From: an uncultured Gemmatimonadales bacterium
GTDB taxonomy: Bacteria > Gemmatimonadota > Gemmatimonadetes > Gemmatimonadales > GWC2-71-9
NCBI GenBank assembly: GCA_947259405.1
Contig: CAMYLY010000012.1
Coordinates: 1 to 64,000, forward strand
Length of the DNA: 64,000 bases
Direction of reading: 5' to 3'
This document shows, piece by piece, positions 1 to 64,000 of this stretch (within the stretch, counting starts at the first letter, position 1; the number at the start of each line of letters is the position of its first letter). A program made the translations under genes and the position numbers. The notes beneath the pieces are model-generated. The model was not told where the DNA came from, ran no database searches, and saw only the letters and a list, made by a program, of their open reading frames with translations.

Positions 1-20
1 TTCGCTGATTGGGAGCATCT

Positions 21-94
21 GGCGGGGTAGCTCAGCCGGTTAGAGCAGCGGAATCATAATCCGCGTGTCGGGGGTTCGAGTCCCTCCCCCGCTA
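21..94 (+). tRNA. tRNA with CAT anticodon (elongator Met, or Ile2)
   Basis: A complete 74-nt cloverleaf can be folded. The acceptor arm GGCGGGG pairs with CCCCGCT, with G-U at the first pair. The D arm is GCTC/GAGC, the anticodon arm GCGGA/TCCGC, and the seven-base loop ATCATAA carries CAT. The T arm is GGGGG/CCCTC around TTCGAGT. The discriminator is A and no CCA is encoded. The three G-C pairs typical of initiator tRNA are absent from the anticodon stem, so this is an elongator Met tRNA or a tRNA-Ile2 whose C34 would be lysidinylated. Sequence alone cannot decide between them. An integrase relic lies about 100 bp downstream, so this is a likely integration target. Confidence 0.95.
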
Positions 95-194
95 TTCATA
101 AGTTGTTGTTCTCCCATGACATAGCATCACCAGATCCTTAGCCTCACCTAAACCACCAAATACCACAGGGACAACCACAGGGAGTGGTTGACCC

Positions 195-371
195 TCACGC
201 CGTCTCCAAGAACCGATCAGCCGCCGCCTTTGCCGCCTTCCGCGCCGTCAACACCTTCGAATACCGATGACTCATGCGGGGATCGGCGTGCCCCAAGTGA
301 ATTGATAGGTCCCGATCGGTGGCCCCACGGTCACCAGCGTATTGGGCCGAGATGTGCCGGAGGTCGTACAT
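195..371 (-). pseudogene. C-terminal relic of a tyrosine recombinase (integrase)
   Basis: The minus strand encodes 58 residues ending at a TGA at 197..195. They match the C-terminal catalytic block of phage-type tyrosine recombinases: DLRHISAQ holds the second Arg-x-x-His, LGHADPRMSHRYSK holds the His/Trp-like position and the nucleophilic Tyr, and a Lys/Ala-rich helix follows. The N-terminal three quarters are missing. An in-frame stop lies two codons upstream of the methionine at 371, and the plausible continuation (FSFGGLDA) is in another frame. The protein is therefore a truncated, frameshifted remnant. Its position just after a tRNA gene is the classic layout of a tRNA-targeted integrative element, now decayed. 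Confidence 0.8.
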
Positions 372-446
372 GCGTCAAGGCCGCCGAAGCTAAACCGGCT
401 TGGGTAGCCACTTCCCGTACGGAGGTCAAAGTCGCAACTTATCCCC

Positions 447-1022
447 ATGGCGCTAATCCACTGTCCCGAGTGTCAAAGGGATGTGTCGGACAGGGCATCA
501 CAGTGTCCACATTGCGGATGCCCGATTGAGGTAGAGAGCAAACAGCAGTCTATGGAATCCAACGTGGCTGCCTCCATTGACGACCAGGAGCTCTCTCGCG
601 CACGTGAAAGAATCAGAGGGCTCACGGACCGAGATCTTGGTGCGATGGCTGAGGAGGGATCCGGTCAGTGGTCTCCGGAAGCCTGGATCGCGATTCAAGA
701 AGAAGGTGCGCGGCGGGATCGTGTAAGAACCCGGCGGGGTCTACGTGATGTTAAGACGGATTCAGGAGCCGCTGAACCGTCCACAACTGGAAGCCCGACG
801 TTCCGAGTTGTCGGTGCGCTCCTATTCATATTGGGTGCAGCGGGGGTTGTGTACTTTCTCCAGTTCTTCGACACCTCAGTCCCGGCTTTCGGCGGGACCC
901 GCGTCAACAACCTCGGCCTTATGCAGGACAAACAGAATGGCTTGATGCTGGGAGCATTGGCGGCGGTAGTCGGGCTCGCACTGTTGTTATACGGGCAACA
1001 TCGCGGATCTAAAAGATCATGA
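447..1022 (+). CDS. Zinc-ribbon membrane protein, uncharacterised
   Basis: 191 residues. Residues about 5-27 form a zinc ribbon with two CPxC-type knuckles (CPECQ and CPHCGCPI). A charged helical stretch follows at about 45-95 with many Arg and Glu, and two hydrophobic segments near the C-terminus (about 121-144 and 166-183) are likely transmembrane helices separated by a short loop. This layout, a cytoplasmic zinc ribbon tethered to the membrane, is common among bacterial proteins of unknown role. The start codon has only a distant GGAGGT upstream, so initiation is uncertain. Base composition is less GC-rich than the rest of the window, consistent with belonging to the accessory segment after the integrase relic. 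Confidence 0.65.
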   Translation: MALIHCPECQRDVSDRASQCPHCGCPIEVESKQQSMESNVAASIDDQELSRARERIRGLTDRDLGAMAEEGSGQWSPEAWIAIQEEGARRDRVRTRRGLRDVKTDSGAAEPSTTGSPTFRVVGALLFILGAAGVVYFLQFFDTSVPAFGGTRVNNLGLMQDKQNGLMLGALAAVVGLALLLYGQHRGSKRS

Positions 1023-1561
1023 GAGTGGTCCGCGCACTGCCATTCACTTCGAGATACAAATAACGTCGTCCGATAGGTCACGCCTTCACAGTGCGTACTG
1101 GACATAGGCTCAAGGTATCCCCCCAGGGATTGACACGCTCAACTGAGATCCTTGCGAGTGGGGTTGGCTATCTAGACCTTCGGTGCGGGTACCTCGAAGC
1201 ATTTTGAGGGCGTTCAGGGCCAGCGAGGGCCGAGTGCGTGTTGTAGCTCGTCATTTCAAGTCGAATGAAGCCTTTTGATGACACCGGCGCGTGTCGCAGC
1301 TACCAGGTTTCCAAAACGAGCAAGTCCAGCTCCCTGGGATCGGAACTCTTGAGATTCTACGAGGCTTTATCGACGGAAACCTGGCGGATGAATAACGGTG
1401 TCGGACTTGACTGCTCGACCAGGACACCTGATCCGAGATACGACGCGATGGCAAAGCAATTTCCCGATTATCGCAAGACCATGCTTTCGTGCGATATCGA
1501 ATGATCAGAGCGTCCACGCAGGAGGGGGAATTCCGACGCGGACTGTGTGCTGCTGTTTCGC
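1023..1561. other. Gene-poor accessory stretch
   Basis: No convincing gene is seen in these 539 bases. The short open frames on both strands lack recognisable motifs, plausible ribosome binding sites and the codon bias of the neighbours. It is probably degraded accessory DNA between the zinc-ribbon gene and the convergent small membrane-protein gene. Confidence 0.5.
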
Positions 1562-1795
1562 CTAGTCTGGCCGCGTCGCGCTTGTTAGGTACTTGATCTC
1601 CCTAAGCTGGAGCGCGACGACAAACAGCAGCAAGATGGCTGCGTACTGCACAAGACGCGACGGAGGAATCCCGCTCAGGGCTGTCAGTGTGAACCCAAAC
1701 GCGTTGACCAGCTTCTCCAGGATCGCCAGACCGACCACAACAACCGATCCCAGAAACGCGATCCGACTCCCAATGCGACTGAGTTGATCGATCAT
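1562..1795 (-). CDS. Small two-helix membrane protein
   Basis: 77 residues with two strong hydrophobic helices (about 12-35 and 48-63), a short charged N-terminus and a charged tail. The family is not recognised. It lies 17 bp downstream of the lipoprotein gene on the same strand, so the two probably share a transcript. The spacer is a 7-nt tandem repeat that, read on the coding strand, gives GAGAGGTGAGAG and probably serves as the ribosome binding site. Function is unknown. Confidence 0.6.
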   Translation of the reverse strand: MIDQLSRIGSRIAFLGSVVVVGLAILEKLVNAFGFTLTALSGIPPSRLVQYAAILLLFVVALQLREIKYLTSATRPD

Positions 1796-1816
1796 CTCTC
1801 ACCTCTCACCTCTCAC
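1796..1816. repeat. 7-nt tandem repeat (ctctcac x3)
   Basis: Three perfect copies of ctctcac lie between two minus-strand genes and overlap the stop codon of the upstream one. On the coding strand they are purine-rich (gtgagag) and sit where a Shine-Dalgarno sequence is expected. It is one of several short tandem tracts at gene boundaries in this window. Confidence 0.8.
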
Positions 1817-2112
1817 TGTCGACGAATGACACCAACAGTGGTTGACAGCTGCTGCGTGCGTTCGTTGAATGTGACGATGCGGATGGTTCCGGTGTCGTCC
1901 TGCAGCCAGAGTTTTCTCAGGGTCGATTCGGGCTGTGCGAGCACCGCGATGAGGCTTCCCCACTCCGAAGGTATGCTCACTATGTCCACGAGCTGCTCGG
2001 CGGCGATGGCTCCACCATCGCCTGGGGCCGCTTGTTCCGGCAGTCTGGCACACCCCAGCGCCACAATTGGAAGACCTATCAGGAGCAAGCGTTTCGCTGC
2101 CTGACGCGGCAT
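1813..2112 (-). CDS. Small lipoprotein, unknown function
   Basis: 99 residues. The chosen ATG at 2112 is preceded by AGGAGG at the right distance, and the frame upstream of it looks non-coding. The N-terminus is a lipoprotein signal: charged MPRQAAKR, a hydrophobic core and the lipobox ALGC at about residue 20. The mature part contains a segment reading like a single beta-sandwich or propeller-like unit (LWLQDDTGTIRIVTFN). No known family is recognised. It is followed by the small membrane protein at 1562..1795. Confidence 0.65.
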   Translation of the reverse strand: MPRQAAKRLLLIGLPIVALGCARLPEQAAPGDGGAIAAEQLVDIVSIPSEWGSLIAVLAQPESTLRKLWLQDDTGTIRIVTFNERTQQLSTTVGVIRRQ

Positions 2113-2465
2113 AGTTCCTCCTGGTTGTGAGGAGACTGTATGAGTTGACTCGATCGATGTGATGGAAGCACGTACGGCGATGCCGGTGTACGTGTGAACT
2201 CCGACATTTGCCTCGTACCATGTCATGGGGATCCTCGTGTAGACTGAACTTGCCGCCCGGTCCGGGCCTTGTCAATACGACAACTCTGGATTGCGGGTGC
2301 GTGGATCCACTTCGCATGTCGACAGCATACACCTCTCTGAACGACCGCTGCTGTCACGCCCCCTCGGTTCGGGACGAGAGAGGGGGACCCGGTCCCAGGG
2401 ATCTCCCGTCGACTCTCTCTCTGGCATTCACGGGACAGCGCACGTAGGTTCTGCCATTCCCCTCG

Positions 2466-2990
2466 ATGGCGGTCGTCATGCGTCGCATGATCCGCACAGT
2501 CGTGTTGCTAGGATTCGCTGCCTGTCAGCCCGAGGGCACGCTCCTCACAGACGCTCAGAAGGCTGCCATTGCCGCCGAGGTCGATTCCGTTGCTGCCGAC
2601 TGGTGGGCCGCGTGGGCCGCTCTGGAGTACGACCGGGGCATGACGTTCTACGAGGACGCACCCGACGCCGTATGGGTCGAGAACGACCGGACCATCTACA
2701 CCGTCGCCGGGATGCATGAGGCGTGGGCCGACTGGGGAAAAGAGCGGAGCAAGCAGCAAATCGATTTCACCGACTCGCACACCATCGTCCTGGCGCCAGA
2801 TATCGTCTACACAATCCGCGAGCTGGACAATACCGTGACGGATACGGCTGGGACGGTCCTGCCAACGATCAGCAATATCGAGACGCTCGTCTGGGTCAAG
2901 CGCGATGGTGAATGGAAGGTGCTGTTGGGCCACGAGTCGACTCGGCAGAGGTCATGGCAGGACTTGCTGGACCTTGAGGCATCTCGATAG
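2466..2990 (+). CDS. NTF2/SnoaL-like (DUF4440-type) lipoprotein
   Basis: 174 residues. A short lipoprotein signal with LGFAAC is followed by a single domain with the pattern of SnoaL-like/DUF4440 proteins: a first helix rich in Trp and Ala (about 37-50), a YEDAPDAVWVEND segment, then antiparallel strands ending in WVKRDGEWKVLLGHEST. That final strand is very characteristic of DUF4440 nuclear-transport-factor-2 folds. Such proteins are small cone-shaped domains that bind or isomerise small ligands, and the ligand cannot be predicted here. Alternative starts lie 4 and 7 codons downstream. No operon partner is evident. Confidence 0.75.
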   Translation: MAVVMRRMIRTVVLLGFAACQPEGTLLTDAQKAAIAAEVDSVAADWWAAWAALEYDRGMTFYEDAPDAVWVENDRTIYTVAGMHEAWADWGKERSKQQIDFTDSHTIVLAPDIVYTIRELDNTVTDTAGTVLPTISNIETLVWVKRDGEWKVLLGHESTRQRSWQDLLDLEASR

Positions 2991-3090
2991 CATAACGCCA
3001 CGATTCACTCAGTCTCGGTGCCTACCGCCCGGTCCCGCGCAAGGCGGTTGCGTTATCGACGGCTGGTGAGTCAGGCCAACACGGGCAGCG

Positions 3091-3138
3091 GCCAAAAGGG
3101 AAGGGGAGGCCGATTGCGAATCCGACCTCCCCTTTGGC
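3091..3138 (+). terminator. Possible terminator hairpin after the DUF4440 gene
   Basis: A 9-bp perfect stem (aaggggagg / cctcccctt at 3101-3109 and 3126-3134) is flanked by a further GCCA/TGGC pairing, about 100 bp downstream of the DUF4440 stop. There is no U-run after the stem, so intrinsic termination would be weak. It could instead be an ordinary structured spacer. Confidence 0.35.
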
Positions 3139-3335
3139 TGCCAACTCGCGCGAGCAGTTCTAGGGTGCCTTCAGTGTGCCTAACTGATCGGCATTCAGTG
3201 TGACTCATCTGGAAGACGTTCCGACAAGAGAACTGAAGGCGGAGGTGGGGAACGAAGGGCGAAAACAGGCTTGCCGCGTACACGCCCGGTCGGACGTGAA
3301 AGTTGGAGATGCAGAGCTACAACATCACCATGCTA

Positions 3336-3521
3336 CTACAAGGCATCTTCGTTCCCGTGCGATGCGCCGGCTTGCCGTTGGCCCGTGTTTGTCTGGCACG
3401 CTGGGCAACGCTCCGCGATCGATAGAGGGTTCGCAACCGCATTCCCGCAAGTCTCGCATTTCTCTGATTTGAAATGATGGAAGCCAAGAACTTGTCGCAG
3501 ACGCTCGCTATTCGACGGCAC
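3336..3521 (-). CDS. Small Cys4 zinc-ribbon protein
   Basis: 61 residues starting at a GTG with TAGGAG five bases upstream. The centre contains CETCG and, 13 residues later, CPACQ, a CxxC-x13-CxxC arrangement expected for a zinc ribbon. The C-terminal tail is polar and probably disordered. No enzymatic domain is present. It may be a nucleic-acid or protein-binding zinc finger. It lies in the decayed accessory region, so it could also be a fragment of a longer protein. Confidence 0.5.
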   Translation of the reverse strand: MPSNSERLRQVLGFHHFKSEKCETCGNAVANPLSIAERCPACQTNTGQRQAGASHGNEDAL

Positions 3522-3660
3522 TGGGCTCCTAGGGCGGACATGAGTGGTGAGGGACGCAAAGTAGCTTGCCTATTAGCGAATAGAAAGGGGGGTAACCAAC
3601 TTGTGACCTGCGACCAAGATTCGGCGCACTGACTGGGTGTGAAGGGCAAGCCAGTTGAGC

Positions 3661-3804
3661 ATGTCCGTTTCCAGCGTAGAGGCCATCGAAGTCCCGAAAG
3701 CGAATGCGGGCATGATGATCGGGGGATTAGTCTTAGCGGCCGGGCTGATAGCCGTGATAGCCTTTCTGGCGACGTGCGACGACCTCGGTGGCGCAAAGTG
3801 CTGA
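3661..3804 (+). pseudogene. C-terminal remnant of a small membrane lipoprotein
   Basis: A 47-codon frame encodes SSVEAIEVPKANAG followed by a long hydrophobic helix (about residues 17-38) and a Cys-containing end (TCDDLGG). The pattern, a strand ending VEAIEV, then a glycine-rich membrane segment, then a Cys/Asp tail, resembles the C-terminal half of the small lipoproteins intact at 37416 and 17246. Just upstream, in another frame, GVKGKPVEHVR could be the preceding strand of the same protein, implying a one- or two-base frameshift. The call rests on pattern similarity only. A genuine tiny membrane protein starting at this ATG is the alternative. Confidence 0.35.
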
Positions 3805-4057
3805 TGCGCCTCGCGACCCAACGCTCGCGTTAGGCGTCGCGTGACGCTGCGCGCACCCATTCTCCAACACTCTTGTTGTGGGCACTCGTCGGAGTACGAG
3901 GAGCGACTGCCAACATTCAGTATTCAGCCGACTTACGTTTTCCGTAACTGGCCACTGTCTTTCCACCAAGCAATGCGTTGAGTGCACGTGCAAGAAAAGC
4001 AATCGGGCCGGCAAATGACTTGCGAGCAGCCTCGCAGGCCAGGCGCGTTCCTCTTCA

Positions 4058-4912
4058 CTACCACCGCGCCTCTCCGAGCAATTGGTCGATCGCTGCGGAC
4101 AGGTTGGCGGCGGCGTCTCGGTCGGCACGCCGGAATTGGAGACGAATCGTGCCAGCCTTGGTGCGCGGAACACCTTCGAGAAGCTTGATGTCGTTTACCT
4201 GCAACGTCAGCTTGGCGCCAAAGACGCCCCGTTTGAACCGTGCGACGGCAACATCCGAAAGTGGGACGATCAGGTCCGAGACACCGGAACGGTCCACGCC
4301 GAAAAACGTGGCGACCCGATCCAACGTCGTCTCCTTCTTCTCATATTGGATCACGAGGTCGGCACCTTCGACGTGTACCAGACCCTCCCATTCTGCCCCC
4401 TCCGGATCGTGGAATGTGAAGGCGACACGCGGCGAGACCGCCGCTGGTTCGGGCGCGAGATCCTCGACCGGTACCGGCGTGGCCGCAGTGGCCGGGTCGA
4501 AGTCGTCGTCCATAACCTCGAACACGAGCACGCATTCGACATCCCCGGCGTATTCGGGACCGATCACCACCTCCTCGCCGGGCTGCGTGTCGGCCAGACG
4601 ACTCTCGATCAACTGCGCCAATCGAAGCAGATCGTCCGAGCTTCCGTAGACGCTCGCATCATCGATTCCGGGGCGCTCCCACAGCCTGATCTGAAAGTCG
4701 CCATACGGACCTAATGGTAGAGGGCGGGCGTCAGGAGACCTCGCCGATGTCTCGACGTAGCGCGCGACGAGTCGGGCAAACCCGATCAGCCCGGATCGCG
4801 ACCCGTACAGACACCAGGAACGCCGGCCCAAGTCCAGCTCGTGGTAGAACCCAAGATGACGCCACTCCTCTCCGGTTACCGGTGTGATATCGCGCGGAGG
4901 ATACTTCGTCAT
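4058..4912 (-). CDS. Uncharacterised two-domain protein, paralog of 53577..54377
   Basis: 284 residues, no signal peptide or membrane helix, probably cytoplasmic. It aligns along its whole length with the product at 53577..54377. Shared blocks are LGFY near the N-terminus, GPYGDFQIRLWERPGIDD, VYGSSDDLLRLAQLIE, DVECVLVFEV with FDPA, a strand block FHDPEGAEWEGLVHVEG, and a C-terminal RRADRDAAANL helix. Residues 1-130 look like an alpha/beta domain; residues 165-284 look like an all-beta domain of PH-like character (EGLVHVEGADLVIQY). No characterised family is recognised. Its coding strand opposes the small frames around it, and its upstream neighbour is the broken gene at 5011..5495. Confidence 0.7.
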   Translation of the reverse strand: MTKYPPRDITPVTGEEWRHLGFYHELDLGRRSWCLYGSRSGLIGFARLVARYVETSARSPDARPLPLGPYGDFQIRLWERPGIDDASVYGSSDDLLRLAQLIESRLADTQPGEEVVIGPEYAGDVECVLVFEVMDDDFDPATAATPVPVEDLAPEPAAVSPRVAFTFHDPEGAEWEGLVHVEGADLVIQYEKKETTLDRVATFFGVDRSGVSDLIVPLSDVAVARFKRGVFGAKLTLQVNDIKLLEGVPRTKAGTIRLQFRRADRDAAANLSAAIDQLLGEARW

Positions 4913-5010
4913 CTCTCGCTATAGGCCTCGGGACGAACTTCCGTTGGAAAACCCAACCGCCCTCCGGCGCTTCGCTCGCCCACGATTTGGGAACTGAAGT
5001 CCAACGTCGC

Positions 5011-5495
5011 TCACCAACTCGCGAGGTCGTAGGCCTGAATGGGCACGTCCATATGTTCTTCGAACAATTGGAAGCGCCGCTGCTCCTCAGCCTCGAAGGT
5101 TTCGCGGTCGGGGTACAGTTCTCGGATGATCGCTTCCCTGAGCTCGACATCCGGATTGTGGGCGACCTCAACGTTCCTGTAAACGATCGTGAAGCGAAAA
5201 TCCCACCGCCCGCCCTCGCCGGCGTGGTAACGAGGACTTACTGCGTGCATTTCCAGGATGGAGCCGTGCTCCTGGAGCCTCCTCAGAATCGGATAGTGAT
5301 TTCTTCGGTGAGAAATTCGGGGAAGTGACCCCATCGGATCTTGTAGTAGTAATCGACGGCGAATGGTTCGTCAGCTTGTTCTGTCCCGTCGGGCAATGCT
5401 GCACGCAACGGCACGATTGCCATGATAGTGAGTGCCAGCAACGACGTGGCTCCAAGTACGGTTGCCATACGCCGCCTCTTTCCACTCGTAGTCAT
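5011..5495 (-). pseudogene. Frameshifted secreted NIPSNAP/EthD-like protein gene
   Basis: An ATG at 5495 preceded by GGAGGTG begins a frame with a basic N-terminus, a signal-like helix (TSLLALTIMAIVPLRAA) and the motif DYYYKIRWGHFPEFL. That frame then runs into a stop at about 5283. A second frame picks up at about 5300 with RNHYPILRRLQEHG and continues through GRWDFRFTIVYRNVE to a stop at 5011. The two halves join into one secreted protein of about 160 residues whose core (YYYKIRWG..., NHYPIL) recurs in bacterial dimeric alpha/beta-barrel proteins. The break lies around 5300-5312 and is not a multiple of three. An assembly error in an A-rich stretch is an alternative to real decay. Confidence 0.6.
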
Positions 5496-5808
5496 TCTCC
5501 ACCTCCGGTATCCAAGTCCAAACGTTACGTATCCTTTTAACATGAGCGTTGGCGCCATCGGGCGCGAGCGTACACGTATCATGACCCCCTCTTGAATTCA
5601 CGCAGCGGATGGCGACAACCTGCGAGCGCGGGGATCCCTTATTACGTTTGACGGGCACCGGAATTGCAGGAAGACGCAGCACCGGTCGGGGGAATCATGT
5701 ACCGGACCTGTCTGGAAGGCTGCAGTTTTCCTCTGCACACGTAGATATTGATGGTAGGGCCCGGGTCGGAGGGCACGAAGAAGCATCTCACGGAGGCAGA
5801 TTATCGTC
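5496..5808. other. Intergenic region upstream of the aminomutase operon
   Basis: 313 bases separate two divergent units. The promoter of the aminomutase operon should lie here. I found no convincing sigma-70 pair, riboswitch fold or operator palindrome by eye. The last 15 bases contain a purine-rich segment (acggaggcag) that can act as the ribosome binding site for the gene at 5809. Confidence 0.4.
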
Positions 5809-7275
5809 ATGAGTACCGCGGAAAAATACGTCCCGTCAGCCCGTGCACAGGCCTTCCTCGATACGGTCGAAAGCCCCAAGTACGAACGTCGGAACGTGAA
5901 CGGGATCAAGCCGTTCCTGGACGACCGCGTCCCGGACGACATGCGCGGGTTCTATTCGCCAGGAGAGCTCGAGGCACTGCGCGCCCTGATGGGCACCGAA
6001 CGGGACGTCGAGGCGCGCATGCCGGTGAAGATGACCCGGCACTACTTCGAAATGGCGCAGCAGAGTCCGCATCTCAGGCGGTTGGTCAAAGCGAACCCCG
6101 ACGAAACGAAGAGCCTCTCTGGCTCGGAAGACCCCGGGTATCAGATGGACTACAGCCCAGTCGAGGGGTTGCTCCACAAGTACGAGATCGGCCTGCTGTA
6201 TGTCACCTCGACGTGTTCGGCCCACTGTCGATTCTGCTACCGGGAGGAGTTGATCAGCCGCAAGGAAATCGAGCGGCAAGACGGGACCGTTGCCAAGAAG
6301 GGTCTCGCCAAGATCGAGGACGTCACGGCGTATGTCCGCGAGTACAACCGAATTGTGGATGCCAACGGCGGCCTCCACCCGGAATCGGGCCGCGAGCGGC
6401 TGCGCGAGATCCTGCTGTCCGGCGGAGACCCGATGGTGCTGCCGAACAAAAAGCTCGCGGAGTGGCTTTCTGCCCTCGCCGAGGTCGACATCGAATCGAT
6501 TCGGATCGGGACGAAGGAAATGGCGTTCTTCCCGGATCGATTCGACGATACGTTCCTGACCATGCTCCGGAAGTTTCATGCGACCTACCCGGACGTGGGC
6601 CTTCGCCTCATGGTGCATTTCAATCACCCCGATGAGTTCCTTGTGAGAGACCCCCACGGGGGGTACGTCGAAAACTCCAACGGATCGCTCAGGTGGAACG
6701 ATGCGGCGAAGCGTGCCATGGAGGGCGTCAAAGACCTCGGATGGGTGAGTGTCGAGAATCAATCGCCCATCATCAAGGGCATCAATGATGATCCGGCGGC
6801 GCTGCGCATCATGCAGCGCGCACTGAAACGCGTAGGTGCCGAGAACCACTATTTCTTCTGCGGCCGTGACATCGTGGCCCACGAGGCGTTCAATGTGCCG
6901 ATCGAGACCGCATGGCAGACGTTGAACGAATCGCAGAAGGGGCTGTCGGGTGTGGAGACGCACGCCCGACTCTCGATCACGCACTACAAGGGCAAGACCG
7001 AGGTCGCCGCGGTGACGAACGGACCGCTTCCGGGCGTGCCGGGGACCGAACACGGTGTCGTGATCTTCAAGATCCTCCGGAATGCTCTGAGCGCGCCCGA
7101 TCGCGGTAAAGTGTGCATCGTGGCTCGCAACCCGGAAGCCATCTGGTTCGACGGTTACGAGGACCGCGTCATCTACGATGAGGCCGGGCTGTTCGACTAC
7201 GCGCGCGTGCCGGCCGCGAGCATGGCGTCCGCGGCGGTTGGGGCCAGTGCCGACGGCGGGTCGTCCGCCTCGTAG
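5809..7275 (+). CDS. KamA-family radical SAM aminomutase (lysine 2,3-aminomutase-like)
   Basis: 488 residues, cytoplasmic. The radical-SAM cluster motif CSAHCRFC (CxxxCxxC) sits near residue 138, preceded by GLLYVTSTCS. LLSGGDPMVLPNKKL near residue 203 matches the SAM-binding GGDP motif of the lysine 2,3-aminomutase family. A later HYKGKTEV segment is a candidate for the PLP-binding lysine. Known members (LAM, glutamate 2,3-aminomutase, EpmB) move an alpha-amino group to the beta carbon using SAM, [4Fe-4S] and PLP. The substrate cannot be read from sequence. The gene leads an operon with CoA-transferase and class III aminotransferase genes, which favours a catabolic amino acid mutase over an EpmB role, since no EF-P gene is nearby. 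Confidence 0.85.
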   Translation: MSTAEKYVPSARAQAFLDTVESPKYERRNVNGIKPFLDDRVPDDMRGFYSPGELEALRALMGTERDVEARMPVKMTRHYFEMAQQSPHLRRLVKANPDETKSLSGSEDPGYQMDYSPVEGLLHKYEIGLLYVTSTCSAHCRFCYREELISRKEIERQDGTVAKKGLAKIEDVTAYVREYNRIVDANGGLHPESGRERLREILLSGGDPMVLPNKKLAEWLSALAEVDIESIRIGTKEMAFFPDRFDDTFLTMLRKFHATYPDVGLRLMVHFNHPDEFLVRDPHGGYVENSNGSLRWNDAAKRAMEGVKDLGWVSVENQSPIIKGINDDPAALRIMQRALKRVGAENHYFFCGRDIVAHEAFNVPIETAWQTLNESQKGLSGVETHARLSITHYKGKTEVAAVTNGPLPGVPGTEHGVVIFKILRNALSAPDRGKVCIVARNPEAIWFDGYEDRVIYDEAGLFDYARVPAASMASAAVGASADGGSSAS

Positions 7276-7302
7276 CGTCACGCGACCCCGGGGGCGAGTG
7301 CG

Positions 7303-8013
7303 GTGATCAACAAGGAAGTCTCGAGCGTTGCGGAAGCGGTCGCCGACATTCTCGACGGCGCGACAGTGATGATTGGGGGGTTCGGTGAAGCGGGAAGTCC
7401 GATCGAGCTCATCCACGCGCTCATCGACCAAGGCGCGACCAATCTCACGGTCGTCAACAACAACACGGGCACCGGTGAGGTCGGCCTGGCGGCACTCATC
7501 AAGGCGGGCCGCGTCTCGACAATGGTGTGCTCGTACCCGCGCTCCGCCAACTCCAAGGTCTTTCCCGAGCTTTACCGCAGTGGTCACACGGCGCTCGAAC
7601 TCGTGCCGCAGGGCACACTCGCCGAGCGGATTCGTGCCGGCGGCGCCGGGATTCCGGCGTTCTACACGCCAACGGCCGTGGGTACCCCGCTCGGAGAAGG
7701 GGTGGAGCGTCGCACGTTTGACGATCGTGACTATCTCCTGGTCCGCGGTCTCACGGCGGACGTCGCACTCATCAAGGGACGCGCCGCTGATCGTCACGGC
7801 AATGTCGTGTACAACAAGACCGCCAGGAACTTCAGCCCGCTCATGGCCATGGCCGCGAAGACGACGATCGTGCAGGCCGCCTCCGTGGTCCCGATCGGTG
7901 AGTTGGACCCTGAAGTCGTCGTGACGCCGGGCATCTTCGTGCACCGCGTCGTCGCGGTCCCCAACCCGGGTCACGAAGCCGAGCTGGTCGCGGCGGGGGT
8001 GTCGTACCCGTGA
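7303..8013 (+). CDS. 3-oxoacid CoA-transferase, subunit A
   Basis: 236 residues from a GTG start. It is a full-length family I CoA-transferase alpha subunit: VMIGGFGEAGSP is the glycine-rich N-terminal motif, followed by LTVVNNNTGTGE, SYPRSANSKVF, LVPQGTLAERIRAGGAGIP, FYTPTAVGTPLGEG and VVTPGIFVHRVV, all diagnostic of the SCOT/AtoD/PcaI group. With subunit B it transfers CoA from succinyl-CoA or acetyl-CoA to a 3-keto acid. It lies 27 bp after the aminomutase and overlaps subunit B by four bases (GTGA), indicating translational coupling. The acceptor could be acetoacetate, 3-oxoadipate or another beta-keto acid. The neighbouring aminomutase and aminotransferase suggest an amino-acid-derived one. 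Confidence 0.92.
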   Translation: MINKEVSSVAEAVADILDGATVMIGGFGEAGSPIELIHALIDQGATNLTVVNNNTGTGEVGLAALIKAGRVSTMVCSYPRSANSKVFPELYRSGHTALELVPQGTLAERIRAGGAGIPAFYTPTAVGTPLGEGVERRTFDDRDYLLVRGLTADVALIKGRAADRHGNVVYNKTARNFSPLMAMAAKTTIVQAASVVPIGELDPEVVVTPGIFVHRVVAVPNPGHEAELVAAGVSYP

Positions 8014-8681
8014 GTGAGCAAGGGACTCGCGTTGGCCTGACCCGAGACGAAATGGCGCAGCGCTGCGCGCTCGACATTCAGAATGGCTCCTATGTCAACC
8101 TCGGCATTGGCATCCCCGAGCGCGTTGCAGCCTACGTCCCACAAGGCCGCGAAGTGATCTACCACACTGAGAACGGCATGCTCGGCATGGGCCCCCCCCC
8201 CGAACCGGGTACGGGCGATCCAGAACTGATCAATGCCGGGAAGCAACAAGTGACGGCAAACCCCGGCGCGGCGTATTTCCACCACGCGGACAGCTTCGCG
8301 ATGATCCGGGGCGGTCATCTCGACGTGTGTGTCCTCGGTGCACTCCAGGTTTCTGAAAGAGGCGACCTCGCGAACTGGTCGACGGGCGCGCCGGATGCGA
8401 TTCCAGCGGTCGGAGGGGCCATGGATCTGGTTGCCGGCGTGAAGACGGTCTACGTGATTACGCAGCACACGACCAGGGATGGCGAACCCAAGCTCGTCGA
8501 GTCCTGCACCTTCCCGCTGACCGGGCTTGGCGTCGTCGATCGGATCTACACCGATCTTGCCGTCATCGACGTTGTCGAGGCGGGGTTCCAAGTCGTCGAG
8601 TTGAGTCCAGGAGTGAGTTTCGAAAGTGTTCAAGAGCGCACCGGGGCGAAGCTGATTCCGGGAGGGACGGATGGGAGCTGA
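8010..8681 (+). CDS. 3-oxoacid CoA-transferase, subunit B
   Basis: 223 residues from a GTG that overlaps the TGA of subunit A. Motifs YVNLGIGIPERVA and HTENGMLGMGP are present. The glutamate in ENG is the catalytic residue that forms the glutamyl-CoA thioester in family I CoA-transferases. INAGKQQVT, SFAMIRGGHLD and the VVGGAMDL-like block complete the family signature. A run of ten cytosines (8192-8201) encodes the PPP following ENGMLGMG. The frame is intact as read, but this homopolymer is a natural slippage and sequencing-error point. The 3' end overlaps the start of the aminotransferase by 11 bases. Confidence 0.92.
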   Translation: MSEQGTRVGLTRDEMAQRCALDIQNGSYVNLGIGIPERVAAYVPQGREVIYHTENGMLGMGPPPEPGTGDPELINAGKQQVTANPGAAYFHHADSFAMIRGGHLDVCVLGALQVSERGDLANWSTGAPDAIPAVGGAMDLVAGVKTVYVITQHTTRDGEPKLVESCTFPLTGLGVVDRIYTDLAVIDVVEAGFQVVELSPGVSFESVQERTGAKLIPGGTDGS

Positions 8682-10002
8682 ACCGGTAAAGGATTTACGT
8701 TCGGAGAGCGCCCGGTTGTATGAACGGGCACTCGAGATGTTGCCCGGAGGGGTGAGCCGCAACACTGTGTTGCGCAAGCCCCACCCGCTCTATGCCGACC
8801 ACGCGGCCGGCTGTCGCGTGACCGATATCGAAGGTGTCGAGCACATCGACTTCGCCAACAACATGGCGTCACTGATCCACGGTCACGCGCATCCAGCCGT
8901 GGTTGCGGCGGTCACCGAGCAGTTACAGAAAGGCACTGCGTTCTCGGAGGCCACCGAAGTCGAGGTGCGGTACGCCGAACATCTTCTCAGTCGGAACACC
9001 GCGTTCGAGAAGCTCAGGTTTGTGAATTCCGGTACGGAAGGGGCGATGGGCGCGTTGAAGGCTTCGCGGGCGTTCACCGGCCGCCCCAAGATCGCAAAGG
9101 TCGAGGGGGCCTATCACGGACAGTACGACTACGCCGAGGTGAGCCAAACCGCCACCCCTGAGAATTGGGGGCCCGTCGACACTCCCTGCAGTGTGCCCGT
9201 GGCCGACGGGACTCCACCGGCCGCGTTGGCCGACGTCGTCGTAATTCCATTCAACGACACCGAGCGGGCCCTGACCATTCTCGACAAGCACAAGGGCGAG
9301 TTGGCGTGTGTGCTCCTGGACCTCATGCCGCACCGTGTCGGACTGCGTCCGGCGAACCCCTCGTTCGTGACGGCGATGCGTGAGTGGACCGCGGCCGATG
9401 GTGCGCTCCTCGTGCTCGATGAGGTGATCACATTCCGCTGCGAGTTCGGCGGTGCCCAGACCTGGTACGACGTGACACCCGATCTGTCGGTGTTGGGGAA
9501 GTTGATTGGCGGCGGATTCCCGGCGGGCGCCATCGTGGGACGGGCGGAGGTGATGGATGTCATGAACCCTCTCGCCGAACACGTTCGCTTTCCCCACTCG
9601 GGCACGTTTTCGGCGAACCCCATCACCATGACCGCCGGCTTGACCACCATGGAGCTGTACGACGCGGCGGCGGTGCAGCACGTGAACATCCTGGCGACCC
9701 GCGCGAGAGAAGGTATTGAAGCGGCGATCCGCTCTACGGGCATACGGGCCTGCGTGACCGGCGGTGGCTCGCTGTTCCGGGTGCACTTCAAGGCAACGGC
9801 ACCGACTAACTACCGCGAGGCGTTTGCGACGCCTGAGGAGGGTCGGCAATTGAGGCTGCTGCTCGACCATCTCTTCGACGAGGGCCAGCTGATGATCAAC
9901 ACGTGTACGGCTGCGGTGTCAACGGTGATGGGCGAGTCGGAGATCGACACGCTCGTGGCGGCGATGGAGAGCGGCTTCGGGAAGATCCGCAACGCAGCCT
10001 GA
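8671..10002 (+). CDS. Class III PLP aminotransferase, GSAM / beta-amino acid aminotransferase-like
   Basis: 443 residues. The ATG lies inside the end of the CoA-transferase gene and is preceded by GGGAGGGACGG. It has the glutamate-1-semialdehyde aminomutase fold signature: PGGVSRN near the N-terminus, FVNSGTEGAMGALKASRAFTG, VLDEVITFR with the PLP-pyridine Asp, and LGKLIGGGFPAGA with the Schiff-base Lys. Tetrapyrrole GSAM has a different context, with hem genes. Beta-phenylalanine and other beta-amino acid aminotransferases belong to the same subfamily. Sitting behind an aminomutase and beside a 3-oxoacid CoA-transferase, a beta-transaminase producing a beta-keto acid is the most economical reading. 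That assignment is inference. Confidence 0.85.
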   Translation: MGAEPVKDLRSESARLYERALEMLPGGVSRNTVLRKPHPLYADHAAGCRVTDIEGVEHIDFANNMASLIHGHAHPAVVAAVTEQLQKGTAFSEATEVEVRYAEHLLSRNTAFEKLRFVNSGTEGAMGALKASRAFTGRPKIAKVEGAYHGQYDYAEVSQTATPENWGPVDTPCSVPVADGTPPAALADVVVIPFNDTERALTILDKHKGELACVLLDLMPHRVGLRPANPSFVTAMREWTAADGALLVLDEVITFRCEFGGAQTWYDVTPDLSVLGKLIGGGFPAGAIVGRAEVMDVMNPLAEHVRFPHSGTFSANPITMTAGLTTMELYDAAAVQHVNILATRAREGIEAAIRSTGIRACVTGGGSLFRVHFKATAPTNYREAFATPEEGRQLRLLLDHLFDEGQLMINTCTAAVSTVMGESEIDTLVAAMESGFGKIRNAA

Positions 10003-10101
10003 TCGAAGGCTGTGGGACGGTTGCGAGCCAGCATCCGACTTGGCTAGTCGAGCCGCGAAGGGGTACCGTCGGTGACCCACACCTTTCGAATCGAGGAATC
10101 C

Positions 10102-10572
10102 ATGCGTCGAACACATGCAGTTCTTGCCGGTGCGGTCGCCCTCGCGACTGTCACGTCCACGCTAGCGGCCCAAGAGCATTCGCCAGTCGTCGGTGCTTGG
10201 GTGGTGGAACAAGTGGAGTCTGAAGGGCAGACCATGAACCAGCCCGGCTTGATCATCTTCACGAGCACCCACTATAGCATCATGTTCGCGACCGGCGATG
10301 GTCCACGAGCACTGTACGAGGGTGAAGCGATGACGGACGCGGAGACGGTGGCCGCCTACGGCACGTTTGTGGCGAACTCAGGTCGCTATGAGGTGAACGG
10401 AAACGAGATCACGACGCGGGCGTATGTCGCAAAGGACCCGAATTACATGGGAGGCTGGCCTGACAACGCCGGGACGCTGCCGTTCAGCATTGACGGCGAC
10501 ACCATGCACCTCGAGTGGTTGACGTTCAGGTTCACGCTGCGGAAGGTGGAGGGCCAACCGGCACCCTGGTAA
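10102..10572 (+). CDS. Secreted lipocalin-like domain protein
   Basis: 156 residues. The start at 10102 is preceded by GAGGA, and a cleavable signal (hydrophobic core, then TLAAQ at about residue 24) follows. The mature protein begins SPVVGAWVVEQVES and contains GLIIFTSTHYSIMF, GRYEVNGNEITTRAY and a closing FRFTLRKVE strand. This matches the small secreted lipocalin-like family, in which a beta-barrel begins with a G-x-W motif. Such proteins are abundant in Gemmatimonadota and Acidobacteria; the ligand is unknown. It follows the aminotransferase by 99 bp on the same strand but has its own signal peptide and probably an unrelated role. Confidence 0.75.
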   Translation: MRRTHAVLAGAVALATVTSTLAAQEHSPVVGAWVVEQVESEGQTMNQPGLIIFTSTHYSIMFATGDGPRALYEGEAMTDAETVAAYGTFVANSGRYEVNGNEITTRAYVAKDPNYMGGWPDNAGTLPFSIDGDTMHLEWLTFRFTLRKVEGQPAPW

Positions 10573-10651
10573 GACACGCGAGAAGCTGCGTGAAACTCGG
10601 AGGTCGCCCAAGGTTACCAATGGAGTACCGATCCACGATCCAGAGGAAACC

Positions 10652-11566
10652 ATGCGATTTGTCATCGTCGCGCTTGGACTCGCGACGCCAGTCCCCGTCC
10701 TCGGGCAGGTCGACTCCACGTACTCGGCGGCCCGATCGGTCCTGACGCGCGTGACCGACACGGCCGCGGCACGTGCGGCGGGCTATGAACCGTTTCGGTT
10801 TCCCCGGGTGAAAGATCATACGCCGTTCCAAGGGCAGCATTGGATTCGGGACGACGTGCTGGATGCGAGGGACGTGGACCTTCGCCGGCCACCGTTCATC
10901 ATGTTTCTTCCGCGCAACGGCCAGCTCGTCCCCGTGGGCGTCGCGTACGGGCTCAACGTGAGGGGGTCGGAGCCGTTGCCCGGAGATCTTGTCGGCTACG
11001 ACGCGAAGTGGCATGCGCATCAGTGGTGCGAGGCCGTGCCGGGTGAGGGACTCGCGCTGGCCGACGGATATGAAGATTGCCTTGATCGCGGTGGCCGGCC
11101 CCATCCCGAACAGACAACGATGGTCCACGTGTGGACGGTCGAAACGCCCGATGGACTCTACGCGCACGACAATCCATTGCTTCCCTTCATGGCGCTCGGC
11201 ATGTCCGGGCGCTACGAGTCGTTTCACGGTTCCGAGAGTCACGACGCCCGAGTGTTAGCGCTGGCCTTGGGCGAGACCTACGGCGCGCAGCTGCATTACG
11301 CGCGGCTGATCGAGCGTATCGGCGCTTCGTCGACCGATCGAACAGAGCTGGACGGCCATCGCGCAACGCTGCGCGAGATCGCGAAGACGCTTGAGATGGC
11401 TGAGCAGGACGAAAACCAAGAAAAGTACGAAGCCGCGAAGCTCCGGGCTCTCGAGGTGTTTGAACTGATGACGGACGTGTACCGAAGTGCGGCACCCTCG
11501 TCCGAGTTGCGCGACCAACTCAACCGACAACTCGAGGCTGCGGCGTCATCTCACAGCTGGCATTAG
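10652..11566 (+). CDS. Secreted protein with His/Trp-rich putative metal site
   Basis: 304 residues with a clear signal peptide (MRFVIVALGLATPVPVLGQ). The middle region contains KWHAHQWCEAVPGEG followed about 45 residues later by TTMVHVWTVETPDGLYAHDN. These His-rich strands resemble a metal-binding site but do not match a family I can name. The C-terminal third (from about residue 200) is helical, with Glu/Lys-rich repeats (EMAEQDENQEKYEAAKLRA), probably a helical bundle or coiled coil. It lies 79 bp after the lipocalin-like gene. Function unknown; periplasmic or extracellular location is inferred from the signal. Confidence 0.65.
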   Translation: MRFVIVALGLATPVPVLGQVDSTYSAARSVLTRVTDTAAARAAGYEPFRFPRVKDHTPFQGQHWIRDDVLDARDVDLRRPPFIMFLPRNGQLVPVGVAYGLNVRGSEPLPGDLVGYDAKWHAHQWCEAVPGEGLALADGYEDCLDRGGRPHPEQTTMVHVWTVETPDGLYAHDNPLLPFMALGMSGRYESFHGSESHDARVLALALGETYGAQLHYARLIERIGASSTDRTELDGHRATLREIAKTLEMAEQDENQEKYEAAKLRALEVFELMTDVYRSAAPSSELRDQLNRQLEAAASSHSWH

Positions 11567-11714
11567 TCCTGGCGAACCTTGGCACGACTAACCGCTCGCG
11601 ACTTCTTGACGTTGTTGTGGCGTGTCACATCGTATACGACGGGTGAATAGCACTTTGAACTCAGCGACCTAGGGGCAAGGGATGCATGTCCCGGGGGCCT
11701 CGCTGCCCCGTGTC

Positions 11715-11993
11715 TCAAGTGGAGTCCCCCGGTTCGAGGCCCCTCTTTGACCTGACGTCGGAGAGCATGCGTTCGGTGAAGTCCACACGCTCGTGGAGTT
11801 CGGCGACGTCATCGCGGATCAATCCGACTTCGTCATGCAGTTCCTGCACGGCTTCGAGAAGGCGGTCGCTCCCACCGCCGGGCGTTTCTCGCATCTTCAA
11901 CTTGTGATTCGACCAGGTCTTCAGCCCCATGAGGCTAAAGAAACCGACAATGGCCAGTATAGGGACGAATATTCCTAGTATCTCTGGACCCAT
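11715..11993 (-). CDS. PspB-like membrane and coiled-coil protein
   Basis: 92 residues from an ATG preceded by AGGAAGG. One N-terminal helix (about residues 4-22, ILGIFVPILAIVGFFSLMG) is followed by a basic juxtamembrane stretch and a heptad-like C-terminal helix (LLEAVQELHDEVGLIRDD, then ELHERVDFTERML). The organisation and the coiled-coil ending in RML resemble PspB, the inner-membrane regulator of the phage-shock response, although residue-level identity is modest and no pspA or pspC is adjacent. It could equally be a generic single-pass coiled-coil protein. Confidence 0.6.
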   Translation of the reverse strand: MGPEILGIFVPILAIVGFFSLMGLKTWSNHKLKMRETPGGGSDRLLEAVQELHDEVGLIRDDVAELHERVDFTERMLSDVRSKRGLEPGDST

Positions 11994-12277
11994 GGTACTT
12001 CCTTCCTGACGACGTCGCTCGTTCGATCTGCGCGTCGTTGGACATCCGTGACAAGCTAAAGGGTGGTTTGTAGACCCGGTGCCGGCAAGAGGCGCGGCCT
12101 TGTGAAAGTGATTCGGTCCGTAAGGGCTGCCTAGACGAGGGCTTGAGGGCTTCTCTCCAGATGATTGGTGGATAATTGGTCGAACGATCCTAATGTCCTC
12201 CGTCACACGCACTCATAGCCAATAGGAGTACGGCCGAGCTACCTTTACCTCCCCATCAATTCCCCGGAGGCCCTCCC

Positions 12278-12904
12278 ATGAAGATGACCCGCTTTTCTCC
12301 CTTCGTCGTAAGCGCGTTTGCACTTGCGACCGTCGGCTGTCAGGACGCCACCCCAGGCCCCACGGCACCCGACGCACCGTTGTTCAACTTCTCCAACGGG
12401 CCTGGCAATCCCGGCAACTCCGGCGTCATCCGGTTCCAAGACACCTTCGGTTTTATCAGCTGGGATGACAACCTCCTTGCCTTTCACATACGGGCGGACG
12501 AGCTTCCAGCCTGTGGCGGGTCCCCGGTGGATGTGTTGGCCGACTTTCAGATCGTCACGAACCCGGCAGAAATAACGCAAGGGACGTTTCATTATGTTGA
12601 TGCGCCGATCTTTGTCTATCGGACGTCGGATGTCCTCGCCCTCCTTCTCCTCGAAGACCCCACCGATGAGGAAATACTGGCATTGTGCACGATCGTCGAA
12701 AATGATTGGCTCTATCGGGGAACGCACAGCCTGACGGTCGTGGGGGCGTTTTCGCCTCCGGTTTTGGGCTGGAAGGGACACGGCAACGTCTACGATCCGG
12801 CCGGTGATCCGTTCCGCTACGGCGAGCATTTTACCGTCGTCTTCAATAGCCGGGGCGTCACAGAGCGCGGTGGTATCAGCGTCCATTCGACCGGAGGCAA
12901 CTAG
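12278..12904 (+). CDS. Lipoprotein, unknown function
   Basis: 208 residues. The N-terminus is a lipoprotein signal with LATVGC at residues 19-24 (Cys at about 24), followed by a Pro/Ala spacer and a Gly/Asn-rich linker (NGPGNPGNSG). The mature domain is predicted mostly beta, with acidic and aromatic residues, and ends in a strand block around FTVVFNSRGVTERGG. No named family is recognised. It starts 11 bp after a GGAGG-type site and is followed by a strong terminator at 12940..12980, so it is probably monocistronic. Confidence 0.65.
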   Translation: MKMTRFSPFVVSAFALATVGCQDATPGPTAPDAPLFNFSNGPGNPGNSGVIRFQDTFGFISWDDNLLAFHIRADELPACGGSPVDVLADFQIVTNPAEITQGTFHYVDAPIFVYRTSDVLALLLLEDPTDEEILALCTIVENDWLYRGTHSLTVVGAFSPPVLGWKGHGNVYDPAGDPFRYGEHFTVVFNSRGVTERGGISVHSTGGN

Positions 12905-12939
12905 TAAAGTCGGTTCAACATTGATGGCGGAAGGGCGTA

Positions 12940-12980
12940 AGCGACAAGAAAGCGGGCCACGGCCCGCTTTTCTTGTCGCT
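12940..12980. terminator. Strong bidirectional intrinsic terminator
   Basis: A nearly perfect inverted repeat of about 18 bp (agcgacaagaaagcgggc and its complement with one extra base) surrounds a four-base loop. It carries A-rich and T-rich tracts on either side of the GC core. It lies between the plus-strand lipoprotein gene and the converging minus-strand gene at 13011, so it can terminate both. Confidence 0.9.
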
Positions 12981-13010
12981 GATTTTGTCCCTCGATGAGG
13001 CACCGGCCTT

Positions 13011-13382
13011 CTACGCTCGCGTGGCGTACCAGGCGGCGATCGCGATGACGGCAAAGACCGGCCACGCAAAGTGACGACCGCGAGTCGTGATGGCCGTGAC
13101 GAAGGCGGTCGCGGCGAAGGTGCCGGCAATGCCGGCCCCGAGGGCTCTGACCGACGCGCCTTGCGCCAGAAGAACGATGAGTACCGCAAACCCGAGCCAG
13201 GCAATGGTCGTGAGGTGCCAGGCGAAGCGCAGTGTGCGACGAGTGAACCAATCGCTGCCAAAGAGGTGCGGGAGGTTTTCTCGGCGAAACAAACGGATGA
13301 GAATGTAGCGCTCGCCGAGGTAGGAATGTGCGATGCCGATGGCGACCGCGAGCGTGGCGCCGACGATTGCCGCCGCGCTCAC
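13011..13382 (-). CDS. Four-helix inner-membrane protein
   Basis: 123 residues from a GTG that overlaps the TGA of the VOC gene (GTGA), so it is translationally coupled to it. Four hydrophobic helices are visible (about 2-20, 49-70, 75-97 and 103-118). A conserved-looking basic amphipathic segment, YILIRLFRRENLPHLFG, sits between helix 1 and helix 2. The family is not recognised. The pairing with a VOC-type enzyme gives no clear functional hint. Confidence 0.65.
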   Translation of the reverse strand: MSAAAIVGATLAVAIGIAHSYLGERYILIRLFRRENLPHLFGSDWFTRRTLRFAWHLTTIAWLGFAVLIVLLAQGASVRALGAGIAGTFAATAFVTAITTRGRHFAWPVFAVIAIAAWYATRA

Positions 13383-13819
13383 TGCGCCTGCACCGTCTCC
13401 CACGGATCGTAGCTCCCGAAATTCCAGATGTGCCCCTCGAGATCTCGACACGTGTAGAGTCGACCGCCGTGATCTTGATCTTTCGGTGCTACAACGACCG
13501 TAGCCCCCGCCGCCACCGCGCGGTTATGATGTGCGTCCACGTCGTCGACGATGACGTACGCGCTTTGCGTGACCCGACCCGTGGCGGATTCCATCGGGCC
13601 TTGGAGCGTGTCGTACTCGTCCTCGCGGGCAGAGCCCATCATGATCATCCCGTTGCCAAAGACCAACTGCGCGTGAGCGATGCCGCCGTGGTCGTCCGGC
13701 ACCACGAGGTGCTCCTCGAAGCCGAAAGCTTTACGGAGCCACTCGAGCGCCGCCGGTCCGTCACGATATCGCAGGGCTGGGATGATGGTTGCTGTGGTGT
13801 CCTTCGTGTTCGCCGGCAT
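13379..13819 (-). CDS. VOC-superfamily (glyoxalase/PhnB-like) protein
   Basis: 146 residues from the ATG at 13819, where homology begins with TIIPALRYRDGPAALEWLRK. This is the typical opening of YjdN/PhnB-like VOC proteins. It continues with FGFEEHLVVPDD, HAQLVFGNGMIMMGS and a C-terminal module, YTCRDLEGHIWNFGSY. The paired beta-alpha-beta-beta-beta modules usually bind a divalent metal through His and Glu residues; HAQLVF and GHIWNF fit two of the ligands. Substrate unknown: related proteins include glyoxalases, extradiol dioxygenases and antibiotic-resistance proteins. It forms a two-gene unit with the membrane protein at 13011..13382. Confidence 0.85.
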   Translation of the reverse strand: MPANTKDTTATIIPALRYRDGPAALEWLRKAFGFEEHLVVPDDHGGIAHAQLVFGNGMIMMGSAREDEYDTLQGPMESATGRVTQSAYVIVDDVDAHHNRAVAAGATVVVAPKDQDHGGRLYTCRDLEGHIWNFGSYDPWETVQAQ

Positions 13820-13993
13820 GGATCCGCTTGCCTCCCAATGCGTGGTTCGGCGCAAGGAACGTATGGCGTGGCCCTCCCCGCCGGTAGGGCTTCGTGTGGC
13901 GCCTGGGTCGCGCTCGTCAACTCGCTCTGGTAGGCCCGGGCGGTGTCCTGCGACGCGATCAGATCCGTCGCTCGAGAACTCGACCACTCGCGC

Positions 13994-15400
13994 CTACGGA
14001 TACCGCCCGCTGCGAAGAACCGCCGCCACGGCCTCCATTCCGGGATCCCGTCCCGCCGCATAGGCGTCGAAGGTCCACGGCGCGTCGATGTCGGGTGACA
14101 GTGTCGGAACCGCGATCGGGTTACGCACCACCGGGCCATGACAATCGGGCTTCCCGACGCACCCAGTCCGATAGTCGTGCCGTTCGGTCGCATTGAGAAT
14201 CATCGCCCCGGTGTTCGGTAGGGTGACGATACCACCCTCGGAGAAGAACTCCAGGCGATCGCCGGGCCCCTCGCCGATGAGGGTCACGCGGTCGGGTGCC
14301 GCTTGTTCGAGGTAGCCGATACTGGAGATGGCCGCTGAAAACGTCCACGGACTCATGAGGACGAAGATGCGCCCGGCTACGAGATCCGGCAGCGACTTCA
14401 TGAAGTTGCGCGTCGTATTCAGATCACCGCCACCATTCAGCCGCATGTCGAGGATGAGGTGTTGGCGACCTCGGGCCTCGATGGAGTCCGTAAGCTCCCG
14501 GAGGGCGATTCCGATCTGTCGTTCGGGGCTGCTGTTGTTCCGCCGGAGTTCGACCACCGTGGCGTCGAGTTCCGGCACGTCGCGAGAACGAAACAACTCG
14601 TTCACGTCTTGCAGGGACCATGGTACGTGTCCAGGATCCAGTAACGCCCGCCACGATCCCCGTTCCTGGGGGAAGAGCACGGGTGAGAGCCACCGGCTAG
14701 CGCCAGCTCTCACGCGGTCGGGGTTCGCTGGTTCGGCGTCGAACCGACGCTCGACACGACGCTGATCCATTGTCTCGAACTCGTACAGCGCACCGTCGGC
14801 CTCTTCGAGCAATCCCATTGCGTGCATCTGCTCCGGGCTCTCGATGAGGTAGTGCGCGTTGCGGTCGCGCCAGGCCGAAACGCCGCCAGACAACGTTCGA
14901 GCGGAGTCTCGGATCTCGGCAATCGGGATCCCGGCGACCGACACGATGCGCGCCCCGAGCAGGTCGGCATGGGCCTCGGTTGCTCTGAGGACCAAGAAGT
15001 CGCGCTCGAAGGGCGTCAGGCGAATCGGGACCCGGTTGAAGCGTCGAGAGCGCGGCCCTGCGAATGCCGCCGTGTGACCGTTGTCGGCCAGCGCCACCAC
15101 TTGGGCGAGCGTCAGCTCGAACTGCGCCGCACTGATGCGGCCGAGGTTGGCCTCCAACTCCCTGAGCCGCGCTTCGGCATGCGCGCGGGCGTCGGCCGAA
15201 TACGCCTTGTCGACCTCGAGGAATTGCGTGCGGAACGCCGCGAGATCGGCTTCCAGCTGTTCGACAGTGAGCGCGTGGTGTGCGGGATCCGTTTGTGCTC
15301 GGGCGTCCGAGATTCCCCCAACCGCGGCGAAAAGCAGCAGGCAAGTGCTGAGCAGTGATTCCGGCGATCGCGATGTTGTTGCCTTGGTGAACGTGAGCAT
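13994..15400 (-). CDS. Secreted S41-family (tail-specific protease-like) peptidase
   Basis: 468 residues with an N-terminal signal that ends near SDARAQ. The N-terminal half is helical and includes a small Gly-rich substrate-binding region. The C-terminal half has the S41 core: LILDMRLNGGGDLN, FVLMSPWTFSAAISSIGYLE and VTLIGEGPGD. The serine in TFSAA aligns with the nucleophile of C-terminal processing peptidases and retail peptidases. No PDZ domain is obvious. This is probably a periplasmic or extracellular peptidase of the CtpA-related, PDZ-lacking type. It faces away from the DadA-like gene across a low-complexity spacer. Confidence 0.8.
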   Translation of the reverse strand: MLTFTKATTSRSPESLLSTCLLLFAAVGGISDARAQTDPAHHALTVEQLEADLAAFRTQFLEVDKAYSADARAHAEARLRELEANLGRISAAQFELTLAQVVALADNGHTAAFAGPRSRRFNRVPIRLTPFERDFLVLRATEAHADLLGARIVSVAGIPIAEIRDSARTLSGGVSAWRDRNAHYLIESPEQMHAMGLLEEADGALYEFETMDQRRVERRFDAEPANPDRVRAGASRWLSPVLFPQERGSWRALLDPGHVPWSLQDVNELFRSRDVPELDATVVELRRNNSSPERQIGIALRELTDSIEARGRQHLILDMRLNGGGDLNTTRNFMKSLPDLVAGRIFVLMSPWTFSAAISSIGYLEQAAPDRVTLIGEGPGDRLEFFSEGGIVTLPNTGAMILNATERHDYRTGCVGKPDCHGPVVRNPIAVPTLSPDIDAPWTFDAYAAGRDPGMEAVAAVLRSGRYP

Positions 15401-15524
15401 CGAGACGACTCGCTCGTTTGGAGATCAATGGTGTCGGTGGTCTGGAGGTTATACGCATGGAAGCTGCGTGAGTTTCGACAGGACGCGCGGGTTGCGGCGA
15501 ACGCCTCTTGGGGTATGGTTGCGG

Positions 15525-15572
15525 CCACCCTCCCACCCTCCCACCCTCCCTCTCTCCCTCTCTCCCTCTCGC
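15525..15572. repeat. Pyrimidine-rich tandem tract
   Basis: Three copies of a 7-8-nt cctccca/caccctc unit pass directly into about three copies of tctctccc. The tract lies between the start of the S41 peptidase and the end of the DadA-like gene. It is one of several gene-boundary tandem tracts in the window, with a unit different from the others. Confidence 0.8.
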
Positions 15573-15690
15573 ACATGAGACCGGTAACGGTCCTACGGCC
15601 TTGCCGAGTAACGTCTTCGGTTCGCTGTACGCTGTGCAAGTGAACTACCGTTTACGCGTTCGAAGCTGAGCCGAAAATGTCTTTCCTGGA

Positions 15691-16950
15691 TTACCCAAAC
15701 CTCGCGGGACTGAACGGCGTCACATCGATTGACGTCGTCCCATCCAACACCGACTCGGCGATGAGTTTCCCCGTCACGGGTCCAAGCGTGAGTCCCAGCA
15801 TTGCGTGCCCGGTTGCGAGGAACACGTTGGGGTGCGCGGGAAGCGCCCCAATCACCGGCAGGCCATCCGCGATGCAGGGACGGAGCCCGCACCACTCGGA
15901 TTGCGACTCCACGTCCGCCATGCCGTCGAGATAGCGTCCGGCGGCCTTCGTCAGTTGCTCGAGCCGTTCGCGGCGGAGCTCGTGATTGACCCCCGAGAAC
16001 TCCATCGTCCCGGCGAACCGCACCTTGCCTTCCAGGGGAGTACAGAACACCGACGTCTCCCCAAGCATGCACGTCGCGGTCAACGCCGGTGTGCCACCCG
16101 CCGATAGATCGCGGTCGCGATGGTACCCCTTGCCCGCCTGTAACGGGAGCCGGACGCCCAACCGTCGCGACAACTCCAGACTGTAGGCCCCCGTGGCAAG
16201 CACCACGGTATCCGCATCGATCGTTTCACCGTTCTCGGTTCGCACACGCATCACTGTGCCCCTTGGTGCGAGGACCTCGGACACGGCCGCACCCGCGCGA
16301 ATCGACGCGCCGTACCCTTGCGTGCGTTGCGCCAACTCCGTCACCAAGCGGTAGGGATCGACGGTGCTGCCCTCGGGGAAGTACACGCCTCCTACCACAT
16401 CGTGGTGGAGAACAGGTATACGTTCACGCAGCTGGTCTCTCACGAGAACTTCGGGCGCGAAGCCATGGCGGCGTACGAGCTCGGCCTCGTGGGCTCCGGC
16501 AGCGACGCCGGCGTCCGTCCGGTAGACCTCGTAGTATCCGGCCCGCCGATATCCGCACTCGAGGGCTTCCTGTTGCACCAACTCGTCGAACAGGGCCACG
16601 GTCGCGTGACTGAGTGGAGCCATCACGCGGAGCGCATACTCGAGCCGTTGTCGGCTACAGTAGCGGCTGAACGACACGAGCCATTGGGCCAGCCGCGGAT
16701 CCCACCGTGGGGCCACATAGAGCGGGCTCAACGGGTCGAAGACGGACTTGAGCGCCTGCTTCACACGACCTGGCTTGTTCACGGGCCCGTGACCAGGAGC
16801 GATCGTGCCCGCGTTCCCGTAGGACGCGCCCTTCCCGATCTCATCGCGTTCGACCACGGTGACGTCGGCACCTCGCTTGGCGAGATAGTACGCACAACAA
16901 ATGCCGATGATACCCCCGCCAACGACGATGATGCGACGGTCACTCCCCAC
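15691..16950 (-). CDS. D-amino acid dehydrogenase-like FAD oxidoreductase (DadA family)
   Basis: 419 residues from a GTG at 16950; upstream in-frame codons look non-coding. RRIIVVGGGIIGICCAYYLA is the N-terminal FAD-binding Rossmann motif, followed by VTVVERDEIGKGAS and YGNAGTIAPG. The C-terminus has the DAO-fold signature SEWCGLRPCIADGLPVIG and FLATGHAMLGLTLGP. DadA enzymes oxidatively deaminate D-amino acids to keto acids and pass electrons to the quinone pool from the inner face of the membrane. D-hydroxyproline dehydrogenase and glycine oxidase are related alternatives. It stands alone, but fits a genome that degrades amino acids and peptides. Confidence 0.85.
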   Translation of the reverse strand: MGSDRRIIVVGGGIIGICCAYYLAKRGADVTVVERDEIGKGASYGNAGTIAPGHGPVNKPGRVKQALKSVFDPLSPLYVAPRWDPRLAQWLVSFSRYCSRQRLEYALRVMAPLSHATVALFDELVQQEALECGYRRAGYYEVYRTDAGVAAGAHEAELVRRHGFAPEVLVRDQLRERIPVLHHDVVGGVYFPEGSTVDPYRLVTELAQRTQGYGASIRAGAAVSEVLAPRGTVMRVRTENGETIDADTVVLATGAYSLELSRRLGVRLPLQAGKGYHRDRDLSAGGTPALTATCMLGETSVFCTPLEGKVRFAGTMEFSGVNHELRRERLEQLTKAAGRYLDGMADVESQSEWCGLRPCIADGLPVIGALPAHPNVFLATGHAMLGLTLGPVTGKLIAESVLDGTTSIDVTPFSPARFG

Positions 16951-17245
16951 GAAATATCCGTGCCTCCAGTGCGCGTGTCGACGGTCGGTGGATGATCCTT
17001 GCGACCCTGCTGCATGATGCACCGGATGAACGCCCTGGCGGTAGGGGAGGTGAGAGAATCGGCTGGCCCCGCGCCCTCACCGGTCGGACAGTGGTCCCGC
17101 GCCCCGTCTGAATGCCGAACAGCTGCGCTCGTTGCAGCACTATATCCAAAGCATGGCGTCGAACTGACGACGCGCGGCGTCGCCAATTGACGCTCGCTTG
17201 ACGCGCTCCTGACACCGTGTTCCCGAACCCCAAGGGGAGGACACG

Positions 17246-17761
17246 ATGGCAGGAGCGCGTTACATCATCCTTGCTGCTCTCTTGGGAGTGGCATGCGGTG
17301 GAAAACCCCCACCGATCGTCACCCCGGTTGGTGAGCGCGTGCGCGTTACAGCGCGCGAGTTGGACGTCGACAGGTATGACGGCAGGGTTGCCGCGTTGAC
17401 GCCGGACACGCTTACCGTTGACTCACTCGCGATCCCCATTGCGGTACTCACGCGGCTGGATGTGCATCGCGGACGGAAGGGGAACGCCAGCCTCGGAGCA
17501 TCGATTGGAATGTTCAGCGGTGGAGCCGGGTTTCTGGTGCTGAGCCTGGCGACGTGCGAGGACGGATTCATCTTCGATAAAGGGGAGTGCACAGCGTTCG
17601 GGGCCCTGTTCGGCTTGGTGGCCGGTGCGGGCCTCGGCGCAATCATTGGGGCGTTCGTCCGAACCGATCGTTGGGAGGAATTCCCAAGCGACCGACTCCA
17701 GGTGATTATCGCGCCGGATCGGGTGAACCATGTGGGGGTCGGTGTGCGCCTCCGATTCTAG
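17246..17761 (+). CDS. Small lipoprotein with glycine-rich membrane segment and DRWEE motif
   Basis: 171 residues. Signal with lipobox LLGVAC. The mature N-terminal half is a small beta unit (ERVRVTARELDVDRYDG, then LTVDSLAIPIAVLTRLDV) ending in HRGRKGNASLGASIG. It is followed by two glycine-rich hydrophobic segments flanking a Cys/Asp insert (ATCEDGFIFDKGECTAFG) and then RTDRWEEFPSDRLQV. The same modular plan, including DRWEE, occurs at 59095..59664, so the two are paralogs. The family appears common in this lineage and has no known function. The outer leaflet of the inner membrane or the outer membrane is the expected site. Confidence 0.7.
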   Translation: MAGARYIILAALLGVACGGKPPPIVTPVGERVRVTARELDVDRYDGRVAALTPDTLTVDSLAIPIAVLTRLDVHRGRKGNASLGASIGMFSGGAGFLVLSLATCEDGFIFDKGECTAFGALFGLVAGAGLGAIIGAFVRTDRWEEFPSDRLQVIIAPDRVNHVGVGVRLRF

Positions 17762-17834
17762 GGGCGCGGCGCGCGCCTTCGCGCTACCATTAACTCCAGC
17801 CACGGTCCTCGCCACGATCAGCCGGAGCAACCGA

Positions 17835-19475
17835 ATGCCTTCTCGGCGACTGCTCACCACGACAGGCCTTGCCTTCGCAATCGCATGCGCTCCCGGGACT
17901 CCGGGAGTGGAAAGCACCAACTACGACGACTTGGTCGAGCTGTTCGATGCCTGGCGTGCATTCGAGCGTCCGGAGTTCGTCGACGGCGTGCCGGACTACA
18001 CGTCCAGCGCCATGGAATGGCAGCACGAGGCGTTGCCGTCGTACCTCCGACGGTTGGCAGCGATCGATCCAAGCGGGTGGTCGGTCGCAGAGCAGGTCGA
18101 CCATCAACTCGTCAAAGCAGAGATGCTCGGACTCGACTTCGATCATCGCGTGCGGCGACCGTGGGCGCGGAACCCGGCGTTCTACACGATGATCTTCCCA
18201 GCGCAGAGTGATGTGCCGGCGCACGAAGGTCCTGTTGTTCACGGCTGGATCGACCTCTGGCTGTACGAGTACCCGCTTTCCGATGCTGACGCGGCTGAGT
18301 TGGCATCGCGCATCGATGCGATTCCAGGCGTGCTCGAACAAGCGCGCGAGAACCTGACGGGAGACGCGGGCGACCTCTGGCGCGGCGGGATCCGCAACAT
18401 GGCGGGACAAAGCCGCGACCTCACGGCATTCGCCGAGCAGGTGGCGGGGACGAGCGCTGAGCTGGACGCGGCCATCGAGCGTGCTCGTGAAGCCACGGAC
18501 GACTTCCGGTTGTGGCTGGAGCGCGAGCTACCGAACAAGACAGACCGGTCCGGTGTCGGTCGGGACAACTACACCTGGTACATGCACAATGTGCACCTGG
18601 TGCCGTATAGCTGGGAGGAGCAACTCACGATCATGTACCGCGAGCTTGCCCGTGCGCATGCGGCGCTGCGGCTCGAGGAGAACCGCAACCGTGGCTTGCC
18701 TCCACTGGAGCGTGCCACCACGCCGGAGCAATACGACCGCGAGCACCGTGCGGCGGTGACGGAGTTCATGGATTTCCTCGAGGGCGAAGCGATCGTGACA
18801 ATCACGGACTACATGGAGCCCGCCCTGCTCGCGAAGACCGGGCGGTTTACACCGACCGACGGGCTACGTGGATTCTTCGCCGAGGTGGACTATCGAGACC
18901 CCCTCGGCATGCGCGCGCATGGGTACCACTGGATCGAGCTGGCACGAATGGTCGAGGAGCCGCACCGGAGTCCGATTAGGAGCGTGCCACCACTTTCGAA
19001 CATCTACGACGCGCGTTCCGAGGGTCTCGCGACGGGCATGGAAGAGATGATGATGCACGCGGGCCTATGGGACGACCACCCTCGAGGCCGGGAACTCGTG
19101 TACATCCTCCTGGCGCAACGGGCCGCACGCGCCATCGGCGGGCTGATGCAGCATGCCAATGAGTGGACCGTCGCCGAAGCGGCCGAGTTCGCGTCGGAAT
19201 GGGTGCCGCGCGGGTGGTTGCCCGCCGATGGCAACACCATCATCGGCGAGCAGCACCTGTACTTGCAGCAACCGGGGTACGGCACCAGCTACATCACGGG
19301 GAAGGTCGAGCTCGAGCAGCTGATCGCGGAGCGCGCCATTCAGCTGGGAGGCGAGTTCACGATCAAGCGGTTCATGGACGAGTTCGTCGGAACGGGTGTG
19401 ATACCGATATCGTTGGTGCGATGGGAGCTGACGGGGCGGCGTGACCATCTCGATCGCATGCTGGAGGAGCGATGA
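17835..19475 (+). CDS. DUF885-family lipoprotein
   Basis: 546 residues from the ATG at 17835, chosen because a lipoprotein signal (LTTTGLAFAIAC, Cys at about 18) starts directly after it. The protein is helical and Glu/His-rich. The segments SMEEMMMHAGLWDD-type, YHWIELARMVEEPHRS, YILLAQRAARAIGG and RGWLP around the middle and C-terminus fit DUF885 proteins. These are thermolysin-like folds implicated as metallopeptidases in some members, but a clean HExxH is not seen, so catalysis is doubtful. The ATGA overlap with the next gene couples the two translationally. Confidence 0.75.
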   Translation: MPSRRLLTTTGLAFAIACAPGTPGVESTNYDDLVELFDAWRAFERPEFVDGVPDYTSSAMEWQHEALPSYLRRLAAIDPSGWSVAEQVDHQLVKAEMLGLDFDHRVRRPWARNPAFYTMIFPAQSDVPAHEGPVVHGWIDLWLYEYPLSDADAAELASRIDAIPGVLEQARENLTGDAGDLWRGGIRNMAGQSRDLTAFAEQVAGTSAELDAAIERAREATDDFRLWLERELPNKTDRSGVGRDNYTWYMHNVHLVPYSWEEQLTIMYRELARAHAALRLEENRNRGLPPLERATTPEQYDREHRAAVTEFMDFLEGEAIVTITDYMEPALLAKTGRFTPTDGLRGFFAEVDYRDPLGMRAHGYHWIELARMVEEPHRSPIRSVPPLSNIYDARSEGLATGMEEMMMHAGLWDDHPRGRELVYILLAQRAARAIGGLMQHANEWTVAEAAEFASEWVPRGWLPADGNTIIGEQHLYLQQPGYGTSYITGKVELEQLIAERAIQLGGEFTIKRFMDEFVGTGVIPISLVRWELTGRRDHLDRMLEER

Positions 19476-20266
19476 TTGGGGAGAGCAGAATGCAGCTTGC
19501 AGAATGCAGACTAGCGAAAGTCCTGTGGAGCGTTGCACTCGTTGTTGCCGTGGTCGGATGGGCTCCGCCCGCCTCGGCGCAAGCGGAAGGCGATTATCTC
19601 TACCGCGTTACCATGGTGCGGGCCGCGCCGGGACAGTGGGTCGATCTCATTGCCACACTGCGAGAGAGCTTCGAGATCGATCAGGAAGCCGGCGATCGTG
19701 CGCCGTTCTGGATGCGCCACTCCCAAGGCGATCAGTGGGACTTCATGCTCATCTACCCGATGGGCGAGCGGTCGTCCTACCACAGCCCGGATCGGGAGCA
19801 GCGCCGGGCCACCGCGTGGGCCTCGCCCCGAGGTCGAGAGATCGCCCGACAACTCGAGGCGTACACGGCCTATAAGGAGGAATGGTACGCGCGGTCGGCC
19901 TCGCTCGAAGAGTTCGCGCGTCGCTTTGACGGCATGGACTTCTATCACGTCGAGATGTTTGCGGGCCTGCCCGGCAAGCGGGCGGAGCTGGTCGAACAGC
20001 GGCGCATGGAGAACCGGTATTACGAGCACCTCGGCCGACAGTTGAATCTCATCTTCGTTCGCGATGGAGGATCGAACTGGGACGCCATGACCGTGGGGTT
20101 CTACGCGAATCTCCAAGCCTATGCTGAGGCTGGCGTGCAGCACTCGGCGGAGGAGCAAGAGGAGGCGGCGCGTGCGGCAGGGTTCGATGGAACCGCCGCG
20201 ATCAGTCCTTATCTACGGTCGTTGCTGTCGTATCATCACGACACGTTGGCGGTGCGGATAGAGTAG
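19472..20266 (+). CDS. Secreted NIPSNAP/EthD-like alpha-beta barrel protein
   Basis: 264 residues overlapping the DUF885 stop by four bases. A signal peptide core (VLWSVALVVAVVGW) is followed by ASAQAEGDYLYRVTMV. The mature protein has two related halves: YLYRVTMVRAAPGQWVDL at the N-terminus and FYHVEMFAGLPGKRAELVEQ about 120 residues later. This is the two-fold repeat expected of dimeric alpha/beta-barrel (NIPSNAP or EthD-like) domains. The first 16 residues are encoded by a tgcagaatgcag tandem tract, so the true start may be a later in-frame codon. It is distantly similar to the broken gene at 5011..5495. Confidence 0.7.
   Translation: MIGESRMQLAECRLAKVLWSVALVVAVVGWAPPASAQAEGDYLYRVTMVRAAPGQWVDLIATLRESFEIDQEAGDRAPFWMRHSQGDQWDFMLIYPMGERSSYHSPDREQRRATAWASPRGREIARQLEAYTAYKEEWYARSASLEEFARRFDGMDFYHVEMFAGLPGKRAELVEQRRMENRYYEHLGRQLNLIFVRDGGSNWDAMTVGFYANLQAYAEAGVQHSAEEQEEAARAAGFDGTAAISPYLRSLLSYHHDTLAVRIE
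19484..19511. repeat. gcagaatgcag tandem tract inside a gene start
   Basis: Two copies of (t)gcagaatgcag-like sequence lie in the first 40 bases of the gene at 19472. The 14-mer ttgcagaatgcaga here (19497-19510) recurs exactly at 25702-25715 in an intergenic position. Confidence 0.75.
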
Positions 20267-20303
20267 AGGGGACAGAGGGGACAGATGGGACAGAGGGGAC
20301 AGG
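20265..20303. repeat. 10-nt tandem tract (agaggggaca)
   Basis: About four imperfect copies of a 10-nt unit (gggacagagg / gggacagatg) lie between convergent gene ends. A reverse-complement version with the same unit lies at 23181..23216, so the two tracts bracket the kinase gene as inverted repeats. Confidence 0.85.
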
Positions 20304-20315
20304 TCGCGCCCGTTG

Positions 20316-23066
20316 CTACGGATTGAACGCGTTCGTGAGCTCCTGGGTCCAGTTGAACACGAGATGCAGGTTGGAGAAGAAGAAGGAGACCTCGCCTTCG
20401 GCCATCGAAACAACGAGTTGATCACCGTCGGGGGTTACGTCGTAGCCGCTTCCGTAGGGCAGGCCGACGCCGAACCCCAATTGGGGGTGCGACCAAAACA
20501 GGACGGGGGCTCCAGGACCATCGTCGATCGGGACCCGGTGAAACGAAATCGCTGCGTCCCCCTCCTGGAATGCCCCGCTGTAGAAGTACAATTCGCGGCC
20601 ATCTGATCTCCACAGGGGACCCATGCCGCCGGAGTGCGATACCTGCACCACTTCGTCGAGGTCCGGGTACCGGCGCATGTACACCTCATTTCGACCCGAG
20701 TGATCCGAGACGTAGGCCAGCCAGCGGCCGTCGGGCGAAATGGCCGGATGGATTTCGCGTGCCGACGTCGCGATTTGCGGAATGGCCGTGGTGTCTTCCG
20801 CGAATCGCAACAGCCAGATGTCGAAGCCGGTTTCCGGATCAGCCTCCCGCTGGAAGAACAACCCGTCGCCGGCCGGCAGCCACGAGTAGGCTTGCTTGGC
20901 TGACTCGTCCGAGAACAACAGCGTCGGCTCCGCCGAGCCATCCGCGGGCACGTGAAAAAGATCGAACCGATCCTGACTGCGAGACGACGTGAACACGATG
21001 GACGACCCGTCTGGCGACCATTGGGGCCAGTAATCCCCCGGGCCCTGCTCGGTAATCGCCTGGATGGTCTGGCGGCCGAAATCGTACATCCAGATTTGCG
21101 CGGATGCCTGGCCTCCTGACATTCCCGATAGGTCGGCACCCCAGAACACGATACGGTCGGCGGCTGGGGACATCCGCGGACCCCAGGCCGCATATCCGTC
21201 GCCGACGACTGGAATCGGGTCCAAGGTTCCGTCGTCATCGACCAGTGTAACCGTCGTCAGAAGCTCGGGTACCGGTCCCACGACGTAGGCCAGCGTGCCG
21301 GAGGGCGAGACCTCATAGAGTGTGGTGAAATGAATGCTGAACACCGAATCCAGCACGGGCTCAGGGGTCCCTTCCACCTGCAACCGGTCGGGGTCGAACG
21401 GCACCGCCCACAGTTCGTTGGTCCGCTGGTAGAGGATGTGGCCGGTCTCCACGTACTGTGCTCCCCATCCGTCCTCGAGCAGCGTCGTTCGCTCGCTGCG
21501 CTCGATGTCGAACAACGCGATCCGTCGAGTGGCACCTCCGCCGCCCCACGCCGTGAGTAACACGTGCTTGCCATCCGGGAGGAAACGAGGATAGGCGAAG
21601 GCGTATTCACCGTCTTGGTAGTGCTGCTCCGGAAAGGTGATGGTCTCGGGAATCCCCCCGGCGGCGGGGACCAGGCGCAATCCGGTGCGGCCGTCGCTGT
21701 CCATTACAATCACACCGTCCGGTCCCCAATCGGCACCGAGAATCGGCTCGCACGTGCACACCGTTTGCGGTGATCCACCGGTGACTGGGATGGTCTTGAG
21801 TCGGCCATCCCCCCAGCTGTAGAATCCAAGCCACTGTCCGTCGGGAGAGAAGAACGGGGAGAACGCTGATTCGGTTTCGCTCAGCTCCCGCGCCTCGAAG
21901 GCGTTGAGGTCCCGGATGTAGATACGCGTCGTGGACTCTCCGTTGCGGCGACCTACGAACGCGATGCGTTGCCCGTCGTCGGAGATGGCGAACGTGTGGG
22001 CCTCAGAACCGAGCTCGGAGCCAACTGCACCGAGGGAGGCGGAATCGGCGGGTGCCAGGTCGAGCACGAGGCGCATCACGTGGTTGACGCCCGATGAAGC
22101 TCCGCCTTGAGGTCTGAGCAGGAGTGCCGTTACCGCGATACCGAGTACCCCGACGCCCCAGGGCAGCCACCCTGATGTAAACCAGGACCGGCGGGCGCTC
22201 GCGGCCACGGCGCCGGTGTCCCACGTGACAGGTCCGGTCGTCTGCAGCGCGTCAGCAAATTGCTTCGCGGACGAGAATCGGTCGGCCGGCAACCGCGCGA
22301 GTGCCTTCCGGATGGCCGAGTCCATCTGCGGGGACACGAGCTCCCGCGTCTCTCGGACACTCGGGGCCGGGTTTGTCAGCACCTTGGCGATGACTGCCTG
22401 TGGATTCGGGCCCGTATGTGGCGGCTCGCCCACCAACATCTCGTACGTCACACAGCCCAATGCGTACACGTCGCTTCGCCCATCGACGTCTTGCTGTCCA
22501 CTTGCTTGTTCCGGGCTCATGTACTGCGGTGTGCCGAGGCTCAGTCCGGTTTCCGTCAAGCGTGTTCCGCCGGCGGCTTTCACCGCCCGCGCGATGCCGA
22601 AGTCAGCGACGAGTGCATGCCCGCCCGTGAGCAAGATGTTTTCGGGTTTGATGTCCCGGTGCACGACGCCGACCGCGTGCGCGGCACCGAGCGCATCCGC
22701 AACTTCACTGGCGATTCGGGTGGCGTCATCGACCGCGAGTTGGGTTTCTCGGTTCAACAGGTCGCGCAGCGATTCGCCGTCTACGAACGGCATCACATAG
22801 AACAGCAGGCCGTCGACTTGGCCGGAATCGTGGAGTGGCAGAATGTGCGGGTGCTGCAGATTTGCGGTGACTTTGATTTCGTTGAGAAAGCGCTCGGGCC
22901 CAAGGACCGCGGCCAGCTCAGGGTGCAGCACCTTGACGGCGACCTTGCGGCCGTGCTTGAGGTCGTCCGCGAGGTACACGGTGGCCATCCCACCCGCCCC
23001 GACGGCCCGATCGATGGTGTAGCGGTCGGCGAGTGCAGCGGCCAGTTGTGTGCTGAACTCATGCAT
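20316..23066 (-). CDS. Ser/Thr protein kinase fused to an extracytoplasmic TolB/WD40-like propeller
   Basis: 916 residues. Residues 16-275 form a Hanks-type kinase with glycine loop GAGGMATVY, ATP-binding Lys in VAVKVL (about 45), HRDIKPENI, DFGIA and SPEQASG. A single transmembrane helix follows (WLPWGVGVLGIAVTALLL, about 295-312). The remaining 600 residues are beta-propeller blades with repeated SPDGQWLGF, SPDGSSIVF and SPDGRWLAYVS motifs, typical of TolB/WD40-like domains outside the membrane. This suggests that ligand binding outside the membrane controls phosphorylation inside. The plan is expanded in Gemmatimonadota and Acidobacteria. All catalytic motifs are intact. The gene is flanked by inverted tandem tracts. 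Confidence 0.92.
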   Translation of the reverse strand: MHEFSTQLAAALADRYTIDRAVGAGGMATVYLADDLKHGRKVAVKVLHPELAAVLGPERFLNEIKVTANLQHPHILPLHDSGQVDGLLFYVMPFVDGESLRDLLNRETQLAVDDATRIASEVADALGAAHAVGVVHRDIKPENILLTGGHALVADFGIARAVKAAGGTRLTETGLSLGTPQYMSPEQASGQQDVDGRSDVYALGCVTYEMLVGEPPHTGPNPQAVIAKVLTNPAPSVRETRELVSPQMDSAIRKALARLPADRFSSAKQFADALQTTGPVTWDTGAVAASARRSWFTSGWLPWGVGVLGIAVTALLLRPQGGASSGVNHVMRLVLDLAPADSASLGAVGSELGSEAHTFAISDDGQRIAFVGRRNGESTTRIYIRDLNAFEARELSETESAFSPFFSPDGQWLGFYSWGDGRLKTIPVTGGSPQTVCTCEPILGADWGPDGVIVMDSDGRTGLRLVPAAGGIPETITFPEQHYQDGEYAFAYPRFLPDGKHVLLTAWGGGGATRRIALFDIERSERTTLLEDGWGAQYVETGHILYQRTNELWAVPFDPDRLQVEGTPEPVLDSVFSIHFTTLYEVSPSGTLAYVVGPVPELLTTVTLVDDDGTLDPIPVVGDGYAAWGPRMSPAADRIVFWGADLSGMSGGQASAQIWMYDFGRQTIQAITEQGPGDYWPQWSPDGSSIVFTSSRSQDRFDLFHVPADGSAEPTLLFSDESAKQAYSWLPAGDGLFFQREADPETGFDIWLLRFAEDTTAIPQIATSAREIHPAISPDGRWLAYVSDHSGRNEVYMRRYPDLDEVVQVSHSGGMGPLWRSDGRELYFYSGAFQEGDAAISFHRVPIDDGPGAPVLFWSHPQLGFGVGLPYGSGYDVTPDGDQLVVSMAEGEVSFFFSNLHLVFNWTQELTNAFNP

Positions 23067-23180
23067 CGTGGTTCATCCATGCATGGGAGTCAGGGGGTGG
23101 CGGACGGCGTTGAGCCGTAGGGTGGGACGGCGGGGCTGAAGAACGGATGAAGACGCTCTGAACGTTGGAGAGTGCATCTG

Positions 23181-23216
23181 CTCCCCTCTGTCCCCTCCGT
23201 CCCATCCGTCCCATCT
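23181..23216. repeat. 10-nt tandem tract, inverted relative to 20265
   Basis: About four copies of a ctcccctctgtcccctccg-type unit lie just upstream of the dehalogenase gene. Reverse-complemented, they match the gggacagagg/gggacagatg units at 20265..20303. Confidence 0.85.
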
Positions 23217-23224
23217 TACCAGCC

Positions 23225-24094
23225 ATGCCTATCTCCGCCGACTTCCCTTTCGAATCCAAGTACGTCACGGTCCACGGTTCCCGCATGCACTACGTGGACG
23301 AAGGAGCGGGCGACCCCGTGCTGTTTCTACACGGCAATCCGACGTCGTCGTACCTGTGGCGGAACATCATTCCGCACATCGTCCCTCACGCCCGGTGTAT
23401 CGCTCCGGACCTGATAGGCATGGGTAAGTCGGATAAAGTGCTGTGTCCATATCGATTTCAGGACCACAGTTGGTATGTAGAGGGCTTCATCGATGAATTG
23501 AAGCTCGAGAACATCACGCTCGTGATTCACGACTGGGGCTCGGCGCTCGGATTTCACTATGCGCGGCGTCACGAGAGGAACGTGAGGGGTCTTGCGTTCA
23601 TGGAGGCGCTCCTTTGTCCCGTTCGCTGGGCCGAGTTTCCCAAAGATTTCAAGATGGGATTCAGACTCATGCGCACACCGGGAATCGGGTGGTTCATGGT
23701 GAGCGTTATGAACGTGTTTCTGAATCAGATTATGCCGCAGACCATTGTGCGAGCGTTGACCACCGAGGAACAGCGTCGCTACGCCGAGCCGTTCCCGACG
23801 ATCGGGAGCCGAAAGCCGGTGCGCCAATGGCCACGCGAGATCCCGATCGACGGGACCCCGTCAGACGTGCACGACGTGGTCGCGGGCTACAGTGCGTGGC
23901 TGCAGCAGACTCCGATTCCTAAGCTGCTGCTGCACGCGACTCCTGGTGGCATCATTCGGGCGGACACGGTGGAGTGGGCTCGCGAACACTTCACTAATCT
24001 CAAGACTGTGGACCTGGGCAAGGGGATCCACTACCTGCAGGAAGACCACCCCGAGGAGATTGGGAAGGCGTTGGCGAGTTGGCTTGGCGATTGA
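23225..24094 (+). CDS. dhaA: Haloalkane dehalogenase (HLD-II type)
   Basis: 289 residues from the ATG at 23225. It is an alpha/beta hydrolase carrying the full dehalogenase set. HGNPTSSYLWRN supplies the halide-binding Asn (residue 38), and HDWG supplies the nucleophilic Asp103 with halide-binding Trp104. FME supplies the catalytic Glu (127) at the position used by HLD-II enzymes, and GIHYLQEDHPEEIG supplies the catalytic His near 269. Such enzymes hydrolyse haloalkanes to alcohols plus halide through an ester intermediate in the cytoplasm. Substrate range cannot be inferred. No transport or dehydrogenase genes for haloalkane use adjoin it; neighbours are the kinase and a BBE-type flavoprotein. 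Confidence 0.88.
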   Translation: MPISADFPFESKYVTVHGSRMHYVDEGAGDPVLFLHGNPTSSYLWRNIIPHIVPHARCIAPDLIGMGKSDKVLCPYRFQDHSWYVEGFIDELKLENITLVIHDWGSALGFHYARRHERNVRGLAFMEALLCPVRWAEFPKDFKMGFRLMRTPGIGWFMVSVMNVFLNQIMPQTIVRALTTEEQRRYAEPFPTIGSRKPVRQWPREIPIDGTPSDVHDVVAGYSAWLQQTPIPKLLLHATPGGIIRADTVEWAREHFTNLKTVDLGKGIHYLQEDHPEEIGKALASWLGD

Positions 24095-24207
24095 CTGGAG
24101 TCACCAATCCGCAACCTCCAGTCGCCAATCCACACTCTTACTCGCTTCCGGCCAAGCACTTATTTTGAAGGAGTCGCCGCGGTCCATCTCAACACGGAGG
24201 CCTCCCG

Positions 24208-25701
24208 ATGAAAAGACGTGTCTTTGTCCGCTCTGGTCTTGCGGCCGCGATGGGCACTTCCATCCCGCTCAGTCCATCCGGGTTCCGACTCGTTCGCCAG
24301 GAGCCAGCCGATGTCGACGCCATTACCGGTGATGGCGCTGAGGTCACGTTGCGAGGCAGGGCCGTGAAGGCGTTGAGCGACCGGCTCCGCGGCCGGCTCC
24401 TCCTCGCGCACGACGACGGCTACGAGCAGGCACGCCACATTCTCAACCCCTCGTTCGACAAGCGCCCTGCGCTGATTGCACAGGTGACCGGTACGGCCGA
24501 CGTACGCACGGCGGTGGAGTTTGCCAGGGAGTACAGCCTGTTGACGGCGGTCAAGTGCGGCGGGCACAGCTACTCGGGCAAGTCGACCTGCGACGGCGGC
24601 ATCATGATTGACCTGTCACCCTTCCGTCACGTCCGGGTGGATCCGGTGGCCCGGAGGGCCCGTGTGACCGGCGGGAGTCTCCTGGGACAGCTCGATCACG
24701 AGGCTATGGCCTATGATCTCGTGACGCCCATGGGCACCGTGTCACACACTGGTGTAGGTGGGCTGGTGACCGGCGGCGGATTCGGTCGCCTGGCGCGCCG
24801 TTACGGGCTCGCGATCGACAACCTGACGAGTGTGGACGTGGTGACGGCCGACGGTGAGTTCCGACGCGCAGACGAAGAGCAGCATCCCGATTTGTTCTGG
24901 GGTGTGCGTGGGGCCGGCGGCAACTTCGGGATCGTGACGTCCTTCGAGTTCAAGCTCCATCCCATGCAGCGGCAAGTGATCGCGGGAAGCATCCTGTTTC
25001 CGATCTCTCGCGCTCGGGAAGTGCTCGCGTTTTACGCGGACTTTGCTCCAGGGGCCCCCGATGAGTTGCAGCTCGACTTCATGATGCTGAATCCCCAGGG
25101 GGACGACCGCGGCGTCGTGGGATTCAATGTGTGCTATGCTGGCCTATCCGTGCAGGCCAATCGAGCTCTCGCACCGGTTCGGAGTCTTGGGGCAACGGTC
25201 ATCGACGACGTACAACCCATCGATTACGTGGCCTTGCAGCGGTCAGGTGATTCGGACGACCCACGGGCGCGCGGCACGTACCTGAAGAGCGGGTTCATAC
25301 CCGGTATGACACCCGAACTCGCGGCCGCGATGGCGGAGGGGATGGAGGGCCATCCGGCGCGGACGACGGTTGTATTCATCCAGCAAAGTGGGGGTGCGAT
25401 TGGGCGCGTGCCCAACGATGCGATGGCGTTTGCGCATCGGGAGGCGGCGGGCAACATGCTCGCCTTGGCCGACTGGGCGTTCGGTGCCGATCCGACGGAC
25501 CACATCGCCTACATCCGCCAGTACTGGTCGACGCTCGAGCCGCACACGCGCGGATTCTACACGAACGATCTGGATTTTGAGGCAACGGCGGAATCCGTGA
25601 ATGCCAACTATCGCGAGAACTATCCTCGCTTGGTCGAGATCAAGAAGAAGTACGACCCGACCAATCTGTTCCGACTAAACGCGAATGTGCAGCCCGGATG
25701 A
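24208..25701 (+). CDS. Exported FAD-linked oxidase (berberine-bridge-enzyme-like)
   Basis: 497 residues. A twin-arginine-like N-terminus (MKRRVFVRSGLAAAMG) suggests Tat export of the folded flavoprotein. The FAD_binding_4 domain is clear: VKCGGHSYSGKS contains the His that covalently links FAD, GVGGLVTGGGFGRLARRYG is the pyrophosphate loop, and FWGVRGAGGNFGIVTSFEF follows. The C-terminal BBE tail ends NYRENYPRLVEIKKKYDP and NLFRLNANV. The second covalent Cys found in bicovalent members (in a G-x-C motif just before GVGG) is replaced here by GTVSHTGVGG, so attachment is probably through His alone. Relatives oxidise sugars, alkaloids or tetramic acids; the substrate is unknown. Confidence 0.88.
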   Translation: MKRRVFVRSGLAAAMGTSIPLSPSGFRLVRQEPADVDAITGDGAEVTLRGRAVKALSDRLRGRLLLAHDDGYEQARHILNPSFDKRPALIAQVTGTADVRTAVEFAREYSLLTAVKCGGHSYSGKSTCDGGIMIDLSPFRHVRVDPVARRARVTGGSLLGQLDHEAMAYDLVTPMGTVSHTGVGGLVTGGGFGRLARRYGLAIDNLTSVDVVTADGEFRRADEEQHPDLFWGVRGAGGNFGIVTSFEFKLHPMQRQVIAGSILFPISRAREVLAFYADFAPGAPDELQLDFMMLNPQGDDRGVVGFNVCYAGLSVQANRALAPVRSLGATVIDDVQPIDYVALQRSGDSDDPRARGTYLKSGFIPGMTPELAAAMAEGMEGHPARTTVVFIQQSGGAIGRVPNDAMAFAHREAAGNMLALADWAFGADPTDHIAYIRQYWSTLEPHTRGFYTNDLDFEATAESVNANYRENYPRLVEIKKKYDPTNLFRLNANVQPG

Positions 25702-25745
25702 TTGCAGAATGCAGATCGCATGGTGCAGATTGGGTGTGGGATTGA
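25701..25745. repeat. tgcag-containing degenerate tandem tract
   Basis: Degenerate repeats of attgcagaatgcag, atggtgcagattggg and gtgggattgagatt lie in the 71-bp spacer between the flavoprotein and the next gene. The tract shares a 14-mer with 19497-19510. Confidence 0.65.
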
Positions 25746-25772
25746 GATTCGGTCGGTGTAGGTAGTTTTCCG

Positions 25773-26729
25773 ATGAGTGCGATGATTCGGACGGTTCGAG
25801 TGCTTGTGACGGCGGCGTGCGCGCCGCTCCTGGTGGTCGGGGCCGCGCAGGGTCAGACCGGCCGGTTCGAAGGCATCGTGCGCACGGCGTCTGCGGGTGA
25901 TCCAGTCGTTGGGGCGCGCGTGACCGTCGTGGGAACGCCGCTGCGGGCCACCACGAGCCGAAGTGGTTTCTTCGTGATCGATAGCGTACCGGTGGGTACG
26001 CACGCGCTGATGGTGACCGCGATCGGGTTCGAACCCGCCACAATCACCGACCAGCGTGTGTCAGCCGGCGCGGCCACCACGGTGAACTACTCGCTCAAGG
26101 TTAGTGTGCTCAGCATCGAAGGGGTGGTGGTGACCGGCGTGACCGACCTTGCGTCGGCGTTAGTCGCCGGCGAGACGGTCGACGACATCGTCGATCATGG
26201 GGATCCGGATCAACTCCAGCTTGTGTTCCGCACCCACTTCGACCTTGCGCAGTTCGCCGAAGCGCAGCAATGGTGCGATGAGCTTCGCCGTTTCCCAAAC
26301 GACTACCGGTCGCCACTGTGTCGCCTCTGGATGCTCACTACCCCCGAGCATTCGGCCGATGTCGACCTCGCCTGGCAGCTTGCGGGAGAGGTCGGCCTGC
26401 TCGCCCCGAAGAGTGTGAATGAGTACTTCACGCTCGAATCCCATACCGTAGTCGGAGGTGTCATTGCCCGAACCGGGATGGTCGACAGTGCCCACGTGGT
26501 GCTGACGGCTGCCCGCGCCGATCCGTCGTTAGATCCATCCCTGACGCTCATCAGCTACGAGGCCTTTATGCGCATCCTCGGCGGGCAGTACGAGAAGGCG
26601 CTCGAGTTGCTCGAAGGCTTTCGGTATGTGAATCCGGAACGCTCGTTCGACTTTGGCGGCGATCTCCATTGGTTCTGGAGACCGCTACGAGATGATCCAC
26701 GATTCGAGGCGTTGCGCGTGGGGCGGTAG
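25773..26729 (+). CDS. CarboxypepD_reg-like domain fused to a TPR-like tail
   Basis: 318 residues with a signal peptide (cleavage near AAQGQ). Residues 30-115 form a complete CarboxypepD_reg/TonB-receptor N-terminal domain: GRFEGIVRTASAGDPVVGAR, TSRSGFFVIDSVPVGTHAL, TAIGFEP, then VLSIEGVVVTGVTD, which looks like a TonB box. The expected plug and 22-strand barrel do not follow. Instead residues 145-318 are alpha-helical tetratricopeptide-like repeats (FDLAQFAEAQQWCDELRRF, YEKALELLEGFRYV) ending WFWRPLRDDPRFEALRV, a tail seen in kinase-linked TPR proteins of this lineage. It is probably a periplasmic fusion protein. Confidence 0.7.
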   Translation: MSAMIRTVRVLVTAACAPLLVVGAAQGQTGRFEGIVRTASAGDPVVGARVTVVGTPLRATTSRSGFFVIDSVPVGTHALMVTAIGFEPATITDQRVSAGAATTVNYSLKVSVLSIEGVVVTGVTDLASALVAGETVDDIVDHGDPDQLQLVFRTHFDLAQFAEAQQWCDELRRFPNDYRSPLCRLWMLTTPEHSADVDLAWQLAGEVGLLAPKSVNEYFTLESHTVVGGVIARTGMVDSAHVVLTAARADPSLDPSLTLISYEAFMRILGGQYEKALELLEGFRYVNPERSFDFGGDLHWFWRPLRDDPRFEALRVGR

Positions 26730-26840
26730 GGTGGTTGGGCGGTCGAGATGGACGGCAGCCCGCCGCCGCAGGCTTTCTTCACGGCCCTTGCACACGAGCT
26801 GCGGCAGAGCGACGTGGTCGACCTGCGCTCATGAAGCGAC

Positions 26841-27530
26841 ATGAGACGTCTGCGACGACTGTCATGCGCAACCGCCGTCCTGGGTATGGCCTGCCACCAG
26901 CCGCCCACCCCTGGGGCCAACATGTGGCAGCACTATCGCCAGGTCGCCACGATCCACGCCGCAGTGATCCAAGGAGAACTGGGTCCGGCAGGCGACGCCG
27001 CGCGACGGATCGTCGATCGCGGCGCAGCGGGGTTACCCATTGGGTCGGAGGGGTTCGGCGCGCAAATGCGCGGGTACGCATTAGAGATTCTGGAAACCGA
27101 CTCGGTACCAGTGGCCGCAACCGCAACGGCTGGTATGGCTCGCATCTGTGGCGAGTGCCACATGAACTACGGTGCGGGGCCTGCCTTCCGATGGGAAGCA
27201 GGACCAAGTGAACCGTTGCGAGACGATGTTGTAGAGATGGAGCGGCACCGGTGGGCAGCGGCGCGTTTGTGGGAAGGACTCGTTGGCCCATCAGATTCCC
27301 TTTGGAATGCCGGCGTGGCGGCCCTCCTTGAGTCGACTATCCTGCCAAGGCAACTCCGGGAGCGGGACGACATCGGTGGTGAACTGCACGGCTTGGAGGC
27401 GCGCGTGCACATGCTAGGGCGCCTGGCGCTCGGGGAGCGAACGGGGCTAGGCCGAGCCGAGATCTACGGGGAACTGCTCGCGAGATGCGCCGCGTGTCAC
27501 ACCGCCATACGGGCACGGACGGGGGGCTAA
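26841..27530 (+). CDS. Two-haem c-type cytochrome lipoprotein
   Basis: 229 residues. A lipoprotein signal with LGMAC is followed by a mature domain holding two CxxCH haem-binding motifs: CGECH near residue 98 and CAACH near 219, at the very C-terminus. The spacing of about 120 residues and the helical, Arg/Glu-rich body suggest two small haem domains or a cytochrome c'-like bundle rather than a classic fused dihaem. It should lie in the periplasm, anchored to a membrane, and act as an electron carrier or redox sensor. It lies downstream of the CarboxypepD_reg/TPR gene and upstream of the peptidase operon. The physiological partner is unknown. Confidence 0.75.
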   Translation: MRRLRRLSCATAVLGMACHQPPTPGANMWQHYRQVATIHAAVIQGELGPAGDAARRIVDRGAAGLPIGSEGFGAQMRGYALEILETDSVPVAATATAGMARICGECHMNYGAGPAFRWEAGPSEPLRDDVVEMERHRWAAARLWEGLVGPSDSLWNAGVAALLESTILPRQLRERDDIGGELHGLEARVHMLGRLALGERTGLGRAEIYGELLARCAACHTAIRARTGG

Positions 27531-27531
27531 G

Positions 27532-27567
27532 CAGGGCGGTAGGGCGGTAGGACGGTAGGACGGTAAG
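27532..27567. repeat. 9-10-nt tandem tract (ggcggtag / gacggtag)
   Basis: Four imperfect copies of agggcggt/aggacggt lie between the cytochrome stop and the S10 peptidase. It is another gene-boundary tandem tract, with its own unit. Confidence 0.8.
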
Positions 27568-27628
27568 GCCCTCGCGCGTAGCTGTCACTCGACGTACCCT
27601 TGTCGCAGTCTTCCTTCGGAGCCAAGTC

Positions 27629-29170
27629 ATGTTGCAGCGTTTCACCCGCCGGATGCTCATGCCCGGGCTCGTTGCGTGCGTTCTGTCTCCGCCTGCTGGA
27701 GCCCAAGAACCGGCAAGCAACGAAGAGCCCGCGGTTACCCCGGAGCGCGAGAACCTTGCCGTCACCAACCATTCCGCGCGCATCGGTGGCCAAACCGTCG
27801 ACTATACGGCGACGGCGGGCACCCTGCTGCTCGAGGACGAAAACGGAACGCCCAAGGCGCAAGCGTTTTTCGTTGCCTACACGCGCGACGGTCTCGGCTC
27901 GACGGCAGGGCGACCGATCACGTTCTCGTACAACGGTGGCCCGGGATCCGCGTCGATATGGTTGCACATGGGGACCATGGGCCCGCGTCGCGTGCAGATG
28001 GCATCCGAAGGATTCCAACCGCGACCCCCGTATCAACTCGTCGATAACGAGCACTCGCTTCTCGACGTCACGGACATCGTGATGATCGACCCGGTGATGA
28101 CCGGGTACAGTCGCCCCGTCGAAGGGGAGGACAAGAGCCAGTTTCACGGCGTGAACGAGGACCTCCGTTGGGTGGGAGAGTTCATCCGGCGCTATGTCAC
28201 GAGGTTCGAGCGTTGGAGTTCGCCGAAGTACCTGCTCGGCGAGAGTTACGGCACGTTTCGCTCGGCTGGCTTGGCGCCGGTACTCCAGAGTCGCGGTATC
28301 GAGTTGAATGGCATCGTGCTCGTGTCATCCGTGCTTGATTTCACCACCATCCGATACAACGAAGGGAATGATCTCCCGTTCATCACGTTCCTACCCACGT
28401 ACACGGCGACGGCGTGGTATCACCGGCGGCTGGAGCCAGCGTTACAGGCGGATATGCAGCAGACCTTGAATGAAGCTCGCGCGTTTGCGGTCGGCGAGTA
28501 CGCGTCGGCGCTCTTGAAGGGGAACATGCTGAGCATGACTGAACGTCGGGACGTAGCGGAAGCCGCCGCGCGCTTGACGGGCGTCTCTGCCGATTTCTAC
28601 GAGCAATCCAACTTGCGCGTGGATCCGTCCCGGTACCGAAAAGAATTGCTCCGCGATCAACGCCTGGTGACCGGGCGCCTCGACAGCCGGTACACGGCCA
28701 GGGACGCGGACGCCGCAGGGGAGCGACAAGAATTCGATCCCTCCAATCATGCGTTGAGCGGTCCCTACACCGCGATGTTTGTCGACTATCTCCGGAACGA
28801 GCTGAACTACCGCTCCGACATGCGGTACTACACGTCCGGGCAGGTGCGCCCGTGGAACTACGAACCGTTCATGGGTCGGTATGCGACCCAGGTCGACGCG
28901 CTGCGCGGCGCCATGGCTCGCAACCCCTACCTCAAGGTGTTCGTGGCCAATGGATACTACGACATGGCGACGCCGTTCTTCGGAACGGAATACACGTTCA
29001 ATCATCTCGGGTGGGAATCGGACTACCAGGACCGTGTGACCATGGGGTACTACGAGGGCGGCCACATGATGTATATCATCGAGCGTGAGTTGGCGCAGTT
29101 CAAGACGGACGTGGCCGCATTCATTCTCGAGAGCCTTCCGCAAAGGGCTGGGACCGATGATGAACAATGA
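27629..29170 (+). CDS. Secreted S10-family serine carboxypeptidase
   Basis: 513 residues with a signal peptide ending near PAGAQ. The serine carboxypeptidase core is complete: TFSYNGGPGSASIW (oxyanion region), KYLLGESYGTFR with the nucleophile Ser, GYYDMATPFFG with the catalytic Asp, and YEGGHMMYI with the catalytic His. S10 enzymes remove C-terminal amino acids from peptides, best at acidic pH. It heads a run of four same-strand genes with short spacers (34, 5 and 12 bp): two M14 metallocarboxypeptidase-type proteins and a PAP2 enzyme. The cluster looks dedicated to trimming peptides outside the cytoplasm. Confidence 0.9.
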   Translation: MLQRFTRRMLMPGLVACVLSPPAGAQEPASNEEPAVTPERENLAVTNHSARIGGQTVDYTATAGTLLLEDENGTPKAQAFFVAYTRDGLGSTAGRPITFSYNGGPGSASIWLHMGTMGPRRVQMASEGFQPRPPYQLVDNEHSLLDVTDIVMIDPVMTGYSRPVEGEDKSQFHGVNEDLRWVGEFIRRYVTRFERWSSPKYLLGESYGTFRSAGLAPVLQSRGIELNGIVLVSSVLDFTTIRYNEGNDLPFITFLPTYTATAWYHRRLEPALQADMQQTLNEARAFAVGEYASALLKGNMLSMTERRDVAEAAARLTGVSADFYEQSNLRVDPSRYRKELLRDQRLVTGRLDSRYTARDADAAGERQEFDPSNHALSGPYTAMFVDYLRNELNYRSDMRYYTSGQVRPWNYEPFMGRYATQVDALRGAMARNPYLKVFVANGYYDMATPFFGTEYTFNHLGWESDYQDRVTMGYYEGGHMMYIIERELAQFKTDVAAFILESLPQRAGTDDEQ

Positions 29171-29204
29171 CAGAACCTTGCATCCTAACGAGGGGTCGAC
29201 ACGG

Positions 29205-31064
29205 ATGATCATACGCACGACGGTGTCCGCGGGAGCGGTGGCGCTCTTCGCAACGGTAGGGCCGCTCCCCGCGCAGACGGCATCGTACCTCGACTTCGAC
29301 GGCCTGTCGCGGGAGCTCCGATCGCTCGCAAGTGGGTCCAATGCCGCGAGCATGCAAGCACTTGGCACGTCGCACGAGGGCCGGGAGGTATGGCTTGTCA
29401 CGGTCGGCGCCCCGGGTGGGACGCCGCTCGAAAGTCGCCCGGGTGTCCTCGTCGTCGGGAACCTCGAGGGCGATCACGTCGTGGGAAGTCACCTCGCGCT
29501 GGAGACGGTGCGGTACCTACTGTCATCGGACGACGCGAATCTCGACAACACCGTCTACTACGTGGTGCCGCGTCTGAATCCGGACGGAGCGGAAGCGATG
29601 TTTGCGGCGGTCCGACATGCGCGCACGCGCAACGCATTGCCGTATGACGACGACAACGACGGTCGCATCGATGAGGATCCTCCCGAGGATTTGAACGGCG
29701 ATGGATTGATCACGATGATGCGTGTTCCCGATCCTTTGGGGGCGTACATCGTGCATCCGGACGATGCCCGGCTCATGAAAGAGGCTGACGCCAGTGAAGG
29801 TCAGGCCGGTGCGTACACGCTCTATTGGGAGGGACGCGATTCGGACGGCGATGGGTTTCTGAACGAAGACGGTGCGGGTGGCGTCGATCTGAACCGCAAC
29901 TTTCAGCATGTCTACCCGTATTGGGAGCGCGATGCCGGACCGTACATGGTGAGCGAGCCGGAGTCGCGCGCCTTGATGGACTTTGTGATCGCGCACCGCA
30001 ACATTGCCGCCGTCATCGCCTACGGCCACTCGGACAACTTGGTCACCCCACCCGATAGCCGGGGCAACCTGTCCGATGCGAATGTGTTGGACCTCGTGAT
30101 TGCGGCAGACGCGTCGAACACCGACATCTTCGCAACGGGCGTTTTTCCCGGTGGCGGTGGCGGTGGCTTCGGGGGGTTCTTCTTCGGTGGGCTGCCGGGC
30201 GCGGTACCGCAACTGCGGGGTGCCCAGCCCGGGAGAGATAACGATCCAGAGTCGGGGCGTCGGCCGGCTGAGTCGGTGAACCGGGACGACCTCACGTATT
30301 TCGAGGCAGCCTCCGACGCGTACAAAGAGATTACGGGAATCGAAAAGGTGGGCGTGAGTCGGGACGCGCGGGGGGCCCTCTTTCAGTATGGCTACTACCA
30401 GTTCGGCGTGCCGTCGTTCTCGACCCAGGGCTGGGCGCTTCCCGAGCCGGCCGAGCCCGAGGAGGAAGCGGAAGACGAGGAGGCGACTCCGCGGCAGCGT
30501 GGTGGAGCGCCAAGTGGGGGTGAACCGGGCTTCGAAGCATCACTTCTCGAAGCGATGGACGGGGCCGGTATCGACGCGTTCGTGGATTGGATGCCGTACG
30601 ACCATCCTGACCTCGGATCGGTCGAGATCGGGGGGTTCCGACCTTATGCCACCACCAACCCGCCTGCCGCAGACCTTCCTGATCTGGGGCGCGCGCACGG
30701 TGAATTCACCGCGCGGTTGGCGTCGATGCTTCCCCGCGTGCGTATCGCGCAGTCGGAGGTGATGAATCACGGGGGTGGAGTGTTCACGGTGTCGGTCGCG
30801 ATTGAAAACACAGGGTTCTTCCCGACATCGCTGCAGCACGGCGTCGTATCGCGGTCGGTGCAGCCCACCACGGTCCAGATTCAGGTCCCGCCGGAATCCA
30901 TTCTCACCGGCGATGCGAAGTCGAGCACGATCCGGAAGCTCGATGGTTCCGGGGCTCGAGCGGAGTACAGCTGGGTGATTCAGGCGCGTGAAGGCTCGAC
31001 GATCGAGATCCGTGTCCGGTCGGAGAAGGGCGGAAGCGACACCACCACCGTGACCTTGAGGTAA
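29205..31064 (+). CDS. M14-family peptidase-like protein with reversed zinc motif
   Basis: 619 residues from the ATG at 29205, preceded by GAGGGG and followed directly by a signal peptide (ending PLPAQ). The M14 landmarks are present: SHEGREVWLVTVG, LNPDGAEAM, VDLNRNFQ (substrate-binding Asn-Arg) and AYGHSDNL (third zinc His). The zinc motif, however, reads NLEGDHVVG instead of the family NxHGxE: Glu88 and His91 occupy the His and Glu positions. The catalytic-Glu region reads GVPSFSTQGW, with no Glu. Asp-rich EF-hand-like insertions (DDDNDGRIDEDPPEDLNGDG) probably bind calcium. It may be inactive or bind metal differently. It is paralogous to the next gene. Confidence 0.8.
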   Translation: MIIRTTVSAGAVALFATVGPLPAQTASYLDFDGLSRELRSLASGSNAASMQALGTSHEGREVWLVTVGAPGGTPLESRPGVLVVGNLEGDHVVGSHLALETVRYLLSSDDANLDNTVYYVVPRLNPDGAEAMFAAVRHARTRNALPYDDDNDGRIDEDPPEDLNGDGLITMMRVPDPLGAYIVHPDDARLMKEADASEGQAGAYTLYWEGRDSDGDGFLNEDGAGGVDLNRNFQHVYPYWERDAGPYMVSEPESRALMDFVIAHRNIAAVIAYGHSDNLVTPPDSRGNLSDANVLDLVIAADASNTDIFATGVFPGGGGGGFGGFFFGGLPGAVPQLRGAQPGRDNDPESGRRPAESVNRDDLTYFEAASDAYKEITGIEKVGVSRDARGALFQYGYYQFGVPSFSTQGWALPEPAEPEEEAEDEEATPRQRGGAPSGGEPGFEASLLEAMDGAGIDAFVDWMPYDHPDLGSVEIGGFRPYATTNPPAADLPDLGRAHGEFTARLASMLPRVRIAQSEVMNHGGGVFTVSVAIENTGFFPTSLQHGVVSRSVQPTTVQIQVPPESILTGDAKSSTIRKLDGSGARAEYSWVIQAREGSTIEIRVRSEKGGSDTTTVTLR

Positions 31065-31069
31065 GTGCA

Positions 31070-32830
31070 ATGATCAACAAGACAACGATTGGATTGCTGC
31101 TGGGGCTCGTCGCGCTCACCGCGGTGAACGTGCACGCGCAACAGCGCGGGTCGGATCCCGACCATCGCTTGTCACTTACCTGGGACCGGTGGCTCGATCA
31201 CGACGAGATCGGTGAGCGCATGCAGCTCATGCAACGTACTTGGCCCAACTTTCTCACGCTCCGATCGTTGGGAAACAGCCACGGCGGGCGTGAGATGTGG
31301 CTGATGACCATCAACAACCCGGCCACCGGTGGCGAACTCGACAAGGCCGGGATGTTCATCGAAGCGAACGTGCACGGCAACGAGATCCAAGGGGCGGAAG
31401 TCATCCTGTACACGATTTGGTACTTGATGGAGAACTACGACCGCATTGACGAGATCAAACGCCTCGTCGACGAGCGCGTGTTCTACCTGCTGCCGAGCGT
31501 GAATCCTGATGGTCGCGATTACTTCTTGGACAATGCCGGCTCAGGAGCGCGTACCGGCCACATCCCCGTCGACAGCGACGGCGATGGCCTGTTCGACGAA
31601 GACGGCCCCAATGATCTCAACGGCAACGGGGTCATCGAGCAGATCCGGAAGTATGTGCCGGGGCAAGGAACGCATCGGATTAGTCACGTCGATCCCAGGC
31701 TGCTCGAGCGGGTCTTCCCTGGTGAGAATGGAGATTGGGTACTGCTCGGCAGGGAGGGAATCGATGACGATGGGGACGGGCGAGTCAACGAGGATCCTGT
31801 CGGTGGCTATGACCCCAATCGGAACTACGGTTCCGATTGGCAGCCCAATTACATCCAGGGCGGATCCATGAACTATCCGTTCCAGTTGCCCGAAGCACGA
31901 GCAATCAACGACTTCATGATGACGCGCCCGAACATTGCGGGGTTCCAGTCATTCCACAACTCCGGCGGGATGATCCTGCGGGGGCCGGGGGCGGCGTGGC
32001 AGGGTAGGTACCCCACGTCGGATATCCGGGTGTATGACGAGATCGGTGAGAATGGCGAGCGGATGCTCCCGTACTACGACTACTTGGTGATTTGGCGCGG
32101 CCTCTACACCGTCCACGGTGGATCCATCGATTGGACCAACGACGGACTCGGGATCATTTCCTATTCCAACGAACTCTGGAATGGCGGGCAATACTTCAAT
32201 AGCCCGTTGTTGCAGGAGCAGCGGCAGAACCCCAACTCACCGATTTCCCCGCAGCGATCGCGCTTCTTCTTTGACGACTTTCTCGAGTTTGGTGACCAGT
32301 ATGTCGAGTGGGCGCCGTTCGAGCACCCGGTGTACGGTCAGGTGGAGATGGGGGGATGGAAGAAGCTCTCTGGTCGGGTCAACCCACGGTTCATGAGCAT
32401 GGAGTTGTTCCACCGGAACATGGCGTTCACCCTCTACCACGCCGATCAGATGCCACTTATGTCGATCGGGGAGACGAGCGTGGAGCGTGTTGGCGGCAAC
32501 CTGTACCGCGTACGCGTGGATATCACCAACGAGCGGCTGATTCCCACGATCACGGAGCGGGCACGGCAGAATCACGTCGTCCGTCCCGACCTGATCACGG
32601 TACAGGGGAACGTCGACATCGTCGCGGCTGGCTGGGTGGCCGACAAGTTCCGTCCCGGACCAACCCAGATGATCGATCAGGAGGAGCTGGACCGTATTCT
32701 CGTCCGCAGTGGGCATCCAGGCCGCACGACGCGCACCATCGAGTACCTCGTCCGCGGGTCGGGGGCGATGACGGTGACGTATTCGGCCGTGAAGGGTGGA
32801 ACCGTAAGTGCCAGCGTACAGCTGCGATAG
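31070..32830 (+). CDS. Secreted M14-family zinc carboxypeptidase
   Basis: 586 residues, signal peptide ending NVHAQ. A complete M14 active site is present: NVHGNEIQG gives His102 and Glu105, NPDGRDYF follows, YDPNRNYG gives the substrate Asn-Arg, FQSFHNSGG the third zinc His, and SYSNELW the catalytic Glu. Acidic calcium-type inserts (SDGDGLFDEDGPNDLNGNG and DDDGDGRVNED) sit between strands. It starts 5 bp after the variant paralog at 29205. The pair looks like a duplication in which only this copy kept canonical residues. It likely removes C-terminal residues from peptides in the periplasm or outside the cell. Confidence 0.88.
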   Translation: MINKTTIGLLLGLVALTAVNVHAQQRGSDPDHRLSLTWDRWLDHDEIGERMQLMQRTWPNFLTLRSLGNSHGGREMWLMTINNPATGGELDKAGMFIEANVHGNEIQGAEVILYTIWYLMENYDRIDEIKRLVDERVFYLLPSVNPDGRDYFLDNAGSGARTGHIPVDSDGDGLFDEDGPNDLNGNGVIEQIRKYVPGQGTHRISHVDPRLLERVFPGENGDWVLLGREGIDDDGDGRVNEDPVGGYDPNRNYGSDWQPNYIQGGSMNYPFQLPEARAINDFMMTRPNIAGFQSFHNSGGMILRGPGAAWQGRYPTSDIRVYDEIGENGERMLPYYDYLVIWRGLYTVHGGSIDWTNDGLGIISYSNELWNGGQYFNSPLLQEQRQNPNSPISPQRSRFFFDDFLEFGDQYVEWAPFEHPVYGQVEMGGWKKLSGRVNPRFMSMELFHRNMAFTLYHADQMPLMSIGETSVERVGGNLYRVRVDITNERLIPTITERARQNHVVRPDLITVQGNVDIVAAGWVADKFRPGPTQMIDQEELDRILVRSGHPGRTTRTIEYLVRGSGAMTVTYSAVKGGTVSASVQLR

Positions 32831-32842
32831 GAGAACCGCATC

Positions 32843-33586
32843 GTGAGGCGTATCGTACTCGGCATCGTCACGACTGGTTTCCTCTATTGTGCCGTGATGC
32901 CGGAGGCCGCGCGCGCTCAAGACGACGACTACTTCTCGCTCAAATGGTGGCATCCACTGGCGGCGTCCGCCGGTATCGCCTTGTTGTTCACCGTGGACAA
33001 GCCAATCGATGACTTCTGGCAAGACAACCAGTCCGAGACCCTGGACGACATCTCGAACGTGGCCAAGAAATTCAAGGAGCCGGAGGTCTGGATCGTGGCT
33101 GCCCCTGGGGCGATGGCTCTCGGGCTCGTGCTCGATGAGCCCGTCGTCGCGCAGACTGGCTTGCAGATCCTCGCGTCGTATGGGCTGTCGTCGGGGATGA
33201 TGATCGCGACGAAATGGGCGTTTGGACGCACAAGGCCCAGCCAGACGCCCGACGACCATCTCAACTTCAACTGGTTCGATGGCGATGAGGACACCTCGTT
33301 TCCCTCAGGGAGTTCCGCCGTGGTCTTCAGTCTCGCGACCACGGTGGCGGATGCGGTCGGGCATCCGGCCGCGTCCATTACCTTATACACAGGCGCCGTG
33401 CTGAACGCCTGGTCCCGCGTATATGGCCAACGGCACTGGTTCACCGATGTGGCGGTGGGGGCGTTGTACGGGGTGACGGCAGCAAAGATCGTCAACGGAC
33501 GGTGGCGCATTTTCGGCTGGCGTCCGCCCACCGTCATCGTGGGACCCGAGGGACGCACGAGTTTGATGTACAGCATGAGCTTCTAG
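32843..33586 (+). CDS. PAP2-superfamily phosphatase-like protein
   Basis: 247 residues from a GTG preceded by AGGAG. A signal peptide (ending ARAQ) is followed by a helical PAP2 domain: KWAFGRTRPSQ is the first motif (K-x6-RP), DTSFPSGSSAVVFS the second, and SRVYGQRHWFTDVAVG the third (SR-x5-H-x3-D). The second motif normally reads PSGH; here the His is Ser. Third-motif His, the phosphate nucleophile in the family, is intact. Family members dephosphorylate lipids or small phosphates at the periplasmic side. It is the last gene of the peptidase cluster, 12 bp after the M14 gene. Confidence 0.8.
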   Translation: MRRIVLGIVTTGFLYCAVMPEAARAQDDDYFSLKWWHPLAASAGIALLFTVDKPIDDFWQDNQSETLDDISNVAKKFKEPEVWIVAAPGAMALGLVLDEPVVAQTGLQILASYGLSSGMMIATKWAFGRTRPSQTPDDHLNFNWFDGDEDTSFPSGSSAVVFSLATTVADAVGHPAASITLYTGAVLNAWSRVYGQRHWFTDVAVGALYGVTAAKIVNGRWRIFGWRPPTVIVGPEGRTSLMYSMSF

Positions 33587-33610
33587 CCCAGGAGTCGTCG
33601 CGCGAGAACC

Positions 33611-34012
33611 ATGGATCCGCTCGAACAAGATTCGGAAGTCGTCAAGGACGTGGTGACGCGACCGCACTTCAAGTGTGTGGGTGGGCCGTTGGATGGGTGG
33701 CTCGTGGACGCGCGCCCGCCGCTCGGCGTCATTCCAGGACTCGTGCTCCCCCGGCATGAAGACACGCCCGAAGACAAGGAGCCACCGTTTCACTACCCCC
33801 ACGTGCACGTCGGGGTCGATCCCGACGGCGAGATCACCGGGCACGCTGGCCTGGTGGTCGCGTCGTGGAACCCGTGTGAGATCAGCCACCTCGTGGAGAT
33901 CGGGTTCTACGAAGCACACGGTGACGTCATGGATGCGTCAGCAGAGCTCCGGTGGGTGGAGCCGGAAGAGGGGGGTGACGATGGCGAGCCGTGGAAAGGC
34001 CACCACGCGTAG
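33611..34012 (+). CDS. Hypothetical acidic protein
   Basis: 133 residues, no signal or membrane segment. It contains PHFKCVGGPLDGWLVDARPP, then a His-rich strand pair (HYPHVHVGVDPDG), then SWNPCEISHLVEIGFYEAHG and an acidic C-terminus. The GGPLDG motif occurs in several small uncharacterised bacterial domains. It is 24 bp after the PAP2 gene and just upstream of the CPxCG protein gene, so it may belong to the same transcript. Function unknown. Confidence 0.55.
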   Translation: MDPLEQDSEVVKDVVTRPHFKCVGGPLDGWLVDARPPLGVIPGLVLPRHEDTPEDKEPPFHYPHVHVGVDPDGEITGHAGLVVASWNPCEISHLVEIGFYEAHGDVMDASAELRWVEPEEGGDDGEPWKGHHA

Positions 34013-34026
34013 TTCCTCCCAAACGC

Positions 34027-34236
34027 ATGGCGATGAGTGAACACAGTGACGTGGTCGACACGTCGGCGCGCGCGCAATGTCCCTACTGCGGCGAAGATGT
34101 GACCTTGGAACTCGACCCCGGTGGTGGCGTTTCGCAGATCTACGTCCAAGACTGTGAGGTGTGCTGTCGACCGTGGCGCGTGGAGGTACGTTTTCGCGGT
34201 GCCACGGCGGAAGTGGTGCTACGGGCGGAGCCGTAG
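34027..34236 (+). CDS. CPxCG-type cysteine-rich small protein
   Basis: 69 residues. CPYCGEDVTLELDP near the N-terminus and DCEVCCRPWRVEVR at the centre form a Cys4 zinc ribbon, the hallmark of the CPXCG-containing family of small bacterial proteins. In that family the second knuckle reads DC-x2-C-C-x-P exactly as here. Role unknown; probably a zinc-binding adaptor. A second ATG two codons downstream is an equally possible start. Confidence 0.8.
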   Translation: MAMSEHSDVVDTSARAQCPYCGEDVTLELDPGGGVSQIYVQDCEVCCRPWRVEVRFRGATAEVVLRAEP

Positions 34237-34313
34237 GCCTCCCAAACGGCGCACGTCTGGCACAGATGGCCCGAACCGTCTAGCTTGGTAGCTTAGCGTG
34301 ACCAGGAACGATC

Positions 34314-35006
34314 ATGAAGAGTGGCTTCGTTTCAAACAAAGACGAGAGTGTCCGAATGTTCCGGAGCGACATGCTGGAGTTCCTGTCGCACGTGCATCCG
34401 GCTGTGCCGCACGTGATCTTCATTCCGGTCATCGTCATCAGCCTGTACTGGAGTGCGCGCGAGGGAATTGGCGCGGGCATGGGTGTCACCATGTTCATCG
34501 GTGGGTTGCTCGTGTGGACGTTCGCCGAGTATGTGATCCATCGGTTTGCCTTCCATGTGCCGGAAGAAGTCGACGACCGCGCCAAGGCGATCACCGCGAG
34601 TCTGCAGCCCGGTGAGCCGGTGCTGCCGCACCTCGGTCTGCGCGAGAAGGCCTACTTCGTCACGCACGGTGTGCATCACTTCTACCCCAACGACTCGCTG
34701 CGCCTGGTCATGGTCCCCGGCGTGAGCGTACCGCTCGCCACGATCTTCTTCTTCGCCTTCACTGGTGCCATGGGCATGGTGCTGGGTACTACGTTCTTCG
34801 CTGGATTCGTCATGGGATACCTGGCGTACGACACGACCCACTTTGTCGTGCATCACAAGAGTTGCCGGGGACGGGTCTCTGCGTTCCTGAAGAAGTGGCA
34901 CATGCGTCACCACTACGTGAATCCCGACCGCGACTACGGCGTTAGTTCTCCCATCTGGGATTTCGTGTGGGGCACGTGGGGCGGGAGGAAGAAGATCGCA
35001 GATTGA
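34314..35006 (+). CDS. Fatty acid hydroxylase-superfamily membrane enzyme
   Basis: 230 residues with four hydrophobic segments. The di-iron His boxes of the FA hydroxylase/sterol desaturase family are all present: YVIHRFAFH, THGVHHFYPND, DTTHFVVHH and KKWHMRHHY. The HHFYPND form is typical of fatty acid 2-hydroxylase-like enzymes. The active site faces the cytoplasm. A likely substrate is a lipid acyl chain (2-hydroxylation), but this is inferred. A membrane desaturase is encoded 7 kb away. It is not in an obvious operon. Confidence 0.88.
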   Translation: MKSGFVSNKDESVRMFRSDMLEFLSHVHPAVPHVIFIPVIVISLYWSAREGIGAGMGVTMFIGGLLVWTFAEYVIHRFAFHVPEEVDDRAKAITASLQPGEPVLPHLGLREKAYFVTHGVHHFYPNDSLRLVMVPGVSVPLATIFFFAFTGAMGMVLGTTFFAGFVMGYLAYDTTHFVVHHKSCRGRVSAFLKKWHMRHHYVNPDRDYGVSSPIWDFVWGTWGGRKKIAD

Positions 35007-35030
35007 GCTGCAATCGGGAGTCGGCAGGCT

Positions 35031-36188
35031 TCAGCTTGCCGACTCACGCAACATATTCCGAGCGATGACCAACCGCTGAATCTGATTCGTCCCTTCGTAG
35101 ATCTGCGTGATCTTGGCGTCGCGCATGAACTTCTCGATCGGGTAGTCCTTGCAGTATCCATAGCCGCCGAAGAGTTGCACGCAGTCGGTCGTTACCTTCA
35201 TCGCCACGTCCGTCGCCATCAGCTTGCACATGGCGGAGACTTTGGAGATTTGTTTTGCCCCTGCGTCGATGAGGCGGGCGGCGTGATGGACCAGTTGTCG
35301 GGCGGCCTCGATTTGCGTCGCCATATCGGCCAGCATCCACTGCACGCCCTGGAATGAGCTGACCGACTGCCCAAACTGCTGCCGGTCGTGCGTGTAGCCC
35401 ATAGCGAGGTCCAAAGCCCCCTGGGCGAGGCCCACAGCTTGGGCTGCCACCCCGGGTCGGGCGCGGTCGAGGGTAATCATCGCGTGCTTGAACCCCCGGC
35501 CTTCGTCTCCACCGAGGAGGTTGTCCGCGGGCACCCGGCAGTTCTCGAGATGAATCTCGACCACCGGTACGCAACGGATGCCCATCTTGTCCTCATGCTT
35601 CCCGACCCGATATCCGTCGGTTCCCTCCTCGACCACGAATGCCGAAATGCCCCGCGCCCCACGATCGGGGTTGGTCACGGCAAAGATCGTATTGAACGAC
35701 GCGACGGCGCCGTTCGTGTTCCACTTCTTCTCACCGTTGAGGACGTAGCAGTCGCCCTCGCGCTTGGCCGTTGTGATCATGGAGCCGGCGTCGGACCCAG
35801 ATTTCTTCTCCGAAAGGCCAAAGGCAATGAGTTTCTCGCCTGCGGCAATGGCCGGGAGCCACCGTTCCTTCTGTTCGTCAGTGCCGCCGATCATGATGGG
35901 GAAGCTGCCGAGCGCGTTGACGGCGAATCCGACGCCCATGCCGCCGCAGACCCTGGAGATCTCCTCGACCACGATGCACAGGTCGAGCACCCCGCCGCCC
36001 ATCCCTCCGTATTCCTGCGGGATCCACACCCCGGAAAGGCCGGCATCACGAATGGCGTGCTGGACTTCCCACGGATAGGTCTGTTGTTCGTCGTATTTCG
36101 CCGCCACCGGACGCATGGCCGATTCGGCCAGCTCGCGCGTACGGTTGTGGAGTTCTATCTGCTGATCGGTGTAGAGTTCCTCGAACAT
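35031..36188 (-). CDS. Acyl-CoA dehydrogenase
   Basis: 385 residues, the standard length. The helical N-terminal domain (ELYTDQQIELHNRTRELAES) is followed by the FAD-binding strand domain (AFGLSEKKSGSDAGSM, KKWNTNGAVA) and the C-terminal helical domain (GALDLAMGYTHDRQQFGQ, QLFGGYGYCKDYPIEKFMRD). YEGTNQIQRLVIAR carries the catalytic Glu in the short-chain-type position. It introduces the alpha-beta double bond into an acyl-CoA and passes electrons to ETF. Chain length and branching cannot be told. No beta-oxidation partner adjoins it, though it could serve the amino acid catabolism suggested elsewhere. Confidence 0.93.
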   Translation of the reverse strand: MFEELYTDQQIELHNRTRELAESAMRPVAAKYDEQQTYPWEVQHAIRDAGLSGVWIPQEYGGMGGGVLDLCIVVEEISRVCGGMGVGFAVNALGSFPIMIGGTDEQKERWLPAIAAGEKLIAFGLSEKKSGSDAGSMITTAKREGDCYVLNGEKKWNTNGAVASFNTIFAVTNPDRGARGISAFVVEEGTDGYRVGKHEDKMGIRCVPVVEIHLENCRVPADNLLGGDEGRGFKHAMITLDRARPGVAAQAVGLAQGALDLAMGYTHDRQQFGQSVSSFQGVQWMLADMATQIEAARQLVHHAARLIDAGAKQISKVSAMCKLMATDVAMKVTTDCVQLFGGYGYCKDYPIEKFMRDAKITQIYEGTNQIQRLVIARNMLRESAS

Positions 36189-36313
36189 CGTCCCCCCATC
36201 GTCCGGTTCTGCTGGTTCCTAACTATGGCGATGAACCGACCAGGTGTCGAGATCGCACACCCTCGGCCAACGCTGGACGATGGGGGCCGTCAAGGTCGTG
36301 GGTACTGCGGGCG

Positions 36314-37303
36314 CTACTGGAAGGGCCGTTCACACCCCCGGCTGGTGGAGTCGCCGGCGGCGGTATTCGCGGGCGCCATCGTCCCTCCAGAGAGCAGAAA
36401 GTCGATTATGATCTGACTCGCGTGAATATCCCGTGACGTGCACCCGAGCCCCGGTGACTCAACGGGGGATCCTGGCCACGTGTGACTCCCGCCGTCCACA
36501 CCATACATGAGGATCTTGATTCCACCCTCACAGCCGTCGTACTCCCAGATCGAAACGGTCGAGCTGTCCTGGGGCACGAAATCCTGCACAGGGGTGACAG
36601 TTGGGGTACCGCCGCAGCTGTTGAGGTCGGCGTGGAAAGACACACTCGCCTCTGCCGAGAGTTGCTCGAAGTTGGGTCCGACGACGCCGTCCCACAGGAA
36701 GATGGGATCGTCCGTGCCCAGGAAGAACATGGTCGCCATTGGTCCAGCCGGTGAGCAAGTGTTGACGATTTCGGTGAGGACCGTGGCAGCCACACTGGCA
36801 AAGCCGAGGAGCCGGTCGTTGAGCTGGCATCCGATCCACTGCGAGGCGACGCCACCGTTGGAAATGCCGGCAATGAACAGTCGCGTCTCGTCGACGTTGA
36901 ACTCCGCGACCAGCACGTCGATCATCTCGTTGAAGAACGCTGGATCGTCCACGCCGCGCTCGGCACCGATGGTGAGTGGGGCGGCCCAGGCGTGGATCGT
37001 GCCAATCGTTTGTGCCTCCGGGTACACCGTAATGACACCAGCAGCGTCGGCGAACCGATCGACATCACTGACCGCCTGGAGTTCCGGACCCCTCTGCCCC
37101 GTCCCGTGCAGCATGAACAGCAAGGGAACGGGCTGATCGGGATCCAGGTCCGGGGGGACGTGGATCATGAACTGCCGCGTCAACGTGTCGATCGGGACCT
37201 CAAACTCGAAATCGCCCCCCGTATAAAAACGGCTGACGTCGCTGCAGGCGCCCAAGCCACCAAGGAGAAGTACAGCGGCGGCGCACACTGTGATCTTTCG
37301 CAT
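36314..37303 (-). CDS. Secreted LpqC-like esterase (PHB depolymerase/feruloyl esterase family)
   Basis: 329 residues. Lipoprotein signal with LGGLGAC. It is an alpha/beta hydrolase with LLFMLHGTGQRG (oxyanion), LFIAGISNGGVAS (nucleophile Ser in GxSxG), LGTDDPIF-type acid loop and YGVDGGSHTWPGS with the His. The His-Thr-Trp-Pro ending is characteristic of LpqC/polyhydroxybutyrate depolymerase-like esterases. An extra Cys pair (SCGG, DGCEGG) may form a disulfide. Likely an outer-membrane-anchored esterase acting on plant or polyester substrates. It is a stand-alone gene, 125 bp from the acyl-CoA dehydrogenase. Confidence 0.82.
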   Translation of the reverse strand: MRKITVCAAAVLLLGGLGACSDVSRFYTGGDFEFEVPIDTLTRQFMIHVPPDLDPDQPVPLLFMLHGTGQRGPELQAVSDVDRFADAAGVITVYPEAQTIGTIHAWAAPLTIGAERGVDDPAFFNEMIDVLVAEFNVDETRLFIAGISNGGVASQWIGCQLNDRLLGFASVAATVLTEIVNTCSPAGPMATMFFLGTDDPIFLWDGVVGPNFEQLSAEASVSFHADLNSCGGTPTVTPVQDFVPQDSSTVSIWEYDGCEGGIKILMYGVDGGSHTWPGSPVESPGLGCTSRDIHASQIIIDFLLSGGTMAPANTAAGDSTSRGCERPFQ

Positions 37304-37415
37304 AACAAATCGTGAGGGTTGAAGTCATTCGAACGTACCCGTGAGCCGGGTCACGGGTTCCCGCGTGGACCCCGGAGGATAGCGGTCGACCCAATGATGT
37401 ACGAGATTCAGCGCC

Positions 37416-37814
37416 ATGCGACTGAAAAGCTTGGGTGTCACGATCTTGGCCGGTTCGATGATCACGCTCTTCGCCTCGTGCAGCGGCCGCGGCCGCTTGA
37501 CTGAGTTCTCGCCTGAGCAAAGCGTGACTCCCCAACGGGTGCTTGGGTCCGGCGGGGCACGGATGATCCGCCTCGTGACTGCCGACAGCACGGTGCACAC
37601 GCTGCTAAACCCTCGGCTGGTACGTGACACGGTGATCGGGATTCGCGACGCCGGCCCGCCACGTCGCATCCCGAGTGACAGTGTGGCCTACGTGGAGGCG
37701 TTCGTGGGCGGTGGACCGCCGTCGGCGGGTGGAGGAGAGCTGTTTCGACTTGGGCTGCTGCTCGCCGTCTTGGGAGGCATTGCCGTGTGTATGACGGGAG
37801 CGTGCTCTCCCTAA
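37416..37814 (+). CDS. Small lipoprotein with C-terminal hydrophobic helix
   Basis: 132 residues. Lipoprotein signal ending LFASC. A beta unit with TADSTVHTLLNPRLVRDTVIG and RRIPSDSVAYVEAF is followed by a Gly/Pro linker and one hydrophobic C-terminal helix (FRLGLLLAVLGGIAVC). The plan is shared in outline with the products at 17246 and 59095 and with the remnant at 3661. Function unknown. Its stop is only 4 bp from the stop of the convergent thioredoxin-like gene. Confidence 0.65.
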   Translation: MRLKSLGVTILAGSMITLFASCSGRGRLTEFSPEQSVTPQRVLGSGGARMIRLVTADSTVHTLLNPRLVRDTVIGIRDAGPPRRIPSDSVAYVEAFVGGGPPSAGGGELFRLGLLLAVLGGIAVCMTGACSP

Positions 37815-37818
37815 GCTG

Positions 37819-38454
37819 CTAGCCGCATATCGTGGAGCCGTCTGCCGCGGCCTCGACCATCGCGACGATCTGGTCTACGGTCGCCCTCCCGGCGTCTTCG
37901 GCGTACCAGGCGTACTTCTGGTCGTAGAGATCGTCCTCGTCCAGTTTCGCCTCGTGTTCGAGGAACCACTCCTGGAGTCCGCTGGGCCGCTCCACGAAGC
38001 ACCCCGCCTCTTCGAATCGCTCGTTCAGCAAGATCACCGTCGGTGTGGCAGCGCGACCGTCGGGTGTGCGATGCGTTTCCATGATCTCTTTGCCGTCGTC
38101 CGAACGAATGATGCGCAAGTCGAGGTTATCGGCGAGGTCGACGAGCTTCGCCACGTATGGGATCGTGTTGGCTGAATCCCCACACCAATCCTCGGCCACC
38201 ACCAGCAGGCGCCACTTACCGGGGATCGCTTCCAGCTTCGCTACGATGGCATTGGCCACGGTGGCTTTCGCGTAGTGGTCGTGCCAGGCCTCCACTCGCC
38301 GTTTGGCCGCGTTCCGGAACTCGATATACCGCACGCCCTGCTCGTACAGCGACCGATAACCGGGTGCGGTGACGCGTGGCGTGGCGCCTTCGGCAGGGAC
38401 GCAACTGATGGTCCCTGAGAGGGCGATCACGGCGGTAGCGACGGTAACGAACAT
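37819..38454 (-). CDS. Thioredoxin-like lipoprotein with WCGDS motif
   Basis: 211 residues from an ATG preceded by AAGGAG. A short hydrophobic signal with a possible lipobox (LSGTISC) is followed by a long helix (YEQGVRYIEFRNAAKRRVEA) and a thioredoxin fold: WRLLVVAEDWCGDSANTIPY, LDLRIIRSDDGKEIMETH, and the cis-Pro in RAATPTVILLN. The usual CxxC is CGDS, so only one redox Cys is present. Members of this subfamily with EDWCGD are known as single-Cys thioredoxin-like proteins, and a monothiol or peroxidase-like role is possible. Periplasmic location is inferred. Confidence 0.78.
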   Translation of the reverse strand: MFVTVATAVIALSGTISCVPAEGATPRVTAPGYRSLYEQGVRYIEFRNAAKRRVEAWHDHYAKATVANAIVAKLEAIPGKWRLLVVAEDWCGDSANTIPYVAKLVDLADNLDLRIIRSDDGKEIMETHRTPDGRAATPTVILLNERFEEAGCFVERPSGLQEWFLEHEAKLDEDDLYDQKYAWYAEDAGRATVDQIVAMVEAAADGSTICG

Positions 38455-38595
38455 GGCAGCTCCTTCGGCGATGTGGGCGAAGACCTCAAAACATAGCATG
38501 GCGCCGCCGGTGCCACACGGTCCCCTGAATTGAGTGAATGTATCCGACGGTCGGATTCACGGGCATATTGTCGATCTCAAGAGCAAGGAGCCCTC

Positions 38596-38855
38596 GTGGG
38601 ACAGCGCATCATCGATCTCTGGGATGAGTTCACCCATGGCGGCATGGACCGCCAAGATTTCATGCAACGCCTCGCCGGGATGGCCGGCTCAGCGGCTGAC
38701 GTTCCGAAGAATACGAAGCGGCGTTGAAGGCGGCCGGCATGACCTACGAGATGCATGTGTACGAGGGCGTCCAACACGCCTTCCACAACGACACGTCGCC
38801 GACGCTCGCGTGGCAGCGAACCATCGATTTCTTCGCGACGCACCTGCGCTCCTAG
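38596..38855 (+). pseudogene. Dienelactone hydrolase pseudogene with large internal deletion
   Basis: A GTG preceded by AGGAG begins QRIIDLWDEFTHGGMDRQDF and MQRLAGMAGSAA, the N-terminal signature of dienelactone hydrolase-type esterases. In another frame the C-terminus follows at once: EEYEAALKAAGMTYEMHVYE, then GVQHAFHNDTSP, LAWQRTIDFFATHLRS and a TAG at 38853. The QHAFHN His block and the WQRT helix are intact. About 160 residues of the central hydrolase core, including the catalytic Cys/Ser, are missing, and the RYNEAAAK-type loop before LAWQRT is also gone. The product cannot be functional. Confidence 0.75.
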
Positions 38856-38874
38856 GCGGTCGCTCCGAACGCTC

Positions 38875-40215
38875 GTGAACGAACGCGCCGCCGAATCCGC
38901 GTCGCCACTGAGGCAAGCGATCCGCCTGCCCCATGCAACGGCGATGGTGGTTGGCACTATCATCGGTGCCTCCATCTTCGTGCAGCCGTCTGAGATCACT
39001 GGGCAGGTTCCGACGGTGGCCGGGATTCTCTTAGTCTGGACCGTCAGCGGTGTGCTCACGTTGATCGGTGCGCTCGTGTGCGCCGAGCTGGCAAGCACGT
39101 ACACCGGCTCCGGCGGCGTGTACGTGTACCTCCGTGAGGCATACCACCCGTCGGTTGGGTTCCTCTGGGGCTGGGCCATGTTCTGGAGCATGCACTCCGG
39201 GATCATCGCCGCCATCGCCATGATCTTCGCGCGCTACACTGGGTATTTCGTCGCGCTGGACGACCTTGGGATCAAGATCGTCGCCATTGGCGCCATCGTG
39301 GTGCTGTCCGCCGTCAACTACGTGGGTGTCAAACACGGAACGCTCGTGCAGACGGCGTTCACAGCGGGCAAGCTCCTGGCCATCGGGGTCGTGATCGTGA
39401 TTGGCGTGGCCTTCAGCGGGATCGTGTCAGATCACTTCGTCCCGAGCGACACGCCGGTGGCGATCGGGGTCAGCGATTTCCTCACGGCCCTCGTGGCCGG
39501 GCTCTTTGCGTTCGGCGGCTGGCATATGGTGACCTACAACGCCGAAGAGACCGTGGACCCGACCCGCACGATTCCTCGAGCGCTCGTGATCGGCACGATC
39601 GTCGTGACCGTATGCTATGTCGCGATGAATGCCATCTACATGTACATCCTGCCCGTGGATACGGTGGCGTCGTCGACCCGGGTGGCGGCTGACTTGGCGG
39701 ATACTCTGCTCGGGTTTGGCGGCGGCAGCTTCATGTCGGGAGTCGTCATGTTCTCGACGTTCGGCGCCTTGAGCGGGATTGTGCTCGCGGGCCCGCGGGT
39801 GTACTACGCGATGGCGCGGGACGGTTTGCTGTTTCAGTGGTTCGGCGATGTGCATACGCACTTCCGGACACCGCATCGTGCCATCGTGCTGCAAGCTATT
39901 TGGGCGTCAGGTCTGGTCGCCACTGGCACCTTCCGCGCGCTCTTTACGCGCGTGATCTACACCGAATGGATCTTCTTCGCCTTGCTGGCGGCGAGTCTCG
40001 TACTCCTACGACGTCGGGGGCTGCCGCGCGCGTACTCGGCGTGGGGATATCCGCTGGCTCCCGCGGTCTTCGTGCTCATGTCGTTGGCGATCGTCGGCAA
40101 CCAGTTGATCACCAATACCGGTGATGCGGTTGTGGGCCTCGCCCTGGTCGCCGTTGGGTTGCCCGTGTATTACCTGTGGACCCGACTGCATAACACAAAA
40201 GGCCGTTCGCTATGA
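38875..40215 (+). CDS. APC-superfamily amino acid permease
   Basis: 446 residues from the GTG at 38875, with about 12 transmembrane helices. The first helix holds GTIIGASIFVQP, the glycine-rich substrate-binding motif of APC/LAT-type exchangers. SGGVYVYLREAYHPSVGFLW and FAFGGWHMVTYNAEETVDP continue the family pattern. LAT-type members carry neutral or large amino acids by exchange or proton symport. The stop codon overlaps the start of the amidohydrolase gene (ATGA), so uptake and hydrolysis of a related compound may be linked. The substrate cannot be read from sequence. Confidence 0.88.
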   Translation: MNERAAESASPLRQAIRLPHATAMVVGTIIGASIFVQPSEITGQVPTVAGILLVWTVSGVLTLIGALVCAELASTYTGSGGVYVYLREAYHPSVGFLWGWAMFWSMHSGIIAAIAMIFARYTGYFVALDDLGIKIVAIGAIVVLSAVNYVGVKHGTLVQTAFTAGKLLAIGVVIVIGVAFSGIVSDHFVPSDTPVAIGVSDFLTALVAGLFAFGGWHMVTYNAEETVDPTRTIPRALVIGTIVVTVCYVAMNAIYMYILPVDTVASSTRVAADLADTLLGFGGGSFMSGVVMFSTFGALSGIVLAGPRVYYAMARDGLLFQWFGDVHTHFRTPHRAIVLQAIWASGLVATGTFRALFTRVIYTEWIFFALLAASLVLLRRRGLPRAYSAWGYPLAPAVFVLMSLAIVGNQLITNTGDAVVGLALVAVGLPVYYLWTRLHNTKGRSL

Positions 40216-41195
40216 CCATCGTCGATTTCCACAACCACTACTATCCCCCGAAGTACATCGAAGCGCTGCGCGCCGGACCGAGTCGGTATGCCGTGACAGA
40301 AGACGACGCTGGCAACCCGGTGCTCCATTCGCCCGGCGACAAGAACTACATCGTACCGGGGCACCGCGATATCGCGTTTCGGCAGACGGTGCTCGATGAG
40401 GCCGGCGTGGACATGCAAGTGGTGACCTTCACCGCGCCGGGCACGTTGATCGAGGAGCCCGCACGAAGCGTTACGCTAGCCGCGCTCGTGAACGATTGCC
40501 TGGCCACGGTCGCCCGGGATCACGCCGCGCGGTTCTTTGCGCTGGGGACACTCCCACTGAACGAACCCAAGGCGTGCCCTGCGGAATTCGACCGCGTCCT
40601 GGGAGAACTCCAGTTGCCGGGGGTCATGCTGTATGGAAACGCGGGTGGCGTGCAGCTGTCTGACGAGCGGTTCTGGCCAATCTACGAACGTGCCAGCGAC
40701 GCCGGTGCCGTGCTCTATATCCACCCGAACTTCCCTCCCGGTGTCGAGGCGATGGAGCAGTACTGGCTCATGCCATTGGTGGGGTTCTTGTTCGACACCA
40801 CGCTGGCGGCGGCCGGACTGGTCTACAGCGGGGTGGTCGAGCGGTTCCCCGGGATCCGGTGGGCCCTCGGCCATTTGGGTGGGGCCATCCCGTACCTGGC
40901 CGAGCGGCTCGACCGGGGCCATGAGGCCTTCGCAGAGTGCAGGGCGAATATCGTAAAACCGCCGACGGAGTACTTGAAGGCGTTCTACTACGACACGGTC
41001 AACTTCGACCCCGCTGCCCTCCGCTTAGCGGTCGATTTCGCGGGAGCCGAGCATATTCTCGCCGGAAGCGACTACCCGCACATGATCGGCAGCTTGGAGA
41101 AGATGAAACGTAGTCTGGCGGCGCTTGATGTGTCTGAGGCCGAGCGCGCTGCAATCTTGGGCGGAAACGCCCGCCGGATTCTCGGCGTCATCTAG
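40212..41195 (+). CDS. ACMSD-like amidohydrolase
   Basis: 327 residues, overlapping the permease stop by four bases. Amidohydrolase-2 family: the N-terminal metal motif is DFHNHYYPP (HxH), followed by LYIHPNFPPG (third His), ALGHLGGAIPY (fourth His) and the C-terminal AGSDYPH (metal Asp). LPLNEPKACPAEFDRVL is a typical ACMSD-family helix. Such enzymes decarboxylate or hydrolyse ring-opened aromatic acids (2-amino-3-carboxymuconate semialdehyde, resorcylates, 5-carboxyvanillate). The permease link suggests catabolism of an imported amino-acid-like compound. It ends just before a perfect terminator hairpin. Confidence 0.85.
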   Translation: MTIVDFHNHYYPPKYIEALRAGPSRYAVTEDDAGNPVLHSPGDKNYIVPGHRDIAFRQTVLDEAGVDMQVVTFTAPGTLIEEPARSVTLAALVNDCLATVARDHAARFFALGTLPLNEPKACPAEFDRVLGELQLPGVMLYGNAGGVQLSDERFWPIYERASDAGAVLYIHPNFPPGVEAMEQYWLMPLVGFLFDTTLAAAGLVYSGVVERFPGIRWALGHLGGAIPYLAERLDRGHEAFAECRANIVKPPTEYLKAFYYDTVNFDPAALRLAVDFAGAEHILAGSDYPHMIGSLEKMKRSLAALDVSEAERAAILGGNARRILGVI

Positions 41196-41206
41196 CCCCA
41201 ATGAAG

Positions 41207-41230
41207 AACGGCGGCCATGCGGCCGCCGTT
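41207..41230. terminator. Perfect 10-bp GC-rich hairpin between convergent genes
   Basis: AACGGCGGCC and its exact complement surround an ATGC loop, 11 bp after the amidohydrolase stop and before the end of the convergent gene at 41256. The outer A-A and T-T pairs give partial bidirectional function. It has no long U-run. Confidence 0.8.
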
Positions 41231-41255
41231 TGCGAGATCGTGTGGGGTGTTGAGC

Positions 41256-41501
41256 CTATGCGACGCGTGTCTGCCGGGCGGCGGTAGGCTGCGGCGGCGG
41301 CGCATCGGTTTCGCACGCCTCGTCGAAACTCTGTTTGTCGAACTTCCGCGAGTTGGCGGAGAGCAGGTCACCAATCTTCTCGCGGAGTAGGGTGAGGTAG
41401 ATGCCCACCGAATCCTGAACGGATTGGCTGTGGGTCTGCCGAAGCTCATCCTGGACGTGCCGGAAGGCCTCGGCGATCAAGGCCTCCTTCTTCTGGAGCA
41501 T
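41256..41501 (-). CDS. Small helical cytoplasmic protein
   Basis: 81 residues from an ATG preceded by GGAGGTGAGG. The N-terminal 55 residues are one continuous amphipathic helical region (QKKEALIAEAFRHVQDELRQ, then SVQDSVGIYLTLLREKIGDL) followed by an acidic, proline-rich tail. There is no enzyme signature. Probably a small helical or coiled-coil protein. It stands opposite the terminator after the amidohydrolase. Function unknown. Confidence 0.65.
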   Translation of the reverse strand: MLQKKEALIAEAFRHVQDELRQTHSQSVQDSVGIYLTLLREKIGDLLSANSRKFDKQSFDEACETDAPPPQPTAARQTRVA

Positions 41502-41606
41502 CCTCACCTCCTGGTGGGCAAAGCCGACCGCAACGGCCGTGCCGCCGAGTCACCCACTATCGGGATTTGTTTGGGGTCGCGTGGGAGAGTCATGACGTCG
41601 AGATCG

Positions 41607-42695
41607 CTATCGCCAGGCCTTCGGTACCACGTCCGGTTTGGGCGGTTCGACCGGTGCCGACCCGCGGTCGCGCGCTCCGCGAGCTTCGATCGCGGGCACA
41701 TCGCGGAACCGCACGAGCTGGCGCGAGTCCTCGTCCCAAAGCGACAGGCGCAGCGTCTTGAGACTCTCGAGCACGCTGAGGCGCGTCACGTCTCTCAGCT
41801 GCGGAATCTCCTTCCACGCGCGCTCGAGGAAGTAGTTCGGAATCCTGCTACAGACGTGATGGATGTGGTGGAAGCCGATGTTGCCCGTGAACCACTGCAG
41901 GATTCTCGGGAGTTCGAAATACGACGACCCTTCAAGCCCTGCCGCGTAGTAGTTCCACGCCTCGCGGTACCGCCAGTACGTGTCTTCGTACTGATGCTGC
42001 ACGTAGAACATGAACACGCCCAACGAACCGGATAGTAGCGTGATCGGCAGTTGCACGAGCAGAAAGCGGTCAATGCCAATGGTCAGCCACATCACTGCCA
42101 CGACGCCCGCGAGTGCGACGTTGGTGGCCCAGACGCTCACCCACTCGCGCTTCCAGGAGCGTGGGATGTCCGCCGGGTACCGGTGTTTGACGATGAACTG
42201 GTAAAGTGGGCCGACCACGAGCATCACCAGCGGATGCCGGTAGAAGCGATACCCAACGCGCTTGGGGCGAGGAAGCCTGAGGTACTCGCGAACCGTGAGT
42301 GTGTCGATATCACCAAAGGTGCGCTGGTCGAGATTCCCCGAGGTCGCATGGTGGATCGCATGCGTGCGCCGCCAGTACGCGTACGGGATCAACGTGAGCA
42401 CGCCGATCACTGAACCGACGATGGCATTCCAACGACGCGAGCCGAAAAACGACCCATGGCCGCAGTCGTGCTGGATAATGAAGAGCCGGATGATAAAGAG
42501 GGACGTCGGCACCGCGAGCAAGAGTGTGATCCAATAGCTCGCTTCGAGGCTCCAGAGCATCGCGAGCCACATGACGACGAAAGGGAGTGCGGTGTTGGCG
42601 AGCTGGAATACACTCCGCCACACGACGGGCTGTCGATATGGCGCCAGCATGGCATTCCAATCTGGCGCCTGTGCTCCCACTACGGCGGAAGTCAT
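41607..42695 (-). CDS. Membrane fatty acid desaturase
   Basis: 362 residues from the ATG at 42695. The three His boxes of the membrane desaturase family are clear: IQHDCGHGSFFGS, RRTHAIHHATSG and GFHHIHHVC, with hydrophobic segments around them. The HAIHHATSGN spacing fits acyl-lipid or acyl-CoA delta-type desaturases. It is an integral inner-membrane di-iron enzyme that introduces a double bond into acyl chains, perhaps to tune fluidity. It diverges from the small gene at 42789. A longer start at 42797 would place the first methionine in a region that looks non-coding. Confidence 0.88.
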   Translation of the reverse strand: MTSAVVGAQAPDWNAMLAPYRQPVVWRSVFQLANTALPFVVMWLAMLWSLEASYWITLLLAVPTSLFIIRLFIIQHDCGHGSFFGSRRWNAIVGSVIGVLTLIPYAYWRRTHAIHHATSGNLDQRTFGDIDTLTVREYLRLPRPKRVGYRFYRHPLVMLVVGPLYQFIVKHRYPADIPRSWKREWVSVWATNVALAGVVAVMWLTIGIDRFLLVQLPITLLSGSLGVFMFYVQHQYEDTYWRYREAWNYYAAGLEGSSYFELPRILQWFTGNIGFHHIHHVCSRIPNYFLERAWKEIPQLRDVTRLSVLESLKTLRLSLWDEDSRQLVRFRDVPAIEARGARDRGSAPVEPPKPDVVPKAWR

Positions 42696-42753
42696 GGGCC
42701 GCACAAGGTAATGTGTGACATGCTTTTTGGGGAGAGAAAAGCCCGTCTCGGTC

Positions 42754-42782
42754 TTGATTTTCGGTATTTCTTCGGGTATAGT
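42754..42782 (+). promoter_or_regulatory. Sigma-70-type promoter for a leaderless small gene
   Basis: TTGATT at 42754-42759 and TATAGT at 42777-42782 are separated by exactly 17 bases. The -10 box ends 6 bases before the ATG at 42789, so transcription would begin at or next to the start codon. This is one of the clearest promoters in the window. It reads away from the desaturase. Confidence 0.6.
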
Positions 42783-42788
42783 GGCGTC

Positions 42789-42968
42789 ATGGGGCACAGT
42801 GGGAGACCGGACAGGGTGAGTCGGCGGGAGGTCGACGGGTGGCTGGCACGGGTACAGTCGGATCTCAGTTCGGTCCTGCGGGGGCCGGCTGGCGAGCTAC
42901 GCGCGCGTCTCGTGCTGTTGCAGCGCCAGGTTGAACGCTGGCGCGATCGTCTGGGAATTCGGCGGTAG
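42789..42968 (+). CDS. Small basic helical protein, probably leaderless
   Basis: 59 residues, strongly basic (many Arg), with a predicted amphipathic helix (REVDGWLARVQSDLSSVLRG, then LRARLVLLQRQVERWRDRL). There is no ribosome binding site, but the ATG lies just 6 bases after a canonical -10 box, which fits leaderless transcription. The family is not recognised. A small regulator, toxin/antitoxin-like or DNA-binding peptide is possible, but none is supported. Confidence 0.45.
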   Translation: MGHSGRPDRVSRREVDGWLARVQSDLSSVLRGPAGELRARLVLLQRQVERWRDRLGIRR

Positions 42969-43045
42969 GTGTTCCTGCCTAGCGCGCCGACCGCATTCCT
43001 GGCAGCTTCGGCCCATTCTCCCCCATGAGGCGAAGGAGTCGACCC

Positions 43046-46000
43046 ATGCGTGTCCGCCGTTCTCCGCAGCTCGCGATCTGTGTGTGCTGTGCGGTGCTGT
43101 CCCTCGTGTCTCGATCGTTCGCGCAGTCAACCACGCCGGATCTTGTTGACGCGTTCACGTGGCGGAATATCGGTCCCGCCACAATGATGGGTCGCATTTC
43201 GGCGATCGACGCGTGGCGCGAGGACTATCGCGTAGTGCTCATCGGCGCATCGTCGGGTGGGATCTTCAAGTCGACCAATGCCGGCGTCACCTTCGAGCCC
43301 GTCTTCGAGCACTACGGCAGTCAATCGATTGGCGACGTCGCCTTCTTCCACGGTGACACCAGCATCATCTGGGTGGGGACCGGCGAGGCGACCAATCGCA
43401 ACAGTGTCGGGTGGGGCGACGGCATCTACAAGTCGACCGACGGTGGAAAGACGTTCACCAACGTGGGCCTCGGCCCGACGCACCAGATCTCCGAGATCGC
43501 GACGCACCCGACCGACCCGGATGTCGTCTACGTCGCAGCCATCGGGCATCTGTGGGGACACTCCGGTGATCGCGGGTTGTACAAGACCGTGGACGGGGGC
43601 GACACGTGGGATAAACTGACCACTGGTCTCCCCGACGACGGGAGAACGGGGGCGACGGTCGTGACGTTGCATCCAAACGATCCCAACACCGTGTACGTCG
43701 GGATGTACGAGCGAATGCGAACGCCCTACTCGATGTACAGCGGTGGGCCGAATGGGGGCATCTTCCGCTCGACCGATGCGGGCGAGAGTTGGCAGGAGCT
43801 CACCGAGGGGCTCCCCACCGGTGAAACGGGGCAGATCGACCTCGCCATCTACCCACGAGACCCGTCCATCATCTATGCGTACGTGGAAGCGTCGGACACG
43901 CTCCCGCACGATCTGAGTATCCCGGGCCCCGGCGTCTATAGATCGACCGACGCCGGAGAATCGTGGACCTACCTGCTCCGGCACAACTCGCGGCCGTATT
44001 ACCACGGCCGCATCCGTGTCGATCCAACGAACTCCGACAACGTCTACGTGATTGCCCGCGACTTCGCGTACACACGCGACGGCGGTGCCACCTGGGAAAA
44101 CGGTCGCCCGTGGCGCAGTACGGGCGGCGATGACCACGACATGTGGATCGACCCCAACGACGGTGGGATCTACTACATGGCGACGGATCAAGGCGCGTAC
44201 CTTTCGGTCGACGGCGGCGAGACGACCGTGGCGTTCAACAACATGGCGATCGGCCAGTACTACGCGATCGGCGTCGACATGCGGGATCCCTATTGGGTCT
44301 ACGGTGGCCTGCAAGACAACGGCGGGTGGGCGATCCCCAGCAGCAGCCGCGACCCTCGCGGCGTGATGAACGATCACGTGATCGAGATCAACGGGGGAGA
44401 CGGCTTCCACATGCAGGCCGATCCGACCGACTGGCGGATCGTGTACACGACGACGCATGTCGGCTACTTCGGTCGCATGGATGTGTCCACTAAGCTCCAC
44501 ACGTTCATCACCCCCACGCCCCAGACCACGGTGAACTTCGACGAGTACTACGATCCTGACTATGGGGAATCGCAGATCAATTACTCGATCAACCCGGAAG
44601 AACGATGGTTGTGGCGCGATCTGCCGCAGCGAACCGTCAACGGCAATAACCTGCCACCGCAATTCCGATTCAATTGGAATTCCCCGCTCGTGTTGTCGCC
44701 GAACAATCCACGCACCCTCTACGTCGGGTCGAACTATCTCTTCAAGTCCGTCGATCGCGGTGACACTTGGCGCATCGTCAGCCCAGATCTCACGACCAAC
44801 GATCCACGCACCCGCAACTCGACCAACAGCGGTGGGCTCACGAAGGATGCGACGGGCGCGGAGAACCACAATACGATTTACACGATCGACGAGTCGTCTG
44901 TGGACCCAGCCGTGGTGTGGGTGGGAACTGATGATGGGAACGTCCAGGTGACGCGTAATGGTGGTGGGACGTGGCGCAACGTGCGAACGAATATCGGTGG
45001 CGTGCCGGCGGGGCTCTGGGTGAGTCGAGTGGAGGCGTCTCACCATGCGTCGGGAACGGCCTACGTGACATTTGACGGACACCGGTCCGACGACACGGCG
45101 CCCTACCTCGTGAAGACCACTGATTTCGGCGCATCGTGGACGGACGTGACGGGCGACCTGCCTCGATCGGACCGCGGATTGTCGCTGCACACGGTCATCG
45201 AGGACGTCAGGAACCCGAACCTCTTGTTCGTGGGCTCCGAGTTTGGTGTTCACGTCACGGTGGACGGCGGCCGATCGTGGACGATGTTTGGCAACGACCT
45301 TCCGAGCGTTGCCGTCCGCGATCTCGTTATCCATCCGCGCGACGCCGATCTCGTCGCCGGTACGCATGGTCGGTCCATTTGGATCGCGGACGACATCGGT
45401 CCGCTGCAGCAGTTGACGCCTGAGGTCGCGGCGAGTGACCTGCACGTGTTCGAGAGCCGCTCGGGGACACGGTGGCTCAATTTCAACAAGGGTCGCGTCC
45501 AACTGCATTTCAAGTTCTACGGAGACAATGCACCGCGCGGCGCTCCTGTGGCGTTCTACCTGCGACGAGCACCTAAGGACTCCGTGACGATTGTGGTAGA
45601 CGACACGTGGAATAGGCGCCAACGGTCGTGGAAGGTAGCGGCCACGCAGGGCATCAACCGCGCGCGATGGGACATGCGTTTCGAACCGACCGCGGAGGAA
45701 CTGGCCGGGTTCCGAGCGGTCCTCTCGCGTGCCGCGGAGCAGATCGCAAACCGGCTCTCCGAGACCGCGGACGATGCGATTGCCCAGATGTACAAGGATC
45801 TCATGGCACCGCAGAATTACCCGAGACTCTACCGTAACGAAGAGTACGAACACCGTGAGGATCCGAGCCGATTGCTCCGAGAGCATCTCGACATGACACG
45901 CGAGCGGTTGGACGAGGCCACGTCCGCACGCGACTACCGGGCTGTGCGAGAGCAGTTGATCGCGTATAGCTCGGTGGTTGGGGACGACAGCTTCTTCGGG

Positions 46001-46126
46001 ATTTTCGGCGAAGAGCCTGCGATGCTTGAAGCGGAGCCCGGGCGGTATCCGGTTCGGGTGATTGTGGATGCCGCGGAGTCCATCGGCACAGTGGCCGTAC
46101 GGAGCGACCCGTTGCTCGGGAACTAG
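43046..46126 (+). CDS. Large secreted BNR/VPS10-type beta-propeller protein
   Basis: 1026 residues from the ATG at 43046, preceded by AAGGAG and followed by a signal peptide (ending RSFAQ). The body is built from repeated BNR/Asp-box blades: SSGGIFKSTNAGVTFEPV, STDGGKTFTNVG, KTVDGGDTWDKLTTGLPDD, RSTDAGESWQELTEGLP and so on. Together they form one or two large propellers of the sortilin/VPS10 or sialidase-like fold. The last 200 residues form a beta domain plus a helical tail (FRAVLSRAAEQIANRLSETA). Proteins of this type are abundant and exported in Gemmatimonadota; enzymatic activity is unproven. Its TAG stop lies within a CTAG shared with the stop of the convergent gene. Confidence 0.88.
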   Translation: MRVRRSPQLAICVCCAVLSLVSRSFAQSTTPDLVDAFTWRNIGPATMMGRISAIDAWREDYRVVLIGASSGGIFKSTNAGVTFEPVFEHYGSQSIGDVAFFHGDTSIIWVGTGEATNRNSVGWGDGIYKSTDGGKTFTNVGLGPTHQISEIATHPTDPDVVYVAAIGHLWGHSGDRGLYKTVDGGDTWDKLTTGLPDDGRTGATVVTLHPNDPNTVYVGMYERMRTPYSMYSGGPNGGIFRSTDAGESWQELTEGLPTGETGQIDLAIYPRDPSIIYAYVEASDTLPHDLSIPGPGVYRSTDAGESWTYLLRHNSRPYYHGRIRVDPTNSDNVYVIARDFAYTRDGGATWENGRPWRSTGGDDHDMWIDPNDGGIYYMATDQGAYLSVDGGETTVAFNNMAIGQYYAIGVDMRDPYWVYGGLQDNGGWAIPSSSRDPRGVMNDHVIEINGGDGFHMQADPTDWRIVYTTTHVGYFGRMDVSTKLHTFITPTPQTTVNFDEYYDPDYGESQINYSINPEERWLWRDLPQRTVNGNNLPPQFRFNWNSPLVLSPNNPRTLYVGSNYLFKSVDRGDTWRIVSPDLTTNDPRTRNSTNSGGLTKDATGAENHNTIYTIDESSVDPAVVWVGTDDGNVQVTRNGGGTWRNVRTNIGGVPAGLWVSRVEASHHASGTAYVTFDGHRSDDTAPYLVKTTDFGASWTDVTGDLPRSDRGLSLHTVIEDVRNPNLLFVGSEFGVHVTVDGGRSWTMFGNDLPSVAVRDLVIHPRDADLVAGTHGRSIWIADDIGPLQQLTPEVAASDLHVFESRSGTRWLNFNKGRVQLHFKFYGDNAPRGAPVAFYLRRAPKDSVTIVVDDTWNRRQRSWKVAATQGINRARWDMRFEPTAEELAGFRAVLSRAAEQIANRLSETADDAIAQMYKDLMAPQNYPRLYRNEEYEHREDPSRLLREHLDMTRERLDEATSARDYRAVREQLIAYSSVVGDDSFFGIFGEEPAMLEAEPGRYPVRVIVDAAESIGTVAVRSDPLLGN

Positions 46127-47208
46127 CCGCCCATCCGGATTGGGAGCCGCCGTCGACCCCAGGTGCCCGGTTTGGCCTCGAAGACGCCGGTGCACGACGC
46201 GTCGCACGTCGGGCACGTCCCGCCTTCGGTCAGATTCCACTGCCGTAGCTCATACCAGTCCCGCACGATGAGGGGCGCCCGACACTCGTGGCACCACGTG
46301 GTATCCCCGGTGGCGTCGTGCACGTTGCCCGTGTAGGCGTACCGCACTCCGCAGTGCATCGCGAGTTCCCGACAGTGTTGGAGCGTCTCTGGTGGCGTGT
46401 GCGGGACGTTCAACATCTTCCAGTCCGGATGGAACGCCGAGAAGTGCATGGGCACATCCGGGCCCAAGTGCTCGACCACCCACTCGGCCATTTGGGTGAT
46501 CTCGTGCGGGCTGTCGTTGTGGCCGGGAATCACGAGGGTCGTGAGCTCGAACCAGACATCGGTCTCGTGCTTCAGGTACTCGAGCGTCTCGAGCACTGGC
46601 TGCAGGTGCGACTTCGTGATCCGCCAGTAGAAATCTTCCGTGAAGGCTTTGAGGTCCACGTTCGCAGCATCCATGAACCGGTAGAACTCGATTCGAGGTT
46701 CGGCACAGACATAGCCCGCTGTGACCGCGACGGTCTTGATACCGCGCTCACGACACGCTCGGGCCACATCAATCGCGTATTCGTGGAAGATGACCGGGTC
46801 GTTGTACGTGAACGCCACGCTCCGGCAGTGCATGCGTTCGGCCGCGATGGCCAATTCGGCCGGTGAGGCGGCATCTGCCAATGTATCGACCTCGCGCGAT
46901 TTGCTGATGTCCCAGTTCTGGCAAAAGTTGCATGCCAGGTTGCATCCGGCGGTCCCAAACGAGAGAACAGGACTGCCCGGCAGGAAGTGATTCAAAGGCT
47001 TCTTCTCGATGGGATCGACACAGAAGCCGCTCGATCGACCGTAGGTGGTCAGGGCGACCTCGCCGTCCAGGCATTGCCGGACGAAGCACATTCCGCGTTG
47101 CCCTTCCCGGAGGCGGCAATATCGCGGACACAGATCGCACTGCACGCGGCCATCGTCCAGCGCATGCCAGTACTTGGTAGGAACGGTGAACCGGTCGGCG
47201 TCGATCAT
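46123..47208 (-). CDS. amrS: AmmeMemoRadiSam system radical SAM enzyme
   Basis: 361 residues, starting at the ATG at 47208 that overlaps the stop of the AMMECR1 gene (ATGA). TAGCNLACNFCQNWD is the radical-SAM CxxxCxxC cluster motif, preceded by the family-specific CDLCPRYCRLREGQRGMCFVR (a Cys cluster near residue 25). The C-terminal WCHECRAPL and CPTCDASC give a further zinc-like site. The AmrS family occurs with AMMECR1 and Memo proteins; its reaction is unknown. It is an unassigned SAM enzyme with an intact cluster motif. Confidence 0.9.
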   Translation of the reverse strand: MIDADRFTVPTKYWHALDDGRVQCDLCPRYCRLREGQRGMCFVRQCLDGEVALTTYGRSSGFCVDPIEKKPLNHFLPGSPVLSFGTAGCNLACNFCQNWDISKSREVDTLADAASPAELAIAAERMHCRSVAFTYNDPVIFHEYAIDVARACRERGIKTVAVTAGYVCAEPRIEFYRFMDAANVDLKAFTEDFYWRITKSHLQPVLETLEYLKHETDVWFELTTLVIPGHNDSPHEITQMAEWVVEHLGPDVPMHFSAFHPDWKMLNVPHTPPETLQHCRELAMHCGVRYAYTGNVHDATGDTTWCHECRAPLIVRDWYELRQWNLTEGGTCPTCDASCTGVFEAKPGTWGRRRLPIRMGG

Positions 47209-47789
47209 GGGCGAGCCGGGTCTTCTTCCCAGGCGTCGGTCTGGAACGCATACAGTTCGGCGGTGGGGTCCTGCCATGCGCCGTCGGACAGGTGCGCCTT
47301 CCGACATAGCCATTCGAGGTACTCGTCGCGCGACCATCCCTGTTCGACGGGCACCTGAGGCAGCAGGAGACCAGCAGCCGATCCTCGTCGGAGCAAGAGT
47401 CCGTGGCGGCCCACCTGGACGGCGTCGGGTGTGATTCGCGCGAGCGGCGTCAGCACACTGATCTCGATGTGCAGGCTATCCAGCTCGTCGACAGTGACGA
47501 CCGGGAACCGGGGATCGTCTGTGGCCGATGCCACGGCACTGCGCACGACCGATTCCACCAGCGGTCGGGAGGCGCGGTACTCGCCTCGGCAGCCGCGCAA
47601 CTCGCGCGTGGCGCGCTCACGAAGCGTGACGAAGGTGGCGCGATACTGCCGTAACGCGTCGCTGACGTCCGTTGGGATGGGAACAGGGGTGGATCGGAGA
47701 TTCGCGCGGATGGACGCGCGCGCGAGATCAAGCAAGAATTGGCGGTCCGCTTCGCTCAGCGGGCGGACAGGCTGTTGGGACTGAGCCAC
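47205..47789 (-). CDS. amrA: AMMECR1-domain protein (AmmeMemoRadiSam system protein A)
   Basis: 194 residues. The AMMECR1 domain core, FVTLRERATRELRGCRGEYR, has the invariant LRGCRG. HIEISVLTPLARI and HGLLLRRGSAAGLLLPQVPVEQGWSRDEYL follow, which is the diagnostic second half of the family. Function unknown; the human homologue is linked to Alport-syndrome deletions. It is translationally coupled to the radical SAM gene. No Memo-type (protein B) gene lies in the window. Confidence 0.9.
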   Translation of the reverse strand: MAQSQQPVRPLSEADRQFLLDLARASIRANLRSTPVPIPTDVSDALRQYRATFVTLRERATRELRGCRGEYRASRPLVESVVRSAVASATDDPRFPVVTVDELDSLHIEISVLTPLARITPDAVQVGRHGLLLRRGSAAGLLLPQVPVEQGWSRDEYLEWLCRKAHLSDGAWQDPTAELYAFQTDAWEEDPARP

Positions 47790-47873
47790 CGTGAGTCTCC
47801 AACCAGACTACACCAGAAGACTAGCTCCTCGAGATACTCGGTGTCGAGCCTCCGGGCGGTCGGAGCCTCGCCC

Positions 47874-48206
47874 TCAGCCGCTCAGCTGAGCCAGGACGTC
47901 GTCGAGGACTCCGACGAGTTCGGGTAGTCCTAGAGTCTCTTTGCCGATGCGGCCGGCGCGTATGTCTTCCGTCACGTTGCGACACACGCCGATCGTTCGG
48001 CTGATCCGCAGAGACCGGATCTCCGTCAGGTACTCGGCCACGCTGGTGGTGCTCGCGTAGGCTTTAACCACGCTCCGCGTGTTGTCGAGCATCACCTTGA
48101 GGTCTTCGAGCACCGTCGAGGCGGGGTTCGGGCCTGCCAGCTCCTGTTCGATGCCCTTCAGGATCTCGGCGAGACTCGCGCGCCAATCGGGCGCTTCGTT
48201 GATCAT
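47874..48206 (-). CDS. Small helical protein, paralog of 48203..48532
   Basis: 110 residues, all-helical prediction, soluble. VLEDLKVMLDNTRSVVKAYA and SVAEYLTEIRSLRISRTIG align with the corresponding segments of the upstream neighbour. The gene overlaps that neighbour by 4 bp, so the two are translationally coupled tandem paralogs. No family recognised. The R-x-x-R and YL motifs are conserved between the pair. They could form a heteromeric helical bundle. Confidence 0.6.
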   Translation of the reverse strand: MINEAPDWRASLAEILKGIEQELAGPNPASTVLEDLKVMLDNTRSVVKAYASTTSVAEYLTEIRSLRISRTIGVCRNVTEDIRAGRIGKETLGLPELVGVLDDVLAQLSG

Positions 48207-48532
48207 CGAATCCCCTGAATTGCCGTGCGCAAATCGCGCACGGCGGTGGCGAGTTCATCGGTACCAGGTGTCTGCGGTGTCATCGCACCAGTGAGGAGAT
48301 CCGCCAAGATGTCCTGGCACATCTCGCTCGCTCGGCGCACCCGCATGTCGATCAGATAGTCCTGCGCATCTGAAGCGAAGGTCGTTGTCAGGGCACCCCA
48401 AAGCGTACGGCGGAGGTCGTCCACGGCAAGGCCGAGGCCTTCGGGGACCGTCTTGTCTTCGGCGGGCGCAAACTCAACGGCGTTGATCAGCGTCCGCAGG
48501 TGATCGATGCTGGTTTGAAGCTCGTCGGACAT
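48203..48532 (-). CDS. Small helical protein, paralog of 47874..48206
   Basis: 109 residues, all-helical and soluble. DDLRRTLWGALTTTFASDAQ and DYLIDMRVRRASEMCQDILA are the segments that match its downstream partner. The two proteins share a D-L-x7-T, A-x2-YL and R-x2-E/T-x2-C pattern. The first part (SDELQTSIDHLRTLINAVEF) is a separate helix. No enzymatic motif is present. Confidence 0.6.
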   Translation of the reverse strand: MSDELQTSIDHLRTLINAVEFAPAEDKTVPEGLGLAVDDLRRTLWGALTTTFASDAQDYLIDMRVRRASEMCQDILADLLTGAMTPQTPGTDELATAVRDLRTAIQGIR

Positions 48533-48597
48533 GACTCTCCCGAACTACGGTTTACTGCACGAGCATTATCGGTGCTTCCGTGCGACTGGGCAAGGGA

Positions 48598-49098
48598 TCA
48601 GTGCTCTCCGGCCGCTGCTAACAGTCCTCGCAGATCGAGTGGCTCGGTCACCATGGCGAGGGTTCCCGACGGGTCACGCGGCCATTCCTCCGTTGGGCGA
48701 TCCCAATACAGCTCGACGCCGTTGGCGTCAGGATCCCGGAGATACAAGGCTTCACTGACCCCGTGATCGGCCGCGCCGTCGAGCGGGTGATCGGCGTCTC
48801 GCAGTCGCCGCATCGCGTCGGCGAGGGCGGCGCGACTCGGGTAGCGGATGGCGACGTGATAGAGGCCCGTATGACCGGGTGGTGGCGGCGAGCCGCCCAA
48901 GCTCTCCCACGTGTTGAGGCCGAGGTGATGGTGGTAGCCGCCTGCACTCACGAATGCGGCTTGCGGTCCCATGCGCTGCATGAGTTCGAAGCCAAGCACA
49001 CCACAGTAGAAGTCGAGCGCGCGATCCAGATCCGCAACCTTGAGGTGCACGTGACCGATGGTGACTCCGGCGTCGATGGGCGGTCGCGGCGGGGTCAT
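48598..49098 (-). CDS. VOC-superfamily (catechol 2,3-dioxygenase-like) protein
   Basis: 166 residues. The N-terminal module TIGHVHLKVADLDRALDFY and CGVLGFELMQRMG begins with the metal His; GYHHHLGLNTWES supplies further ligands; GLYHVAIRYPSRAALADAM starts the second module with another His; ANGVELYWDRP provides the Glu ligand. The arrangement, including GYHHHLGLNTW, resembles CatE-type extradiol dioxygenases, which have a C-terminal half repeating the N-terminal half. The start codon overlaps the stop of the broken upstream gene (TGATG), so it was originally translated with it. Confidence 0.85.
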   Translation of the reverse strand: MTPPRPPIDAGVTIGHVHLKVADLDRALDFYCGVLGFELMQRMGPQAAFVSAGGYHHHLGLNTWESLGGSPPPPGHTGLYHVAIRYPSRAALADAMRRLRDADHPLDGAADHGVSEALYLRDPDANGVELYWDRPTEEWPRDPSGTLAMVTEPLDLRGLLAAAGEH

Positions 49099-49579
49099 CA
49101 GAGGCCAAACTGTTTGAGATGATGGTGCGTATGCCGGTAGGCCCAGCGATGCCAATCACGGCGATTCATGGCGCCAAACATGATGTGGGTTTCGGTGAAA
49201 TCATGGCGCCAAACATGATGTGGGTTTCGGTGAAATCATGGGGTCCGGCCTCCGCCATCTTCCGCAATCCGTCGATGGCGCGCTGGCGATCTGGCTCGAA
49301 CTCAGTCGGGCGCGTGCCGTCGACGCGTGGGTTGACCGAATCGACGGTCCGTACGCCCTTGGGCCATGGAATGGGGGTATACAAGGCCAAGTACTTGACG
49401 GGATGCACGTGCCGCGGCGCTCCATCACGCCGTTTCATCACGCCTTCAGCCGCGTCGCCGAGGTGGCAGAGCATCTCGTGCGGTGTGAGTGTCCCCCAGC
49501 GTCTGGGCGTGTCGGGTTGCAGCTCCCGCAGTCGAGCGACGAGAGCGTCGAGCGCTCCAGGTCTACTCAGTGAAGACAC
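49098..49579 (-). pseudogene. DUF1569/DinB-like gene disrupted by a 35-bp tandem duplication
   Basis: The minus frame from 49579 encodes a DUF1569-type protein: LTPHEMLCHLGDAAEGVMKR, VKYLALYTPIPWPKGVRTVD and PHDFTETHIMFGAM. After that the frame reads a second, shifted copy of the preceding 35 bases and stops at about 49166. Skipping one copy restores DFTETHIMFGAMNRRDWHRW and AYRHTHHHLKQFGL, the usual His-rich DUF1569 ending, and a TGA overlapping the next gene start. So the gene was intact and coupled to the VOC gene until a recent slippage. The protein as encoded lacks its C-terminal metal-ligand helix. Confidence 0.85.
49166..49235. repeat. Perfect 35-bp tandem duplication
   Basis: The 35 bases at 49166-49200 are repeated without a mismatch at 49201-49235. 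The unit length is not a multiple of three. It lies inside the DUF1569-type gene and shifts its frame. The perfect identity indicates a recent event. Confidence 0.95.
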
Positions 49580-49639
49580 GGCTCACGTCATTCTTCGCCT
49601 CCACCTGCATCCTGCCGTCTCCGTCCTTCGCCGTCCGCC

Positions 49640-50179
49640 TTATCGCGACCACGGCGGGACAACGCCGTTCATCCGCGCGTAGGCGATCGATTGCCCCGTG
49701 TGCTCGTTCATATGTGCCAGGAGTTGGAAGAGCACGGCCCATCCGGCGACCCGCCTGCCGTACAGCATGGTGGTCTCGGTGAGCGCGTCCTCGCTCATGT
49801 GAGTCGTGGCTTGCTTGACGTAATCGATTGATGCTTCCAAGGCTTGAACAACAGTGGCCTTGTCCGTGAGGGATTCGAGATTGGACCAATCGACGCCCGG
49901 CGGCGCCGTGATGCCGAGTTGTTCCTCGAGATACATGTAGTTGTAGCGGGCGATGTGCGCGTACACGCGTGCGACTGTCATGACGCCTTCGCCTGGGCTC
50001 CACGTGTAGAGATCGGCCGGCATGGCGTTGGACAATTGCACGAGTTTGCTCGTTGAGCGTTGGAAATGGTCTAGGAACTCATCCCGGTAATCGGTTGGAG
50101 CGCTCTGGGCCTGGCCTGCGACGGATGTGGTCGTGGCGACCACGAGCGTGCTCAGTGCCATCCTCACGGAAGGGATCAT
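49640..50179 (-). CDS. Secreted DinB-superfamily protein
   Basis: 179 residues; an N-terminal signal (MALSTLVVATTTSVAGQAQS) is visible and the alternative start six codons downstream begins at it. The DinB four-helix bundle has YAHIARYNYMYLEEQ with the first metal His and LAHMNEHTGQSIAYARMNG with the others. DinB-like proteins bind zinc or nickel and include thiol-dependent S-transferases; a secreted version is unusual but recurs in this lineage. It adjoins the DUF1569-type pseudogene on the same strand, so the two DinB-fold genes may have been neighbours in one unit. Confidence 0.78.
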   Translation of the reverse strand: MIPSVRMALSTLVVATTTSVAGQAQSAPTDYRDEFLDHFQRSTSKLVQLSNAMPADLYTWSPGEGVMTVARVYAHIARYNYMYLEEQLGITAPPGVDWSNLESLTDKATVVQALEASIDYVKQATTHMSEDALTETTMLYGRRVAGWAVLFQLLAHMNEHTGQSIAYARMNGVVPPWSR

Positions 50180-50325
50180 CAAGGGCCTCGTCGGATTGGG
50201 TAGACGGTCTAATGTGGTCAGAGGGGGCTGCACGGATCAAGCGTCGCGCTGGCGACGAGTTGGCTCGAAGGGTCGCGGAGCGGAAGGCGAAGGAAGAAAC
50301 GGAGTCCGGTGGGCGGTGACGAGTC

Positions 50326-51624
50326 CTACCGCTCCTCGGGTCGACGGCCTTCAAAGATGAATCGTACCTGCTGGCCCTCCGGATCTTCGGCCACCACGAA
50401 GAACGCGGGCACGCCGGTGTTCAGCCCACCGTTGTCGTCGAGGGCCTCCTCCATGGGGATGATGTAGAGCCCATCCACCCGCAGCGTATCCTGCGCTTCG
50501 ACGCCGAGCATGTCACCGATGTCGTCGATGCGACCGGCTTCACGCAGCAACGGGCGTTCGTACTCGATCACGAGGTCCGCTTCAAGGGGCTCGAGCCCCG
50601 CGACCACGATCGTGCCGCCCAGCACCAACAGGTGCGGCAGCGCGCGACCGTTGAACACGAGCCGGTCATACACACCGGGGTCGTACGAGGCGTAGGCACC
50701 GGTCGCGATCCCATCCAGTGCCGCGATGATCCCAACAAAATTGGTCCTCCGCAGGTGCTGCTTCTGCGGGTCGTCGACCCACCCGCCCGATTCGATCAGA
50801 ATCGTGCTCGCGCCCCACGCGCCCATGAGGTCGCCGAACGCGCGGGGATTGTACGTGTCGTCGTACTTGGCGATGTGACCGCCCACCAGCGGCTCCATCG
50901 CGGCGACGAGCAGGGAGGCCACCTGCATGGCCCGTCGCCGCTTGTCGTCCACGTCCTTGGCCTCATTGAACGCCGGCGCGAGCAGTGCGATAGCCACCGA
51001 GCGATCACCCGTTCCGACGCGGTACGACGCGGATTGGTCATGGAGGTTGAATCCAAAATCCGGCTCGACCATGTCGCGCACGGCTTTGAGTGCTTGTCCC
51101 TCGAGTGTCTGCAGCTGTCGCGCATCCCGGTTGACGTCGATGCCTTGCGCGTTGCGACGCTGGAAGCGTTCGGCGCCGTCGGGATTGAGCATCGGGATCA
51201 TGTGAATGGTGGCGGCCTGGGCGATCCGTTGCGCCAGGGGGTCGTCGGGGCGGTCATGGAAGAATCGGATAACGTCAGCCAGCGCCATCGAGGCCGTGCT
51301 CTCGTTGCCATGCATTTGTGACCAGAGCAGCACCGAGATCGAGCCGGATCCGAACGTCAGATGGCGGATCTCGCGGCCCTCGGCGCTGTGGCCCACGACG
51401 CGACTGGCAACAGGCCCACCCATGAATGGCCCGACCGCCGCCCAATACTCGCTGTGGTTGAACCGCCGATCTTCGAGTCCCGGCACACGTACCGAGGCAT
51501 ACACGTCGATGAGATCCATCGCGGCGAGTGGTGCCGGGGCCGATCTCGAAGAGCCGCTGCACGCCACGGCGACCACCAGGGCTGGCAGGAGAACGAACTG
51601 GCGAGCGATTCCGACCCCGGTCAT
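50326..51624 (-). CDS. M14-family zinc carboxypeptidase lipoprotein
   Basis: 432 residues from an ATG overlapping the formyltransferase stop (ATGA). Lipoprotein signal (VVAVAC). The canonical M14 site is intact: HSAEGREI, WSQMHGNESTAS (His and Glu ligands), MLNPDGAERF, DVNRDARQL (Asn-Arg), GFNLHDQSAS (third His) and ILIESGGW (catalytic Glu). The last 100 residues are a beta domain. This is a separate lineage from the 29205/31070 pair, with a shorter sequence and no calcium inserts. A periplasmic or surface-anchored carboxypeptidase is expected. Confidence 0.88.
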   Translation of the reverse strand: MTGVGIARQFVLLPALVVAVACSGSSRSAPAPLAAMDLIDVYASVRVPGLEDRRFNHSEYWAAVGPFMGGPVASRVVGHSAEGREIRHLTFGSGSISVLLWSQMHGNESTASMALADVIRFFHDRPDDPLAQRIAQAATIHMIPMLNPDGAERFQRRNAQGIDVNRDARQLQTLEGQALKAVRDMVEPDFGFNLHDQSASYRVGTGDRSVAIALLAPAFNEAKDVDDKRRRAMQVASLLVAAMEPLVGGHIAKYDDTYNPRAFGDLMGAWGASTILIESGGWVDDPQKQHLRRTNFVGIIAALDGIATGAYASYDPGVYDRLVFNGRALPHLLVLGGTIVVAGLEPLEADLVIEYERPLLREAGRIDDIGDMLGVEAQDTLRVDGLYIIPMEEALDDNGGLNTGVPAFFVVAEDPEGQQVRFIFEGRRPEER

Positions 51625-52298
51625 TTGCCCCATCGATCGAGGTAGTCTGTGAATCGCTGTTCCACCTCGGCCTCCAGGTCGCGAGGCATGCGCCGATGCG
51701 CCTCACCAACGTCGACGTCGGTAAAGGGATTGCTCGGATGAGCGAGGCATTCGTCGAATCGGGCCACCATGTCGATCTCGTTTTCGTAATGGCGCCGCGC
51801 GAGCGTGGCAATCGTGTCGGTTCGATACACGTTCGTCGGAATGACGCTGACGACCTCGCCGGCGTCGACCTCTGCATCAATGTAGTGCAGCGTGACACCC
51901 ATGGGCTTCATCTCATGAATGGCCCACTTGAACGAATCGAGGCCACGGCTCGAGGGAATGATGCCGGGATGACCGTTGAGGATCTTCTTGCCCTTCACAC
52001 ACTCCGCGGAGAGAATCCCGGCACCAAGGATGACGTAGACGTCACAGGAATCGTCAATGTCGGTGTCGGCCTCGCAGAGGACATAGGGGATCTCGTGTTT
52101 TGCGGCAAGGATCTCGGGCGCGACAGCAGCCGATTGCTCTGGACGATGTCGAATCAGGGTGTCCCGTGCCTTCCGCGGTGTGAACGGAAGCGCATACATG
52201 ATATACGCGTAGTCGCGACCCAGCAGGCGTTGCAGCACCTGATCCGTCTTGAGGTGCGGGTGGTGGTAGGTAATGAGACCAACGGACTTGATCTTCAT
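51621..52298 (-). CDS. Formyltransferase-family protein
   Basis: 225 residues. Formyl_trans_N-type fold: VGLITYHHPHL at the N-terminus, VYVILGAGILSAECVKG, then KILNGHPGIIPSSRGLDSFK with the catalytic Asn-x-His, and GVTLHYIDAEVDAGEVV with the catalytic Asp. That is the core of GART/methionyl-tRNA formyltransferase and sugar N-formyltransferase enzymes, which use N10-formyl-THF. It lacks the C-terminal domain of Fmt, so a small-molecule substrate is more likely. It is translationally coupled to an M14 peptidase, a strange pairing. Confidence 0.85.
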   Translation of the reverse strand: MKIKSVGLITYHHPHLKTDQVLQRLLGRDYAYIMYALPFTPRKARDTLIRHRPEQSAAVAPEILAAKHEIPYVLCEADTDIDDSCDVYVILGAGILSAECVKGKKILNGHPGIIPSSRGLDSFKWAIHEMKPMGVTLHYIDAEVDAGEVVSVIPTNVYRTDTIATLARRHYENEIDMVARFDECLAHPSNPFTDVDVGEAHRRMPRDLEAEVEQRFTDYLDRWGK

Positions 52299-52432
52299 CC
52301 GCGCGGCATCTCCCGTTCAAGTACAGCCAGCGACAAGGGCCGTGTACCGGTCAAATCGTCCCTGGAACCTCCATCGCGACCACGGTATTCTACACACTGG
52401 CAATCGGTACACTCAACGCTGAGCGAGAAACT

Positions 52433-53338
52433 GTGTCGATACGACCGATCAAACGTGTGATCAGCGCCACCCCGACCATGGAGGGCGCAGGGGTCAAACT
52501 GCATCGCGCCTTTGGGTTCGGAGAGACGGGCGAGTTCGATCCCTTTCTGCTGTTCGACGATTTCCGGAACGAGCGCCCCAAGGACTTCCTCAAGGGTTTC
52601 CCGTGGCACCCGCACCGGGGCATCGAGACTATCACGTACGTCCTTGCCGGTACCGTGAGTCATGGTGACAGCCTTGGCAATGAAGGATCGTTGGGTGCGG
52701 GCGACGTCCAGTGGATGACTGCCGGGAGCGGCATCGTCCATCAGGAGATGCCGCAGGGTGACGACCGGGGCCGCATGCACGGATTCCAGCTGTGGGCAAA
52801 CCTCCCGTCATCCCTCAAGATGACGGAGCCCCGGTACCAGGACGTGCAGGCGGCCGACATCCCCGAGATTGCGGATGATGACGGGACCAAGGTCCGTGTC
52901 GTGTGTGGGGAGTTCTGGGGCCAACGTGGGCCGGTCGATGGCATTGCGGCGGACCCTCGCTACCTCGATGTCTGGGTCCCGGCGGGTCACCGGAAGACCT
53001 TACCAGTCGAGACCACTCGGCACGCGTTTGCCTACGTGTTCGACGGCTCGGGGACGTTTCGCGACGCGTCGGACCCGCGAGGCGTGCTCACGGAACCGGG
53101 CGGTGATGAAGCTCTCGCTATCTTCGACAACACGGGCAATCGATCCCTGGTCCTGTTTGACCGTGGCGACGAGGTGACGGTCCAAGCGGGGGACGAGGGG
53201 ATTCGATTTCTGCTCGTTTCGGGGAAACCAATCGAAGAGCCGGTCGCGTGGTATGGTCCGATCGTGATGAACACGAAAGAGGAGCTTCAGCGGGCCTACG
53301 CCGAGCTGCGCGACGGGACATTCATCAAGCACGGGTAA
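52433..53338 (+). CDS. Pirin family protein
   Basis: 301 residues from a GTG start. The pirin N-terminal cupin is complete: FDPFLLFDDF, WHPHRGIETITYVLAG with the two first metal His, and TAGSGIVHQEMP with the third His and the Glu. The C-terminal cupin includes WVPAGHRKTLPVET, GIRFLLVSGKPIEEPVAWYG and NTKEELQRAYAELRDGTF. Bacterial pirins include quercetin 2,3-dioxygenases and metabolic regulators, with an Fe or Mn ion. Divergent from the formyltransferase gene and upstream of a small membrane protein. Confidence 0.92.
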   Translation: MSIRPIKRVISATPTMEGAGVKLHRAFGFGETGEFDPFLLFDDFRNERPKDFLKGFPWHPHRGIETITYVLAGTVSHGDSLGNEGSLGAGDVQWMTAGSGIVHQEMPQGDDRGRMHGFQLWANLPSSLKMTEPRYQDVQAADIPEIADDDGTKVRVVCGEFWGQRGPVDGIAADPRYLDVWVPAGHRKTLPVETTRHAFAYVFDGSGTFRDASDPRGVLTEPGGDEALAIFDNTGNRSLVLFDRGDEVTVQAGDEGIRFLLVSGKPIEEPVAWYGPIVMNTKEELQRAYAELRDGTFIKHG

Positions 53339-53361
53339 CGCAACTCCGTGAGGAGGGTCAG

Positions 53362-53562
53362 ATGCGCACCTCCACGGTGTACACGAGTCTGTTCCTTGGT
53401 CTGATTGCCTTCGGCCACACCCTGCGACTGCTGCTGGGGATCGAAGTGGTGGTCGACAGGACGGTCATTCCCATGTGGCCCAGCGTACTCGCAATCATCG
53501 CCCCACTCGGCCTGGCGATCTGGCTATGGCGGGACGCCTCGGCGATGCCGGGCAACGCATAA
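53362..53562 (+). CDS. Small two-helix membrane protein
   Basis: 66 residues from an ATG preceded by GAGGAGGG. Two hydrophobic helices (about 5-26 and 38-57) flank a short IEVVVDRTVIPMW loop. No family recognised. It is 24 bp after the pirin gene and 15 bp before the paralog of 4058..4912, so probably part of a three-gene transcript. Confidence 0.65.
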   Translation: MRTSTVYTSLFLGLIAFGHTLRLLLGIEVVVDRTVIPMWPSVLAIIAPLGLAIWLWRDASAMPGNA

Positions 53563-53576
53563 GGCTGACGTCCGGA

Positions 53577-54377
53577 ATGGCCTATGGAGCTCCAAGCCGA
53601 CAGGACGCCTGGCGCGTGCTCGGGTTCTACTTCCAGCCCGACCACGATCGCCGCGTGTGGCAGTTCCAGGGGTCGGCGACCGGCCTGTCGCAGATCACTC
53701 GACTTCTGATTCTTGCCGGTGAGATCGCGGAACCGTCGGCCGCGGTCGGCCTCGGGCCCGACGGAGACTTCGGCATTCGCGTGTGGGAACGGCCTGGCAT
53801 CGATGACGAAGGTGTGTACGGCAGCGCCGACGATTTGCGGCGGCTCGCGGCCCTGATCGAGGAGGCAGTCCGGGAAACACCAAGTGGCGGCGAACTGCGC
53901 GTGCATCATGATTACGCCAACGATGTCGAATATGCGCTAGTGTTCCGAGTCTTGCCGCCGTCGTTCGACCCTGCGTCGGCCGACATCGATGCCGGTGGGG
54001 TCGTGCCCGCGTCGACCGCAGATGCGACGCGGACCCCCCCGCTCCGATTCTCGTTCTACGATCCGGAAGACGAAGTGCAGGGCGAAGGCCTCCTGCAGAT
54101 TGAGGCCGGGTACGTGATACTCGAGTATCAGTTGTGGGATGAAGAAGAGGAGAAGTTGAGTCCGACCGTCGAAGAAGGAGCGATCGCGTGCGACGACATC
54201 GGGTCGATCGAATACAAGCGGAGGGTGATTGGCCCGCTGGTGACCTTCCAGACGCGCACCATGAAGGCCCTAGATGGCATTCCATCCAGTCGCGTGGGGC
54301 AGTTGACCTTACGATTCAAGCGGCGCGACCGCGAGCATGTCGAGCGGATGGTGGCGTTCTTGAACGAGTCGTTATAG
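53577..54377 (+). CDS. Uncharacterised two-domain protein, paralog of 4058..4912
   Basis: 266 residues from the ATG at 53577. Shared blocks with the earlier paralog are VLGFYFQPDH, GPDGDFGIRVWERPGIDD, VYGSADDLRRLAALIEE, DVEYALVFRVLPPSFDPA, FSFYDPEDEVQGEGLLQIE and RRDREHVERMVAFLNESL. The N-terminal half is alpha/beta and the C-terminal half beta-rich. No named family is recognised. The repeated WERPGIDD and SADDLRRL motifs are likely structural or ligand-binding hallmarks. No signal peptide or membrane segment; probably cytoplasmic. Confidence 0.72.
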   Translation: MAYGAPSRQDAWRVLGFYFQPDHDRRVWQFQGSATGLSQITRLLILAGEIAEPSAAVGLGPDGDFGIRVWERPGIDDEGVYGSADDLRRLAALIEEAVRETPSGGELRVHHDYANDVEYALVFRVLPPSFDPASADIDAGGVVPASTADATRTPPLRFSFYDPEDEVQGEGLLQIEAGYVILEYQLWDEEEEKLSPTVEEGAIACDDIGSIEYKRRVIGPLVTFQTRTMKALDGIPSSRVGQLTLRFKRRDREHVERMVAFLNESL

Positions 54378-54416
54378 ACGGCCAGCGGTGGCGGCGTCGT
54401 ACAGCCCGGCGACCCG

Positions 54417-54632
54417 TTACGGTTGCGTGAAGCGAGCCCGCCGAAAGTCCGCGACGTCGTCCACGAACCGTTCGGTGAGGCGGGCGCCAAGTGTTACGAA
54501 GAACCCGTGGCCGCCGTTCATGGTGAAGTCAGGGTCACGGAGATCACCGAACCGATACCATGACGAACTCTCGAGCGTGTTTCTCCCGTAGTGTCTTCGC
54601 CTTCCGATACCGAGTCTGCCGTGAACCAGCAC
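54417..54632 (-). pseudogene. Possible protein fragment
   Basis: A 71-codon minus frame ends RFGDLRDPDFTMNGGHGFF, then VTLGARLTERFVDDVADFRR and ARFTQP. The composition is protein-like and could be the C-terminal piece of a longer gene now lost. It overlaps the start of the SDR gene on the other strand and has no good start site. It may be a remnant or a coincidental frame. Confidence 0.25.
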
Positions 54633-55484
54633 GTGCGAAGCATCGTCATAACTGGAGCCAGCACCGGCATCGGCCGAGCGGCCGCTATGATCGCCGCTCG
54701 GGAAGGTGCTCAGGTGGTGATGGTGTCCAGGGATCCCAAGCGAGGTGAGCGCGCGCTACGGTCGGTGCGGGCGGCAGGATCGGGTGACGTCTCGCTCGAG
54801 TTGGCCGACCTCGCGTCCCTGGCCAGTGTTCGCGATCTGGCCGGCCGTCTGCGAAACCGCCTCGGGCACGTCGACGCGCTCATCAACAATGCAGGCATCC
54901 TCAGTGCTCGGCGACAGGTCACCACCGACGGGTTCGAGCGCACGATGGCCACGAATTATCTCGGCCCGTTCTTGTTGACCCACTTGCTCAAGGAGCGTCT
55001 GGCGGAGGCCCGCGGTCGCATCGTCAACGTGAGCTCGGACGGGCATCGTTCAGGTGACCTCAGGCGTGCGCCGATCGAAGATGTCCTGCGAGGCCGAGCG
55101 TGGAACGGAATGATGGGTGCCTACGCGGACTCGAAGCTGGCCAACATCTTGTTCACGTTCGAATGGATGCGAAGCGCGCCGGTGCCCGGCGTGATTGCGA
55201 ATGCGCTTCACCCCGGCGTGCTGCGCACACGCATCTGGAACCAGAACTGGCATCCGCTCAGCCTCTTCATGCAACCGTTCAGGATCCTCATGGGGAGCGC
55301 GCAGCGCGGCGGTCACGCGGTGCTGCGCTTGGCGCAACCCGGGGTAGCCGATCGCGGCGGAAAGTACTTCGACAAGGGGCGTGAGGCGCGTGCCGTCGAT
55401 CAGGCGTATGACGAGCGGTTGGCGGCAGAGTTGTGGGAGACGAGCACGCGGCTCTGTCGCCCATCGGCCCGCCCCCCGACCTGA
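54591..55484 (+). CDS. Short-chain dehydrogenase/reductase
   Basis: 297 residues from a GTG; a second in-frame GTG ten codons downstream is possible. The Rossmann NAD(P) motif is VITGASTGIGRAAAM, followed by VDALINNAGILSAR, IVNVSSDGHRS (catalytic Ser) and GAYADSKLANILF (Tyr-x3-Lys). The C-terminal half, ANALHPGVLRTRIWNQNWHP, is characteristic of the retinol dehydrogenase/WW-domain oxidoreductase-like group. It reduces or oxidises a carbonyl or alcohol with NADP(H) probably. No partner suggests the substrate. Confidence 0.88.
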   Translation: MSSPSDTESAVNQHVRSIVITGASTGIGRAAAMIAAREGAQVVMVSRDPKRGERALRSVRAAGSGDVSLELADLASLASVRDLAGRLRNRLGHVDALINNAGILSARRQVTTDGFERTMATNYLGPFLLTHLLKERLAEARGRIVNVSSDGHRSGDLRRAPIEDVLRGRAWNGMMGAYADSKLANILFTFEWMRSAPVPGVIANALHPGVLRTRIWNQNWHPLSLFMQPFRILMGSAQRGGHAVLRLAQPGVADRGGKYFDKGREARAVDQAYDERLAAELWETSTRLCRPSARPPT

Positions 55485-55496
55485 ATCGGGCCCGCG

Positions 55497-56465
55497 CTAC
55501 TTCGACGGGGGCAGCTCGTGGTGGCACACGCGGTTTCGTCCGCGCGTCTTGGATTCGTAGAGTGCCCTATCCGCATGGATGAGGAGCGACCGGTGCCATG
55601 AGGGCTCCGCGCTCCCAGGCTCCGATGGGTTCAGAGTGGTAGCACCCACGCTGACGGTCACCGGTCTCTTGACCCAGTGTGCTGAGGCCACCCTCTGGCG
55701 AAACCGTTCTCCAAGGGTGATGGCGCCAGTGTCGTTGGTCTCCGGCAAAATGATGGCGAACTCCTCGCCGCCGATTCTGGCCACGAAGTCACTTGCGCGG
55801 GCTGCGTCTCGAAGGGTCGCGGCGACGCGACGGAGCACCTCATCTCCCTCGAGGTGTCCGAAATCGTCGTTGTACTCCTTGAATCGATCCACGTCGAGGA
55901 TGAGGATGGAGACCGGTCGCGTGGTCCGCGCACACATCTCGAGTTGGATGCCGAGCTGGTCGAGGAACGCTCGCCGATTGCGGAGGCCCGTCAACTCATC
56001 CGTGGCGGCGAGGTCGGCGAGCTCGTCACGCATGGTCGCGAGATCGCGAAGTTGCGCCGCGAGGAATTCCTGACTGAGAACCCGCTGCGTGAGGTCGACC
56101 ACCGCCGTGAGCACGTGGCGACGCCCGTCGACCTGGACAGGGTTGAGCCCGATCTCGACTGGGAATTCGGTTCCGTCGCTGCGTAGCGCGACGAGGTCGC
56201 GATTCGTTCCCATACGCCTTGGGGTGGGCTTGTCCCGATATTCGCTCCGGTGCTCGCGATGCATATCCCGGAGTTCGGTAGGCACCAAAACCTCGATAGA
56301 CTCACCGAGTAGCGCGCCACTCTCATAGAGAAAAAGCCTCTCGGCTTCCCCGTTCGCGTAGACGATGCTCCCGGAATCATCGACGAGAAACATTGCAAAA
56401 GGTGCGGCCTGGAAGGCGAGCTGAAGCAGGGCCGGGTCACGGAGATCGGGAGGGTCAGCTGTCAC
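55497..56465 (-). CDS. PAS-GGDEF diguanylate cyclase
   Basis: 322 residues from a GTG with GGAGG 4 bases upstream. A PAS domain at about 12-130 (AAPFAMFLVDDSGSIVYANG, then HREHRSEYRDKP, then VEIGLNPVQVDGRRHVLTAV) is joined by a coiled linker to a GGDEF domain at about 150-315: DELTGLRNRRAFLDQL, LILDVDRFKEYNDDFGH and ARIGGEEFAIILPE. The GGEEF active site is intact, and RASD lies five residues before it at the product-inhibition I-site. It makes c-di-GMP in response to an unknown PAS signal. The promoter region upstream is AT-rich and repeated. Confidence 0.9.
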   Translation of the reverse strand: MTADPPDLRDPALLQLAFQAAPFAMFLVDDSGSIVYANGEAERLFLYESGALLGESIEVLVPTELRDMHREHRSEYRDKPTPRRMGTNRDLVALRSDGTEFPVEIGLNPVQVDGRRHVLTAVVDLTQRVLSQEFLAAQLRDLATMRDELADLAATDELTGLRNRRAFLDQLGIQLEMCARTTRPVSILILDVDRFKEYNDDFGHLEGDEVLRRVAATLRDAARASDFVARIGGEEFAIILPETNDTGAITLGERFRQRVASAHWVKRPVTVSVGATTLNPSEPGSAEPSWHRSLLIHADRALYESKTRGRNRVCHHELPPSK

Positions 56466-56557
56466 GGGGCCTCCGCGGGCGAATTGTAGCGCTATGCTAT
56501 AAATAAGATACTGCAGTTTAAGGACTTATGAAGAATGTCTTATGAGTGGGCCCACCA
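56466..56557. promoter_or_regulatory. AT-rich promoter region of the diguanylate cyclase gene
   Basis: This short spacer is unusually AT-rich for the window (for example tatgctataaataagatac at about 56493) and holds a direct repeat of cttatga 11 bases apart. It should contain the promoter and perhaps an operator for the cyclase. No exact box pair is assigned. Confidence 0.4.
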
Positions 56558-57076
56558 TCATCCGTCAAGCCACGCCGGTGCCGGACGACTCAGCCAGAGC
56601 CATGCGATATAGTCGACCAACGGCGGGTCGGCCCCGAGTTCGCGCAGCCGGGCGTTGACCTGCCCCCGGTGGTATTGGCTGTGATACGCCACCTGTAGCA
56701 GGGTGTCGCCGAACGTCGTTGGTGCCGCTGAACCGCCCAGCTGCTCGTCGAACATGCTGGCCCACGGAACCTCGAGTGTCGCCCCGAGGTCCTTGCCGTT
56801 GAGCGTGGTAAGAAACTCAGCGAGGTCCCGATAGTACGAGCGAGCCCAGACGCGTGCGTCACGGAGGGTTGGGACCTGGTCGGGTGCGTACGGGGGCACT
56901 GCGTCTACCTTCCAAACTTGGAGGAACGCACGCTGCACAAAGTGCAGGTGATACAGCAAACCGTGGAGCCTGTTGTCGGGTGCGGGGTCTTCCAGTCCGG
57001 GCACCGCGTGCCACACGAGTGCATCGGCCCATTCCATGTGGCGGTAGAGATCGCGTATCAGGGTCGAGTCGATCAT
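56558..57076 (-). CDS. DinB-superfamily protein
   Basis: 172 residues from the ATG at 57076, cytoplasmic. DinB four-helix bundle with LYRHMEWADALVWHAV, LHGLLYHLHFVQRAFLQVW and TLLQVAYHSQYHRGQVNARL; the His residues of the second and last helices are the usual metal ligands. It is one of three DinB-fold genes in the window, with the secreted one at 49640 and the DUF1569 pseudogene. Function unknown; relatives are metal-dependent thiol transferases or stress proteins. Confidence 0.85.
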   Translation of the reverse strand: MIDSTLIRDLYRHMEWADALVWHAVPGLEDPAPDNRLHGLLYHLHFVQRAFLQVWKVDAVPPYAPDQVPTLRDARVWARSYYRDLAEFLTTLNGKDLGATLEVPWASMFDEQLGGSAAPTTFGDTLLQVAYHSQYHRGQVNARLRELGADPPLVDYIAWLWLSRPAPAWLDG

Positions 57077-57187
57077 CGTCGCATAAAATGTTTCACACCC
57101 AGGATGCGGAGCACAAGTCAAGGCAGGTCTCGCCGACGGCGGGTTGATCGTACAGATTATCGCGGACCCCCTCGCTAGGGCGGCAGC

Positions 57188-57544
57188 ATGCAGCGAACGC
57201 GCACGAGTCTGTATTACGTCGTTGGGTATCTCTCGGTGGGTGGGATCGGATTAGCGCTGGCACCCGATCTCGCTCTCCGGCTGTTGTTCGCGACGGGAAG
57301 CTATGGGGACGTGATGGCACGAGTGGTGGGCGTTCTCATGATAGGACTTGCCATCGTGGTGGTGCAGATCATTCGCCACGATGTCCGCCAGCTGTTTCCG
57401 ACGACCTTGGGGCTGCGTTTGTTTCTCTGCGCGTGTTTCATCGGTCTCTTCGTATACACCTCCGACCGGCTCTTCCTGGTTCTGACCGGCATCGTCGGGC
57501 TCGGAGTCGTCATGACAGGCACGGCGTATATGCGTGAGCGGTGA
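57188..57544 (+). CDS. Four-helix membrane protein
   Basis: 118 residues with four hydrophobic helices (about 8-33, 45-60, 75-92 and 94-110). The loop IIRHDVRQLFPTTLGLRLF is basic. No named family. It stands alone between a DinB gene and the converging membrane-protein gene of the PYP operon. A short repeat-like tract (ctcactgctcacc) follows its stop. Confidence 0.6.
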   Translation: MQRTRTSLYYVVGYLSVGGIGLALAPDLALRLLFATGSYGDVMARVVGVLMIGLAIVVVQIIRHDVRQLFPTTLGLRLFLCACFIGLFVYTSDRLFLVLTGIVGLGVVMTGTAYMRER

Positions 57545-57583
57545 GTCGGTCAGCTAACTGTTCACGGCTCACTGCTCACCACC

Positions 57584-58132
57584 CTAGAGAATTACCCGCA
57601 TCGCCCAGAAGCCGAGCACGAACAACGCTTCGAGGAAGCTGGCAGCGAAGGCTGCGAGCACGACCGCCAGCGCCACCGGATTCGCCAGCCGTACCAGCGC
57701 GGCCGCGCCCAGGAGAAGATCGCGGCTCTCGGCAACGGTCTTCCACAAGAGCCACAACCCACGAAACAGCCCAAGGCCCCGTCCGGTTTGCGGCAGGTCT
57801 TCCGCGCGGAAGGTATTGGCAACCTCCGACGCTTGGTTTCGACCTTGTCGTATCGATTCGAGAACCTTGGTGGGGAGATGGAGAAGCTGGCGGAGTCCGA
57901 GGTACAGCAACCCAAGGACTAGCGCCGGCAGCACGCACGTCACCATGAGGAGCCCGGCAACCGGGAATTGCCACCAGGCGGAAAACGCCAGGGGGCTGAC
58001 GAGGATGCCCCAGAAAGCGATACCGACCACGACGGCCACCAGGGTGGCGATGCGGACAGCACCCACCGAACGCCGTGCAATCAACACCGGGAGCGGTGGC
58101 TGGGCAGTGCTCGGCTCTCGGTGAACGCTCAC
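57584..58132 (-). CDS. Membrane protein of the PYP operon
   Basis: 182 residues from the GTG at 58132. Two hydrophobic helices near the N-terminus (about 21-45 and 49-72), a basic helical linker (LPTKVLESIRQGRNQ), then one or two C-terminal helices (ALAVVLAAFAASFLEALFVL). It follows the PYP-like gene by 41 bp on the same strand and may be its membrane partner or output. No known family identified. An upstream part of the same frame overlaps the PYP gene and looks non-coding. Confidence 0.6.
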   Translation of the reverse strand: MSVHREPSTAQPPLPVLIARRSVGAVRIATLVAVVVGIAFWGILVSPLAFSAWWQFPVAGLLMVTCVLPALVLGLLYLGLRQLLHLPTKVLESIRQGRNQASEVANTFRAEDLPQTGRGLGLFRGLWLLWKTVAESRDLLLGAAALVRLANPVALAVVLAAFAASFLEALFVLGFWAMRVIL

Positions 58133-58173
58133 GGGTGCGGGTCGTTCCTGGGTATCGCGGTGTGACTCGAGGG

Positions 58174-58674
58174 TCAGGCGCCGGCCTCTTCTGCGGCCTG
58201 CACGAGAATCACTGCGCGTTGCGCCACTGCTTCGTAGCACATAGCGATATGGACAAAGCGATCGCCTTCCGCGAAGCGGAAAAGGAAATCGAATGCCTGG
58301 CGTCCACTCTCGCCGGCAGCCACCATGTCGCGGAAGGTTCCTTCGAATTCGCGAACCCTCGTGCAAGGCGCCACGTCTGTGAAGAACAACTTTCCTAACA
58401 CCGACTCGCGTGAAAGACCGGTGAGAGATTCCTCGGCACTGTTGTATTGGAGGACCCGCCCGTCAGGGTCGAGCTCCAGCAGACCGAACGGCAACGCGTC
58501 GTACTCTGGCTGGGAGAGACCGTACAAACTCTGGGTCGGGAATAGGCCACGCGCCGAGCCGCCATGGCACGATCCACAAACCCCGTACCATACGGGCGCC
58601 CCGTAGTGCGGAAGGGGAACCTCGGCCAGCGTCTTCCCGCACCATGCGCACAGAACGGTCGATATGTCGGTCAT
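58174..58674 (-). CDS. Photoactive-yellow-protein-like PAS photosensor with N-terminal Cys4 site
   Basis: 166 residues. Residues 60-160 align with photoactive yellow protein without gaps: ALPFGLLELDPDGRVLQYNS, then GKLFFTDVAPCTRVREFEGT. Tyr77, Glu81 and Cys104 sit at the spacing of PYP Tyr42, Glu46 and Cys69, which bind p-coumaroyl chromophore. Thr85 matches Thr50; Arg52 is Leu87. Residues 9-36 add a zinc-like Cys4 motif (CAWC...CGSC) absent from classical PYP. The start overlaps the TPR-like gene stop (ATGA). Chromophore synthesis genes (tyrosine ammonia-lyase, coumarate-CoA ligase) are not in this window. Confidence 0.8.
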   Translation of the reverse strand: MTDISTVLCAWCGKTLAEVPLPHYGAPVWYGVCGSCHGGSARGLFPTQSLYGLSQPEYDALPFGLLELDPDGRVLQYNSAEESLTGLSRESVLGKLFFTDVAPCTRVREFEGTFRDMVAAGESGRQAFDFLFRFAEGDRFVHIAMCYEAVAQRAVILVQAAEEAGA

Positions 58675-59084
58675 GAGCCCTCCTTCCCCCTTTGATCACG
58701 TGTACACCTCGTGATGCCCGCGCGCGCCGCTCCGAGGTAGGCGATGTTATCCTCGTGTTCGGCCTGGCGCTCCATGTCCCGAAAATAGACGACCGCGGAC
58801 TCGGGATCACCGATGACCTCATAGCCGAGCGCGATCTGATTGAGCGCCACGATATCGGGGTGGATCTCGTAGGCGATCTTACAGTACTCGATGGCTTCCT
58901 TGACCTTCTCGGGACGACACATGATGCCTTCGGGCCCCGTGGCGCACGGCACCCAGCCCTTGCCTTTGGGTGGACGGTTGAGCGTCCGGTGCATGCCCGC
59001 TTCCAGTGTCTTTGCGGCAAGCTTGAACACCGTCGTAGCCGCCTTGTGGCGGATGGGATCAATGTCCGGGGTACTGTGCGCCAT
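58671..59084 (-). CDS. TPR-like protein coupled to the PYP-like gene
   Basis: 137 residues from the ATG at 59084, mostly helical. AIEYCKIAYEIHPDIVALNQ and IALGYEVIGDPESAVVYFRD form a tetratricopeptide-like helix-turn-helix array. A Cys-containing loop (WVPCATGPEGIMCRPEK) precedes it. Its stop overlaps the PYP-like start, so the two are translated together. A scaffold or signal-partner role is inferred from position. No enzymatic domain. Confidence 0.65.
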   Translation of the reverse strand: MAHSTPDIDPIRHKAATTVFKLAAKTLEAGMHRTLNRPPKGKGWVPCATGPEGIMCRPEKVKEAIEYCKIAYEIHPDIVALNQIALGYEVIGDPESAVVYFRDMERQAEHEDNIAYLGAARAGITRCTRDQRGKEGS

Positions 59085-59094
59085 GACAGCTGGG

Positions 59095-59664
59095 TTAGAA
59101 GGAGAAGTCGAACGCGACTTGGATCCTCGTGCCTGAAAGATGGACCGGAACGACCGACAGGCCATTACGAGCCACCTCTTCCCACCGATCACTCTTGATA
59201 AGCAGGCCTACCAACGCGCCCACGCCAGCGCCCGGCAAGCCGCCAACAAGCGCAGACAGCCCCAGGCACTCGTTCGGCTCAATGGCGTCCTGATTCGCCG
59301 ACAGATCGCACAAGCTGGTTGATCCTCCGCTGTGCAGCGCCGCCCAGGCCACAGCCGTGCCCGCCACGAATCCGAGTGGCGCCCCGAGGTACCAGTACGA
59401 CCTCGTCCCGCGACGGCGTTCGAACCGGTGCAGGGCGGAGATGGCATAAGTCTGCGCCGTGCCTTCTCCGTCCTCCACCGTGATGGTGTTGTCACGCACT
59501 CCCATGAACACACCCTCTGATCGACACCATGGTGATCCCGATGGCGGTGTAACGGGGTCGGGGCGCCAGCACGAGTAGGTGACGCGTACTCGGTCGCCGC
59601 GTTGCGGCAGTGTTTCCGGAACCTGTGCGTGCAACCCCACCCACGGAATGAGCAGCACAGCCAT
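59095..59664 (-). CDS. Glycine-rich envelope protein with DRWEE motif
   Basis: 189 residues, beginning MAVLLIPWVGLHAQ, which is a very short signal peptide; the true start could be further upstream, disturbed by a G7 tract. The beta half (GDRVRVTYSCWRPD, EGVFMGVRDNTITVEDGEG) is followed by two hydrophobic segments with a Cys/Asp insert (LCDLSANQDAIEPNECLG) and IKSDRWEEVARNGLSV. It is a paralog of 17246..17761, with the same DRWEE ending. It lies 10 bp upstream of the TPR-like gene, so it may head the PYP operon. Confidence 0.68.
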   Translation of the reverse strand: MAVLLIPWVGLHAQVPETLPQRGDRVRVTYSCWRPDPVTPPSGSPWCRSEGVFMGVRDNTITVEDGEGTAQTYAISALHRFERRRGTRSYWYLGAPLGFVAGTAVAWAALHSGGSTSLCDLSANQDAIEPNECLGLSALVGGLPGAGVGALVGLLIKSDRWEEVARNGLSVVPVHLSGTRIQVAFDFSF

Positions 59665-59729
59665 TGCGGACGTGACCCCCCCGCATCTGAAGCCTGCTTC
59701 AACCCAGTTCGGGTATGCGCGATGCTCGT

Positions 59730-60293
59730 TCAGGATGGATCCGGCGGTGGCCAGGGTTTCGTGACGCCGTAGGTTGCGCGCTGCTCCTCATCAGCCATCA
59801 GGGGCGGAGCCTGTGCAATGAGCGCCTTTGGTGTGCCATCCAGTGCCAACTCTATCTGGAGCTCCCAACCACTGAACTCGAAGAAAAGCAGGAGTTCCTG
59901 GTCGTCCACGTCGCGCCAGTAGGGGTCGCCCCAGATTTCACGGCAGATGCGTTCGCTCGCGAACTCGCGTGCGTACCAATCGCGTCGCCCCGCTCGAACG
60001 GTACCTGCGAACGGCGTCACGTGTCCGACCGCCGGGGGAAACAGGTCCACCGCCAATCGCGTCACCGCAATGCCAAACCAGCTGAGGCCGCTTTCGTCGG
60101 CATCGAAGATGATCCCCTTGTTGGGGTAGGCATAGTCGCGCGCGCTTGGTCCCAACACCGACAGGTCCGCGATGTCGCATCCAAGATGGACGTTGCACAG
60201 GCTGCCGGTGTCCAGGTCGGCGACCAGCTGCGCATGGGGATCTCCTTCCCAATACGCCGTGGGGTTGATGACTGGGGACTTGTCGGACGCCAC
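59730..60293 (-). CDS. Hypothetical acidic protein
   Basis: 187 residues, no signal or membrane helix. The N-terminal half contains LVADLDTGSLCNVHLGCDIADL; the C-terminal half contains RDVDDQELLLFFEFSGWELQIE, a strand-rich module with an unusual Phe/Leu-rich core. Family not recognised. It is 5 bp downstream of the coiled-coil gene at 60299 on the same strand, so the two are probably co-transcribed. Confidence 0.6.
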   Translation of the reverse strand: MASDKSPVINPTAYWEGDPHAQLVADLDTGSLCNVHLGCDIADLSVLGPSARDYAYPNKGIIFDADESGLSWFGIAVTRLAVDLFPPAVGHVTPFAGTVRAGRRDWYAREFASERICREIWGDPYWRDVDDQELLLFFEFSGWELQIELALDGTPKALIAQAPPLMADEEQRATYGVTKPWPPPDPS

Positions 60294-60298
60294 GGCAA

Positions 60299-60532
60299 TT
60301 ACGGGAAGAGAGGTGACCGCAGGAGCCAGATCAAGAGCAAGACTACGATGAGAATCAAGGGGATGGAGAAGATCACGAGGCGCCGCAGCACGGTTCGGTA
60401 GAGATCGACGGCGTCCCGCTGCCGCTCTACGGATTCTCGCTGGTTCTCCAACGCCGTACGGGAGTTCGTGATCTGCTCGCGCAACAGATCACGGATCTCC
60501 GTTAGGAGTCTGCGAACCTCCTCGTCAGCCAT
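60299..60532 (-). CDS. Small tail-anchored coiled-coil protein
   Basis: 77 residues from an ATG with GGAGGG upstream. About 45 residues of charged heptad-like helix (LLTEIRDLLREQITNSRTAL, then QRESVERQRDAVDLYRTVLR) lead into one C-terminal transmembrane helix (FSIPLILIVVLLLIWLL). This is a tail-anchored coiled-coil layout. Family unknown. Confidence 0.65.
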   Translation of the reverse strand: MADEEVRRLLTEIRDLLREQITNSRTALENQRESVERQRDAVDLYRTVLRRLVIFSIPLILIVVLLLIWLLRSPLFP

Positions 60533-60682
60533 CTGGGACCCTCCACGTCGAGCAACCGCTGCTCCCCTATGCTACACCGCACATTGGGGTTGGCAACGGG
60601 ATGTCAGGGTGGAGCCCGGTGCATAGCGCAGGGTCCTCCATTCGGCGAGATTTCTGCATTGCAGATGTCAATGGGTCCAGCC

Positions 60683-61234
60683 ATGCGGCGAACCATCGTC
60701 ATCATCCTTGCTGTGGCCAGCACGGGCTGCGGTTTGTTCGACGGCACGAACGTCACGTACGAGGTCCAGCACTACAAAGGGCAGTGTTTCGGTCTGTTTG
60801 TCACGCTCTGTCTGCAGACGCGCCTCCCAGGCGAGACTCAGTTTCTCAACATGTTCCAGACCCCTGAGGGGTTCCAGTACGAGTGGGGATTTACCTACGT
60901 GATTGACGTGCGGGAGGAGCCAGTTGACAATCCACCCGCCGATGGATCGTCCATTCGGCGGATCCTCCGCAACGTAGTTTTGAAGACGCCGGCGGATCGC
61001 GGCGCGCCTTTCAGCCTGACATTGACCAATCGCTACGAAACGATCGTCGAGAATGTGCCGTGGGTCTTCACGGTCCACGGGCAACGGGACTTCACGTGTC
61101 TGCCACCGGTGGATTGCGACGGCCTGCGAGCCGAACTGGCCGCCGGCAGCACCTTGCAGTACGATTTCCGGCACCCGGCCTCGTCGGATGACCCGTTGGT
61201 GCTCGACGCTTGGACGCTCGTCCAGCAACCATAA
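60683..61234 (+). CDS. DUF4377-like lipoprotein
   Basis: 183 residues from the ATG at 60683. Lipoprotein signal (VIILAVASTGC). The body HYKGQCFGLFVTLCLQTRLP, QYEWGFTYVIDVREEPVDNP and PADGSSIRRILRNVV fits the DUF4377 pattern (Cys-containing first strand, then G-F/Y-x-Y and NPPADGSS). Function unknown; the fold is small and beta-rich, and some relatives are inhibitors or heat-shock-linked lipoproteins. It precedes the S9 peptidase by 57 bp on the same strand. Confidence 0.7.
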   Translation: MRRTIVIILAVASTGCGLFDGTNVTYEVQHYKGQCFGLFVTLCLQTRLPGETQFLNMFQTPEGFQYEWGFTYVIDVREEPVDNPPADGSSIRRILRNVVLKTPADRGAPFSLTLTNRYETIVENVPWVFTVHGQRDFTCLPPVDCDGLRAELAAGSTLQYDFRHPASSDDPLVLDAWTLVQQP

Positions 61235-61291
61235 GGGATCCCACTCGCCTGGCCGGGTCGAGCCTAGGCCCACCGACTCAGGGGGACGTTC

Positions 61292-63340
61292 ATGCGCACC
61301 GTCATAGTACTCGCCATCGCGACGCTCGGGGTTTCTCCTGCGTTGGCGCAGGATCTGGCCAACCGCTTCACTGCGAAGGACGTGTTTCAACTCGAGCGGG
61401 CGGTGGATCCCCAGATCTCACCCGACGGGCGAACCGTGGTGTATGTCCGCGCCGGGTTCGACATCATGGCCGATCGATCGCGAAGCGCGATTTGGATCAT
61501 GAATGTGGACGGCTCGGATCCCCGGCCCATTGCATCTGGGCCGAACAACTATTCGCAGCCGCGATGGTCTCCGGATGGGTCAAGGCTCGCGTATGTCTCC
61601 ACGGAGGATGGCCGTGCGCAGATCTTTCTGCGTTGGATGGACACGGGGCAGGAGACCAAGTTGACCAACTTGACGGAGAGCCCCGGCGGGATGTCGTGGT
61701 CGCCAGACGGGCAGTGGATCGCTTTTTCGATGTTCGTGGCACATGACGAGGGTACCCTCAGTGCCGACATGCCCTCGCAACCCGACGGGGCGGAATGGGG
61801 CCCTCCGATCCAGGTCATCGATCAGTTGAACTACCGTGCCGACGGAGCGGGGTACCTGGACGAGGGCGACGACCACCTGTTTGTCCTTCCGGTGGAAGGC
61901 GGCACGCCGCGCCAGGTGTCGTCAGGGGCATACGACCACGGCGGCACACCGCAATGGGGCGCGGATGGCCAGGCGTTGATCATCTCGGTGAACCGCACGG
62001 CCAACCCGCAGGAGGAGCCACTCAATAGCGACATCTTTTCCCTTTCGATCGCCGACGGTTCCTATACGCAACTCACGAGTCGGTTCGGGCCGGACGGGAG
62101 CCCGCGTGTGTCGCCGGATGGCCGTTTGATCGCGTATACCGGTTTTGACGACACGTTCCAGGGCTACACCGTTGCCAAGCTCTATGTCATGAATAGGGAT
62201 GGCTCGAACGCTCGCATGATCTCGGGCAATTTGGATCGCGATGTCGGGAATCCTCAATGGAGTGGGGACAGCCGCGGCCTGTTCATTCAATACGATGACG
62301 AGGGAAACACGAAGATCGGCTACGTGTCCCTGAGCGGTGACGTGCAAGTGCTAGCCGAGAACGTCGGGGGGCTGTCGCTTGGGCGCCCGTATTCTGGGGG
62401 GCAGTACAGTGTGGCTCGCAACGGGACCTTCACGTTCACGCATGGCACGCCATACCAGCCAGCAGAGTTGGCAGTGGGGCGACTGGGGCGGGATGTGCAG
62501 CAGCTGACGTCTCTCAACGAAGATCTGCTTGGTCACAAGGAACTTGGGCAGGTCGAGGAGATCTGGTGGGAATCGTCATACGACGGGCGGCGCATTCAAG
62601 GGTGGATCACCAAGCCGCCGGGCTTCAACCCGGCAAACCAATATCCCCTGGTCCTCGAGATCCACGGCGGTCCGTTTGCCAACTATGGGGATCGGTTCTC
62701 CGCGGAGAACCAGCTCTACGCCTCGGAAGGGTACGTCGTTCTCTCCGCGAACCCGCGGGGCTCGAGCAGCTACGGCCAGGAGTTTGGCAACCTCATTCAC
62801 CACAACTACCCCAGCCAGGATTACGACGACCTCATGTCCGGGGTGGACGCCGTGATCGCACAGGGATACATCGACAGCGACAATCTCTTCGTGACCGGGG
62901 GTTCCGGGGGTGGCGTGCTGAGCGCATGGACCGTTGGCAAGACGGATCGCTTTGCGGCCGCCGCCGTTCAGAAGCCGGTGATCAACTGGTACTCGTTCGT
63001 GCTGAATGCGGATGGACTGGACTTCTTCTGGAAGTACTGGTTCCCCGGCAAGCCCTGGGATCACGCGGAGCACTATATGGCGCGGTCGCCGATCCATTAC
63101 GCGGGCAACGTCACGACACCAACCATGCTCATTACAGGCGAGGTCGATTGGCGGACACCCATGTCGGAAACCGAGCAATTCTACGGCGCGCTCCAGATCC
63201 AGGGCGTCGAGACGACGATGGTGCGCATTCCCGACGCGAGTCATGGGATCGCCAATCGTCCCAGCAACCTCATTGCCAAGGTCGCCTACATCACGAGTTG
63301 GTTTGCGAAATACCGGACGGATCGGAAAGAGGTGTCGTGA
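61292..63340 (+). CDS. Secreted S9-family (prolyl oligopeptidase-type) peptidase
   Basis: 682 residues with a signal ending PALAQ. The N-terminal half is a beta-propeller with repeated SPDGRTVVYV, SPDGSRLAYVS and SPDGQWIAFS blades. The C-terminal alpha/beta hydrolase has LEIHGGPFANYGDRFS, FVTGGSGGGVLSAW (nucleophile Ser), TGEVDWRTPMSETEQFY (Asp) and DASHGIANRPSNL (His). It resembles the acylaminoacyl-peptidase/DPP-like group and should degrade small peptides in the periplasm. It follows the DUF4377-like lipoprotein and precedes a glycosyltransferase. Confidence 0.92.
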   Translation: MRTVIVLAIATLGVSPALAQDLANRFTAKDVFQLERAVDPQISPDGRTVVYVRAGFDIMADRSRSAIWIMNVDGSDPRPIASGPNNYSQPRWSPDGSRLAYVSTEDGRAQIFLRWMDTGQETKLTNLTESPGGMSWSPDGQWIAFSMFVAHDEGTLSADMPSQPDGAEWGPPIQVIDQLNYRADGAGYLDEGDDHLFVLPVEGGTPRQVSSGAYDHGGTPQWGADGQALIISVNRTANPQEEPLNSDIFSLSIADGSYTQLTSRFGPDGSPRVSPDGRLIAYTGFDDTFQGYTVAKLYVMNRDGSNARMISGNLDRDVGNPQWSGDSRGLFIQYDDEGNTKIGYVSLSGDVQVLAENVGGLSLGRPYSGGQYSVARNGTFTFTHGTPYQPAELAVGRLGRDVQQLTSLNEDLLGHKELGQVEEIWWESSYDGRRIQGWITKPPGFNPANQYPLVLEIHGGPFANYGDRFSAENQLYASEGYVVLSANPRGSSSYGQEFGNLIHHNYPSQDYDDLMSGVDAVIAQGYIDSDNLFVTGGSGGGVLSAWTVGKTDRFAAAAVQKPVINWYSFVLNADGLDFFWKYWFPGKPWDHAEHYMARSPIHYAGNVTTPTMLITGEVDWRTPMSETEQFYGALQIQGVETTMVRIPDASHGIANRPSNLIAKVAYITSWFAKYRTDRKEVS

Positions 63341-63370
63341 TGCAGGATGCAGGGCGCAGGGAGTAGGGGG
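63339..63370. repeat. Short gcagg tandem tract after the S9 gene
   Basis: Degenerate copies of (g)atgcagg, gcgcaggg and agtaggggg lie in the 35-bp spacer before the glycosyltransferase. Another gene-boundary tract of the type seen at 19484 and 25701. Confidence 0.55.
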
Positions 63371-63375
63371 CGAGC

Positions 63376-64000
63376 ATGGCGCGCATCATCGACATCGGAT
63401 TGCAGCCTGCGATCGATGAGTACGGGGGCGTTGCTCACCTCGCGGCAGCGGTCGAGGATTTTCGGTCCGTCGCCGAGGCGACGTCCGCTCGGCTGCGGGG
63501 TCGCACGGTGTGGATGGTGAACTCGACGTCGCAAGGTGGCGGTGTGGCGGAGATGCTCCCGACGATGGTGGCCCTGTTGCGTGAAATGGGGATCGACACG
63601 CAGTGGGTGGTCATCGATTCGGAGAATCCCGCGTTTTTCGATGTGACCAAGCGACTACACAATCTGATTCATGGGACGGGAGATGGAGGCGACCTCGACG
63701 GTGCAGCACGTCAGTGCTATGAGGAAGCCAACGCTGCTAACGCCGCCTTCATGCGCGATCAGGTCCGTGACGGTGACGTCGTGGTCATTCATGATCCGCA
63801 ACCGATGGCCATGGCAGGACTCCTCCGAAAGGACAAGTCCATCGTCACCCTGTGGCGCTGTCATATCGGATTGGACAGTGCGAACGCCGCAACCGACGCC
63901 GCGTGGAGTTTCCTGCACCCCTACGGCGCCGACTACGACCATGCGGTGTTCTCCGCTCCCGAGTACATCCCGGAGACGTTCCAGCATCGAGCCCGGGTGA
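63376..64000 (+). CDS. GT4-family glycosyltransferase, trehalose synthase (TreT)-like, partial
   Basis: At least 208 codons, running off the window. LRGRTVWMVNSTSQGGGVAE is the N-terminal glycine-rich donor loop of TreT-type retaining glycosyltransferases. It continues with MLPTMVALLREMGIDTQWVV, NPAFFDVTKRLHNLIHG, VVIHDPQPMAMAGLLR and TLWRCHIGLD, all typical of trehalose glycosyltransferring synthase (nucleotide-glucose plus glucose to trehalose). The C-terminal half with the nucleotide site is outside. Other sugar-phosphate GT4 enzymes remain possible. Trehalose would serve as a compatible solute. Confidence 0.75.
   Translation, partial: MARIIDIGLQPAIDEYGGVAHLAAAVEDFRSVAEATSARLRGRTVWMVNSTSQGGGVAEMLPTMVALLREMGIDTQWVVIDSENPAFFDVTKRLHNLIHGTGDGGDLDGAARQCYEEANAANAAFMRDQVRDGDVVVIHDPQPMAMAGLLRKDKSIVTLWRCHIGLDSANAATDAAWSFLHPYGADYDHAVFSAPEYIPETFQHRARV

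Follow-up and report, generated by a model that had tools for sequence, protein, structure and literature searches.

The locus considered here, a minus-strand open reading frame in a 64,000-nucleotide stretch of DNA from an uncultured Gemmatimonadales bacterium (the window, meaning that whole stretch), raises two questions: whether its product is a photoactive yellow protein (PYP), and what is the role of the four-cysteine (Cys4) segment placed in front of its PAS domain. The frame begins at an ATG (58674) preceded at a short distance by the Shine-Dalgarno-like AAGGAGGG, and its translation is a PYP homologue of 166 aa (Table 1).

Table 1 Features of the Cys4-PYP gene and its neighbours, in window positions (PYP numbering in brackets where given).
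Feature	Position	Strand	Basis or remark
Cys4-PYP coding sequence, 166 aa	58174..58674	-	Translation, TIGR02373, PDB PYP match, AlphaFold2, Foldseek
Cys4 module core, residues 9-36 (C9, C12, C33, C36)	58567..58650	-	Cys conservation, predicted strands, REC/PAS-terminal profile match
PYP-type PAS domain, residues 54-159	58198..58515	-	TIGR02373 54-159; Pfam PAS 59-145
Tyr77 codon (PYP Tyr42)	58444..58446	-	
Glu81 codon (PYP Glu46)	58432..58434	-	
Cys104 codon (PYP Cys69, chromophore thioester site)	58363..58365	-	
TPR-like gene (weak), 137 aa, upstream of PYP	58671..59084	-	Stop overlaps PYP start (ATGA)
Predicted membrane or exported protein, 189 aa	59095..59664	-	10 bp upstream of the TPR-like gene
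Hydrophobic (membrane) protein	57584..58132	-	About 41 bp downstream of PYP; without Pfam family

The translation bears out the chromophore triad reported in the preliminary description: Tyr77, Glu81 and Cys104 keep the spacing of Tyr42, Glu46 and Cys69, within FFTDVAPCT, and these are the residues said to define the PYP family (PMC9664959). The homology proposed there was recovered in sequence and profile searches (phmmer against PDB PYPs, E = 2e-18; TIGR02373, E = 1.5e-24), with 35-40% identity to the PDB PYPs over about 110 aa, and the structure prediction suggested as a check returned a confident PYP fold (AlphaFold2, pLDDT 90.4, pTM 0.85). When this model was searched with Foldseek, PDB matches 1-40 were all PYP or PYP-derived (target-normalised TM about 0.8, rmsd 2.0 over 112 columns). 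The TIGR02373 score of 86.4 bits lies under the 143 bits of that model's cut-off, which is an equivalog threshold and not a family definition; since the model picks up only some 20% of PYP homologues (PMC9664959), a score below 143 does not exclude PYP membership and is compatible with it. Of the nine residues in the conserved pCA pocket (I31, Y42, E46, F62, V66, A67, P68, C69, F96; PMC12826048), the window protein has eight unchanged, the exception being I31, which is Leu66. The exchange of Arg52 for Leu had also been pointed out: Leu87 does sit at position 52, but this is no peculiarity, Leu being the consensus there of 984 PYPs (PMC12826048), and we rejected it as a special trait; within the PYPs that carry the Cys4 extension (Cys4-PYPs), Arg is the commonest residue at this position (20/33).

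The window protein has in common with classical PYPs (Halorhodospira halophila PYP and the PYP domain of R. centenum Ppr) the fold, the triad, the DVAPCT context and the pocket residues, and differs from them in the replacement of Met100 and Trp119, in missing the equivalog cut-off, and in its N-terminus, where the Cys4 extension replaces the first 16 or so residues of the N-cap. Similarity to PYP starts at about PYP residue 17, indicating that the Cys4 module sits where the N-cap would otherwise begin. Judged by its sequence, the window gene is a genuine-looking PYP with an intact chromophore site.

The extension, described beforehand as foreign to classical PYP, is present as C9-x2-C12-x20-C33-x2-C36 and does not vary among 33 related proteins: the four cysteines, arranged as two CxxC knuckles, occur in 33/33 distinct Cys4-PYPs, and nine proteins of Gemmatimonadota have C9, C12, G31, C33 and C36 in common. 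In the PAS domain of the Cys4-PYPs, E46, C69, N43, F62, F63, A67, P68, T70 and F96 are each found in 33/33, and Tyr42 in 31 (Phe in the other two); E46 and C69 are thus kept in proteins of several phyla that are about 40% identical. Homologues that lack Cys69 while keeping the rest, named in advance as evidence against a chromophore role, were looked for in the Cys4-PYP subfamily and none was found. Some of the subfamily searches, including that of the Geothrix family, set no Cys69 requirement, so its constancy in those searches is not a selection effect. Met100 and Trp119 are absent throughout the subfamily, and the photocycle kinetics may therefore be strongly different from the classical ones. 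Absorption of the window protein would be predicted at about 445 nm from the Thr50 trend (PMC12826048), and the loss of Met100 would predict that recovery is slow, as in Met100 mutants.

Scanning a single genome per species turned up Cys4-PYPs beyond Gemmatimonadota, namely in Acidobacteriota (Holophagaceae), in Myxococcota and in one MAG each of delta-proteobacteria and Planctomycetota. Among the carriers in Acidobacteriota is the cultured Geothrix rubra Red803, and the 77 genomes searched from the Geothrix family contained 19 Cys4-PYPs, of which 14 were additional. In a quick tree of the PAS domain only, the 19 Cys4-PYPs of the tree set need 3 changes (shuffled mean, 17), the other 64 PYPs of the set being without a Cys4 N-terminus; keeping these 19 together as one group improved the log-likelihood by 15 units over the unconstrained search (p-AU 0.88), on an alignment of about 118 columns with many unresolved forks. 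The Cys4-PYP fusion probably had a single origin. Among the 102 genomes of the window's own family only this one has a Cys4-PYP, and, taken with the distribution over several phyla, this suggests that the gene was acquired horizontally. PYPs of the classical form, lacking the extension, are common in the window's order. The best matches of a plasmid search begin past the Cys4 part and are ordinary PYPs, with one low-identity Rhizobium match besides. In 13 Geothrix-type loci (among L189-L202) the Cys4-PYP gene adjoins that of a malic enzyme-phosphotransacetylase, a constant neighbour indicating that the gene is inherited vertically there. A SpoIIE-type phosphatase gene lies on the other side of the Cys4-PYP in 11 of those 13 loci.

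The AlphaFold2 model has three strands in the extension (4-9, 15-20 and 28-32), which folded alone reaches a pLDDT of 86. Its Foldseek neighbours were non-significant, the best (E = 0.16) being zinc-binding Zur/Fur/PerR proteins; no curated Pfam zinc family was above cut-off for the extension; the PknG rubredoxin domain PF16919 matched the extension of L066 weakly (E = 0.0021, below the curated cut-off); and PknG chains matched the extension at an E of about 1 in the PDB sequence search. Naming the module by Pfam, PDB sequence or Foldseek was rejected, the only matches being weak ones to zinc proteins. The module probably binds zinc, although iron, in a rubredoxin-like site, is another candidate for the metal.

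A closer relationship came from the CAWC...SHGIC..C pattern, which was traced to the C-terminal module of other signalling proteins in Gemmatimonadota. Comparison of the extension with the Cys4 module that ends REC and PAS proteins gave an hhalign probability of 97.3% and a score of 51.6; in 60 control column shuffles that kept the cysteines the scores were at most 18.5, and the likeness therefore extends past the cysteines. The REC/PAS module (alignment A3) has the CxxC and HGICPxC knuckles in common with the Cys4-PYPs, and is distinguished by its C-terminal position and by a longer insert between the knuckles. Its carriers are of REC-Cys4, PAS-Cys4, CHASE-PAS-Cys4 and MHYT-PAS-Cys4 type, and no known output domain was detected in them; no Pfam family lies above cut-off over the module in a fully scanned member, and none matches more than 8 of the 13 members, even weakly. 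Since the module ends REC and PAS proteins that are without a known output domain, it has the shape expected of an output or partner-binding element, and would itself be that element. A similar arrangement has been described in HalOD2 of halobacterial response regulators, likewise a predicted Zn finger with two CxxC, 20-25 residues apart, at the protein end; HalOD2 itself follows a HalX-like part (PMC5847659). The unclassified REC/PAS module, of the form CxxCKxxRD...W..vE.Y...SHGICPxC, stands at the C-terminus of L015, L165, L166, L167, L169, L177 and L178.

The supply of chromophore was examined in the same genomes. No PF00221 protein (aromatic ammonia-lyases, including TAL) was found in the window's genome, which is 61% complete. 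The absence is probably an assembly gap, because of this completeness and because PF00221 is present in 92 of the 102 family members; it was rejected as an argument against a chromophore, since 49 of the 50 family genomes that are at least 90% complete have PF00221. Where the selectivity motif of the lyases of Cys4-PYP carriers is readable it is mostly 'SH', which by rule denotes the HAL type. Two ammonia-lyases of Cys4-PYP genomes, L155 (G217:C205) and L158 (G373:C26), have the pair 'YL' (RYLD.G), not the 'SH' of HAL; L155 is the sole aromatic ammonia-lyase of G217, and these 'YL' lyases could be a source of p-coumarate. The window's genome encodes seven AMP-binding (AMP-forming) ligases, one of which (L005) scores above cut-off for the benzoate-CoA ligase family and is a candidate aromatic CoA ligase. 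Neither TAL nor pCL adjoins the PYP gene, which is usual, since only 5% of pyp operons include TAL and 32% pCL; uptake of p-coumarate by the host is also possible (PMC12826048). No photosynthetic reaction centre (PF00124) was detected in this incomplete genome, and a light-harvesting lifestyle was rejected on that absence.

From the sequence and its conservation, together with the fold prediction and the kinship to the REC/PAS module, we infer, with moderate confidence, a functional Cys4-PYP: a p-coumarate blue-light switch with a light-gated, zinc-type knuckle at its N-terminus for output or partner binding. p-Coumaric acid would be bound on Cys104, the PAS domain acting as the blue-light switch, and the four N-terminal cysteines would coordinate a single metal ion, zinc being the likeliest, in a small beta-ribbon standing in for the first part of the classical N-cap. 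Blue light would isomerise the p-coumarate on Cys104 and so loosen the N-terminal region; the loosening would release or reposition the knuckle and change its exposure, and a partner would be engaged or let go. This switching would use the same kind of Cys4 module as is borne by the REC and PAS proteins without known output domain. More tentatively, the Cys4 module may be an unrecognised general output domain of response regulators, PAS sensors and PYPs, the PYP fusion being its form as a light-switched zinc knuckle, an extension of the argument that we regard as somewhat doubtful. In PYP signalling the N-terminal domain unfolds, and a 2024 review states that the partner and the part of unfolding in recognition are unknown (PMC11003764).

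The knuckle of a functional PYP could instead be a structural cap, serving stability or dimerisation outside signalling. A structural role is common for small Zn(Cys)4 knuckles, the weak Foldseek matches include zinc proteins such as Zur and PerR, and the Cys4-PYPs have no conserved partner gene, all of which would agree with such a cap; we nevertheless consider it rather unlikely, given that in REC and PAS proteins nothing but this module can be recognised apart from the sensory parts, as would be the case for an output module. Distinctly less probable is a dual sensor of light and redox state, in which iron or zinc would be taken up reversibly by the Cys4 site, or its cysteines would pair as disulphides, with the redox state gating the PYP switch. 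Every match that points this way, namely the PknG rubredoxin likeness on L066 and in the PknG chains and the Zn(Cys)4 redox switch of PerR among the weak fold matches, is below curated cut-offs, and no redox enzyme is seen adjoining the PYP gene, against which stands the proposal of redox-tuned PYPs in methylobacteria (PMC9664959).

The pigment itself is at issue if the domain is a neofunctionalised PAS, that is, if the residues were kept and p-coumarate binding was lost, for instance in a host that makes none. The failure to find TAL in this genome, the dominance of HAL-type lyases in the carriers and the loss of Met100 and Trp119 are in keeping with this account, which we consider very improbable: C69 and E46 persist in 33/33 proteins of several phyla with about 40% identity, the aromatic CoA ligase candidate L005 is present, TAL is rare in pyp operons, and p-coumarate may be taken up (PMC12826048). 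A light-switched Cys4-PYP stays the preferred reading.

The novelty of the locus does not lie in the occurrence of a PYP in this lineage or in a heterotroph, which is already published, PYP homologues of both Gemmatimonadota and Acidobacteriota being on record (PMC9664959, PMC12826048). The new part is the Cys4 N-terminus, which makes these proteins an architectural variant of PYP, probably of single origin. Zinc is not mentioned in the main text of the two recent PYP surveys (PMC9664959, PMC12826048), and a literature search for a zinc-binding PYP turned up nothing relevant among the hits listed. Known multidomain proteins (PYP-PHY-HK, PYP-V4R, MCP-PYP and REC-PYP; PMC12826048) join PYP to a second module, as here; in the Cys4-PYPs this partner is a module of about 40 residues, and at 166 aa the window protein is under the 200-aa limit for multidomain proteins of that survey. 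The partner of single-domain PYP is unknown after four decades (PMC11003764), and here a conserved, probably metal-binding interaction module stands in the N-terminal position of PYP, kept in several phyla and dozens of bacteria. The Cys4 arrangement offers a testable route for PYP signal output, with Geothrix rubra Red803 as a cultured host; if the proposal is true, these would be the first PYPs whose light-gated N-terminus bears a defined partner-binding element, and a compact light-gated metal knuckle would serve optogenetics. For specialists, the variant is a moderate surprise.

At the locus itself, the overlap between the stop of the TPR-like gene and the start of the PYP gene makes it probable that the two are co-translated, and the gene of the 189-aa protein and that of the downstream membrane protein are possibly the first and the last of the PYP operon. 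Promoter and terminator scans gave nothing exceeding chance. Homologues of the TPR-like gene were absent in 60 relatives and in 18 other Cys4-PYP genomes, and 101 other genomes of the family lacked any homologue of the downstream gene; both are therefore weak candidates for a general PYP partner. A conserved partner gene was rejected, none being found across phyla and these two genes having no homologues in the relatives searched. DinB-family genes lie near Cys4-PYP in two unrelated genomes (L088, 6454-7023; window, 56558-57121), probably by chance. A PAS-GGDEF diguanylate cyclase gene is located at 55497-56465 on the minus strand, 1.7 kb downstream of PYP with other genes between, and PYP genes are often near genes of this kind (PMC9664959).
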